From Fructobacillus ficulneus (GTDB lineage: Bacteria > Bacillota > Bacilli > Lactobacillales > Lactobacillaceae), in assembly GCF_001047075.2 (NCBI RefSeq), contig NZ_DF967991.1, forward strand, positions 39,974-78,955: DNA of 38,982 bases, read 5' to 3'. A program made the translations under genes and the position numbers. The notes under the pieces are model-generated. The model saw nothing but the letters and a program-made list of their open reading frames with translations, searched no databases and was not told the origin of the DNA. Every line of letters starts with the position of its first letter. Position 1 is the stretch's first letter. Below, piece after piece: positions 1 to 38,982 of the stretch.

Positions 1-3
1 TAG

Positions 4-1482
4 TTACCAGCCCTGCGACATATCAGGCATTGAGTCAAAACCAGGACGGTCTTGACGGTAGCCCGCCGCCATATTGGAGAACTTAAAGGTCGGCTTATTA
101 AACATCAATTCAGCTTTACCACGAGCTCCGGCACGATTTTTTTCAACCAAGACTTCAATTGGCACAACATCTTCTTCTTGACCACCATCTTGATCATCTT
201 CTTCACCAGCCCGGTTCGGATGGTAATCATCACGGTACAAGAAAGCAACAATATCGGCATCTTGTTCGATCGAACCAGATTCACGCAAATCGGACAAAAT
301 TGGTCGTTGGTCTTGTCGTTGTTCGACACCACGAGAAAGCTGAGCCAGCGCAATAATCGGGGTATGCAGTTCTTTAGCTAGCTTTTTGATTGACCGCGAA
401 ATTTCAGAAACAGCTTGTTGACGGTTTTCATTATTCGATGATTCAATCAAACCTAAATAATCAATCATGACTAAGCCAAGTGGGTGTGGATTAGCAATTT
501 GTTCTTCCTCAGACAGCTTAGCCTTTAAGTCCCGTTCCAACTTTCGGAGCTTGGCGGAAATTTGAGCCATGCGGATTCCCGGAGTATCATCCATATAAAT
601 CTGCATATTAGCTAAGGAAGAAATCGCCATCGTCAACGATTCCCAATCTTCTTCCTGCATATCGCCAGTAGTCAACTTCTGTGAATTAATCCCACCTTCA
701 GCAGCAACCAACCGAGTGACCAAATCAACGGCACCCATTTCCAGAGAAAAGACAACAACTGGCTTCCCCTCTGTTTTAGCAGCATTTTTAGCAATATTCA
801 AAACAAAGGCCGTTTTACCAACAGCGGGCCGGGCACCAATAACAATCATCTGGTCTTCCCGAAAGCCCTGCGTCAATTCATCGAGTTGTTCATAACCAGA
901 AGCAATTCCAATAATTTTATTTTGATTTTCACTAGCTGCTTGTAAGTTTTCTTGAAATTCATTCAAAACATCTTTGATACGGCGCAAGTCGTCATCACCA
1001 CGATTTTGAGCCAGCTTATCTAAGTCCCGACCTAAGTCTTCCAATAAATCACTAGCCGGTTCAGACCCATCATAAGCCAAGGTCATCGACTTCGTCAGCG
1101 TTTGAATCATTCGCCGCAATACTGCTTTTTCATGAACAATTTGGGCATAAAACTTTAAGTTTGCTGCTGAGGCCGTTGATTGTGAGATTTCAGATAGGTA
1201 GGCGACACCACCAACATTTTCCAACTGTCCCATTGCATTCAACTTATCCTGCAGCGTCAGCATATCAATTGGTCGTTCTTCTTCAACCAACAGTTGCATA
1301 GCGCGGAAAATTTCTTGGTGCCTTTGTCGGTAAAAATCACTTGGATCCAGAATTGCTTCCGCCGTCACGACCGCTGCATCAGAACTCATTTCAAAGAAAA
1401 TAGCACCCAAGACTGCTCGCTCTGCAGCTTCATCATTGGGTGCCTGGCGATATTCATTTCCAGCGATTGAAACATCTGCCAT
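4..1482 (-). CDS. dnaB: Replicative DNA helicase DnaB (DnaC in Bacillus naming)
   Basis: This gene encodes the hexameric ATP-dependent 5'-3' helicase that unwinds DNA at the replication fork. The 492-residue protein has the family's usual length and two domains: a helical N-terminal primase-interaction domain (about 1-150) and a RecA-like C-terminal domain with Walker A GARPAVGKT at about 216-224 and a Walker B-type VMIDYLGLI further on. The start follows a GAGTGAGGATTAAGA Shine-Dalgarno that lies inside the last codons of rplI; only two bases separate the genes, so translation is probably coupled. The rplI-dnaB order is common in Firmicutes. No lesion is seen. Confidence 0.97.
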   Translation of the reverse strand: MADVSIAGNEYRQAPNDEAAERAVLGAIFFEMSSDAAVVTAEAILDPSDFYRQRHQEIFRAMQLLVEEERPIDMLTLQDKLNAMGQLENVGGVAYLSEISQSTASAANLKFYAQIVHEKAVLRRMIQTLTKSMTLAYDGSEPASDLLEDLGRDLDKLAQNRGDDDLRRIKDVLNEFQENLQAASENQNKIIGIASGYEQLDELTQGFREDQMIVIGARPAVGKTAFVLNIAKNAAKTEGKPVVVFSLEMGAVDLVTRLVAAEGGINSQKLTTGDMQEEDWESLTMAISSLANMQIYMDDTPGIRMAQISAKLRKLERDLKAKLSEEEQIANPHPLGLVMIDYLGLIESSNNENRQQAVSEISRSIKKLAKELHTPIIALAQLSRGVEQRQDQRPILSDLRESGSIEQDADIVAFLYRDDYHPNRAGEEDDQDGGQEEDVVPIEVLVEKNRAGARGKAELMFNKPTFKFSNMAAGYRQDRPGFDSMPDMSQGW

Positions 1483-1484
1483 TC

Positions 1485-1937
1485 TTAATCCTCACTCACA
1501 TGCACACGTAAGTCAGCCATAACGTCACGATGAACCTTAACAGGGACCGTGGTAAAACCAAGTGAATGAATCGGTTGGTTCAAAGCTAACTTACGCTTAT
1601 CAATCTTAACCTTATATTGGTCAGCCAAGGCAGCCACAATTTGTTTGGTAGAAACAGCACCAAAGAGGCGGCCATCAGTACCGGCTTTCCCCTTAATTTT
1701 GATAACTGTCTTTTCATCTTCCAAAAGGGCCTTTAATTTTTTGGCTTCAGCTAACTCTTCGGCCGCCAACTTATCTTCAGCCTTTTGCCGACCCTTAACC
1801 GCCCCGAGGTTCTTGCCCGTGGCCGGTTCAGCTTTCTTGTTTTTAATTAAAAAGTTATTGGCGTAGCCATCGGGAACATCTTTAATTTCGCCCTTCTTAC
1901 CACGACCCTTAACGTCTTCTAAAAATACAACTTTCAT
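1485..1937 (-). CDS. rplI: 50S ribosomal protein L9
   Basis: L9 binds 23S rRNA at the base of the L1 stalk. The 150-residue product begins [17 protein letters not shown], the conserved N-terminal domain, followed by a charged connecting helix and the C-terminal domain ending near VHVSED. An in-frame ATG ten codons upstream exists, but the start at 1937 is chosen because AAGGAGG lies eight bases before it and because it matches the family N-terminus. It has its own promoter overlapping the end of gdpP and is followed immediately by dnaB. Confidence 0.96.
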
Positions 1938-1951
1938 CTGTGCCTCCTTGG

Positions 1952-1969
1952 GCTTGGTTAATGCCAAGC
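1952..1969 (-). promoter_or_regulatory. Small hairpin just before the rplI ribosome binding site
   Basis: GCTTGG and CCAAGC pair around a six-base loop two bases upstream of the AAGGAGG of rplI. Such a stem could modulate access to the ribosome binding site, but no L9 leader family is known to me and the stem is short. Confidence 0.3.
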
Positions 1970-1983
1970 TAATTCTTTTCTAA

Positions 1984-2012
1984 ATTTTACAGATTGGTAG
2001 CGCTCTTTGCAA
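1984..2012 (-). promoter_or_regulatory. Promoter of rplI-dnaB
   Basis: On the minus strand TTGCAA (2007-2012) is separated by exactly 17 bases from TAAAAT (1984-1989), a good sigma-A-type promoter. It sits just before the 3' end of gdpP, so rplI-dnaB can be transcribed separately. Confidence 0.6.
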
Positions 2013-2018
2013 AATAAA

Positions 2019-4052
2019 TTATTCAGCTTCTTCTGCTTCTTGACCTTCAATTGCCTCTACCAACTTGGTATAAGCTTCCTGGGTTGTCACATCAGCCACT
2101 TGGGTAGCAGCATTGGACAAATGACCACCACCACCTAAGTCTTCCATCACGGTTTGAACGTTGAATTCACCATTTGACCGGGCCGAAATTCCAACCCGAC
2201 CATCATCACGCTTTGTTAAAACAAAGGAAGCTTTCACACCTTCAATTTGCAAGAGTTCATCAGCTGCTTGGGCAGTGATAACATTTGCATAAACCGTTTC
2301 ATTGTCACCGACGGCAATCGCCGATCCATCTTTAATTTCGGCCAAGTGAATCAGTTCAGCTCGAGCCTTAAAGTCTGAGAACTTCTCTTTTAAGAATGAT
2401 TGGATCAATTCATTGTCCGCGCCATTGGCCCGCAAGTACGAAGCGGCATCAAAGGTTCGTGACCCAGTTCGCAAGACAAAGTTTTTGGTATCAACTTGGA
2501 TTCCACCGAGCATGGCGGTTGCTTCCAATGCTGTGATTGGTGCACCCTTTTGGTTTTGATATTGCAAAAGTTCCGTGACCAATTCGGATGTTGAAGAAGC
2601 GTATGGTTCGATGTAGGTCAATAATGGTTTGGCCGGCAAACCATCCTCAGTTAACCGGTGATGGTCAATCACGACCACCCGTTCTTGCAAATCATGGAGC
2701 AAATCAACTGCCCCATCCAACATTTCCTTGGCATGGTCAACTAAAATCAACAACGATCGTTCTGTCGCAAAATCCAAGGCCTGCTTTTCAGTAATGATGG
2801 AGACGCCTAAATCACTACCCGGAACATCATCACCGCTTTGCTCAGAGCGAACTGTGGCAAGCAGAGATTGAATATCCGAAAAAATCTCGCTTTCATCAAT
2901 CACAACATATGCTGGCTTCTTACGGGTTTGGCTAAAGCGCCAAAGCCCCATCGCTGAACCAACCGCATCCAAATCAGGACGCTTATGCCCAACAATGAAG
3001 ACTTGGTCGGCCTGGTCGATTAATTCCGCAATCGTTTGCGAAATTACCCGAGCACGAACTCGGGTCCGCTTTTCCATCGGGTTGGTTGTCCCACCGTAAA
3101 AACGAGCTCGTGATTCTTCGGCCTTTACGACCACTTGGTCCCCACCGCGGCCAAGGGCCAAATCAAGGTTAGTTTGGGCTAGCTGAACAAGTGAATTAAT
3201 GTCTTGTTCACCATAAGCAATTCCCATCGACAATGTCAGTGGTGAATTCTTTTGGGCGGTGCCTTCACGAACTGACTTAACCACTGAAAACTTATCATCC
3301 TCAGCCTTAACCAAATCCTGTTGGTAACCTAATAATAGGTAGGTAACTGGTGATAGTCGTCGGACATACAGGCCATATTTTTTAGCCCAATCGGTCAATT
3401 GACCAGTAACGTCTGTCCTCAACTTCGAAGTTTCAGAATCAGGCATTCCTTCCGTCACTTCTTCATAGTTATCAACTGAAACCAAACCGGTTACCAAGCG
3501 GTGATCAGCCAATTCGGTACCGAGGGCAACGCTTTCGCTGGCGTCAAGGAGATAAATGACCCCCAAGTCTTCCTGATAGGCCAAATCAAAAGAACGATTT
3601 AACCAAGAAAATCGATTTTGTTGCGCTGAATCATAGTTTTTAACGGCAAAAGCTAAATCCGAGCCAACTTCAACCAAATTCTCACCAATGACATCTTCAT
3701 CAGCCAGCAAGGCCTGCAAATAAGGGTTAACCCAGACAATCCGTTCACCCTGGCCAAGCAAAATAATACCAAGCGGCATATCAATAATCGCCTCTTGCTG
3801 ACTCACTTTGACTCGGTAGGTTAATTCCTCCAAATAGGATTCATTAGATTGGCTAGCTTGAATCAACTCCTTAACCATTTCGGCTAAGAAGACAAGCAAG
3901 AGCACAACCCAGATGATGCCAATGACCCAATTCCAGAGGAGGGCTAAGATAATTGAGATTGTTGAAACAATCAAAACCCCAATTGAACCAGTCACGAAGG
4001 TTTTATTTTGTTGATAACGAGCTAAAGCCCGTAAATTCGAGAAAGTTTTCAT
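2019..4052 (-). CDS. gdpP: Cyclic-di-AMP phosphodiesterase GdpP
   Basis: GdpP hydrolyses c-di-AMP to pApA at the membrane and so controls potassium and osmotic homeostasis. The product (677 residues from this start) shows two N-terminal membrane helices, a PAS-like region, a degenerate GGDEF domain, then a DHH phosphatase domain with GHKRPDLDAVGSAMG and VVVIDHHR, and a DHHA1 domain with GGGGHLSNAAT near the C-terminus. An upstream ATG at 4088 would add 12 residues, but it lacks a ribosome binding site, whereas ATG 4052 follows GAGGCATTT; a TAAAAT box close upstream also suggests transcription starts near 4088. It lies next to rplI as in many Firmicutes. Confidence 0.93.
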   Translation of the reverse strand: MKTFSNLRALARYQQNKTFVTGSIGVLIVSTISIILALLWNWVIGIIWVVLLLVFLAEMVKELIQASQSNESYLEELTYRVKVSQQEAIIDMPLGIILLGQGERIVWVNPYLQALLADEDVIGENLVEVGSDLAFAVKNYDSAQQNRFSWLNRSFDLAYQEDLGVIYLLDASESVALGTELADHRLVTGLVSVDNYEEVTEGMPDSETSKLRTDVTGQLTDWAKKYGLYVRRLSPVTYLLLGYQQDLVKAEDDKFSVVKSVREGTAQKNSPLTLSMGIAYGEQDINSLVQLAQTNLDLALGRGGDQVVVKAEESRARFYGGTTNPMEKRTRVRARVISQTIAELIDQADQVFIVGHKRPDLDAVGSAMGLWRFSQTRKKPAYVVIDESEIFSDIQSLLATVRSEQSGDDVPGSDLGVSIITEKQALDFATERSLLILVDHAKEMLDGAVDLLHDLQERVVVIDHHRLTEDGLPAKPLLTYIEPYASSTSELVTELLQYQNQKGAPITALEATAMLGGIQVDTKNFVLRTGSRTFDAASYLRANGADNELIQSFLKEKFSDFKARAELIHLAEIKDGSAIAVGDNETVYANVITAQAADELLQIEGVKASFVLTKRDDGRVGISARSNGEFNVQTVMEDLGGGGHLSNAATQVADVTTQEAYTKLVEAIEGQEAEEAE

Positions 4053-4142
4053 AAATGCCTCATTGCTTTTATCGTTCTTTCGTATCATTTTCTATTTTAC
4101 CATAAGACCGGTCCAGCAAATCATAGCTCTTTCAATGCAAAT

Positions 4143-4171
4143 AAAAAAAACCAAGACGGAAGTCTTGGTTT
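4143..4171 (-). terminator. Rho-independent terminator of rpsF-ssb-rpsR
   Basis: AAACCAAGAC and GTCTTGGTTT form a ten-base-pair stem with a four-base loop, followed on the minus strand by a run of T. It lies 11 bases after the rpsR stop codon. Confidence 0.9.
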
Positions 4172-4182
4172 CAACCTAGTCA

Positions 4183-4446
4183 TTAGTCTTCAGTGACGAA
4201 TGGCATCAAGGCCATGATACGGGCACGCTTGATAGCGGCCGTAACCTTGCGTTGGTTCTTTGCTGAAGTTCCAGTCACACGACGGGGCAAAATCTTACCA
4301 CGTTCTGAGATGAAACGTTCCAACAATTCAGTGTTCTTGTAATCCACGTATTCGATGTGGTTGGCTGCAATAAAGTCAACCTTCCGACGACGACGAGGTC
4401 CACCTTGTGGGCGACGACGTTGTGGACGTGCGTTTTGTTCAGGCAT
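4183..4446 (-). CDS. rpsR: 30S ribosomal protein S18
   Basis: S18 binds 16S rRNA as a heterodimer with S6. The 87-residue basic protein has an arginine-rich N-terminus (RPQRRR, PRRRRK) and the conserved core [17 protein letters not shown] followed by [20 protein letters not shown] precedes the ATG. It is the last gene of rpsF-ssb-rpsR, the classical order, and is followed by a strong terminator. Confidence 0.97.
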
Positions 4447-4476
4447 AATGAATCTCCTTTCAATTAGAAGTAAAAA

Positions 4477-5004
4477 TTAAAATGGCAAATCATCGTCAGA
4501 AATATCAATTTCTGAGTTATTGTTCGCGGCAAATGGGTTAGCATTTTGACCGTTATTACCATTTTGTTGATTGTTATTTTGGTTTGCATTCGCAAAAGGA
4601 TCGGCGCTACCAAAGTTTTGGCTATTACCACCAAAGTCCTGACCTTGTCCTGACCCGTTTTGGGCCCGACGACGGTCTGAATCAGCCTTTGACTCCAATA
4701 AGGAGAAGTTATCAACTGAAACTTCAGTCACGTAAACGCGTTGCCCGGCATTATTTTCATAATTCCGAGTTTGCAACCGACCTTCGATTGCGACTTGGGC
4801 ACCCTTACCGGTAAAGTTGGCAAAGTTTTCAGCAGCCTTCCGCCAGATTACGGCGTTAATAAAGTCTGCTTCACGGTCCCCGTTGGCATTTGTAAAGTTC
4901 CGGTTCACTGCAAGAGTGAAGGAACCTACCGCTACACCCGATTGAGTATAACGCAATTCCACATCACGGGTTAACCGTCCAATTAAAACAACTCGATTAA
5001 TCAT
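4477..5004 (-). CDS. ssb: Single-stranded DNA-binding protein
   Basis: SSB coats single-stranded DNA during replication and recruits partner proteins through its C-terminal tip. The 175-residue protein has an N-terminal OB fold ([20 protein letters not shown] start, about 1-105), a Gln/Asn/Gly-rich disordered linker, and the acidic tail DISDDDLPF used to bind replication partners. AAAGGA precedes the start. The gene sits between rpsF and rpsR, the normal place for the main chromosomal ssb. Confidence 0.97.
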
Positions 5005-5035
5005 CTTTTAGGTCCTTTCCCGGTGGAATTGAAAT

Positions 5036-5332
5036 TTATTCAGCGTCAATCTTGACAACCATTTGACGCAAGATATCAGATGAAATCTTTGCCAAACGAT
5101 CGAATTCGTTAGCAGCTTCGTTTGAGTCAGCAGTGAAGTTTACCACGTGGTAAGTTCCTTCACGGTAACCAGCGATTTCGTAAGCGAAACGACGGTTTGC
5201 CCAGTCAGCTGACTTTTCAACGTTCGCTCCGTTGTCAGCCAAGATCTTGTCAAAGCGTTCAACGAGCGCCTTTTTTGCATCTGCTTCCATGTCAGGGCGA
5301 ATAATGTATGTTAATTCGTATGCTGTAGCCAT
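5036..5332 (-). CDS. rpsF: 30S ribosomal protein S6
   Basis: S6 is the partner of S18 in the small subunit platform. The 98-residue product starts [15 protein letters not shown] and shows the conserved core with [17 protein letters not shown]. An upstream in-frame extension of 22 codons is rejected because AAAGGAGG lies nine bases before ATG 5332 and because that start matches the family. It is the first gene of the rpsF-ssb-rpsR operon. Confidence 0.97.
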
Positions 5333-5410
5333 GTATTTTTTCCTCCTTTTGGTCTCTGGCAGCCAAATAGCTGCAAGGAGTGCGTGCATCCTGTGCACTC
5401 ACATCCATTT

Positions 5411-5439
5411 ACTATACTAAATTCAACCAGGTTTTGCAA
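5411..5439 (-). promoter_or_regulatory. Promoter of rpsF-ssb-rpsR
   Basis: On the minus strand TTGCAA (5434-5439), 17 bases and TATAGT (5411-5416) form a near-consensus promoter. The leader of about 70 bases that follows contains two short stems (GAGTGC/GCACTC and GCAGC/GCTGC) that could take part in ribosomal-protein autoregulation, although I do not see the CCG signature of the known S6:S18 leader. Confidence 0.75.
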
Positions 5440-5475
5440 GTATTTCCGCTTTTTTCCACCGATAACCAATTTGAC

Positions 5476-5502
5476 GAAAAAAAGCCGGAAAAAACCGACT
5501 TT
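5476..5502 (-). terminator. Terminator after the NhaC-family gene
   Basis: AAAGTCGG and CCGGCTTT (one G-T pair) form an eight-base-pair stem around a six-base loop, followed on the minus strand by a T run. Confidence 0.85.
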
Positions 5503-5516
5503 AATTTTAAAATTAA

Positions 5517-6893
5517 TTACTTAGCTTCGGCTGCATCTTGCGATGCTTGGCGCAAACCAATTCCCGTCAAAGCTGAAAGCAATGAAAAGACTGGTGAAAA
5601 TAAGGCTAAGAAAGTAAAGGGTACAAAGGATAGGACGGAAACGTGCAAGGTCTGACTAGCAAATGCTCCAGCGACACCCCATGGAACCAAATAATTGGCA
5701 ATGGCCCCAGAATCTTCCATCGACCGTGACAATGCCAAGGGTGAGAGACCAAAACGCTGGTAATCTTCTTTAAAAATTTGACCAGGCAACATTACTGATA
5801 GGTATTGTTCCCCAACCAAAAAGTTGGTCGAAATACCAGTTAACAAAGTTGCAAAGACAATTGATTTTTGACTGTGTAAATGAGCGACGATTGGCTCCAT
5901 CACTCGACGCAAAATTCCTAGGTTTGAAAGCAAGCCCCCTAAAGCCAAGGCGAGCATAATCAGCATGATCGTTTCCATCATTGCCGTCATACCACCCCGG
6001 TCCAAAAGAGCCATCAGAGTCTTGTTAGTCGATGTTGTTTTGTAACCATTGACCACCAAGTTGGCCCACTTCGTCAAAGAGTGTCCTGACAAAAGATAAT
6101 AACCTGTGTTAACCACGACGTTGATTAACAAGGAAGGAATCGCTGGAATTTTCGCAATGGCTGAAACCAAAATCAAAGCAATCGGCACAATGGCCCACCA
6201 AGTTGGGTGGAGCAGTGAAGTCACTGCTGCCGTCTTAGCTGAAATCCCAGCCGAATGGTGGGATGAAAAGCCAAAGAAGAAAGCTAAAATCAAAGTCACC
6301 GCCATCGCTGGTAGTGTGGTCCACATCAAATTCTTCAAGTGAGCAAAAAGGTCTGTCCCAGAAACAGCGGCTGCCAGGTTGGTTGAATCGGCTAACGGTG
6401 AACTTTTGTCACCAAAGATAGCACCAGAAATCACCATCCCAGCCACCAGAGCTGGGTTAAAACCAAGGGCTGTTCCAACTCCCATTAAGGCTACTCCGAC
6501 CGTTGACATCGTTGTAAAGGCAGAGCCAATCATCGTTCCAACCAAGGCCGAAGTTAGTAAGGCCGTTGGCAAAAACCAAGCTGGGTTAATTAATTTAAAC
6601 CCAAGCCAGATCATGGTTGGAATGACACCCGTTCCCAACCAAAGAGCAATCATTGAACCGATTAATAAAAACAAAAATAAGGGAGCAATCCCTGCTTCAA
6701 TCCCTTTAATCAAGGCTGCTTGTGAGTCTTGAAAGGTTACGCCCGCTAAGCGCATTACTAAAATGATCCAGGCAATTGCCACCAAGAGTGGTGCTATTGG
6801 TGCTAAACCTAAACCAATGATTCCGCCAGCCAAAATCAAAATAACGCCGACTAACAAGCCGACGGCTAGCGTTCTATTTACTTCACGTTGCAT
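5517..6893 (-). CDS. nhaC: NhaC-family sodium/proton antiporter
   Basis: This is a 458-residue polytopic membrane protein of the NhaC ion transporter family, which exchanges cations, or in some members malate and lactate, for protons or sodium. The family signature GAIFGDKSSPLADSTNLAAA is present in the middle, and about eleven hydrophobic segments are visible. It starts seven bases after the stop of the MFS gene, with AAGGA overlapping that stop, so the two are cotranscribed. The exact substrate is not visible. Because Bacillus MleN, a malate/lactate antiporter, belongs to this family and a malolactic enzyme gene lies elsewhere in the window, a malate/lactate role is possible but only an inference. 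Confidence 0.85.
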   Translation of the reverse strand: MQREVNRTLAVGLLVGVILILAGGIIGLGLAPIAPLLVAIAWIILVMRLAGVTFQDSQAALIKGIEAGIAPLFLFLLIGSMIALWLGTGVIPTMIWLGFKLINPAWFLPTALLTSALVGTMIGSAFTTMSTVGVALMGVGTALGFNPALVAGMVISGAIFGDKSSPLADSTNLAAAVSGTDLFAHLKNLMWTTLPAMAVTLILAFFFGFSSHHSAGISAKTAAVTSLLHPTWWAIVPIALILVSAIAKIPAIPSLLINVVVNTGYYLLSGHSLTKWANLVVNGYKTTSTNKTLMALLDRGGMTAMMETIMLIMLALALGGLLSNLGILRRVMEPIVAHLHSQKSIVFATLLTGISTNFLVGEQYLSVMLPGQIFKEDYQRFGLSPLALSRSMEDSGAIANYLVPWGVAGAFASQTLHVSVLSFVPFTFLALFSPVFSLLSALTGIGLRQASQDAAEAK

Positions 6894-6899
6894 AAAAAA

Positions 6900-8114
6900 C
6901 TATTCCTTCTTCTTCCGGGCAACAAATAACAAACCCATATTTGCTAAAATCATAGCAATAAAAACTGATAAAAATAGTGGATTAAACCAGCCATGGTCTA
7001 ACATAATACCACCGTATAAGGGCCCAAACATTCTTCCAATCGAAATCATAATACTAACAAAGCCTTGTGCTTGTCCTGATACTTCTTTCGGCGTTAGTTG
7101 AGCCACCCACGCTGGAACCTGAGGTGAAGACAACATTTCTCCGACTGTTAACAATTCAAAGACAAGGACAATTTGCCAAAATTGATTAACAAAAAGCATC
7201 AATATGAACGATGAGGCAAAAACAAAGCCACCAGTAATAACTGAAAGACGATACGGATGTTTATTAGCCCAAGTTGAAATTATCTTTTGAAAAGCGATAA
7301 TTGTCAAGCCGTTAACAACCCATAAGTCAGCATAATGACGAGTTGAAATGCCAATTGTCCGCAAATGAGGGGCCATAACCGTCTCCCATAACATATAGGA
7401 AAGGTAGATCACAAAGAGGAAGGCAGCCAGCCACCATAATAATGGGGTCATTTTAAATTTAGCAGGTTCACTGACAGCTTCCTGGTCCCGACTAGTAATA
7501 GGTTGTGCATGCTCTTCCTCAACCAGCTGTGGCTCGTAGCTTGGTTGAATATCTGTTTCAACATTAAAGACAAAGGCAACAATTACCGTCAACAGTAAGA
7601 AGAGAACCGCTGCAATCAGCATTAACCAACTGAAACCATAGTCAAAGAGATAACCAACAGCCAGAGTTCCAATAACAACACCAATGTTTAAAACGATGTA
7701 CATATTATTGAAAATAACTCGGGTATTTTTGCCAGTCACAGTCGTTGCATAGGCATTTAATAAGGTATTGACCGATCCAATTCCAAAGGAGGCCGTCATC
7801 ATCAAAAAGGCAAAAACCGGCCAGCCGTTAAAGAAGAAGAGGACAATTAATGAAAAAAGCGCAATCAAGCTGGCTCCAATCAATGACGGATACGGGCGCC
7901 AACGGTCAAAAAGCTTACCAGCAATGTAGGCTCCTAAAATATTCATCAGGGAAGTAAATAAAATCACGACACCAGACATGGTTAAATCTTGCCCCAATGA
8001 AATTGTCATGTGTAGGGTTGTAACTGGCCAAATCATGGCATTACCCGTATTAGCAATCAGGTTAGCGGTTAAGAGCCACCGTTCTGATAATCTTTTATTT
8101 TGCTTGACTTGCAT
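6900..8114 (-). CDS. MFS transporter, multidrug-efflux type
   Basis: This 404-residue major facilitator has about twelve membrane segments, with a hydrophilic central loop (around 200-225) between the two six-helix halves. The loop after helix 2 carries AGKLFDRWRPYP, a form of MFS motif A. It resembles the MdtG/YfmO-like drug-proton antiporters of lactic acid bacteria; the substrate cannot be read from sequence. The start follows GGAGGTGACCG, and an extended -10 box lies just upstream. The NhaC-family gene follows in the same operon. Confidence 0.8.
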   Translation of the reverse strand: MQVKQNKRLSERWLLTANLIANTGNAMIWPVTTLHMTISLGQDLTMSGVVILFTSLMNILGAYIAGKLFDRWRPYPSLIGASLIALFSLIVLFFFNGWPVFAFLMMTASFGIGSVNTLLNAYATTVTGKNTRVIFNNMYIVLNIGVVIGTLAVGYLFDYGFSWLMLIAAVLFLLLTVIVAFVFNVETDIQPSYEPQLVEEEHAQPITSRDQEAVSEPAKFKMTPLLWWLAAFLFVIYLSYMLWETVMAPHLRTIGISTRHYADLWVVNGLTIIAFQKIISTWANKHPYRLSVITGGFVFASSFILMLFVNQFWQIVLVFELLTVGEMLSSPQVPAWVAQLTPKEVSGQAQGFVSIMISIGRMFGPLYGGIMLDHGWFNPLFLSVFIAMILANMGLLFVARKKKE

Positions 8115-8135
8115 CGGTCACCTCCATATTTTCCA

Positions 8136-8144
8136 AGTATAGCA
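8136..8144 (-). promoter_or_regulatory. Extended -10 promoter of the MFS-NhaC operon
   Basis: The minus strand reads TGCTATACT, an extended -10 element, 22 bases before the MFS start codon. The -35 region is poor, as is usual for extended -10 promoters. Confidence 0.5.
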
Positions 8145-8277
8145 TGAATACTCTTTAATGTTCTATCCGCCCACTCTCATTAGCTGCATTTATGTAAGTG
8201 CTTTCTTTGTTTTAAACACTGGCTTTCTCAGGAATCAATTTCTATGAATTCCCCGTGTATTTTTACTTCATTTCCGT

Positions 8278-8283
8278 TATACT
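8278..8283 (+). promoter_or_regulatory. Probable -10 box of zwf
   Basis: TATACT lies 35 bases before the zwf start codon. The sequence 17 bases upstream is a weak -35 (GTGTAT), so an activator or a simple weak promoter is possible. Confidence 0.45.
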
Positions 8284-8318
8284 AAGAGCGAACGTAAAAA
8301 CAGATAAAGGGGATTCTT

Positions 8319-9779
8319 ATGGTTGCAGAACTTAAAACCTTAGTCACTTTCTTTGGCGCTACTGGTGATTTAGCCAAGCGCTTGCTTTACCCATCAGTCT
8401 TTAATTTATACAAAAAAGGCTATTTGGCTGAACAATTTGCCGTGGTCGGGACGGCCCGCCAAGATTTGTCAGATGACGAATTTCAAGCCTTGGTAACCGC
8501 CTCAATCCAAGAGGGTCAAGACCAACAACAAGTGGCCGACTTCGTTGCCCACTTTTCATATAAGGCTTCCGACGTCACAGACGCTGCTGGCTACGTTGGC
8601 TTGAAAGACACCATTGAAGCAGCTGCCAAAAAGTTCGATGTTCAAGGCAACCGAATCTTTTACATGTCTGTTGCCCCACGTTTCTTCGGAACAATTGCTA
8701 AGTTCTTGAAGTCAGAAGGCTTGCTTGCTGACCAAGGCTACAACCGAATTATGATTGAAAAGCCTTTCGGAACTTCATACGAAACTGCCGAAAAGCTCCA
8801 AAACGAATTAACTGAAGCCTTCGATGAAGACCAAGTTTACCGTATTGACCACTTCTTAGGTAAGGAAATGGTGCTAAACATTGCACCTTTGCGTTTTGGA
8901 AACCCATTGGTTAACTCAGCCTGGAACAAGGACTACATCAAAAACGTCCAAGTTACTTTGGCCGAAACCCTTGGTGTTGAAGAACGGGCCGGTTACTACG
9001 ATACTGCCGGAGCCCTGCTCGACATGATCCAAAACCACACGATGCAAATCATCGGTTGGTTGGCCATGGAAGAACCAAAGGACTTCTCTGACGTTGCCAT
9101 CCGTGACGCCAAGAACGCTGCCTTTTCTGCCTTGGAAATCTACGACGAAGCCGGTGTTAACCGTTACTTCGTCCGCGGTCAATACGGGGCTGGTCAAACT
9201 GCTGGTCACATCGCTTATAACCAAGAACCAGATGTTCCAGCCGACTCAAAGACCAACACTTACATCGCTGGTGAATTACACTTCAAGATGCCTCGTTGGG
9301 AAGGTGTTCCCTTCTACGTCCGCTCTGGTAAGCGCATGACACAAAAGACTACTCGGATCGATGTTGTCTTCAAGGCTGGTGCCTTCTCATTCGGTTCAGC
9401 ACAAGAGCCACAAGAAACAGTTCTTTCAATCGTCGTTTCACCAGACGAACGCATCGAATGGTCATTGAATGCTAAGGAAGTTTCTGACAACTTTAACACG
9501 CAAACCATCGACTTGAACTGGGCACCAACTGCCGAACAAAAGGCCATGACACCTGCTCCTTACGAACGGATGTTGCATGACGCCATGGATGGTAACGGTT
9601 CAAACTTCGCCGACTGGCATGGTGTTGCCACAGCTTGGAAGTTCACGGATGCCATTTCAAAGGTTTACGCCGACGATAAAGCACCGCTCGAAACTTACGA
9701 ATCTGATACCATGGGTCCTCAGGCAGCTGATGATCTTTTGGCTAAGAATGGTGACGCCTGGGTTTTCCGTGGTGAATAA
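8319..9779 (+). CDS. zwf: Glucose-6-phosphate 1-dehydrogenase
   Basis: This enzyme oxidises glucose-6-phosphate to 6-phosphogluconolactone, the entry of the phosphoketolase and pentose phosphate routes, in the cytosol. The 486-residue product has the N-terminal cofactor motif FFGATGDLAKR (about 11-21) and the catalytic signature YRIDHFLGKEMVLN with its substrate-binding His. Length and motifs match the Leuconostoc-type enzyme. AAAGGGG precedes the ATG. It stands alone with its own promoter and terminator. It fits an obligately heterofermentative metabolism in which this step carries the main hexose flux. Confidence 0.97.
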   Translation: MVAELKTLVTFFGATGDLAKRLLYPSVFNLYKKGYLAEQFAVVGTARQDLSDDEFQALVTASIQEGQDQQQVADFVAHFSYKASDVTDAAGYVGLKDTIEAAAKKFDVQGNRIFYMSVAPRFFGTIAKFLKSEGLLADQGYNRIMIEKPFGTSYETAEKLQNELTEAFDEDQVYRIDHFLGKEMVLNIAPLRFGNPLVNSAWNKDYIKNVQVTLAETLGVEERAGYYDTAGALLDMIQNHTMQIIGWLAMEEPKDFSDVAIRDAKNAAFSALEIYDEAGVNRYFVRGQYGAGQTAGHIAYNQEPDVPADSKTNTYIAGELHFKMPRWEGVPFYVRSGKRMTQKTTRIDVVFKAGAFSFGSAQEPQETVLSIVVSPDERIEWSLNAKEVSDNFNTQTIDLNWAPTAEQKAMTPAPYERMLHDAMDGNGSNFADWHGVATAWKFTDAISKVYADDKAPLETYESDTMGPQAADDLLAKNGDAWVFRGE

Positions 9780-9819
9780 TTAATTTCATAAAGTAGTACC
9801 GCCAATGACGGTATTTCTG

Positions 9820-9850
9820 CCTCGAGAATTGTGATTCTCGAGGTTTTTTT
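9820..9850 (+). terminator. Terminator of zwf
   Basis: CCTCGAGAAT and ATTCTCGAGG form a ten-base-pair stem with loop TGTG, followed by seven T. Confidence 0.95.
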
Positions 9851-9856
9851 GCGCAA

Positions 9857-9885
9857 AAAAAGCTTGGCTAATAGCCAAGCTTTTT
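9857..9885 (-). terminator. Terminator of the XRE-HD-membrane protein operon
   Basis: AAAAAGCTTGGCT and AGCCAAGCTTTTT form a 13-base-pair stem with a three-base loop. It touches the stop codon of the small membrane protein gene on the minus strand and could also act on the plus strand behind zwf. Confidence 0.85.
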
Positions 9886-10091
9886 CATGATTTCTGCTGT
9901 TTATACTTTTTATACATTTCAGCGGAAAAATAAAAGATAATCGATATTCCAATGATTCCTAATGAATTCGTTACATATTCCCAAAAATCATAGGCATGGT
10001 TAGTTAACAAATCAAAGGTTCCCATAATCACAAATTGGAAGAAAACATAAGAACAATCGATTAGTAAATAATGCTTCATCCGCGTTTTCAT
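9885..10091 (-). CDS. Small membrane protein of unknown function
   Basis: I do not recognise this 68-residue protein. It shows two hydrophobic segments, about residues 8-28 and 40-58, and a Lys/Gln-rich tail (YKKYKQQKS), so it is probably a two-helix membrane protein with a cytoplasmic C-terminus. It is likely real: AGGAGA is well placed before the ATG and overlaps the stop of the HD hydrolase gene 11 bases upstream, and a terminator abuts its stop codon. It is the last gene of a three-gene unit with an XRE regulator and an HD hydrolase. Confidence 0.7.
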   Translation of the reverse strand: MKTRMKHYLLIDCSYVFFQFVIMGTFDLLTNHAYDFWEYVTNSLGIIGISIIFYFSAEMYKKYKQQKS

Positions 10092-10102
10092 TGAATAGTC
10101 TC

Positions 10103-10798
10103 CTATTGAATCCGAAAAGCCGGGTCAGACAAGGCCCCGGTTTCTTTTTGGAACTCTACTAAAAAAGTTTCCATAAAGGCTGTTCGGCGTTGCCCCTCTT
10201 GCCGGCCGGCGGGGGTGTTCATTTGCCCTGCCAATTTTAATAATTTTTCGTAAAAATGGTTAATCGTGGTCGTTTTGTGTGACCGGTACTGGTCCTTGTT
10301 TTGCAAAGAGACGGGTGGTAGGTCGGGATCATACATCGGATGACCAACCTTGCCGCCATAGGCAAAGGTCCGGGCAATCCCAATGGCACCAAGGGCTTCA
10401 AGCCGGTCAGCATCCTGAACATATTGCCCAAGGTCGGTTAGCTGATAGTGTTCGCGCAAATTAGCTGAATACGATAGGTGCAAGATTGTATCTACCACCA
10501 AGTCTTGCTGGTCACCCTTTAAACCTGACTGGCTTAACAGTTGTTTCACTCGGACAAGTTGCCCCTCAACATCGGCAACAACCTTATCATCAATCGTATC
10601 GTGCAAGTAAGCAGCTGCTTCGATGGCGGCACGGTCTTCGACTTGAATCTGTCCCTGATCTTGCAAATAAAGGTCGACTGCTAAGCGAGCAACTTGGTCA
10701 GCATGCAAAAAATCATGTCCCGAAACATCCGCTCCTAGGCACCGCTTAGAAAATTCTCGAATTGCTGTAATATCTACCACTTTTGATACTCCGTTCAT
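10103..10798 (-). CDS. HD-domain phosphohydrolase, YedJ-like
   Basis: This 231-residue protein belongs to the HD superfamily of metal-dependent phosphohydrolases. Visible motifs are H28-D29 and H32 in SGHDFLHADQV, the central H66-D67 in AAYLHDTIDDK, and the downstream Asp in QDADRLEALGAIGIARTFAYGG, which together match the YedJ/YpgQ-type family; some members hydrolyse nucleotides, but the substrate here is unknown. Its ATG overlaps the TGA of the XRE gene by four bases (ATGA), and AAGGG precedes it, so the two are translationally coupled. Confidence 0.85.
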   Translation of the reverse strand: MNGVSKVVDITAIREFSKRCLGADVSGHDFLHADQVARLAVDLYLQDQGQIQVEDRAAIEAAAYLHDTIDDKVVADVEGQLVRVKQLLSQSGLKGDQQDLVVDTILHLSYSANLREHYQLTDLGQYVQDADRLEALGAIGIARTFAYGGKVGHPMYDPDLPPVSLQNKDQYRSHKTTTINHFYEKLLKLAGQMNTPAGRQEGQRRTAFMETFLVEFQKETGALSDPAFRIQ

Positions 10799-11094
10799 TG
10801 ATGACCCTTAGTTCGAATTTTTAAGCGCAATAATAGGTCTTCCATTGTCCAGCCATATAAATAGCAAAAAGATAATAAAATTGCTAAATCTGGCATCATC
10901 TTCCCTGATTCATACTTTGAAACAGCACTTTGACAAATGTGTAAGGCATCCGCCACTTCAGCTTGAGTTAAACAAGCTTTTTTCCGCCCTTGCCGGATTT
11001 CTCGTGCAATTGACTGTTGAAAGTACTCCCGCCATTCTAAATCACGAATCAAACGGGTTAGTTCCTGGGGTGGCCGCCAGTCAAAATTAGTCAT
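10795..11094 (-). CDS. XRE-family helix-turn-helix regulator
   Basis: This 99-residue protein contains a Cro/C1-type HTH at about 40-95, including LTQAEVADALHICQSAVSKYESG and PDLAILLSFCYLYGW. The N-terminal 40 residues (FDWRPPQELTRLIRDLEWREY) are charged and unfamiliar. ATG 11094 is used rather than the upstream TTG because GGAGG lies in front of it. It is the first gene of the XRE-HD-membrane protein operon and probably regulates it, although no clear operator is seen. Confidence 0.85.
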   Translation of the reverse strand: MTNFDWRPPQELTRLIRDLEWREYFQQSIAREIRQGRKKACLTQAEVADALHICQSAVSKYESGKMMPDLAILLSFCYLYGWTMEDLLLRLKIRTKGHQ

Positions 11095-11187
11095 GATTAC
11101 GTCCTCCAATTGGTGAGCGTAAACAAAACATTTTAAATTAATTTCCTACTGCTATTTTAGCTAAAAATCACTGCAATTTCATTAGAT

Positions 11188-11682
11188 TTAAAAATATATC
11201 ACTGAAACTGGTAACCCAACTGCAACTAAATAAACTGCCCAACCAAAAAAGAGATAACCACTCATTTCGACTGCTAATTCAGGCAGAGACCGTCGCCAGA
11301 AAACCGGCACGACTTGAAAAAGCGGTAAAAAGATCAAATCAACAACAATCCAAATAATCAGCCCATACATTGTTCCCAAACCATGTGTTAAATTCCCATC
11401 AGCGTTAGCACCAAAGACAAAAATAACTGCAACAATAATGGAATAAACATAGTAGGTCAGCGACTGCAACAAAGGCATCCCCTGACCACCAGCTAGTGAC
11501 AATCTACGATTGATTGTTCTTTTAGAAAAACCAAAAATTGCCAAAAAATTAGCAATAGGACTTTGCTCATGGACTTGTAGACTATGAACTGGTAAGGTTG
11601 CCGACCAGCCCAAGCGAGCCGCTCCCCCTAAAATTCCAGCTAAAACACCAACCCAAATCGAATTAAATATGACGTGCGACAT
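11188..11682 (-). CDS. YagU/DUF1440-family inner membrane protein
   Basis: The 164-residue product has four or five hydrophobic segments and the YagU-type pattern: an N-terminal GVLAGILGGAARLGW helix, a charged loop, then helices around YYVYSIIVAVIFVFG and GLIIWIVVDLIFLPLF. YagU of Escherichia coli has been linked to acid resistance, but the molecular role is unknown. ATG 11682 is chosen over one 12 codons upstream because AGAGGAAAA precedes it. It is transcribed divergently from the PEBP gene. Confidence 0.75.
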   Translation of the reverse strand: MSHVIFNSIWVGVLAGILGGAARLGWSATLPVHSLQVHEQSPIANFLAIFGFSKRTINRRLSLAGGQGMPLLQSLTYYVYSIIVAVIFVFGANADGNLTHGLGTMYGLIIWIVVDLIFLPLFQVVPVFWRRSLPELAVEMSGYLFFGWAVYLVAVGLPVSVIYF

Positions 11683-11713
11683 GTTGATTTTCCTCTCTAA
11701 TAAATTCAGTCTA

Positions 11714-11722
11714 ATCATACCA
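11714..11722 (-). promoter_or_regulatory. Extended -10 promoter of the YagU-like gene
   Basis: The minus strand reads TGGTATGAT, an extended -10 element about 32 bases before the start codon. No good -35 is present. Confidence 0.4.
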
Positions 11723-11723
11723 T

Positions 11724-11752
11724 TTTGCCCAGTTGAATAGGAATGCTATAAT
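11724..11752 (+). promoter_or_regulatory. Promoter of the PEBP gene
   Basis: TTTGCC (11724-11729), 17 bases, then TATAAT (11747-11752) preceded by TGC, an extended consensus -10. It overlaps the divergent promoter of the YagU-like gene, so the two may compete. Confidence 0.7.
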
Positions 11753-11782
11753 ACAGAAAAAAAGATGATTGGAGTCACAATT

Positions 11783-12316
11783 ATGAAGATATCCGTGACC
11801 ACAGAAAACGGCTACTTACCCGCTGCCTATAGTAAATTTGCGGCAGACCAAGATAAGGTCGGGCGCTACCCAGTTCAGTCCTTTCCCTTTGAGGTCGATG
11901 ACCTACCAGCCGACACAAAATTTTTAGCCTGGGCTTATATTGATTTTGATTCTGTTCCCGTCATGGGTTTCCCTTGGATTCATTGGTTAGCAGCTAATTT
12001 CCCCGTCACTGGGGAAAATGCTAAGGTGCCTGCCAACTTGTCAAAGGCAACAACACTTGGCGGTTCTTCCTTTATTCAAGGAGAAAACTCAACCTACTCT
12101 CGCTACATTACTGAAGATGTCGCTGAATTAAAGCAGGCCTACATTGGTCCAGTGCCCCCAGACAAGGACCATCGTTATACCTTAACCGTCTTTGCGTGTG
12201 CGGCTGAATTACCATTAACTGCCGGTTTCTTTTTAAATGATTTACACCACCTAGCAACTGACCGCCCCGACCTCATTTTGGCTGAAACCAGCATCGATAT
12301 CTTAGCCCAAGCCTAG
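11783..12316 (+). CDS. YbhB/YbcL-family (PEBP-like) protein
   Basis: This 177-residue soluble protein belongs to the phosphatidylethanolamine-binding-protein family. Conserved features visible are the ligand-pocket segments around LAWAYIDFDSVPVMGFPWIHWLAANF and GPVPPDKDHRYTLTVFAC (PEBP motif PPxxxHRY). Bacterial members are cytosolic, and their ligand is generally not known. The ATG at 11783 follows GGAGTCACAATT; an in-frame ATG six codons earlier overlaps that ribosome binding site and is rejected. Confidence 0.9.
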   Translation: MKISVTTENGYLPAAYSKFAADQDKVGRYPVQSFPFEVDDLPADTKFLAWAYIDFDSVPVMGFPWIHWLAANFPVTGENAKVPANLSKATTLGGSSFIQGENSTYSRYITEDVAELKQAYIGPVPPDKDHRYTLTVFACAAELPLTAGFFLNDLHHLATDRPDLILAETSIDILAQA

Positions 12317-12549
12317 GATTGTAATCGATTAACTCAGAAAGTTTAAAATTTAGTGGTTTTTTCTTTAAGAAAGTTTAAACACACACCCTCTTCTTAGCAA
12401 TTTGGTATATGATTACTTTTGGACAGATCTTGTCCTCGACTTAGTCGAACAGGGTCATACTTTACTTTTCACAAAACTGAACGGAATCAGAAATTTAATT
12501 TTTTATTCCTGAATTTCGCAACCTAAGATATATATTGGAGGATTGTCTG
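12317..12549. other. Gene-free gap with direct repeats and paired small stems
   Basis: This 233-base AT-rich gap holds two copies of AGAAAGTTTAAA (near 12335 and 12369) and, at 12420-12447, two adjacent stems, GGACA/TGTCC and TCGAC/GTCGA. I see no convincing terminator for the PEBP gene and no clear -35/-10 pair for the next gene. The stems could belong to the 5' leader of the downstream coiled-coil gene. Confidence 0.35.
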
Positions 12550-13053
12550 TTGAAAATTAAACGCGAAAACATGAAGGATTATTATACCTTTGGGTCCACC
12601 GCCGAATTAACACTCTTTTTAGGGATTGATCGCGAAGTCCTCTTTCAACGTGCTAAGTTACGTGGGATTGAATTAAACGGTACCTACACTGAAGAAGATT
12701 TAACCGCCCTAAAGCCAGCCAAAGAGTCGGCTTTGGCCGATTTGAATATCGACAGTGAAGCTGAAATCGAAATCCTCAAGATGCGCCTTGAGATGCTAGA
12801 ATCTCAACTCGGTTTTAAAGACCAGCAACTTGATGATCGTAAGCAACATATCGAAACTTTAAAATCAACACTGACCAAGGCCGAACAAAATTTGGAAAAA
12901 ACCCAAACAACTGTCGACCAACAACAACACTTGCAAATGGCAACCCTTTCTCAGCTTGATAAGGTGACCTCTCGGGTCCAACGAATCGAGATGGAAGGCG
13001 ACCAAAAAAAGCATTGGTGGTCAAAAAATAAAAAAGATAAGCCAGAAGACTAG
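12550..13053 (+). CDS. HTH and coiled-coil protein, DUF536-like
   Basis: The product has 167 residues. Residues about 8-50 (YYTFGSTAELTLFLGIDREV... and EDLTAL) look like a small MerR/XRE-type helix-turn-helix. Residues about 58-150 form a long Glu/Leu/Gln-rich coiled coil, and the C-terminus is basic and Trp-containing (KKHWWSKNKKDKPED). This layout resembles DUF536 proteins seen near Lactobacillales plasmid replication genes, but no replication gene is nearby and I do not assign a function. The TTG at 12550 is chosen because GGAGG lies eight bases upstream; the ATG at 12571 lacks one. Confidence 0.65.
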   Translation: MKIKRENMKDYYTFGSTAELTLFLGIDREVLFQRAKLRGIELNGTYTEEDLTALKPAKESALADLNIDSEAEIEILKMRLEMLESQLGFKDQQLDDRKQHIETLKSTLTKAEQNLEKTQTTVDQQQHLQMATLSQLDKVTSRVQRIEMEGDQKKHWWSKNKKDKPED

Positions 13054-13147
13054 ACGCTGGCATTTGCCGGTTTGGCAACCAATGATTCGATGATATTATT
13101 CTGCTAACTACTTTAACTTAAGTGCTCACAAAAGTTTTATTAGTCCC

Positions 13148-13181
13148 AAAAAGCCTGGAAGGCTAGCCTTCCAGGCTTTTT
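13148..13181. terminator. Perfect-palindrome bidirectional terminator
   Basis: A perfect 34-base inverted repeat (two 17-base arms, AAAAAGCCTGGAAGGCT and its complement) lies between the coiled-coil gene and the convergent MarR gene. The stem ends in A and T runs on both sides, so it can stop transcription from either strand. Confidence 0.92.
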
Positions 13182-13191
13182 ATGTTGAATA

Positions 13192-13602
13192 TTATTCTAA
13201 TTGGGATAAATACTTCTGAGCTAGCTTTTCCATCGCGCCCTGCCAGTCACCATCGGCCGCTGCAAAGTATTGGTTAAGAGTAGCTTCTTGGTCTTGACCA
13301 ACTTCTTGGTTCAATTTCTGACCTGCTTTGGTTAAGTGAAGGTACTTAATCCGCTTGTCGACTTCCGATTGTTGTTCATCAACCAAGCCACGGTCTTGTA
13401 AGTCTCGGATAGCCACATTAGCAGCCTGCTTAGAGATACCGAGTAAAATCAAAATCTTTTTAATATTAATATCATCCAAGGCCGAAACAATGAAGAGAAT
13501 TCGGTGTTGGTTCTTCGTTAACCCGTACTCTCCAAGGTCTACCAAGCCAGAAAATTCTTGGTAGGCGAAAAAAATTGTGGCTAATTTGGGGTCGATTTGC
13601 AT
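13192..13602 (-). CDS. MarR-family transcriptional regulator
   Basis: This 136-residue winged-helix protein shows the MarR pattern: dimerisation helix, LTKNQHRILFIVSAL, recognition region KKILILLGISKQAANVAIRDLQDRGLV and a wing with SEVDKRIKYLHLTKAGQKL. AAGGAGAATTATT precedes the ATG. It is divergent from the KivD-like decarboxylase gene and shares with it a 104-base gap rich in dyads, so it very probably regulates that gene and itself. The inducing ligand is unknown. Confidence 0.9.
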   Translation of the reverse strand: MQIDPKLATIFFAYQEFSGLVDLGEYGLTKNQHRILFIVSALDDINIKKILILLGISKQAANVAIRDLQDRGLVDEQQSEVDKRIKYLHLTKAGQKLNQEVGQDQEATLNQYFAAADGDWQGAMEKLAQKYLSQLE

Positions 13603-13618
13603 AATAATTCTCCTTTTT

Positions 13619-13686
13619 AGGTCAATTAGGTTGATATATATTCAACAAAGGACTACACTTTGAATATAGGTAAGTTTAGTTGACCT
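13619..13686. promoter_or_regulatory. MarR/kivD divergent control region with dyads and promoter
   Basis: TAGGTCAA (13619-13626) and TTGACCTA (13679-13686) are exact inverse copies about 50 bases apart, and GTTGA/TCAAC form a dyad at 13630-13646. The plus-strand promoter TTGATA (13631-13636), 17 bases, TACACT (13654-13659) lies between them; the dyad covers its -35 box. The arrangement suggests a MarR repressor acting on both divergent genes. Confidence 0.55.
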
Positions 13687-13706
13687 ATTAAGAAAGGTAG
13701 GATTTT

Positions 13707-15365
13707 ATGACTCAATATACTATATCAGATTATCTCTTGGATGTAATCAAGACCCTCGGCGCCGATCAAATTTTAGGCGTTCCTGGCGACTACAACTTGC
13801 AATTTTTAGACCACATTACACAACGCTCAGACATGAAGTGGGTTGGTAACGCCAACGAACTTAATGCTTCTTACATGGCTGATGGCTATGCCCGCGAAAA
13901 GGGCTTTGCCACATTCGTCACGACCTTCGGTGTTGGTGAATTAAGCGCCATTAACGGCCTCGCCGGTAGTGTTGCCGAACACGTTCCGGTTCTTGAAATT
14001 GTCGGAGCACCAACTGCTGCTGTCCAAAACGACGGTAAGCTTGTCCACCACACCTTCGGTGACCAAAACTTCACTCGTTTCATCGAAGCTCACGCAGCCC
14101 TTGATTTGAAAGTTACAGTTTTGACTGCTGACAATGCTATTAGCCAAATCAACGAAACATTGGCTTACATGGCTGCAACTAAGGAACCGGCCTACTTGGT
14201 TTTGCCAACAGACTTGGTCGACTTACCAGCCAACCCACTTTTAAAAGAACAAATTCCAGCCGTCTTTAATCAAACAACCATCGACGTTTCTGCTACATTA
14301 CAGGCAGTGCAAGCTGCTTTAACTGCTAGCAAAAAACCAGTTATGATTGTTGGCCACGAAGTTGACCGTTTTAACTTGGGATCAGCCATCAAAGACTTTT
14401 CATTGAAAAACAACATCCCCGTTTTGGACCTTGGTCTGGGTAAGGGTGCCGTTGATGAAAGCTTCTCTAATTTTGTTGGAACATATAACGGAACAATTTC
14501 AGAATCAGCAGTCAATGCTTTTGTTGATCAAGCCGACACTGTTCTCCTAGTCGGTGCTAAGTTAACTGATTCTGTTACTGGTGGATTCACTCAGCAATTC
14601 ACTCCTAGCCAAGTAATTAACTTAGATAGCCAAAATGCATCAATTTTTGGTCAAGCTATCACTACCGAATATGATTTCCAGACTCTTGGTGCAGCTTTGG
14701 CTGACTTGGACTTAAACCTTGCCTTGCCTGCTGTTCAAGCACCTCAATTGGACGCTTCATTGGCTCCATCAGACCAGGCCTTGACCCAAGAATTTTACTA
14801 CCAAGCTCTGCAATCATTTATGACAGCAGACAAGACCTTCGTAGCCGAACAAGGAACTTCATTCTTCGGTTTGGCTAGTCAAAAATTAACCACTGGTACC
14901 AAGTTTATCGGTCAACCACTTTGGGGTTCAATCGGTTATGCCTTCCCCGCTGCTCTGGGAAGTCAGCTTGCTAATCCTGCCCGCCGGACTGTTTTGTCAA
15001 CTGGCGAAGGTTCGTTGCAATTAACTATCCAAGACTTTGGTTTGGCCTTCAAGGAAGGTCTCAAGCCAGTGATTTTCATTATCGATAATACTGGTTACAC
15101 GGTTGAACGTGTTATCCATGGTATGGAAGAACCTTATAACGATGTTCCTCAATACCGGTACGACCTGATTCCAGCTGCCTTTGGTGCTGATGAAGACCAA
15201 TATACTTTCACTGCGGTATCAACAGAAGCCGAATTAATGGCCGCCATGGCTCAAGCTGATCAAACGCCTGATAAGATGGTTATTATTCAAGCAAACATGG
15301 GTATGAAAGATGCCCCAGCTCAATTACTCGAAACTGCTTTACGATTCGAAGCTCAAAATCATTAA
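13707..15365 (+). CDS. kivD: Thiamine-diphosphate 2-oxoacid decarboxylase, KivD-like
   Basis: This 552-residue protein is close in sequence pattern to lactococcal KivD/KdcA, which decarboxylate branched-chain and aromatic 2-oxoacids to aldehydes; pyruvate or indolepyruvate decarboxylase activity is an alternative. The N-terminal GVPGDYNLQFLD, the catalytic Glu in NANELNASYMADGYA, the His pair in VHHTFGD and the late catalytic Glu in GYTVERVIHG are all present. The ThDP/Mg motif reads GEGS (433-436) followed by IDNTGYT instead of GDGS...NN. AAAGGTAGG precedes the start. It has its own terminator and is probably controlled by the divergent MarR protein. Confidence 0.88.
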   Translation: MTQYTISDYLLDVIKTLGADQILGVPGDYNLQFLDHITQRSDMKWVGNANELNASYMADGYAREKGFATFVTTFGVGELSAINGLAGSVAEHVPVLEIVGAPTAAVQNDGKLVHHTFGDQNFTRFIEAHAALDLKVTVLTADNAISQINETLAYMAATKEPAYLVLPTDLVDLPANPLLKEQIPAVFNQTTIDVSATLQAVQAALTASKKPVMIVGHEVDRFNLGSAIKDFSLKNNIPVLDLGLGKGAVDESFSNFVGTYNGTISESAVNAFVDQADTVLLVGAKLTDSVTGGFTQQFTPSQVINLDSQNASIFGQAITTEYDFQTLGAALADLDLNLALPAVQAPQLDASLAPSDQALTQEFYYQALQSFMTADKTFVAEQGTSFFGLASQKLTTGTKFIGQPLWGSIGYAFPAALGSQLANPARRTVLSTGEGSLQLTIQDFGLAFKEGLKPVIFIIDNTGYTVERVIHGMEEPYNDVPQYRYDLIPAAFGADEDQYTFTAVSTEAELMAAMAQADQTPDKMVIIQANMGMKDAPAQLLETALRFEAQNH

Positions 15366-15385
15366 AATTAATCTACTCCATTTTT

Positions 15386-15417
15386 ACTCCAACGGTTCTC
15401 TAGTCGTTGGAGTTTTT
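15386..15417 (+). terminator. Terminator of the kivD-like gene
   Basis: ACTCCAACG and CGTTGGAGT form a nine-base-pair stem followed by six T. Confidence 0.92.
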
Positions 15418-15454
15418 TCTTGGATTTAATTTTCAAACAGTTTTGACACAAAGA

Positions 15455-15486
15455 AAAACCGCTCTAACTAAAAGTTAGCAGCGGTT
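15455..15486 (-). terminator. Terminator of lepB
   Basis: ACCGCT/AGCGGT and CTAACT/AGTTAG stack into a 12-pair stem with one bulged base, followed on the minus strand by GGTTTTTCTTT. Confidence 0.8.
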
Positions 15487-15512
15487 AACATTCCCTATTA
15501 AATTAATAATTC

Positions 15513-16136
15513 TTAGGCAAAGAAATGATTACGGTCCTTACCGATGTTGTTTTGAACCGTCTTGCTGTACCAGAACGGTACAATCACTCGACCAATCACA
15601 TGTTTCTTAGAAACGAAACCAAAGTAGCGTCCATCATTAGAAACCGAACGGTGGTCTCCCATCACAAAGTAGCTGTCCTTAGGAACAACGGTCTTACCTT
15701 GATCTTGCTTCTTCCACATATCTGTTGAAGAAAGGGTGCCGAGTGACCAAGACGAACCAAAGCTGGCTTCCGTCCCGGTGACTTGTTCATCTGATGAGAT
15801 GTAAGACTCATTGACCTTCTTATTATTCACGTAGAGGTTGCCATCACGGTATTCAACGGTATCACCAGCGACACCGATAACACGCTTAACATAATCCTTG
15901 TTGCCGGCTTGAATCCGTGGATCTTCCTTTCGAGCATCAAAGACGATAACATCTCCACGTTTCACGTTTTCCGTCTTGGTTACCAAAACCTTTTGTGCAT
16001 CTAAGAGGTTTGGTGCCATTGAATCACCATTGATGGTAACAATGTTGACCCAGAAAGTTGTTACTACCAAGTAGACTGCAATCCCAAAGGCAATTGGGGC
16101 AATCCAATTCCAGATAAAACTTAATAATCTTTTCAT
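15513..16136 (-). CDS. lepB: Type I signal peptidase
   Basis: This membrane-anchored serine protease removes signal peptides from exported proteins. The 207-residue product has one N-terminal membrane helix (about 8-30), the catalytic Ser motif NGDSMAPNL, the catalytic Lys motif YVKRVIGVAGD and the box E-like FVMGDHRSVSNDGRYFG. Two ATGs lie close together; the second (16136) is chosen because AAGGA is seven bases before it but only one base before the first. The small gene of unknown function lies 50 bases upstream. Confidence 0.95.
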   Translation of the reverse strand: MKRLLSFIWNWIAPIAFGIAVYLVVTTFWVNIVTINGDSMAPNLLDAQKVLVTKTENVKRGDVIVFDARKEDPRIQAGNKDYVKRVIGVAGDTVEYRDGNLYVNNKKVNESYISSDEQVTGTEASFGSSWSLGTLSSTDMWKKQDQGKTVVPKDSYFVMGDHRSVSNDGRYFGFVSKKHVIGRVIVPFWYSKTVQNNIGKDRNHFFA

Positions 16137-16186
16137 TGTCATTTCCTTAATCTAAACTGTTATTTGATAAATGATACAACTTTTTG

Positions 16187-16492
16187 TTAAGAACGAACAG
16201 TATTAATCGTTACATGATAGATTTTATCACTTGTTGCACCCTTTGTATCAAAATTATAAATACCATGATCAAGGACAAGGTTTTCTAAACTCTGGTCATT
16301 AAATAATCCTGGAATTAAATTTGTTGGGTTTGGTCCTGGATAGGCCTTATCCCAATCAATCACCAAGTTGTCAGCAAAGGAAAACGCTAAGACCCGGTAA
16401 TCTAAAACGGGTGATTCTTCAACAGCTGAGTCCCGATTTTGGAGGGAAACCCAGTAGTCTTTTCGAATTAAGTTCATTTCGGCAATTTTCAT
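16187..16492 (-). CDS. Small conserved-looking protein of unknown function
   Basis: I do not recognise this 101-residue soluble protein. It begins MKIAEMNLIRKDYWVSLQ and contains a Pro/Asn-rich middle (YPGPNPTNLIPGLFN); no signal peptide or membrane helix is visible. It is probably real because GGAGGAGG lies just before the ATG and the reading frame is tightly placed 17 bases after the ribokinase stop codon, indicating cotranscription with rbsK. Confidence 0.7.
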   Translation of the reverse strand: MKIAEMNLIRKDYWVSLQNRDSAVEESPVLDYRVLAFSFADNLVIDWDKAYPGPNPTNLIPGLFNDQSLENLVLDHGIYNFDTKGATSDKIYHVTINTVRS

Positions 16493-16509
16493 GGATTTCC
16501 TCCTCCAGG

Positions 16510-17445
16510 TCACTGTGTTTTTGGTAATTGAGCTGAAATTTCATCTTCTTTTGGAATCGAAGGCAAGGCTCCCGGCCGGGCCACCGTTAGTGATGAAGCA
16601 GCGACACCATACTTAATGGCTCCCTCAATATTATCAAAGGAGGCCGTCAATCGGGAAAGCAAGGCACCAATGAAGGTATCCCCAGCTGCAGTCGTATCAA
16701 TCGCTGTGGTTTTAATGGCGTTAACCATGACTTCTTTGCCGGCGGCCGACTTATAAAAAGCTCCCCGGTCACCAAGGGTAATCAAGACATGGTTAACTCC
16801 GGCGTCAAAGAAAAACTCCGCGTTAGCAATCAAAGATTGTCGGTCGGTTACCGGAATATTGGTAATCAACTCGGCTTCGTGCTCATTTGGAATTACCAAG
16901 TCAGTCTCTGCTAATAATTCTTTCGGCAAATCTTCCTGATCGGGTACTGGTGCCGGATTTAAGACCGTTAAGGCTCCTAGGGTATGAGCATCTTTAAAGG
17001 CCGATAGGACTGTTTCTAATGGGATTTCCAATTGGGCCAGGCAAAAGTCAGAATCAGCGAGAGCTGCTCGCTGGTCCCAAACATCCTTAGCAGACAATTG
17101 ACCATTGGCTCCTTCATAAACATAAATAATGTTATCGCCAGTCGCCTTAGAAACCGTGATATAGGCTTGTCCCGTTTCAGCATCATCTGATTCCAAAACA
17201 TAATCCAAGTTTAAACCGTCTTCTGCCACCCGGCTAGCCAAATCAAAGCCGGCTCCAACCTTAGTAATAAAATTGGCTGGGCGACCAGCTCTGGCAACGG
17301 CAACGGCCTGGTTGAGGCCCTTCCCGCCCATAACTTCTTCTTGATGTTGCGAGGTTGATAGGGTTTCACCACTTTTGGCTAATCGCGGTACTCGCGTTAC
17401 CCGGTCTAAATTCGTTGACCCGATAATTGTGACTTTCTTGACCAT
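16510..17445 (-). CDS. rbsK: Ribokinase (PfkB family)
   Basis: Ribokinase phosphorylates ribose to ribose-5-phosphate with ATP. The 311-residue protein has the PfkB N-terminal signature GGKGLNQAVAVARAG (about 42-56) and the C-terminal catalytic signature DTTAAGDTFIGALL with the catalytic Asp. AAAGGA precedes the ATG. It is divergent from rpiA, whose product interconverts ribose-5-phosphate and ribulose-5-phosphate, consistent with nucleoside or ribose salvage. A related sugar kinase specificity such as deoxyribose cannot be excluded. Confidence 0.9.
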   Translation of the reverse strand: MVKKVTIIGSTNLDRVTRVPRLAKSGETLSTSQHQEEVMGGKGLNQAVAVARAGRPANFITKVGAGFDLASRVAEDGLNLDYVLESDDAETGQAYITVSKATGDNIIYVYEGANGQLSAKDVWDQRAALADSDFCLAQLEIPLETVLSAFKDAHTLGALTVLNPAPVPDQEDLPKELLAETDLVIPNEHEAELITNIPVTDRQSLIANAEFFFDAGVNHVLITLGDRGAFYKSAAGKEVMVNAIKTTAIDTTAAGDTFIGALLSRLTASFDNIEGAIKYGVAASSLTVARPGALPSIPKEDEISAQLPKTQ

Positions 17446-17558
17446 GCTAAATCCTTTCGCATTTGTCAGCGTATTTATTTTCCTTATTTATTTTACAAGA
17501 AAAAGCCGAAAATATCAGGAAAATGAACCAATCTAAGGATTTAAGGTCCAGTTATTTC

Positions 17559-17567
17559 TGCTATAAT
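17559..17567 (+). promoter_or_regulatory. Extended -10 promoter of rpiA
   Basis: TGCTATAAT is a consensus extended -10 element 46 bases before the rpiA GTG. The -35 region (ATTTAA) is weak. Confidence 0.6.
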
Positions 17568-17613
17568 AAAAGTAATGTATTATTTCTCTTCGCCCTTTTC
17601 TGGAGGCTCAATC

Positions 17614-18291
17614 GTGAACGATGACAAAGTAAAAGCAGCTCAAATGGCTGTTGAACTAATCCCCAACCAGGCCATCGTCGGTCTTGGTTCTGGTTCGACG
17701 GCCTCAATCTTTATTGATTTATTGGCCAAACGCGCTAATGAAGAAGCCATGGATATCACCTGTGTGGCAACCTCTGTCCAAACCTCACAACTGGCCCTAG
17801 GCTTTGGCCTCAAGGTCGTTGATATCGACGCCGTTGATCGAATTGATGTCACTGTCGATGGCGCCGATGAAGTTGATGGCCAATTAAATGGGATTAAGGG
17901 TGGCGGTGCTGCCCTCCTCTTTGAAAAAATTGTTGCATCAAACTCTACTAAAAATATCTGGGTTGTTGATTCTTCTAAGCAGCACCTCAACTTGGGCTCA
18001 TACCGTCTACCCGTTGAAGTCGTAAAATTCGGTGTCCACCATGTTTATAACTACTTGAAGACCCGGGACCTAAAGCCGGTTTACCGGCAACAAGAAGATG
18101 GTAACTACCTGACGACTGATTCAGGTAACTACATCATTGACGTTGACATTACCGGTCAAAAAGACCTGCCTCAATTAGCCAAGGACCTCAAAGAATTGAC
18201 AGGAGTCGTTGAACACGGCCTCTTCATTGATGTTTGTGACGTTTTGCTCGTTGGTAATACGGGGCAAGCCATCTACAAAGACCAACTATAA
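17614..18291 (+). CDS. rpiA: Ribose-5-phosphate isomerase A
   Basis: RpiA converts ribose-5-phosphate to ribulose-5-phosphate in the pentose phosphate pathway. The 225-residue product has the family motifs GLGSGSTASIF, VDGADEVD and KGGGAALLFEKIVA. The GTG at 17614 is chosen because GGAGG lies seven bases upstream and the sequence from NDDKVKAAQMAVEL matches the family N-terminus; the upstream ATG would place the ribosome binding site inside the gene. It has its own promoter and terminator. Confidence 0.95.
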   Translation: MNDDKVKAAQMAVELIPNQAIVGLGSGSTASIFIDLLAKRANEEAMDITCVATSVQTSQLALGFGLKVVDIDAVDRIDVTVDGADEVDGQLNGIKGGGAALLFEKIVASNSTKNIWVVDSSKQHLNLGSYRLPVEVVKFGVHHVYNYLKTRDLKPVYRQQEDGNYLTTDSGNYIIDVDITGQKDLPQLAKDLKELTGVVEHGLFIDVCDVLLVGNTGQAIYKDQL

Positions 18292-18300
18292 TTAGTGAAT

Positions 18301-18331
18301 AAACTGCGTTGCCTGGTGCGACGCAGTTTTT
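18301..18331 (+). terminator. Terminator of rpiA
   Basis: AAACTGCGT and ACGCAGTTT pair, with an extra GC/GC inside, followed by a T run. Confidence 0.88.
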
Positions 18332-18368
18332 AATTTACCTGAAAAATTTCAACCAATGCTTTGACCAT

Positions 18369-18397
18369 TTGAAAATTAAAGTCCAAAAGTCTATGAT
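18369..18397 (+). promoter_or_regulatory. Promoter of the thrE-like gene
   Basis: TTGAAA (18369-18374), 17 bases and TATGAT (18392-18397) form a good promoter about 54 bases before the start codon. Confidence 0.65.
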
Positions 18398-18450
18398 GAA
18401 CCTAGATTAATTCTTGCTTAAAATTTTTGACTGGTAAAGGATAGCTGACC

Positions 18451-19812
18451 ATGACCACAGAAATTAACCAGGCGGCTCACGCTGACACAACCAACCCAGA
18501 CCGACTCCACCATCATATGGCCGTTCGCTGGGAAAAATTCATCGCTGGTGAAACCGGTCCTGCCCGCCAAGCTTCATTACGAGTCCGCGCCTCAATTGTT
18601 GGCCGGGTAGGCCTTCTTCTACTTTCATCTGGAACGGGAGCCTGGCGAGTCCGTGATTCAATGAATACTGTTGCCCGTGCTTTAAATATGACATGTTCAG
18701 CCGATATCGGTTTTACTTCCCTCGTCTTAACCAGTTTTGACGGAGTTGAGTCCTTCACCGAAAGCCTGTCCCTCGCTAGCACCGGTGTTAATACCGATCA
18801 ACTAACTGCCCTGCAAGACTTTGTTCAGGATTTTGCATTGAAATGGGCGGACCAATCCGCCTTATCAATCCACCAAGAACTCGATCGTATTAAAGCTCGG
18901 CCGGCCAACTATTCCGCCTTACAATCAGGTTTGGCCGGTGGTTTAGCCTGTGCCGGTTTCATCTTTCTTCTGGGCGGTGGGCTAATTGAAATGGTCGGCT
19001 GTTTCTTTGGTGCTGGCCTGGGTCAATTTACCCGCAAAAAATTTGGTCAACACCATTGGACCGCCATTGCCACAACGGCCATCGGCGTCGCAGTTGCCTG
19101 CCTAGCTTACTTTCTAGCTCTTCATCTACTGGGTCTGACCGGTATGACAACCACTAACCACGAAGCTGGTTATATTGGGGCGATGCTCTTTGTTATTCCC
19201 GGTTTTCCTTACATCACTAGTATCCTCGATATTAGTAAAAATGACCTACGATCAGGTCTGGAACGGCTGACTTTCGCCCTAACAATCATTATCACCGCAA
19301 CGTTAGTTGGCTGGCTTCTGGCCCTGGTCTTTGGTCTCCAACCCAAGAATTTCTTACCGCTAGGACTAGGTCAATGGCCCTTGATGTTCGGGCGTCTAGC
19401 TGCCTCCTTTGCTGGAGTTTTTGGTTTTTCCATTATGTTTAATTCCCGGATTAAGATGGCGGCAACGGCCGGCTTAATCGGGGCAATCGCCAATACTACC
19501 CGATTAGAGCTAATTGACCTCAGTCACTTCCAACCTGCGGCAGCGGCTTTCGTTGGGGCTTTAATTGCCGGCCTTTTAGCCTCCCTCATCCACCAACTCA
19601 TTGACTACCCTCGGATTACCATTACTGTTCCGTCAATTGTCATCATGGTCCCTGGCCTCTATATTTACCGTGGGGTTTATAACCTCGGTCTCAATCAAAT
19701 CGGGACCGGGGCGGCTTGGCTAACCAAGGCAATTTTAATCATGGCCTTCTTACCACTCGGCCTTTTTGTCGCCCGATTCTGCTTTGATGCCAAGTGGCGC
19801 AAAATCGACTAA
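18451..19812 (+). CDS. thrE: Threonine/serine exporter, ThrE family, fused form
   Basis: ThrE-type proteins export threonine and serine using the proton gradient. The 453-residue protein joins both parts that many Firmicutes encode separately: a soluble plus five-helix domain (about 1-280; MARxxxxxR-like region LLLSSGTGAWRVRDSMNTVARALN) and a second five-helix domain (about 290-450). About ten membrane segments are visible. AAAGGA lies ten bases before the ATG. It is monocistronic. Specificity for another small amino acid is possible. Confidence 0.85.
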   Translation: MTTEINQAAHADTTNPDRLHHHMAVRWEKFIAGETGPARQASLRVRASIVGRVGLLLLSSGTGAWRVRDSMNTVARALNMTCSADIGFTSLVLTSFDGVESFTESLSLASTGVNTDQLTALQDFVQDFALKWADQSALSIHQELDRIKARPANYSALQSGLAGGLACAGFIFLLGGGLIEMVGCFFGAGLGQFTRKKFGQHHWTAIATTAIGVAVACLAYFLALHLLGLTGMTTTNHEAGYIGAMLFVIPGFPYITSILDISKNDLRSGLERLTFALTIIITATLVGWLLALVFGLQPKNFLPLGLGQWPLMFGRLAASFAGVFGFSIMFNSRIKMAATAGLIGAIANTTRLELIDLSHFQPAAAAFVGALIAGLLASLIHQLIDYPRITITVPSIVIMVPGLYIYRGVYNLGLNQIGTGAAWLTKAILIMAFLPLGLFVARFCFDAKWRKID

Positions 19813-19837
19813 ATTTTCGCACTTTTGACTGTAAATT

Positions 19838-19885
19838 AAAATGAAGGACAACCCTCTTAATATTTGGGATTGTCCTTCATTTTTT
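19838..19885. terminator. Bidirectional terminator between thrE and a small gene
   Basis: AAATGAAGGACAA and TTGTCCTTCATTT pair over 13 bases, extended by CCC/GGG, with A and T runs on both sides. It serves the convergent thrE-like gene and the small membrane protein gene. Confidence 0.9.
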
Positions 19886-20087
19886 AATTATGATTTTTAG
19901 TCCGATATGGGTAGGACCAGATGAGGATAACTGTTGGGGAAAAATTGGTAATGAAATTTAACCAGATTGGGAAATGATCAAAAATTAAGACACCATGGTG
20001 ACTATCTGTTGTAAAAAATTGGACCAGGTACAACGTGAACATGGTGATGATTGTGACCCAGAAAATAACCGTTTTAATCTTTTGCAT
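19884..20087 (-). CDS. Small membrane protein of unknown function
   Basis: This 67-residue protein has two hydrophobic segments (about 5-26 and 36-58) separated by a His/Asp-containing loop (TDSHHGVLIFDHFP), and a basic C-terminus. I do not recognise it. A promoter of good quality (TTGAAA, 16 bases, TAGAAT at 20121-20148), a purine-rich ribosome binding site and a terminator at its stop codon support a real single-gene unit. Confidence 0.6.
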   Translation of the reverse strand: MQKIKTVIFWVTIITMFTLYLVQFFTTDSHHGVLIFDHFPIWLNFITNFSPTVILIWSYPYRTKNHN

Positions 20088-20120
20088 ACTTCTCTCTTCT
20101 CATTCATATAACTTGAAACT

Positions 20121-20148
20121 ATTCTACCAAGAAAACAATTTTTTTCAA
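20121..20148 (-). promoter_or_regulatory. Promoter of the small membrane protein gene
   Basis: On the minus strand TTGAAA (20143-20148), 16 bases and TAGAAT (20121-20126), about 34 bases before the start codon. Confidence 0.5.
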
Positions 20149-20185
20149 ATTGATTCTAATTAAATTTATAGAGCCAAAATTCACT

Positions 20186-20221
20186 AAAAACCTAAAACGA
20201 CCACCGACTAAGTCGGTGGTC
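20186..20221 (-). terminator. Terminator of the alpha/beta hydrolase gene
   Basis: GACCACCGACT and AGTCGGTGGTC are perfect 11-base arms around one base, followed on the minus strand by GTTTTAGGTTTTT. Confidence 0.8.
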
Positions 20222-20234
20222 TGACAAACAATCA

Positions 20235-21026
20235 TTATTCTTTATCCAACAACCGATTAACTGCCTCCTTGACCGCTCCCCATGCTGGACTAGCACCATC
20301 AATCAAATCAAAGTGGCCAACTCCTGGCAATTCCACGAGCTGAACTGAATCACCAGCTGCCTGAGCCTTTTGGTAGTATGACTGGCTTAACTCAACTGGC
20401 ACCTTATCATCGGACGTTCCATGAACCAAGACAGTCTTCGTCTTAATTGGTACAAGGTCAATCGGTGAAGCCAATCGATAACGGTCGGGTGCTTCAGCTG
20501 GCAGAGCACCCATAAAATTAGGTACAATGTCTTTCATCATTGGCAAGGGCTGCTGGTCGACCCACATGGCTTCTAAGTCGGTTACCCCAGCCATGCTAAC
20601 CACCCCGGTGAAATTAATTTGGACAGGTTGGCCCAATTCGTCAGCCTGGTGTTGGTAGCGAGAAGCAGCCCACAAGGCTAGGTGTCCACCGGCGGAATGG
20701 CCAATTACCACGACCCGGTCCAAATCCAGCGGATGGTCCTTGGCCAAGGTGGTTAAGTAGTTCACAGCATTCGTTACATCCTCAAAAGTTCGTGGGTAAC
20801 CACCACCGGATGGGCCCACCCGCCGGTATTCAATATTCCAAGTAGCCAAACCGTTTGCGACCAATTGTTTGTCTAAGTCCGTAAAATCGCTATGATCGTA
20901 CTTATCTTTCCAAAAGCCACCATGAATCGAAACCACAACGGGAAACTTTTTTTCAGCTGGTCCCTCAGGTAAGGACAATTCACCAAACTGGTTGGAGTCG
21001 GTGCCATACATGAATTTTTGCGTCAT
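20235..21026 (-). CDS. Alpha/beta hydrolase, kynurenine-formamidase/esterase-like
   Basis: This 263-residue cytosolic hydrolase carries the oxyanion motif HGGFW (35-39), the nucleophile elbow GHSAGG (109-114, Ser111), a probable acid in VHGTSDDKVP and the catalytic His in GVGHFDLID. The HGGFW/GHSAGG pair is typical of the BD-FAE/kynurenine formamidase-like esterases; the actual substrate is unknown. GGAGGAAAATA precedes the ATG. It is monocistronic, with a near-consensus promoter and an inverted repeat upstream that may be an operator. Confidence 0.85.
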   Translation of the reverse strand: MTQKFMYGTDSNQFGELSLPEGPAEKKFPVVVSIHGGFWKDKYDHSDFTDLDKQLVANGLATWNIEYRRVGPSGGGYPRTFEDVTNAVNYLTTLAKDHPLDLDRVVVIGHSAGGHLALWAASRYQHQADELGQPVQINFTGVVSMAGVTDLEAMWVDQQPLPMMKDIVPNFMGALPAEAPDRYRLASPIDLVPIKTKTVLVHGTSDDKVPVELSQSYYQKAQAAGDSVQLVELPGVGHFDLIDGASPAWGAVKEAVNRLLDKE

Positions 21027-21085
21027 TATTTTCCTCCTAGTGGTGCAAATTACTGGTACTTAATTTAGATTAAGTCTTTGCAGCA

Positions 21086-21114
21086 ACTATAAATGAAGAA
21101 AAAGCATTTGTAAA
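21086..21114 (-). promoter_or_regulatory. Promoter of the alpha/beta hydrolase gene
   Basis: On the minus strand TTTACA (21109-21114), 17 bases and TATAGT (21086-21091), 59 bases before the start codon. Confidence 0.65.
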
Positions 21115-21145
21115 ATCAACAACTCAATCAACCATTCTTGTGACA

Positions 21146-21161
21146 GGTCAATAAATTGACC
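21146..21161. promoter_or_regulatory. GGTCAA/TTGACC inverted repeat
   Basis: GGTCAA and TTGACC flank TAAA. The dyad is about 32 bases upstream of the hydrolase -35 box. Its half-site equals that of the repeats in the MarR/kivD gap at 13.6 kb. Confidence 0.4.
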
Positions 21162-21166
21162 CCAGC

Positions 21167-21225
21167 AAAAAAGTTCTTGATACTATGCGAGTGAATTTTA
21201 CCTCGTCTGATCAAGAACTTTTTTT
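21167..21225 (-). terminator. Terminator of the ICL-fold/MFS operon
   Basis: AAAAAAGTTCTTGAT and ATCAAGAACTTTTTT are 15-base arms around a 28-base loop, with T runs on both strands. It lies directly after the MFS stop codon. Confidence 0.8.
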
Positions 21226-21228
21226 AAT

Positions 21229-22515
21229 TTAACCGATTGACTGTTTTTTAGTTTCTGGTCCAAAGAAACCAATAATGATAGCCGCAAACAGGGCAATAGC
21301 TGTAATCATGATAAAGAGCAATGTTGGGCCATAAATCGTCACAATCTTAACAACTAAGTAAGGTGAAAGGGCTGTGAGCAACTTGGCTACACCGTTTGCA
21401 AAGCCAGTTCCACGGAATCGGAATTCTGTTGAAAATAGCTCGGAAGCATAAACAGAAAGAATACTAGCAATCAAAACATACATAATGGCCGTTAAAATGA
21501 ACCCATTAATCAAAATCCCGGTTGCTGTGCGTTCCATTGAGTAGGCGATTCCAGCAATGGCAGTCAAAATAAATCCTGGCACAATCGTAAATTTTCGACC
21601 AATTCGATCAACCAAGAGCATACCAATCATGGCACCAAGAGGAGCTCCAGCCATCATAATGGTTGAAAACCACATTGAATGCACAATGTTGATTCCTTGC
21701 TTAACCAAGAGTGTAGGAACCCACGAAGTAAACATGTATTGGCAAAGCAGTGCTGCTGATACGGCAACAGTAGCAATAAGGATGCCTCGATTAGGACTAA
21801 TTTTCTTAGCAGAATTATTCTCAATTTTTTGGGCATCATAATGACCATTTGTTTCTAACTGTCCCAAAATTTCTTCGGCTTCTTCATGACGGTCTTGCAC
21901 CTTTAACCATCGGGGTGACTCTGGCAAGTGCCGACGGCCAATCCACAAAGCCAAAGCAAAGATTCCGATGACAAAGAACATGGCTCGCCAGCTATAGTGA
22001 GTAATTAAGAGAGTTGAAAGCAAGAAGCCTAAAGGAGCACCGAAATTAGCAATCACAGAAATCAAGCCACTCCATTTCCCACGCTTCAAAACGGGAGCAA
22101 ATTCACTAATCATTGAAAAACCAGTCACAGTTTCAGCACCTAAACCAGTGGCTGCAATAAATCGTAGAACAATCAAAGTCCCAATGTTAGGTGCCATAGT
22201 ACTAATCAAAGTAGCTAAACCAAAGACTAAAAGATTCCATTGAAAAGCCTTACGCCGGCCAAAATGATCACCAAAGTATCCTGCAATCATCGATCCAGCA
22301 AAGAGTCCAAAGAACCCAGCCGACAAAAAGAGTGACCCTTGGGTTAGGGTGGCAAAATGATGGGCAACTAGGGCAGAGTTGATATTACTCGCCATATAGA
22401 CATCAGCACTATCTAAAATCAACCCTGCTCCAACTAAACCAAAGACCTTGTAAAATAGTGGCGATTCCTTGGCAGTATCCATTCGCTCATCAAAATTAAT
22501 TATACTCGCATCCAT
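21229..22515 (-). CDS. MFS transporter, sugar/organic-acid proton symporter type
   Basis: This 428-residue protein has about twelve membrane segments. Motif A appears as GYFGDHFGRRKAF after helix 2, repeated as VDRIGRKF in the second half, and PESPRWL follows helix 6; these are typical of the sugar porter and aromatic-acid:proton symporter families. The substrate is not readable. It starts two bases after the ICL-fold lyase gene, with GAGG inside the end of that gene, so the two are tightly coupled. This suggests that it carries the substrate or product of the lyase. The operon is led by a Val/Ile-rich leader peptide. Confidence 0.82.
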   Translation of the reverse strand: MDASIINFDERMDTAKESPLFYKVFGLVGAGLILDSADVYMASNINSALVAHHFATLTQGSLFLSAGFFGLFAGSMIAGYFGDHFGRRKAFQWNLLVFGLATLISTMAPNIGTLIVLRFIAATGLGAETVTGFSMISEFAPVLKRGKWSGLISVIANFGAPLGFLLSTLLITHYSWRAMFFVIGIFALALWIGRRHLPESPRWLKVQDRHEEAEEILGQLETNGHYDAQKIENNSAKKISPNRGILIATVAVSAALLCQYMFTSWVPTLLVKQGINIVHSMWFSTIMMAGAPLGAMIGMLLVDRIGRKFTIVPGFILTAIAGIAYSMERTATGILINGFILTAIMYVLIASILSVYASELFSTEFRFRGTGFANGVAKLLTALSPYLVVKIVTIYGPTLLFIMITAIALFAAIIIGFFGPETKKQSIG

Positions 22516-22517
22516 TC

Positions 22518-23450
22518 TTAAGCCTCTTCTTTCATTTTGTCAGCAATCAAAGCCAAAGTATCGGTCATTGCTTCTGCAGAATACTGGTTATCACATTGAT
22601 TCAATTCATCCAATCCCACAAAGTGATTGAATTTATCAAATGTCACCATTTGTTTTTGTGTCTTGGTTGTCCGCCCCGTATCATGAAGCTCAGTCAGCAC
22701 CTCTTCATCCGCATATGTTTGTGCATAAGTTAGGGCACAGGGATGAACAACAAAGCTGAAACCAATTTCTTCTAATTCCTTTGTTGTCGCCATCGGCGTT
22801 GCACCGTCTTCAATCATATTAGCCATCAGCGGTGTGTCCGGGAATGTATCGGCAATTATTTTCATTTCAGCGATACTTTCTGGGGCTTCAATGAAAATCA
22901 TGTCGGCGCCAGCAGCTTTGTAACGCTTACTGCGATTAATAGCCTCATCCAACCCATACATTTGTCGAGAATCCGTCCGTGACATAATCAAAAAGTTGTC
23001 GTGGCGGCGCGCAGCGGCGGCAACTCGCAATTTTTCTTCTAATTCTTCAGTTGGCACAACGCTTTTACCGGCCATATGACCACAACGTTTTGGCCAAACC
23101 TGGTCTTCTAAGAAAATTCCGGCGGCACCGGCTGCTTCGTAACAACGGATTGTTCGAGCAACATTCTCCGGATCGCCATAACCTGTATCACCATCAACAA
23201 AGACAGGAATATCCACAGCAGCTACAATTTCTTTTACTTTTTGATACATTTCACCAAAGTCTAAGATACCCCGGTCTGGCAATCCCAATGTACTAGCAGA
23301 CGTAGCATAGCCGGCACAAAATACTGCTTTAAATCCTGCCTTTTCGGCCACCTTGGCAGCTAAGGCATCAGGGACAACCACAATGTTTAAAATTTCCTTA
23401 TCATAGATTAAGTGATTAAATTCATTTCGTTGTTTTTCAAAATTGCGCAT
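22518..23450 (-). CDS. ICL/PEP-mutase superfamily lyase
   Basis: This 310-residue protein belongs to the isocitrate lyase/PEP phosphonomutase superfamily. It has the metal-binding motif VDGDTGYGD (85-93), the acid in LEDQVWP (about 115) and the lyase signature KRCGH with Cys123, so it should cleave a C-C bond in a 2-hydroxy or 2-alkyl dicarboxylate (methylisocitrate, dimethylmalate or 2-alkylmalate type) rather than act as a mutase. The exact substrate is unknown. GAGGGGG precedes the start. A shorter, degenerate relative is encoded 15 bases upstream and an MFS carrier follows. Confidence 0.85.
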   Translation of the reverse strand: MRNFEKQRNEFNHLIYDKEILNIVVVPDALAAKVAEKAGFKAVFCAGYATSASTLGLPDRGILDFGEMYQKVKEIVAAVDIPVFVDGDTGYGDPENVARTIRCYEAAGAAGIFLEDQVWPKRCGHMAGKSVVPTEELEEKLRVAAAARRHDNFLIMSRTDSRQMYGLDEAINRSKRYKAAGADMIFIEAPESIAEMKIIADTFPDTPLMANMIEDGATPMATTKELEEIGFSFVVHPCALTYAQTYADEEVLTELHDTGRTTKTQKQMVTFDKFNHFVGLDELNQCDNQYSAEAMTDTLALIADKMKEEA

Positions 23451-23465
23451 CTAGGTATCCCCCTC

Positions 23466-24038
23466 TTAGTTCAAAAATTCTTGTTCGTCGGCTGCAAAGT
23501 AATGAATATTTAGGCTAGATTCATCCAACTTATCCGCATCTTCATTTAAAACGATATCTGATAGGCTGAGCACAGATAGTAACTCCAACCGTTCCCATTT
23601 TTCCGTTTGGCTGTACTGGTTCCAGCAATCAAACTTAATCCACAAATCGGTGTTTTCTGCGTCATGGGCATCTATGGCCGCCTTTAATTTACCGGCTAGT
23701 TCCGCCAATTCTGCGGGCTTTTGTTGGTCAGGTCGACTATGTGAAGGATACTGTTGGTCATTAAGAAGAATGATATCAGCACCATGGTTTTCCATTTTTT
23801 TAATGGAGTTATAAGTATTCAACGGATTTCCAAAACCTGACTGACCATCTAGAATAAAGGTTTTATTGGTTAAGACTCGCAGATAATCAAAATAGTTCAA
23901 ATACTCTGATAGGGATAAAAGTCCCTCATTATCTTCACCAAGTAACTGATTAGCTAACTGCCGTCCTGATAAGTAAAAATACTGGTTCTTACTAGCTGAC
24001 TTAACCGCCTGTGCTGACACTACTGTTTGATACGTCAT
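23466..24038 (-). CDS. Degenerate, shortened ICL/PEP-mutase-fold protein (probable pseudoenzyme)
   Basis: The 190-residue product aligns by eye with the first two thirds of the next gene's product: GLLSLSEYLNYFDYL matches GILDFGEMYQKVKEI, and LDGQSGFGNP (63-72) matches VDGDTGYGDP. The second metal-binding Asp is Gln, the acid of LEDQ is Asn (LNDQ), and KRCGH is replaced by SHSRP; the last third is absent. The frame is open, with AGGAGG before the ATG and its own attenuated promoter, so it looks like a maintained non-catalytic partner rather than a fresh pseudogene. Function unknown. Confidence 0.75.
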   Translation of the reverse strand: MTYQTVVSAQAVKSASKNQYFYLSGRQLANQLLGEDNEGLLSLSEYLNYFDYLRVLTNKTFILDGQSGFGNPLNTYNSIKKMENHGADIILLNDQQYPSHSRPDQQKPAELAELAGKLKAAIDAHDAENTDLWIKFDCWNQYSQTEKWERLELLSVLSLSDIVLNEDADKLDESSLNIHYFAADEQEFLN

Positions 24039-24089
24039 AAAACCCTCCTGATTTCCACATCTATAAACCTGTTTATTTTCTATGAGAAT

Positions 24090-24192
24090 AAAAAAACCCG
24101 TACAATCATTGAAAATAATTGTACGGGGATAATTTCAAAGAAATTATTCAATTGGTTCTCCGTACAAAAACTTTCGTTTATGACCTGTACGG
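24090..24192 (-). promoter_or_regulatory. Four-arm transcription attenuator before the ICL-fold operon
   Basis: On the minus strand four complementary arms follow the leader peptide: A CCGTACA (24186-24192), B TTGTACGG (24160-24167), C CCCCGTACAAT (24118-24128) and D ATTGTACGGG (24097-24106) with seven T after it. A:B (topped by AAAC-GAAA-GTTT) plus C:D gives an intrinsic terminator. B:C, enclosing the 8-bp stem ATAATTTC/GAAATTAT (24129-24147), gives an antiterminator. The terminator ends about 50 bases before the first structural gene. The alternative pairing is seen in sequence; its control by translation of the leader peptide is inferred. Confidence 0.75.
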
Positions 24193-24235
24193 ATAAATGA
24201 GAAAATAAAAATTTATCAAACGTTCAGATCACAAT

Positions 24236-24322
24236 TCAGATGACGACGACTCGAATTGTGACCAGCACGTTTGATGCACTAAGTGACAAAATATTCTTTT
24301 GTTTGTTAATGTCTAGCATCAT
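24236..24322 (-). CDS. Val/Ile-rich leader peptide of the ICL-fold operon
   Basis: A 28-codon ORF, too short for ordinary gene calling, starts at ATG 24320-24322 behind AAAGGAGAAGGA and ends at TGA 24236-24238. Its last eleven residues are NVLVTIRVVVI, encoded with three consecutive GTC and one ATC codon, much like the Val-rich leader peptide of the enteric ilvBN operon. The end of the ORF lies in a long stem: ATCAAACGT/ACGTTTGAT outside, TCACAATTC/GAATTGTGA inside (24215-24275). It follows a consensus promoter and precedes a terminator/antiterminator, so a ribosome stalled at Val/Ile codons would be expected to change the downstream fold. Confidence 0.78.
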   Translation of the reverse strand: MMLDINKQKNILSLSASNVLVTIRVVVI

Positions 24323-24352
24323 TTTATTTCCTTCTCCTTTTGCATTGGTTTT

Positions 24353-24381
24353 ATTATAATAACATTATAAAATAATTGCAA
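24353..24381 (-). promoter_or_regulatory. Promoter of the leader peptide and ICL-fold operon
   Basis: On the minus strand TTGCAA (24376-24381), 17 bases and TATAAT (24353-24358). Transcription would begin about 25 bases before the leader peptide ATG. Confidence 0.8.
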
Positions 24382-24410
24382 GTATTTTTTTATTCTAATT
24401 TTAAAGCCAT

Positions 24411-24438
24411 AAAAACCCACTCAAGTTTATGAATGGGT
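24411..24438 (-). terminator. Terminator of a lost or non-coding minus-strand transcript
   Basis: On the minus strand ACCCATTCA and TGAGTGGGT pair over nine bases (one wobble), then TTTTTA. No intact gene lies between it and the separate terminator of mleA, so it either ends a decayed gene or a short RNA. Confidence 0.6.
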
Positions 24439-24482
24439 TCTTAAATAAAATATTGAATATTAAGAAAGCAGCGACAAGCATT

Positions 24483-24623
24483 TTAAGTTAGCTCAGAATT
24501 AAGTAAACCAGGCTTTATCAAAAGGAATAAAGATGCGCCCAACGCGAGAAACTGACGGTTTTGGTCCTCACGGTACAAATCGTTAATTTGTCCAAAGTCG
24601 AAAGTTTCGCCTTCTGATAGTTG
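24483..24623 (-). pseudogene. Possible decayed coding remnant
   Basis: A 46-codon minus-strand open stretch without a start codon reads protein-like sequence (SEGETFDFGQINDLYRED and later LGASLFLLIKPGLL), bounded upstream by TAG. A neighbouring frame over the same end reads GRIFIPFDKAWFT. Together with the orphan terminator 45 bases further on, this suggests the tail of a broken gene. I do not recognise the family, and a chance open frame is possible. Confidence 0.25.
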
Positions 24624-24698
24624 CTAAAAATTAATTTTCAATCATTTGCGGTTGACTGGTCTTTAATTTTTAGCCGATTGAATTCACTTTTTCCATAT

Positions 24699-24719
24699 AA
24701 AAAAGGGCTTCCGCCCTCT
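24699..24719 (-). terminator. Terminator of mleA
   Basis: AGGGC and GCCCT form a GC-rich stem around a four-base loop, followed on the minus strand by six T. It lies about 70 bases after the mleA stop codon. Confidence 0.85.
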
Positions 24720-24787
24720 TCTAATTGTTGCTTTGCTTTGTTGTGTGTTGTTTGATATGTGTTACTTGTTAATACTTAAAACTAATT

Positions 24788-26413
24788 TTAGTACTTTGGT
24801 TCCCACTTCAAGTCGGCGATGGCCTTCTTCACGTCGGCGATCTCTTCCTTCGTGATACCTTGGTCAACAGCTGATTGAGCAGTTGCGATAGCAACTGTTT
24901 CAGAGAAGACAGTCAATTGTGAAACTGGAGGCAAAACAGCTGCTCCTGGCTTCGTTGCATCAACAATACCACCCAATGAGTGAGCAGCAGCTGAAATCAT
25001 TTCATCATTCAAAACAGTTGCAGTAGAAGCAATTGTTCCAAGACCAAGACCTGGGTAAACCAAGGCGTTGTTAGCTTGACCGATTTCATAAGTTACACCC
25101 TTGTATTCGATAGGGTCAACTGGGATACCAGTAGCGATCAAAGCCTTACCATCAGTCCATTCAAGCAAGTCTTCAGCCTTTGCTTCAGCCAACTTAGTTG
25201 GGTTTGACAATGGGAAGATTGCTGGACGTTCTGTATGAGCGGCCATTTCTTGAACGATTTCCTTAGTGAAGGCACCAGGTTGTGTTGAAGTTCCAACCAA
25301 AACAGTTGGGTGGATAGTCTTCACAACGGCTTCCAAAGTAGTCAATTCGTCAGCGTTAGCAAATTCTGAACGTGAACGGGCGAATGGCTTTTGTTCAGGA
25401 GTCAAGTCAGTCATGTCATCGAAGAGCAAACCTTGCTTGTCTACCATGTAGATGTGCTTGCGTGCTTCTTCTTCTGACAAACCTTCTTGCAACATTTCTT
25501 CGAACATCCGGTTAGCAATTCCAGCACCGGCTGAACCTGCACCGAATGACAAGTATGTTTGGTCTGACAACTTTTCACCAGTAATTGTCATGGCACCCAA
25601 AGCGGCTGCCAAAGTGATGATACCAGTTCCTTGAATGTCATCGTTAAATGTTGTGATCTTGTCCTTGTACTTGTCCAAGATAACAGCGGCGTTTGAACGA
25701 CCGAAGTCTTCCCAGTGCAAGTACAACTTAGGGAACAAGTTTTCAGCAGCTGAAACAAAGCTGTCAACGAATTCAGTATACTTGTCACCACGAACACGTT
25801 CGTGACGGTTACCCAAGTACATTGGGTTGTCCAACAATGATTGGTTGTTTGTTCCGTTATCCAAGACAACAGGCAAAACGTTTTCAGGGTTAACACCAGC
25901 AGCTGCTGTATAAACCATCAACTTACCAACGGCGATATCAACACCGTTAGTACCCCAATCACCAATACCCAAGATTCCTTCGGCATCAGTAACAACAATC
26001 AACTTGATGTCACGGCCGTTGGCACCAGCCTTCAAAGCTGATTCCATTACGTCTGGTTCGTCGATTGACAAGTAAACAGCGTTTTGTGGGTCCACGAATA
26101 ATTCTGAATAGTTTTCAATCGTGTCAGCAATAACTGGATCATAAACGATTGGCATAAATTCAACCACGTGTTGTCCAAATAAGTAGTAGAACAAAGTGTG
26201 GTTCGTGTTGAAGATTTCCATCAAGAACAAACGCTTTTCTAAGTCAGATGGCTTAGACAAGTATTGTTGGTATGTCTGTTCTGATTGTTCTTCCAAAGTT
26301 TGCACACGGGCTGGCAAAAGACCGGCGATACCGAGGGCCTTTCGTTCTTCCATTGTGAAACCAGTTCCCTTGTTCAAGAAGGGATTGTTCAAAATCTCAA
26401 TTGGTGATGTCAT
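24788..26413 (-). CDS. mleA: Malolactic enzyme
   Basis: This enzyme decarboxylates L-malate directly to L-lactate and CO2 with NAD and Mn as cofactors, giving deacidification and proton-motive force. From ATG 26413 the protein is 541 residues, the length typical of malolactic enzymes, and the N-terminus ([20 protein letters not shown]) matches them closely. The sequence also shows the malic-enzyme-family motifs NDDIQGTG and the dinucleotide-binding [13 protein letters not shown]. An upstream start 17 codons earlier is rejected, since AAGGAG precedes ATG 26413. mleR is divergent. No malate permease gene (mleP) follows, unlike in Oenococcus. Confidence 0.96.
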
Positions 26414-26464
26414 GAGATAGACTCCTTTATCTTCTGTTTCTAATCCGAGGCGGTCCCGAATCAC

Positions 26465-26505
26465 TTAACACTAGTATTCTATAACTTTGTCAAAATTATA
26501 GTCAA
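26465..26505 (-). promoter_or_regulatory. mleA promoter with LysR-type operator
   Basis: CTATAA (26479-26484) and TTATAG (26496-26501) form a perfect dyad with an 11-base spacer, the T-N11-A form of LysR-type sites, in the mleA/mleR gap. Two minus-strand promoters overlap it: TTGACT-N16-TATAGA (26478-26505) or TTGACA-N17-TGTTAA (26465-26493). The site is the probable MleR target. Confidence 0.6.
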
Positions 26506-26552
26506 ACATTGGGCATACTAACACTTTTCCTTATAGCTTCCCTTGATTTTGT

Positions 26553-26558
26553 TATAAT
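26553..26558 (+). promoter_or_regulatory. -10 box of mleR
   Basis: TATAAT, 45 bases before the mleR start; the -35 region (CTTATA at 17 bases) is weak. Confidence 0.5.
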
Positions 26559-26602
26559 AGTAGTGGTTAGAATTTAATTTTTCGGATTAATGGAGACGAC
26601 AT

Positions 26603-27520
26603 TTGCGGATAACAGACTTACAATACTACTTAGCTCTGGCCAACTATCGTAATTTTTCTCAAGTTTCGGATAAATTCGGGGTTTCCCAGCCAACTATCTC
26701 TCTAGCAATGAAGCGTTTGGAAAAAGAAGTTGGTGCCAAATTAATCATTCGGCAACCAGCTCATAAAAACGTCGGTTTAACCCATTCTGGAGAAGTGTTG
26801 CACCAGCACGCCTCACTGATTGTGGAACAGTACGAGCTGGCATTGACTGAAATCAAACGCAATAGCGAACAGTCATTACTAATTGGACTGCCACCCATTA
26901 TTCAAATTTCTTATTTTCCAGCCATTGCAAACGTTCTTTCTGATGAATCATTGGCCCATTTAAAAACGGTTGAAGTCGGTGCACAAGAGGCAATCGACCA
27001 GCTCAAAAATGGTGAAATCGATGCATCCTTTGTCGGTTATCTCGACGATATTGATCAAAGTGAATTCAACTTAATTCCCTTTGATGAGCAGCCTTTCGCT
27101 ATCTTGGCCGCTGACGACTACCCCCTGGCTCAAAAGGGGTCAGTATCGTTTAATGAATTAAAAGATGAAAAGTTTATTCTATTAAAGGGTAACTTTGTCC
27201 ATAATTATGCTTTTGACCTGCTTGCACGCTCCGCCCACGTCCAGGCCAATGTTTTATTTAATTCCTCTGAGCCCTATGGAATTTTAAGCTTAATTCGACA
27301 AAACCGCGGAATCGGTTTTATGGCTGCTCATCCAGCATTAACCTTTCCAGGTGTGACGGCTATTCCAATCACAGATAAGAACCAACCCATTTTCAAGGTC
27401 GGCTTCGCCTACCGTAAAGATTTAGTCTTAACTCCAGACCAACAAAAAATCTTTGACGAACTATTGGCTGCTAGCCAAATGGGCCGACCTGATCATTTAA
27501 TTCCACCCATGGAAGGCTAA
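26603..27520 (+). CDS. mleR: LysR-type regulator of malolactic fermentation
   Basis: This 305-residue protein has the N-terminal LysR winged HTH (LQYYLALANYRNFSQVSDKF, then VSQPTISLAMKRLEKEVGAKL) and a C-terminal periplasmic-binding-like effector domain. Its position divergent to mleA matches MleR of Lactococcus and Oenococcus, the malate-responsive activator. The start codon is TTG at 26603, seven bases after GGAG; the alternative internal starts would cut the HTH. The metal-type binding protein gene follows after two bases, so the two form an operon. Confidence 0.88.
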   Translation: MRITDLQYYLALANYRNFSQVSDKFGVSQPTISLAMKRLEKEVGAKLIIRQPAHKNVGLTHSGEVLHQHASLIVEQYELALTEIKRNSEQSLLIGLPPIIQISYFPAIANVLSDESLAHLKTVEVGAQEAIDQLKNGEIDASFVGYLDDIDQSEFNLIPFDEQPFAILAADDYPLAQKGSVSFNELKDEKFILLKGNFVHNYAFDLLARSAHVQANVLFNSSEPYGILSLIRQNRGIGFMAAHPALTFPGVTAIPITDKNQPIFKVGFAYRKDLVLTPDQQKIFDELLAASQMGRPDHLIPPMEG

Positions 27521-27522
27521 TC

Positions 27523-28434
27523 ATGCAAAAAAAGAAAACCACTACTGTTGTCGGTGTCCTTGTTCTAATTCTAATTACTATTTTTGCCCTTGTTCTTTGG
27601 CAAGGGTCTGGAAAAAAGTCTGACAAGAAATCGAACCAGCTGACAATTGTCACTTCAACCAATGTTTACGCTGAATTAGCCAAAACCGTGGCTGGTTCTC
27701 ATGCCGATGTTTCGGCCGTAATTACTAAGCAATCCGTCTCACCAGAAGACTATGAACCAACCAACTCTGTTGCTAAGAAAATTTCCAAGGCTGATATTGT
27801 TTTTGGTAATGGTCTCGGCTATGATGCTTGGTTAAAAAAATTAGCAAAGACATCTAATACAACTCAAGTTCTTTACACGGGGGACGATATTCTCCACGCC
27901 AAGGCCGGATCAAATCCCCACCTTTGGAACAATCCCGACAATATGATTCAAGCCGCCCAAGGGTTAGCGGACGTCTTAAGTCAAAAGGATCCAAAGCACA
28001 AGGCCGATTACCAGGCTAATGCCAAAGCCTACGCTGCAAAACTCAAGCCAGTTACTGAAAAGATTGCCACCTTAAAGGCTGCGGTTGCTGGTAAAGAAGT
28101 CATGGAAACTGAACCTGTATACGAGTATATGCTCGAGGCCCTTGGTGCCAACATCGTTGGCGGTGACTTTGCTGAGTCTATCGAAGAAGGCAACGATCCA
28201 TCACCAGCGGTTTTGACAGACATTCAAAGCAAAATCAAAAACCACGAACTTGCTTTCTTAGTTTATAACACCCAAACCACTGGCGGAACGGTTGATAAAA
28301 TCGTGAAGCTCGCCAAGGATAACAACATCCCAATCGTTAAGGTCACAGAAACTTCACCAGAAAACGTTTCTTACGTTAATTGGAAGCTAAGTGAGCTGAA
28401 CCAAATTCAAAAAATTGTTGATAAGAATAAATAA
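27523..28434 (+). CDS. Metal-type ABC transporter solute-binding protein (ZnuA/TroA fold), membrane-anchored
   Basis: This 303-residue protein of the cluster A-I family has one N-terminal membrane helix (about 9-26) and no lipobox Cys, so it should be anchored by an uncleaved helix or cleaved signal. The fold landmarks EDYEPTNSVAKKISKADIVFGNG and NPHLWNNPDN are present. The first metal ligand, usually His in DPHxYEP, is Glu75 here; His133 is kept; and METEPVYEYMLEALG replaces the usual third-ligand region. These changes match a Lactobacillales subgroup whose metal I cannot state. No ABC permease or ATPase of this type is nearby. It is two bases downstream of mleR, with GGAAGG overlapping its end. 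Confidence 0.8.
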   Translation: MQKKKTTTVVGVLVLILITIFALVLWQGSGKKSDKKSNQLTIVTSTNVYAELAKTVAGSHADVSAVITKQSVSPEDYEPTNSVAKKISKADIVFGNGLGYDAWLKKLAKTSNTTQVLYTGDDILHAKAGSNPHLWNNPDNMIQAAQGLADVLSQKDPKHKADYQANAKAYAAKLKPVTEKIATLKAAVAGKEVMETEPVYEYMLEALGANIVGGDFAESIEEGNDPSPAVLTDIQSKIKNHELAFLVYNTQTTGGTVDKIVKLAKDNNIPIVKVTETSPENVSYVNWKLSELNQIQKIVDKNK

Positions 28435-28465
28435 CAAAGTTACTAACTAGCAATTGCTCTGATGG

Positions 28466-28495
28466 AACCCGCTAACTGAAAAGTTAGCGGGTTTT
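28466..28495 (+). terminator. Terminator of mleR and the binding protein gene
   Basis: AACCCGCTAACT and AGTTAGCGGGTT pair over 12 bases with a GAAA loop, followed by T. Confidence 0.93.
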
Positions 28496-28527
28496 AATTT
28501 TTCTTTCTTTCAATAAATAAGACAAAG

Positions 28528-28562
28528 AAAAGGATTTAGAACAAACTGTTCTAAATCCTTTT
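28528..28562 (-). terminator. Terminator of the arginine operon
   Basis: AAAAGGATTTAGAACA and TGTTCTAAATCCTTTT are perfect 16-base arms around a three-base loop, with A and T runs on both sides; it ends the minus-strand argGH operon and could also stop plus-strand readthrough. Confidence 0.92.
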
Positions 28563-28592
28563 ACCTTTATATAGTAGAAAATAAATTATCAA

Positions 28593-29981
28593 TCAGAGTG
28601 AATGACCTGCCAAGATAGACTTTCCTCGATTGACTTCATTCAAAACATTGACCACGGCTGTCCCACCCAAAGAAGTCCGGCGGTTAACTGCCTGCTCTGA
28701 TTCCAATTCAGCATAAACATCATCTTCAATATGGCTATCGGCCGCCTGCAATTCGGCCAAAGACATTTCATTTAAGGTTTTACCTTCTTGGATACCCTTC
28801 AGAACCAGTTCGCCAACAACTGCATGAGCCTGCCGGAATGGCAGTCCTTTCGTTGCCAGGTAATCGGCCAACTCGGTCGCATTCGAGAAGTCATCCTTCG
28901 TTGCTGCGGCCATCCGTTCTTTATGGACGGTCATGGTCGAAACCATCCCCGTAAAGACCTTAATCGAAGCCAAAATGGTGTCCATCACGGCAAAGGTCGC
29001 GGCCTTGTCCTCTTGCATGTCCTTGTTATAGGCCAACGGTAAGCCCTTCATGACCGTCAACAAGCCCATCAAACTACCAAAGACATGCCCGGACTTACCC
29101 CGAACGAGTTCCGCGAAGTCAGCGTTTTTCTTCTGGGGCATGATTGATGACCCCGTTGAGAAATTATCTGATAATTCGATGTAGTTAAACTCGTAAGTTC
29201 CCCAAAGAATTAATTCTTCCGCCATCCGTGACAAATGAACCATCAAAATCGAAGCATTTGATAAGAACTCCAAGGCAAAGTCCCGGTCGGAGACAGCATC
29301 TAAACTATTATGGTAGATATCCGTAAAATTTAAGTCCTCGGCCACCATCTCCCGATCAATCGGAAAGGTCGTTCCCGCCAAGGCCGCTGCTCCCAGGGGC
29401 AACTTATCCGTGTGCTTTTCATTGAATTCAAAGCGTTCAAAGTCCCGTTGGAACATTTCAAAGTAAGCTAACAAGTAGTGCCCATAACTAATGGGTTGGG
29501 CATGTTGCATATGGGTGTAACCCGGCATAATTGTGCCCGCATGCTCTTCAGCCAAGGATAACAAGGTTGCTTGTAGTTCCGTAATCGCTTCCTTGACTGC
29601 TGGTAAGCGGTGCTTAACCCACAAATGAAAGTCAGTGGCAACTTGGTCATTCCGTGACCGACCAGTATGCAATTTACCAGCAACTGGTCCTATTTTCTTC
29701 GTTAGCAAGGCTTCCATATTCAAATGAATATCTTCGTTGGCCACCGAAAATTCAATTTTTCCGGCCGCTAGGTCTTCTTCCAAGCTATGCAGTCCAGTAG
29801 TAATTTCGTCGGCGTCTGCCTGACTGATAATACCCTGGTGGCCCAACATCTTAACGTGGGCCAAAGACCCCTCGAGGTCCTCGGCAGCTAAGTGATAATC
29901 AAAGCCGATTGAGGCACCAAATTCATCAACCCATTCTGCTGCTTTGCCGGTGAACCGGCCACCCCATAATTTATCGGACAT
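28593..29981 (-). CDS. argH: Argininosuccinate lyase
   Basis: ArgH splits argininosuccinate into arginine and fumarate, the last step of arginine synthesis from citrulline. The 462-residue protein starts [21 protein letters not shown] and has the fumarase/aspartase superfamily signature [15 protein letters not shown] with the catalytic serine loop. AAGGGAGAAGC precedes the ATG. It is 24 bases downstream of argG and is the last gene of the T-box operon. Confidence 0.97.
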
Positions 29982-30005
29982 TTGCTTCTCCCTTAGTTGG
30001 TCTGC

Positions 30006-31268
30006 TTAGTTAGTTTGCTTAACTTGCTCGTTGTTAATTTTTTCTACTGTTTGGTCCTTCGTTGGTTGTGAATGAACGTGGTTGACTTGTTCAAAGACCA
30101 TGCTTGGCAATGACCACAACTTGATGAACCCACCAGCTGCAACTTGATCGAAACTATCGGCTGCTGTATATGTGGCTAAGTTCTTGTTATAGAGGGAGTT
30201 TTCCTCAGACTTCCGAGCCACGGCGATGGCTTGCCCCTTGAAGAGCTTCATCTTAACCGTACCGTTGACCACTTCTTGGGTCTTATCCATAAAGGCTTGC
30301 AAGGCATCGAACAATGGACTTATCCACATGGCATTGTAAATCAAATCAGTCACTTGTTGTTCCAATAATGGCTTGTAGTGGGCAACATCACGTTCCAAAG
30401 TTAAGTCTTCCAAGTCCTTATGGGCAGCCATAATAACAGCTGCTGCTGGCGCTTCATAAACTTCACGAGACTTAATCCCAACTAAACGGTTTTCAATTTT
30501 ATCAATTCGACCAATGCCGTTGGCCCCAGCAATTTCATTCAACTTCACAATCAATTGAGCCAAGGTCATAACTTCCCCATCCAAAGCGACGGGCAAACCG
30601 TTTTCAAAGGTCAATTCCAAGTAAGTTGCTTCGTTCGGAGCTGCTTCTGGGGCAACCGTCATTCCCCAAGCATCGTCAGGCGCCATGTTCCATGGGTCTT
30701 CCAAAATTCCAGCTTCGTTAGCACGCCCCCAAAGGTTGGCATCGATGGAATATGGTGATTGCTTACCAATTGGGACAGGAACATTGTGGTCCTTAGCGTA
30801 GTCGATTTCCTCTTCCCGAGACCAGTGGAAGTCACGGATTGGGGCTTCGATGGCCAATTCTGGGTCCAAGGCATGGATGGCCGCCTCGAATCGAACTTGG
30901 TCATTTCCCTTCCCAGTTGAACCGTGAGCGATGGCCTTAGCACCATTTTCATGGGCGATTTCGACTAATTTTTTGATAATTAATGGACGAGATAGGGCTG
31001 AAACCAAAGGGTAGGCTCCTTCGTACAAGGCATTGGCCTTAATTACTGGAGCGACATACTCGTTGGCAAATTCTTCCTTACCATCAACAACAATCGATTG
31101 AACGGCCCCGACTTGGAGACCCTTCTTTTGGATTTCGACCAAATCCTTGCCACCTTGGCCAACATCCAAGACAACGGCAATGACTTCATAACCCTTGTCA
31201 ATTAACCAAGGAATCGCTACTGATGTGTCTAAACCACCTGAATATGCTAATACAATTTTCTCTGTCAT
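30006..31268 (-). CDS. argG: Argininosuccinate synthase
   Basis: ArgG condenses citrulline and aspartate with ATP to argininosuccinate. The 420-residue product has the N-type ATP pyrophosphatase loop AYSGGLDTS near the start, the [13 protein letters not shown] segment and the [12 protein letters not shown] motif. ATG 31268 is used rather than one six codons earlier because GAGG lies eight bases before it. It lies 17 bases after the ABC ATPase gene and before argH. The rest of the arginine pathway is not in the window, so citrulline may be the starting point. Confidence 0.96.
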
Positions 31269-31285
31269 CTGCTCGTCCTCTTTCA

Positions 31286-32029
31286 TTAATCTGCTAAGAC
31301 TTTACCAATAAAGTCTTGTGTCTTGGGGTTCTGGGGGTTCGTGAATAATTCAGCTGGGGTGTTCTTTTCTTGGATAACACCGTCGGCCATAAACCAAATT
31401 TCATCTGAAACTTGCTTAGCGAAGTTCATTTCGTGGGTGACAACCACCATGGTCATCGTGCCATCGGCCAAGGTCTTCATGACCTTCAAAACTTCGCCAA
31501 CGTTTTCAGGGTCAAGGGCCGAAGTTGGTTCATCGAAGAATAGCACTTGGGGTTCCATGGCTAACGCGCGGGCAATCGCTACCCGCTGCTTCTGTCCACC
31601 AGACAAGCTGTTTGGATAGGCTTCAGCCTTATCGGCTAAACCAACACTCGTCAGATATTTCATCCCAATCTTAGTTGCCTCTTCGTCAGATAACCCTTTA
31701 ACTCGCATCGGAGCAAGCTTCAAGTTACTAATCACGGACATATTGGGAAAGAGGTTAAAGTTCTGGAAAACCATCCCAATTTTTTCACCTAGCTTGGCTA
31801 AATCTTGGTCAGATTCTTGGACTAAGTCGGTTCCGTCAAAATCAACAATCCCGCTGGTTGGGCGTTCGAGCTGGTTAATGCAACGGAGGAGGGTACTCTT
31901 CCCTGACCCAGAAGGGCCGATGATGCAGACAACTTGGCCGGCGTTAATTTCCCCATTGATATCTTTTAAGACCTCGTTCTTTTCAAAAGTCTTTTTCAAA
32001 TGTTTTACTGCAATTAATGGATTAGTCAT
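31286..32029 (-). CDS. glnQ: Amino acid ABC transporter ATPase (probably arginine)
   Basis: This 247-residue ATPase has Walker [10 protein letters not shown] (about 39-47), the signature [15 protein letters not shown], Walker [13 protein letters not shown] and the switch His in VVTHEM, typical of the polar amino acid uptake family (GlnQ/HisP). The symbol marks the family only. Its start overlaps the end of the fused binding protein-permease gene by eight bases. Placement behind an Arg T-box and before argGH points to arginine or a related amino acid as substrate. Confidence 0.93.
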
Positions 32030-33485
32030 GGTTCATCTTCCCTTCTAAGTAGTTCAAGCCCCGCGTCAAGATAAAGGTCATCAAGAAGTAAATCACCATG
32101 ACAACCACGATTGGTGCAATTCCCCGGTAAGTATCAGCCCGGACAATGTTCAATTCATAAATCAAATCACCAACACCGATAATAGAAACGATTGAACTTT
32201 CCTTAATAACAGAAATGAATTCGTTTCCTAAGGCTGGCCAAATATTCTTAAAAGCCTGAGGCAAGATCACAAAACGCATCGTGTCCTTGTGGTTCAAGCC
32301 CAAGCTCTTGGCAGCTTCTGTTTGACCCTTATCCAAGGAATTAATTCCACCACGGATAATCTCAGCAACATAAGCACCAGAGTTCAATGAAACGGCGATA
32401 ATTCCAGCTGTTAAAGCTGGGATGTTAATGACAGCTCCTAAGCCGAAGTAGACAAGCAAGACCTGGACCATCATTGGTGTTCCACGGACAATTTCGATGT
32501 AAGAAATTGCTGGCCAGCTCAAGATCTTAAACTTTGACATCTTCATCAAAGCTAAGATAACGCCTAGGATGATTCCCAAGAAGACAGAAACAAAGGCGAT
32601 TAACGTTGTGTTCAAGAATCCGTTGTAGAAGTAGTGCCAGTAACGCAGCATCGAAGTATCAACAGTATTTTCTTGCATGTACTTACCGGCCGACTTGAGA
32701 TAACCATTGACCCAATGGTGCTTAGCGATTTTGTCCAATGACTTGTTAACGGCTGCCACTAATTCCGGGTTACCCTTGGCAAAGGCAATCGCTGGACCAC
32801 TTTCGCCTTCTGCTGTTTTATAGTTGGCCTTGACAACGGCTAAATCATGATCATTTTGGGCATAAGCTTTCGCTACTGGCTCTTCTAAGCCAACGGCGGC
32901 AATTTTATTTGTCTTAAGGGCAAAAATCAAATCAGGGGTTTTTCCCATTCCAACTACTTTCGACCCCATCATTTGTTGTTGGGCTAAAGAATATTGGAGC
33001 GTTCCAGTTTGTGCCCCAATCTTTTGCCCCTCTAAATCACTAGCCGACTGATATTTTTTAGCATTTGACTTTGTAACTAAAAAGCTTTGGCCACCGTGGT
33101 AGTAAACATTTGAGAAATCAACGCTTTGCTTTCGTTCATCCGTTGGGTTGATACAACCAATGGCCATGTCGACCTTCCCGGTTTGAACGGCAACAAGAAT
33201 CGAATCAAAGTCCATATTCTTAATCACCAACTTGACACCGAGATCTTTAGCAATTTGCTTGGAAATATCAATATCAATCCCGACATCAGTCGAAACACCA
33301 TTTTTATTGACCTGCGATTCAAACGGTGGATAATCCGGCGCCGTCGCCACCGTCAAGACACCTTTATCTTTGATTTTTTGTAAACTTGTATCTGCATGGG
33401 CAACCTGTCCCATTCCCAAACCAGCTACCAAAATTACCGACATGGTTACAAATAACTGCCACCACCATTTTTTAACCTTCTGCAT
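32022..33485 (-). CDS. glnP: Fused amino acid binding protein-permease
   Basis: This 487-residue protein combines a secreted amino acid binding domain with a membrane permease, as in lactococcal GlnP. The signal peptide (about 1-31) ends near QVAHADTS; residues 35-260 are the binding domain ([27 protein letters not shown]); residues 280-485 form about five helices with the permease motif [22 protein letters not shown] 33485 follows GAGGG at seven bases; the ATG two codons earlier is too close. It is the first gene of the T-box operon, so arginine uptake is the likely role. Confidence 0.92.
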
Positions 33486-33535
33486 CTGCATTCCCTCATT
33501 TCCAATTTTTTTGATTAACGATTTTAAATAAAATA

Positions 33536-33800
33536 AATAAAAAAACGCCCCTTAGTCGATTTCGACTAAAGGGCGTTTGCACGCGGTACCACCTTCATTA
33601 TGCCTTAAAAAAAGCATATCTCTGTTTTCGATCCAAATTCCGAATCGTCAGCTCTGTAATGGGAGCACCCAGCATGGTTTTCATCGCATACAACTTCAGG
33701 GGACGTTCATTTCCGTTTGCACGTGTTTCTCACCAACCAACACTTCACTGACCTACAAATCGGGGATTACTACTTCCTGATTAACGTTTTATTATTTATT
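33536..33800 (-). ncRNA. T-box leader, probable arginine specificity
   Basis: On the minus strand the T-box sequence AAGGTGGTACCGCG (33582-33595) precedes a strong terminator (AACGCCC/GGGCGTT plus TTAGTCG/CGACTAA, 33542-33577) with a T run. Stem I can be traced: TCAGG pairs with CCTGA, CCG-TTTGT with GCAAACGG, the AGTAG bulge is present on the 5' side, and the distal GGTTGGTG element is seen. The 3' side reads GAA-CGT-CCCCTGA, which matches the usual GAA-specifier-ACC layout and makes CGT (Arg, 33703-33705) the specifier, although C rather than A follows it. It controls the transporter-argGH operon. Confidence 0.88.
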
Positions 33801-33807
33801 TTTAATA

Positions 33808-33835
33808 ATCATACCACCAGGAAATAATTATGCAA
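33808..33835 (-). promoter_or_regulatory. Promoter of the arginine T-box operon
   Basis: On the minus strand TTGCAT (33830-33835), 16 bases and TATGAT (33808-33813), the latter preceded by TGG as an extended -10. Confidence 0.7.
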
Positions 33836-33877
33836 GTGTTTTTTGAATATTTATTTTATTTTATTCGAATATATAAA

Positions 33878-33907
33878 CAAAAAACGAACAATAATTACGA
33901 TGTTCGC
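33878..33907 (-). terminator. Terminator of the TetR-ABC exporter operon
   Basis: On the minus strand CGAACA and TGTTCG pair around a loop of about ten bases, followed by six T. Confidence 0.65.
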
Positions 33908-33943
33908 TTTTAAAACATATATAAGTAGAAAAGTGCTCAAACC

Positions 33944-34621
33944 CTATTCTGAGACTTCTTTAATTTGACCGTCAATTAATTGATAAATTTTATCGGCATT
34001 GGCCTTTAAACGGAGGTCATGGGTCACAATCACGACCGCCTTTTGCTCTTGTTGGGCAATTTTTTGGAAGAGTTTGCCAACTTCAGTAACCCGTTGACTA
34101 TCCAAGGCGGCAGTCGGCTCATCCGCTAAGATAAAGTCAGGATTGGCATAGAGAGCTCGGGCAATGGCCACCCGTTGACTTTGTCCTCCAGAGAGATCTT
34201 GTGGAAACTTAGGCAGTAAGTCCTGAATTCCTAATTGCCCTAAGTATTGGTCAAAGGTCGCAGCTGGTAAATTACCGGCTGTCTTAACCTTGTCGACCAG
34301 GGTAAATTGATCTTGGACAGTTAAATGTGGAACTAAGTTATGGGCCTGCAAGATGAAACCAATGTGGTTGAGACGGAATTGATCAGCAGCCGGTCCAGTC
34401 AATTCATTCAGCTTTTGACCATTGACCAAAACCTCACCAGCACTGGGCTGTTGGAGGCCGCCTAAAATCGTCAGCAACGTACTCTTACCGGACCCAGATG
34501 GTCCTAAAATCAGCGTTACTTCTCCTGCTTTAGCCTGAAAATTAATTCCTGCCAAGGCCGTTACTTGGTTGGACCCACTGCCGAAAACTTTTTTAACCTG
34601 CTTTAATTCCAAGTTTTCCAT
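33944..34621 (-). CDS. ABC transporter ATPase (MacB/LolD type)
   Basis: This 225-residue ATPase has Walker [10 protein letters not shown], signature [15 protein letters not shown], Walker B FILADEPTAALD and the switch His in VTHDLR. It resembles the ATPases paired with FtsX-like permeases that export peptides, antibiotics or lipids. Two adjacent ATGs follow the permease TGA; the second (34621) has the better spacing to GGAGGG. It is translationally coupled to the permease gene and is the last gene of the TetR operon. Confidence 0.9.
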   Translation of the reverse strand: MENLELKQVKKVFGSGSNQVTALAGINFQAKAGEVTLILGPSGSGKSTLLTILGGLQQPSAGEVLVNGQKLNELTGPAADQFRLNHIGFILQAHNLVPHLTVQDQFTLVDKVKTAGNLPAATFDQYLGQLGIQDLLPKFPQDLSGGQSQRVAIARALYANPDFILADEPTAALDSQRVTEVGKLFQKIAQQEQKAVVIVTHDLRLKANADKIYQLIDGQIKEVSE

Positions 34622-34624
34622 CAT

Positions 34625-35677
34625 TCACCCTCCAATTACGGTTACTGGATCGATTTTGGCAATCAATTGCATTGGAACGACAGCTCCCAAAAGACCCATT
34701 AATACCATGGCCAAACCAGTCAAAGTCATCAGCGATAGGCTGAAAAACATTGGCACTGCCGCCGGCATGATTTCTCCTGTTCCTGCTGCCAGAATCAGTG
34801 CCGTTAGAACTGCTAGAACCATAATCATCAGTGTTTCGGCCAAGGTATTCCATAATAAATAACGGCTTGGAATCCCCTGCGCCCTTAAGACAGCTAAATT
34901 AGCCATTTTTTGTACGGTTAAAATGTACAAGAAGATGGTGACAATCACAATCGAAATGATCACTAGGAAAACAATCATAAAGACAAAGGTTTTGTTCTGG
35001 GCTGAATAACCGGGCATCTTATTAAATAATTCTTTCTTAGTCAAATCCTGCAAGTTGTTATTGGCTATTTTGACCTGGTTGTGGCTCACATAGCCCGAAC
35101 CAATAAAGGATGGATTGACACCCTTGACTGCAGCCCATTGACTCAAGTCACCGTAAACAATTGGTGCCATATTATATTCTGCACTTTTAGCAAATCCAAC
35201 AACAGTCAGCTGCTGCGAATTTAAACCAAGGGTGATCTTTTGTCCAATTTTTAGGCCCTGGTCCGCTAACTTGGATGATAAGACAACTTCTGATGACTTA
35301 TGCCACAACCGTCCCTTGGTTAACTGAATTTTACTGGTAATAGCACTCTGCGTTGGTACCCCGATAAAGGTTGCTGCGTCGCGCTTCGCTCCTTGTTTTA
35401 AAATCCCAGGAGCCAAGCCAACTAGGTCTTGACTTGCACCGCTGTAGTTCGCTTGGTTATTTACCGTGAGGAGCGACTGAGTTAAATCACCATTGGCATC
35501 CTTTGACAAAATGATGGATTTTGTCTGCCAACTATTAACCGCAATGGTGTTCTCATTGGATAAACCTAAGGCCAAGGCACTTAAGATAAAAATTAAATAA
35601 GCAGTCAGGGTGATAACTGCGACTACTAACCCATAACGAAATTTTTCTTTTTTAATTTCACGTAAAGCTAAGAACAT
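34625..35677 (-). CDS. FtsX-like ABC transporter permease
   Basis: This 350-residue permease has an N-terminal membrane helix (about 12-38), a large extracytoplasmic domain (about 40-225) and three C-terminal helices, the MacB/FtsX layout. ATG 35677 is chosen because AAAGGAAG precedes it and the start overlaps the TetR stop codon (TAATG); a longer frame of seven extra codons lies inside tetR. It pairs with the downstream ATPase. The substrate is unknown, and induction through TetR suggests a toxic compound. Confidence 0.9.
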   Translation of the reverse strand: MFLALREIKKEKFRYGLVVAVITLTAYLIFILSALALGLSNENTIAVNSWQTKSIILSKDANGDLTQSLLTVNNQANYSGASQDLVGLAPGILKQGAKRDAATFIGVPTQSAITSKIQLTKGRLWHKSSEVVLSSKLADQGLKIGQKITLGLNSQQLTVVGFAKSAEYNMAPIVYGDLSQWAAVKGVNPSFIGSGYVSHNQVKIANNNLQDLTKKELFNKMPGYSAQNKTFVFMIVFLVIISIVIVTIFLYILTVQKMANLAVLRAQGIPSRYLLWNTLAETLMIMVLAVLTALILAAGTGEIMPAAVPMFFSLSLMTLTGLAMVLMGLLGAVVPMQLIAKIDPVTVIGG

Positions 35678-36192
35678 TATTCCACTTCCTTTTGCCAAAC
35701 ACGCAGGCTCACTAAAATGGTAATGATTGCCGATTTTTCACTAGGATTCAAAAAATACCGGCGCATTAACTGATGGATTGCTACTTGTCCCAACCACGCA
35801 GAATAATCTGCAGCTACCGTAACTGGATCTAGCGGTGCAATTCGAGGATGGTCGGCCTCCAAAATTGCTTGGTTAATGACATAATAGTTACTCAAAAAAT
35901 CATAGTAGCGGTTTGTTTCAACTGCCTCTAAAAAATCAATTGTGGCTTGGTAGGGATCAGACCCATCCAAGTGCCCATGAACCTCCTCTAGCACTTGGCT
36001 AAGTGTATAGCGGTAGGCGTCATTGAGGTCTGAAAAGTAGGTGTAAAAAGACCCTCGTGCAATCCCTGCTGTTTTAACAATGTGGTTGATATTGGCGTCC
36101 AGTAAAGAATTTTCAGAAAATTCAGTCAGTAAAATTTTCTCTAACTTTTGTTTTTTATCGGCTTTCAAGTTAATAAAGGTTGGCTTTGGCAT
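35677..36192 (-). CDS. TetR-family transcriptional regulator
   Basis: This 171-residue protein has the TetR HTH at about 16-60 (KILLTEFSENSLLDANINHIVKTAGIARGSFYTYFSDLNDAY read in two parts) and a helical ligand domain. It is the first gene of a three-gene operon with an FtsX-like permease and ATPase, whose start overlaps its stop. Two near-identical 13-base palindromes flank its promoter, which suggests autorepression relieved by the exported compound. GGGAG precedes the ATG. Confidence 0.92.
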   Translation of the reverse strand: MPKPTFINLKADKKQKLEKILLTEFSENSLLDANINHIVKTAGIARGSFYTYFSDLNDAYRYTLSQVLEEVHGHLDGSDPYQATIDFLEAVETNRYYDFLSNYYVINQAILEADHPRIAPLDPVTVAADYSAWLGQVAIHQLMRRYFLNPSEKSAIITILVSLRVWQKEVE

Positions 36193-36209
36193 GGTTTTTC
36201 TCCCGGTGA

Positions 36210-36265
36210 TGACACAGTGTCATTTAATCGATACGCCTACTTTATCACAAAATGACACTGTGTCA
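36210..36265 (-). promoter_or_regulatory. TetR operators and promoter
   Basis: TGACACAGTGTCA (36210-36222) and TGACACTGTGTCA (36253-36265) are 13-base palindromes differing only in the centre. On the minus strand TTGACA (36261-36266), 16 bases and TAAAGT (36239-36244) form the promoter; the upstream operator covers the -35 box and the downstream one lies in the leader, a layout suited to repression. Confidence 0.8.
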
Positions 36266-36280
36266 ATATCTACCCAATAA

Positions 36281-36302
36281 AAAAATCCCCTGAGGGATTT
36301 TT
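36281..36302 (-). terminator. Terminator of the first EIIC-like gene
   Basis: AAAAATCCC and GGGATTTTT pair over nine bases around CTGA, with T runs on both strands; it lies seven bases after the stop codon. Confidence 0.85.
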
Positions 36303-36309
36303 AATTTTA

Positions 36310-37467
36310 TTAGATCAAATCAAGGTGAGTGTCACCAGACTTAATCCAACCAAACTTCATCATAACACGGTAGAGTACGAATGATAGAGCTGCGGGTACA
36401 GCAACCCCAAAGACCATAAAGGTTGCCAACATTGATGGGTCCTTACTCATCAAGTCCAAAGGCACGATCAATGAAGTCAAGCCCATTCCAGCAAGGCTAA
36501 ATGGTACAGTCAAATGGAACATTACAGCCCCAATTGGTGCACAAATTGCGGCTGAAACCAATGGTGGGACAAAAAGCATCGGGTTCTTAACCAAGTTAGG
36601 GAATTGAATCTTAGGTGTAACAAAGGCCTGAGCAATAAATGTTCCAGGCTTGTTTTCGTGGAATGACATTGCTGGGTAAGAAGCAAACATAGCAGCAGTT
36701 CCAACTAACATTGCACCAGCTGCCATTGGTGAAGAAACACCAGTCGCTCCAATGGCAAGGGCCAAAGCAGCAGATGATGCTGGTGTCATTAAGAAGATTG
36801 CAAAAAGCATAGCCACAAGAGCAGTTCCAACAACTGAGTTCCAGTTAACTGTAGCAGCGATGGCCTTTCCCATTCCAACTAACAAAGGTGTTGTAACAAT
36901 AGCCAAGTAGTACCCAGCCACTGTTCCTAACAGTGTTGTCGCAGCAGGGACAATAATCATATCCAAAGGTGTCTTACCTGACAACCACTTACCAAAGAGG
37001 ACAGCAACTAGCCCTGCCAAAACGGCTGAGATTGGTTGTCCAGTGGTCATCAAGATTCCACCAGCGGCTTGCTTACTGCTGAATCCTGTTGCAGTGTGCA
37101 ATGTCATGGCCGTGGTAGTAAAGTAGGCGGCGTTGGCACCAACTGTTGAGGCAGCCATTGCTGAAAACATAACCATGGTGTTTGTCTTCAATTGTGAGGC
37201 AATCGCTGCTCCAAATGCAGGAGGTAACAAAATCTTGGTAATTAACCCCAGTTCAAGCAAGGGTGTCCAGTGCGTGATGGTTCCAAGTGATTGCATCAAG
37301 AATCCCATTCCTAATGTAACCAAGATAGCATTAGAAACCGCAGCACTAATGTTATAGGCCTTTTCCTTCAATGTTTCATGATCTTCTTCACTGACCAACG
37401 TTGCCTTTTCTGATTCTTCAAAATCGGCAACTGCTTCACTTTGTTTCTTCGACATTCGTGCATCCAT
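36310..37467 (-). CDS. PTS_EIIC_2-type membrane protein, paralogue 1
   Basis: This 385-residue protein has a charged N-terminal tail (about 1-35) and about ten hydrophobic segments rich in Ala/Gly, with motifs such as GAAIASQLKTNTMVMFSAMAAS, GKTPLDMIIVPA and MSFHENKPGTFIAQAFVTPK shared with the next gene. It fits the family annotated as PTS sugar transporter subunit IIC (EIIC_2), but no EIIA, EIIB or sugar gene is nearby and no phosphorylation site is seen, so the sugar label is doubtful. ATG 37467 is chosen because GGGGAAG precedes it and it aligns with the paralogue's start. A branched-chain leader peptide attenuator controls it. Confidence 0.8.
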   Translation of the reverse strand: MDARMSKKQSEAVADFEESEKATLVSEEDHETLKEKAYNISAAVSNAILVTLGMGFLMQSLGTITHWTPLLELGLITKILLPPAFGAAIASQLKTNTMVMFSAMAASTVGANAAYFTTTAMTLHTATGFSSKQAAGGILMTTGQPISAVLAGLVAVLFGKWLSGKTPLDMIIVPAATTLLGTVAGYYLAIVTTPLLVGMGKAIAATVNWNSVVGTALVAMLFAIFLMTPASSAALALAIGATGVSSPMAAGAMLVGTAAMFASYPAMSFHENKPGTFIAQAFVTPKIQFPNLVKNPMLFVPPLVSAAICAPIGAVMFHLTVPFSLAGMGLTSLIVPLDLMSKDPSMLATFMVFGVAVPAALSFVLYRVMMKFGWIKSGDTHLDLI

Positions 37468-37510
37468 CTTCTTCTTCCCCATTTCTCTTTTTTCACTCAA
37501 TTTTTGAAAG

Positions 37511-37582
37511 TAAAAAGGGCCCTAACGCTTAAGTGTTAGAACCCTTCCTAACACCCTTTACTACTCTTCCTAGCAAGGGTGT
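37511..37582 (-). promoter_or_regulatory. Four-arm transcription attenuator before EIIC-like paralogue 1
   Basis: On the minus strand, after the leader peptide, arms A ACACCCTT (37575-37582), B AAGGGTGTTAG (37548-37558), C CTAACAC (37533-37539) and D GCGTTAG (37522-37528) are mutually complementary. A:B plus C:D (extended by AAGGG/CCCTT, then five T) makes a terminator; B:C (GTGTTAG/CTAACAC) makes an antiterminator. The terminator ends about 45 bases before the gene. Control by leader translation is inferred. Confidence 0.72.
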
Positions 37583-37602
37583 ACAAAAAACCAACCTACT
37601 AG

Positions 37603-37671
37603 TTAACTTGTTAGTACGCTGACAATAATAATTCGAGATGGGACTTCGTTTGATCGCAATAAATTGTTCAT
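37603..37671 (-). CDS. Ile/Val/Leu-rich leader peptide of EIIC-like paralogue 1
   Basis: A 22-codon ORF starts at ATG 37669-37671, nine bases after GAGGGGG, and stops at TAA 37603-37605. It ends RIIIVSVLTS, with ATT-ATT-ATT-GTC and then GTA-CTA codons. The pattern (Arg followed by a run of Ile/Val) and the ATCAAACG stretch upstream of it resemble the leader peptide of the ICL-fold operon at 24.3 kb. A terminator/antiterminator follows directly. Confidence 0.75.
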   Translation of the reverse strand: MNNLLRSNEVPSRIIIVSVLTS

Positions 37672-37724
37672 AACTCGATTCCCCCTCTTCTTTGTTTTTC
37701 GTTTTCTAATTAAATGATAAATTA

Positions 37725-37752
37725 ATTATAACATGAGGATTTGATTAGTCAA
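37725..37752 (-). promoter_or_regulatory. Promoter of the leader peptide and EIIC-like paralogue 1
   Basis: On the minus strand TTGACT (37747-37752), 16 bases and TATAAT (37725-37730) preceded by TGT as an extended -10. The -35 box lies within an ATTTGA/TCAAAT dyad that could be an operator. Confidence 0.75.
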
Positions 37753-37761
37753 ATTTAATTT

Positions 37762-38916
37762 TTAAATCATTTCTAGATGTGTTTGTCCGGCTTTGATCCA
37801 ACCCATCTTGCGCATCATGCGGTAAACAACGAAAGCAACCACAGCTGGAATAACAACACCAACAGCCATGTAAGCAGCAAATGAAGCCATACTCTTACCA
37901 AACAGCGCTAATGGCACGATAAATGAGTTGAAGCCAATTCCGGCCATGGCAAATGGAACCGTGATATGGAAACCAACAGTCGCGATTGGGGCAGCAATAG
38001 CAGCGCCAATCATTGGTGGAATTAAGAGCATTGGATTTTTAATGATGTTAGGAAACTGAATCTTTGGCGTAACGATTCCTTGAGCGATAGTAGCACCAAT
38101 TTTATTTTCATGGTAAGACATAGCTGGGTAAGAAACAAAGACAGCGGTTGTTCCGATTAAAATGGCTCCGGCAGCATTGGGTGAAGTGACACCAGTCGCA
38201 CCGATGGCGACTGCTAGGGCAGCGGCAGAGGCTGGGGTCATTGTCAAAGCACCAAAGACCATAGCAACTACGGCAGTTCCAATAATTGGGTTCACAGAAA
38301 CAATTGATGTTACCCCTTCACCGATGGCAATCAGAATTGGAGTGGTAACGATTGCTAAGTAGTAACCGGCGACCGTTCCAGCAATGGTCGTAAAGGCCGG
38401 CACAATCACCATATCTAGCGGCGTTTTACCGCTCAACCACTTTCCAATGACAACTGCAACAATTGCAGCTAAGACTGCTGAAATGGGTTGACCCGTCGTC
38501 ATCACAATTGACCCTGGTGCTTGAACGCTGGCAAATCCAGTAGCTGTGGTAATCTTCATTGATGTTGTTGTAAAGAACGCGGCGTTAGCACCTACTGTTG
38601 AGGCTGCCATCGCTGAAAACATCACCATTGTGTTCGTTTTCAACTGTGAGGCGATTGCGGCCCCAAAGGCGGCTGGCAACAAAATCTTAGTAATTGCCCC
38701 TAATTGAATCAAGGGTGCCCAGTGGATGAAGCCGGCAATCGTCTGCAACAACAAGCCCATACCCAAGGTTACCAAGATAGCATTAGAAATCGCTGCACTG
38801 GCGTTATAAACCATTTCGCGCATCGTTTCCTTCTTCTCTGAGCTGATCATTGGCTGTTTTTCGGCTTTTTCAAAGTCGATAATGTTTTCGTTTCCTTGTG
38901 TTTGACTAATATCCAT
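37762..38916 (-). CDS. PTS_EIIC_2-type membrane protein, paralogue 2
   Basis: This 384-residue protein is a tandem paralogue of the previous gene, aligning without gaps over most of its length (SNAILVTLGMG, SQLKTNTMVMFSAMAASTVG, KTPLDMVIVPAFTT, HENKIGATIAQGIVTPKIQF). About ten membrane segments follow a charged tail of about 35 residues. ATG 38916 is chosen because GAGGGAAG precedes it; the longer frame begins at a TTG without a ribosome binding site. No clear terminator separates it from the paralogue's promoter. Substrate unknown. A terminator hairpin directly before its ribosome binding site suggests attenuation. Confidence 0.8.
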   Translation of the reverse strand: MDISQTQGNENIIDFEKAEKQPMISSEKKETMREMVYNASAAISNAILVTLGMGLLLQTIAGFIHWAPLIQLGAITKILLPAAFGAAIASQLKTNTMVMFSAMAASTVGANAAFFTTTSMKITTATGFASVQAPGSIVMTTGQPISAVLAAIVAVVIGKWLSGKTPLDMVIVPAFTTIAGTVAGYYLAIVTTPILIAIGEGVTSIVSVNPIIGTAVVAMVFGALTMTPASAAALAVAIGATGVTSPNAAGAILIGTTAVFVSYPAMSYHENKIGATIAQGIVTPKIQFPNIIKNPMLLIPPMIGAAIAAPIATVGFHITVPFAMAGIGFNSFIVPLALFGKSMASFAAYMAVGVVIPAVVAFVVYRMMRKMGWIKAGQTHLEMI

Positions 38917-38939
38917 AAGACTTCCCTCGTTTTCCAAAT

Positions 38940-38978
38940 AAAAAAGGTCCTGGCAGTTTGTAACTGCCAGGACCTTTT
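38940..38978 (-). terminator. Terminator hairpin in the leader of EIIC-like paralogue 2
   Basis: Perfect 17-base arms (AAAAGGTCCTGGCAGTT and its complement) surround a three-base loop, followed on the minus strand by six T. The T run ends only about 15 bases before the ribosome binding site of the gene, so an attenuator is more likely than the end of an upstream gene; the upstream part is outside the window. Confidence 0.8.
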
Positions 38979-38982
38979 CCTG

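Follow-up and report, generated by a model that had tools for sequence, protein, structure and literature searches.

A predicted valine/isoleucine leader-peptide attenuator before an operon of ICL-fold proteins in Fructobacillus ficulneus

The window analysed here is a stretch of 38,982 nucleotides from Fructobacillus ficulneus (assembly GCF_001047075.2, contig NZ_DF967991.1, positions 39,974 to 78,955 of the forward strand). On its minus strand, the interval that separates a malolactic enzyme gene from a three-gene operon holds a promoter, a ribosome binding site (RBS), a short open reading frame (ORF) and four pairing arms (Table 1). The operon encodes an ICL-fold pseudoenzyme, an ICL-fold lyase and an MFS carrier; these assignments, proposed in an earlier note from the letters alone, were borne out by profiles, motifs and predicted models. 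The malolactic enzyme gene (24788–26464) is directly upstream of the attenuator region, and a divergent LysR regulator gene occupies 26603–27520.

Table 1. Leader and operon features in the window, in positions of the whole stretch.
Feature	Position	Strand	Evidence
Sigma-70-type promoter, TTGCAA-N17-TATAAT	24353–24381	-	Sequence; same hexamers and spacing in 4/4 orthologous leaders
RBS of leader ORF, AAAGGAGAAGG	24330–24340	-	Sequence
Leader ORF, 28 codons and stop, MMLDINKQKNILSLSASNVLVTIRVVVI	24236–24322	-	Sequence; V/I-rich ORFs in 3 orthologous leaders
Leader stem, Val/Ile codons inside	24229–24261	-	Folds; consensus stem in 4 leaders
Leader stem strands: strand 1, TCACAATTC, with strand 2, GAATTGTGA	24261–24253 with 24237–24229	-	
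Strand 2 core, GUGAUCUG, predicted partner of arm A under ribosome stall	24225–24232	-	Duplex -8.4 kcal/mol
Arm A, UAUCCGUACAGGUCAU	24180–24195	-	Sequence, folds
Arm B, contains UUGUACGG, partner of A or C	24155–24170	-	Folds
Arm C, contains CCGUACAA; antiterminator with B, terminator with D	24114–24129	-	Folds
Arm D and U-tract, intrinsic terminator with C	24090–24110	-	Sequence, folds
RBS of first structural gene, AGGAGG	24044–24049	-	Sequence
ICL/PEP-mutase-fold pseudoenzyme, 190 aa, catalytic motifs lost	23466–24038	-	Profile match, alignment, predicted model
ICL/PEP-mutase superfamily lyase, 310 aa, DGDTGYG and KRCGH intact	22518–23450	-	Profiles, alignment, model
MFS carrier, 428 aa	21229–22515	-	Nearest NCBIfam: aromatic acid/H+ symporter family, below its cut-off

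Judged by sequence, the short leader ORF has its own promoter (TTGCAA at 24381–24376, a spacer of 17 nt, TATAAT at 24358–24353) and its own RBS. It starts with an ATG at 24322, followed by a second in-frame ATG at 24319, and encodes a peptide ending in NVLVTIRVVVI, with GTC GTC GTC ATC TGA as its 3' codons. The core of arm A is CAGGTCAT (24187–24180), and segments TTGTACGG of arm B (24167–24160) and CCGTACAA of arm C (24126–24119) lie in the arms that form the 8-bp B:C duplex (-10.0 kcal/mol). Arm D plus T7 spans 24107–24090, with seven T following C:D. An antiterminator and an intrinsic terminator that exclude each other were thus found before the first structural gene, and the promoter, RBS, 28-codon ORF and competing C:D and B:C hairpins described in the earlier note were confirmed on sequence and folds. 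The 292-nt region had a fold energy of -79.9 kcal/mol vs. a shuffle mean of -51.3 (z -5.95; 0/200 shuffles). An equally biased ATG ORF occurred in 20 of 400 shuffles (about 5%), and the codon-label rotation test for this leader alone gave 1/29. By itself, codon bias gives modest support to the window leader; conservation carries the weight. A scan of the window with 4227 Rfam families at gathering score returned 0 matches, as did the T-box covariance model RF00230, and on these grounds the window was judged to hold neither a T-box nor a leader of a known Rfam family.

The pseudoenzyme, whose C-terminus is shorter than in most relatives, scored 29.1 bits against Pfam PEP_mutase, under the cut-off of 31.5, and its predicted model (pLDDT 90.6) matched 1xg4 best (Z 20.2, 2.3 Å over 188 residues). 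The lyase scored 155.9 bits against the Pfam PEP_mutase/ICL family, has residues D86, D88, E115, C123-G-H and R158 that were invariant among 26 sequences, and gave a predicted model (pLDDT 86.4) with Z 33.5 to 1xg4 (1.9 Å over 282) and Z 32.1 to 1zlp; its fold and catalytic motifs place the 310-aa protein in the ICL/PEP-mutase superfamily. Both are shared with the petal death protein (1zlp) and PrpB. The lyase was not called PrpB because its score against the PrpB equivalog TIGR02317, 261.9 bits, missed the cut-off of 354.4; it also differs from both proteins in having a noncatalytic paralogue beside it and usually an MFS carrier as well. Among solved proteins, the petal death protein was the closest by sequence, and methylisocitrate lyase, oxaloacetate acetylhydrolase and dimethylmalate lyase were equally near by fold (Z within about 2). 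In Liquorilactobacillus sicerae (L066, 342–1979), pseudoenzyme and lyase are fused in one ORF of 546 aa. This natural fusion suggests that the two proteins may work together.

Three orthologous leaders were present in two other genomes, G032 (two operon copies) and G067 (one), with the peptides ...SVISIAIQIIII, ...SVAVQVVVTNEL and ...SVVVSVQVVVSVV.... The promoter was exact, including its spacing, in all four leaders (the window and three orthologues), and a Val/Ile codon cluster was kept at the stall site of each, with Val codons swapped to Ile codons in one of the three orthologues. The conservation check proposed in the earlier note spoke for the attenuator, as leader ORF codons and mutually exclusive arms were kept before the operon in G032 and G067. 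That note had proposed a search across Leuconostocaceae; the relatives that carry it are G032 and G067, and nothing found marks it as a trait of that group. For strand 2, the best downstream partner was arm A in three leaders (window, L037, L038); in L036, the A:B hairpin is absent and strand 2 pairs directly with arm C. No Rfam match lay over the leader in L009, L010, L011 and L033. In Limosilactobacillus gastricus (L064, 4744–4809), the same operon follows a Val/Leu leader ORF, MTKVSKLAQTSATVVVVLLLS (TVVVVLLLS), whose hairpins differ from those in the window and gave no clean switch: modelled B:C pairing was 1.00 with the ribosome on the Val codons, 0.56 with it at the stop codon and 0.98 without it.

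The switch was modelled by placing the ribosome codon by codon and folding the RNA downstream of it. With the A site on the Val/Ile codons, 2:A pairing in the window was 1.00 and dropped over the last two codons to 0.75 and then 0.36. The corresponding values were 0.91–0.93 in L037 and 1.00 in L038, there dropping over the last two Val codons to 0.84 and then 0.17, and 2:C in L036 was 0.98–0.99, then 0.75 and 0.30 at the last two. Under such a stall, B:C reached 0.91–0.99 in the window, L037 and L038, and with the ribosome at the stop codon, 2:A or 2:C fell to 0.00 in all four leaders. Stall position thus selected between two folds in silico, with a sensitivity to the modelled transcript end: at the stop codon of the window, A:B and B:C were 0.40 and 0.59 in one run and about 0.7 and 0.1 with the other end; in L037, B:C was still 0.84 at the stop codon in one run, and without ribosome A:B/B:C was 0.95/0.01 in one run and 0.14/0.85 with the other end. 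Since strand 2 paired with A or C under a Val/Ile stall and with neither at the stop codon, starvation would give readthrough in both architectures, and since strand 2 of L036 pairs with C directly, the logic survives the change of architecture.

The coupling first suggested, speculatively, between CGTTT and AAACG did not hold: it is absent from L037 and L038, and in the folds CGTTT is already paired with AAACG of strand 1. What is kept instead is an 8-bp pairing of strand 2, GUGAUCUG, with CAGGUCAU of arm A, which yielded the switch in the folding runs. Duplex energy alone argues weakly for strand 2, with shuffles as good in 27/500 (window), 14/500 (L036), 315/500 (L037) and 34/500 (L038).

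T-boxes (RF00230, gathering score) preceded the orthologous operon at 23 of the 42 loci scanned (13/20, 2/7 and 8/15), a set that includes the window's own copy and three leader-type relatives; the T-box loci belong to many other genera. The specifier triplet after GAAA was GTA (GUA, Val) in 23/23, and in the alignments it occupies the Rfam consensus specifier column; the frame GAA...XXXA was taken from a figure legend of a Staphylococcus aureus paper (PMC5794164). T-box motifs below gathering score were seen at five more loci; in L081 and L083 one extra A precedes GUA, whereas the specifier could not be read clearly in L017, L021 and L065. The last of these is a T-box-like leader before the same operon in L. 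coleohominis. Neither a T-box nor a biased leader was found upstream at L012/L063, L069, L076 and the copies of a second operon type L057, L058, L060 and L094; the L066 locus begins near a contig end. The strongest evidence for Val is the T-box specifier, since it does not rest on the leader peptide. Two unrelated RNA sensors, as predicted, point to one amino acid, Val, and an operon whose sensor has changed while the amino acid was kept is evidence of convergent regulation.

We consider it likely, with a probability of roughly 85%, that the region is a ribosome-mediated leader-peptide attenuator that senses the charging of Val-tRNA (and Ile-tRNA) through the ribosome on the leader peptide, with the operon on when charging is low. 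Its elements, their conservation, their pairing partners and the agreement in amino acid with T-boxes in other genera are computed; in the cell, the switch would work as follows. When Val and Ile are ample, the ribosome would reach the stop codon and cover strand 2, A:B and C:D would form, and transcription would end. When Val/Ile-tRNA is uncharged, a ribosome stalled on the Val/Ile codons would cover strand 1, so that strand 2 (GUGAUCUG) could pair with A; arm B would then be free for C, the terminator would be blocked and the pseudoenzyme-lyase-MFS operon would be transcribed. Expression at low charged Val/Ile-tRNA and a role in branched-chain amino acid (BCAA) metabolism, both foreseen in the earlier note, gained support from the Val T-boxes elsewhere and from the co-occurrence with leuC and leuA-like genes given below. 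In the model, B:C follows from every stall that leaves strand 2 exposed and strand 1 covered, whatever the codon, as would suit a general translation-rate sensor that antiterminates at every stall with no amino acid specificity; however, the stall stretch is Val/Ile-rich in 4/4 orthologous leaders, including the one with the Val-to-Ile swap, the T-boxes before the same operon specify Val, and other leaders built alike have different codons, which in several cases fit their genes, so that we regard such a sensor as very unlikely. We find it hardly credible that the hairpins are just two ordinary terminators separating the malolactic gene from the next operon and that the short ORF arose by chance. 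The strength of C:D and the Val/Ile richness of the window leader, at only about 5% by shuffling, would agree with that reading, but the ORF has a separate promoter and RBS, and ORF, promoter and exclusive arms are kept before the operon in G032 and G067, where no malolactic gene relative was seen in the stretches read.

Leader-peptide attenuation is textbook knowledge for enteric bacteria, in which the ORF of the ilvB/ilvG and leu leaders is rich in Val/Ile/Leu codons, the leader stem carries these codons in its first strand, and starvation induces readthrough. The window leader is like these attenuators in its biased ORF, the place of the codons, the alternative antiterminator and terminator and, as modelled, readthrough on starvation. 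It differs in that its target is not a known BCAA gene, that T-boxes stand on the same operon in sister genera, and that its arm chain is extended (2:A, A:B, B:C, C:D), which L036 shortens to 2:C, C:D. Within the Firmicutes, one paper describes a Leu-rich ilv-leu attenuator peptide in S. aureus and names the Lactococcus lactis leu-ilv leader as predicted (PMC5794164). Both represent leader-peptide attenuation of BCAA genes, as proposed here; however, the S. aureus target is a biosynthetic operon with Leu dominant, whereas the window leader has Val/Ile codons and an uncharacterised operon. A T-box (RF00230) would share its output (readthrough on uncharged tRNA), operon and amino acid with the window leader, but T-boxes bind tRNA, whereas this leader would sense by ribosome stalling, without a T-box. 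A leader peptide in place of a T-box was reported for hisS-family genes in bacilli (PMC2965389), a replacement before the same gene family in Firmicutes, as here; that case concerns His, whereas the present one concerns Val, another operon and an RNA build common to several amino acids. Attenuators have also been reported for his operons of other Firmicutes groups (PMC9413887), and Lactobacillaceae amino acid genes are known mainly for T-boxes, 291 in 15 genomes (PMC3766115). The open-access main texts searched yielded no Val T-box or leader peptide tied to an ICL-family gene in lactobacilli, no report on how this operon is controlled, and none on one attenuator build serving several amino acids in Lactobacillaceae.

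Among 301 genomes of the family, 24 had a pseudoenzyme match (E up to 1e-10); in the window's own genus, 1 of 13 did. A named genome collection held 37 pseudoenzyme loci, mostly from lactobacilli and also from Tetragenococcus and Aerococcus. All 37 had the lyase ORF and 27 an MFS relative, of which five were on the opposite strand and one was weak (28% identity), several loci being cut by contig ends. Liquorilactobacillus aquaticus (L061) has a short pseudoenzyme ORF and an MFS relative split over two frames. Secundilactobacillus (L057, L058, L060, also L092, L093, L095) has a second operon type, with pseudoenzyme and lyase without a T-box, an adjoining Mga-domain regulator gene, and the MFS gene on the other strand. 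In counts that ignore kinship, leuC was present in 20/24 operon carriers vs. 51/277 non-carriers, leuA-like genes, none of which reaches the leuA model cut-off, in 20/24 vs. 48/277, and, among ilvD-less genomes, leuC in 7/11 carriers vs. 22/247 non-carriers. Four of the 24 carriers lack leuC. The operon as a simple substitute for missing ilv genes was rejected, as 13/24 carriers have ilvD. G000 (89% complete), G032 and G067 have leuC and no ilvD match, and in G000 a leuA-like gene below the model cut-off lies about 1 kb from leuC. Matches to the branched-chain aminotransferase model TIGR01123 were found in 29/29 genomes checked, 27 of them over the cut-off.

Val control and the leu co-occurrence together suggest that the operon supplies 2-ketoisovalerate. 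Our leading guess for the route, possible though doubtful, is that the MFS carrier would import a 2-alkylmalate, most simply 2-isopropylmalate, that the lyase, with the pseudoenzyme as its partner, would cleave 2-isopropylmalate to 2-ketoisovalerate and acetate, and that transamination would give valine. A 2-alkylmalate lyase activity would accord with the fold, the regulation and the gene co-occurrence, and the petal death protein has 2-alkylmalate activity. 2-Isopropylmalic acid has been detected in wine (PMC10814861) and in a lactic vinegar (PMC11219324), which makes an outside source plausible. Carriers with a leuA-like gene could make 2-isopropylmalate, so that its cleavage would be futile unless it were supplied from outside. 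Against this route stand the lyase score under the PrpB cut-off and the 4/24 carriers without leuC. If true, it would be an unrecognised valine route for lactic acid bacteria lacking ilv genes; the change of sensor with the amino acid kept links genes without an assigned role to valine metabolism.

Other functions would be compatible with the same control. The operon may serve disposal or exchange, for example with the MFS carrier exporting a 2-alkylmalate or a keto acid and BCAA shortage being only a cue, or, as a variant of this reading, with the lyase degrading another 2-alkylmalate or oxaloacetate. The nearness of the lyase to the petal death protein by sequence and equally to methylisocitrate lyase, oxaloacetate acetylhydrolase and dimethylmalate lyase by fold would allow such a role, as would the second operon type, which has an Mga-domain regulator gene alongside instead of a T-box; however, control by Val starvation through two unrelated RNA devices and the leu co-occurrence fit supply better. 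We regard disposal or exchange, in either variant, as a serious possibility that falls short of probable. An unlikely route would draw 2-ketoisovalerate from leucine, with LeuB/LeuCD reversed to 2-isopropylmalate and the lyase then cleaving it: the retention of leuC in 7/11 ilvD-less carriers, G000, G032 and G067 among them, and the leuA-like gene close to leuC in G000 would fit, but the MFS carrier would be left unexplained and four carriers lack leuC.

The leader, treated at first as an isolated single case, proved to have several counterparts of the same build in covariance searches. Model R1, built from three of these leaders, was run over 397 genomes, and nine further places were read. 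Ile-run leaders (...MILIIIIII) preceded an operon in G032 (L127) and G067 (L128). In L128, it encodes a hydratase-family protein, an MFS carrier whose best NCBIfam model is that of the window carrier, an alcohol-dehydrogenase-family reductase, a ketopantoate-reductase-family protein and a branched-chain aminotransferase over its cut-off; it could possibly be an unrecognised isoleucine supply route. In G034, an APC transporter (BcaP-like, below cut-off) follows a VVVVVSV leader, and a YjeM-family transporter (over cut-off) follows an Ile/Val/Leu leader; in G197, the genes behind a YYYY leader encode DAHP synthase and AroB, each over its cut-off. One more place in G034, L131, was an equivocal candidate. 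L111, L133 and L134 were dropped as ordinary terminators; because L111, a terminator, scored E 7.1e-7, R1 E-values are not trustworthy alone.

Model R2 (nine training sequences, 295 genomes) matched ten distinct places in G034, three of them training sequences. Outside the training set, the leader ORF looked biased at 9/11 places with E ≤1.1e-5. These matches, all below curated cut-offs where a family is given, were an Ala leader before an aminotransferase, three Ile leaders (Opp4A-like proteins after two of them, an unknown protein after the third), a Trp/Phe/Tyr leader before an APC transporter, an Asp leader before a GltP-like glutamate/aspartate symporter, a Leu/Ile leader before an L-LDH-family dehydrogenase and, in two related genomes, a YYYFWFF leader before an aminotransferase. 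By family, it is plausible that these genes fit the leader codons. L168, before a SerA-like gene, showed no codon bias fitting that gene. L174 was dropped (no B:C complement, beside group II intron matches), as were L175–L180, six places read at E 4.4e-5 to 2.3e-4 without a biased leader. No Rfam match lay over the leaders of 17 wider-group loci.

Among 19 leaders, mean modelled P(B:C) was higher at the cognate codons in 16, and L131, L132, L166 and L167 gave no clean modelled switch. Pooled codon-label rotation over 17 leaders (two near-duplicates dropped) gave 0/20000 as high, a supportive result and no clean probability, because the cognate groups came from each peptide's own bias, the leaders were partly model-selected and many share a genome. 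For single leaders, equally biased dinucleotide shuffles ranged from 0/400 to 253/400 (L037: 114/400), and codon bias was not significant alone in L037, L131, L132, L163, L164, L165, L167, L168, L169 and L171.

We put at about even the odds of a broader reading, in which these leaders would form a modular Lactobacillaceae attenuator class without an Rfam family: a chain of hairpin arms with codons swapped for Val, Ile, Leu, Tyr, Trp/Phe/Tyr, Asp and Ala. In some lineages (ten G034 matches), the class would have expanded to a regulon for amino acids across the whole genome, alongside T-boxes or in their place; in the window, it would reveal a new valine route by ICL-fold lyase, noncatalytic partner and carboxylate carrier. 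An RNA build that recurs with other codons in other genera would amount to an unlisted regulatory class and would help to assign amino acids to transporters and enzymes. T-boxes were present elsewhere in the stretches from G032 (L127) and G036 (L171), so that both sensor types coexist in those genomes, and their persistence there reduces the odds of the broader reading. Attenuator-like elements in G034 (L131, 1130–2191; L164, 2893–3525) precede proteins without an NCBIfam match and with an Ile/Asn-rich start. In G036, a T-box (L171, 2303–2531) lies one gene downstream of the Leu/Ile-type attenuator.
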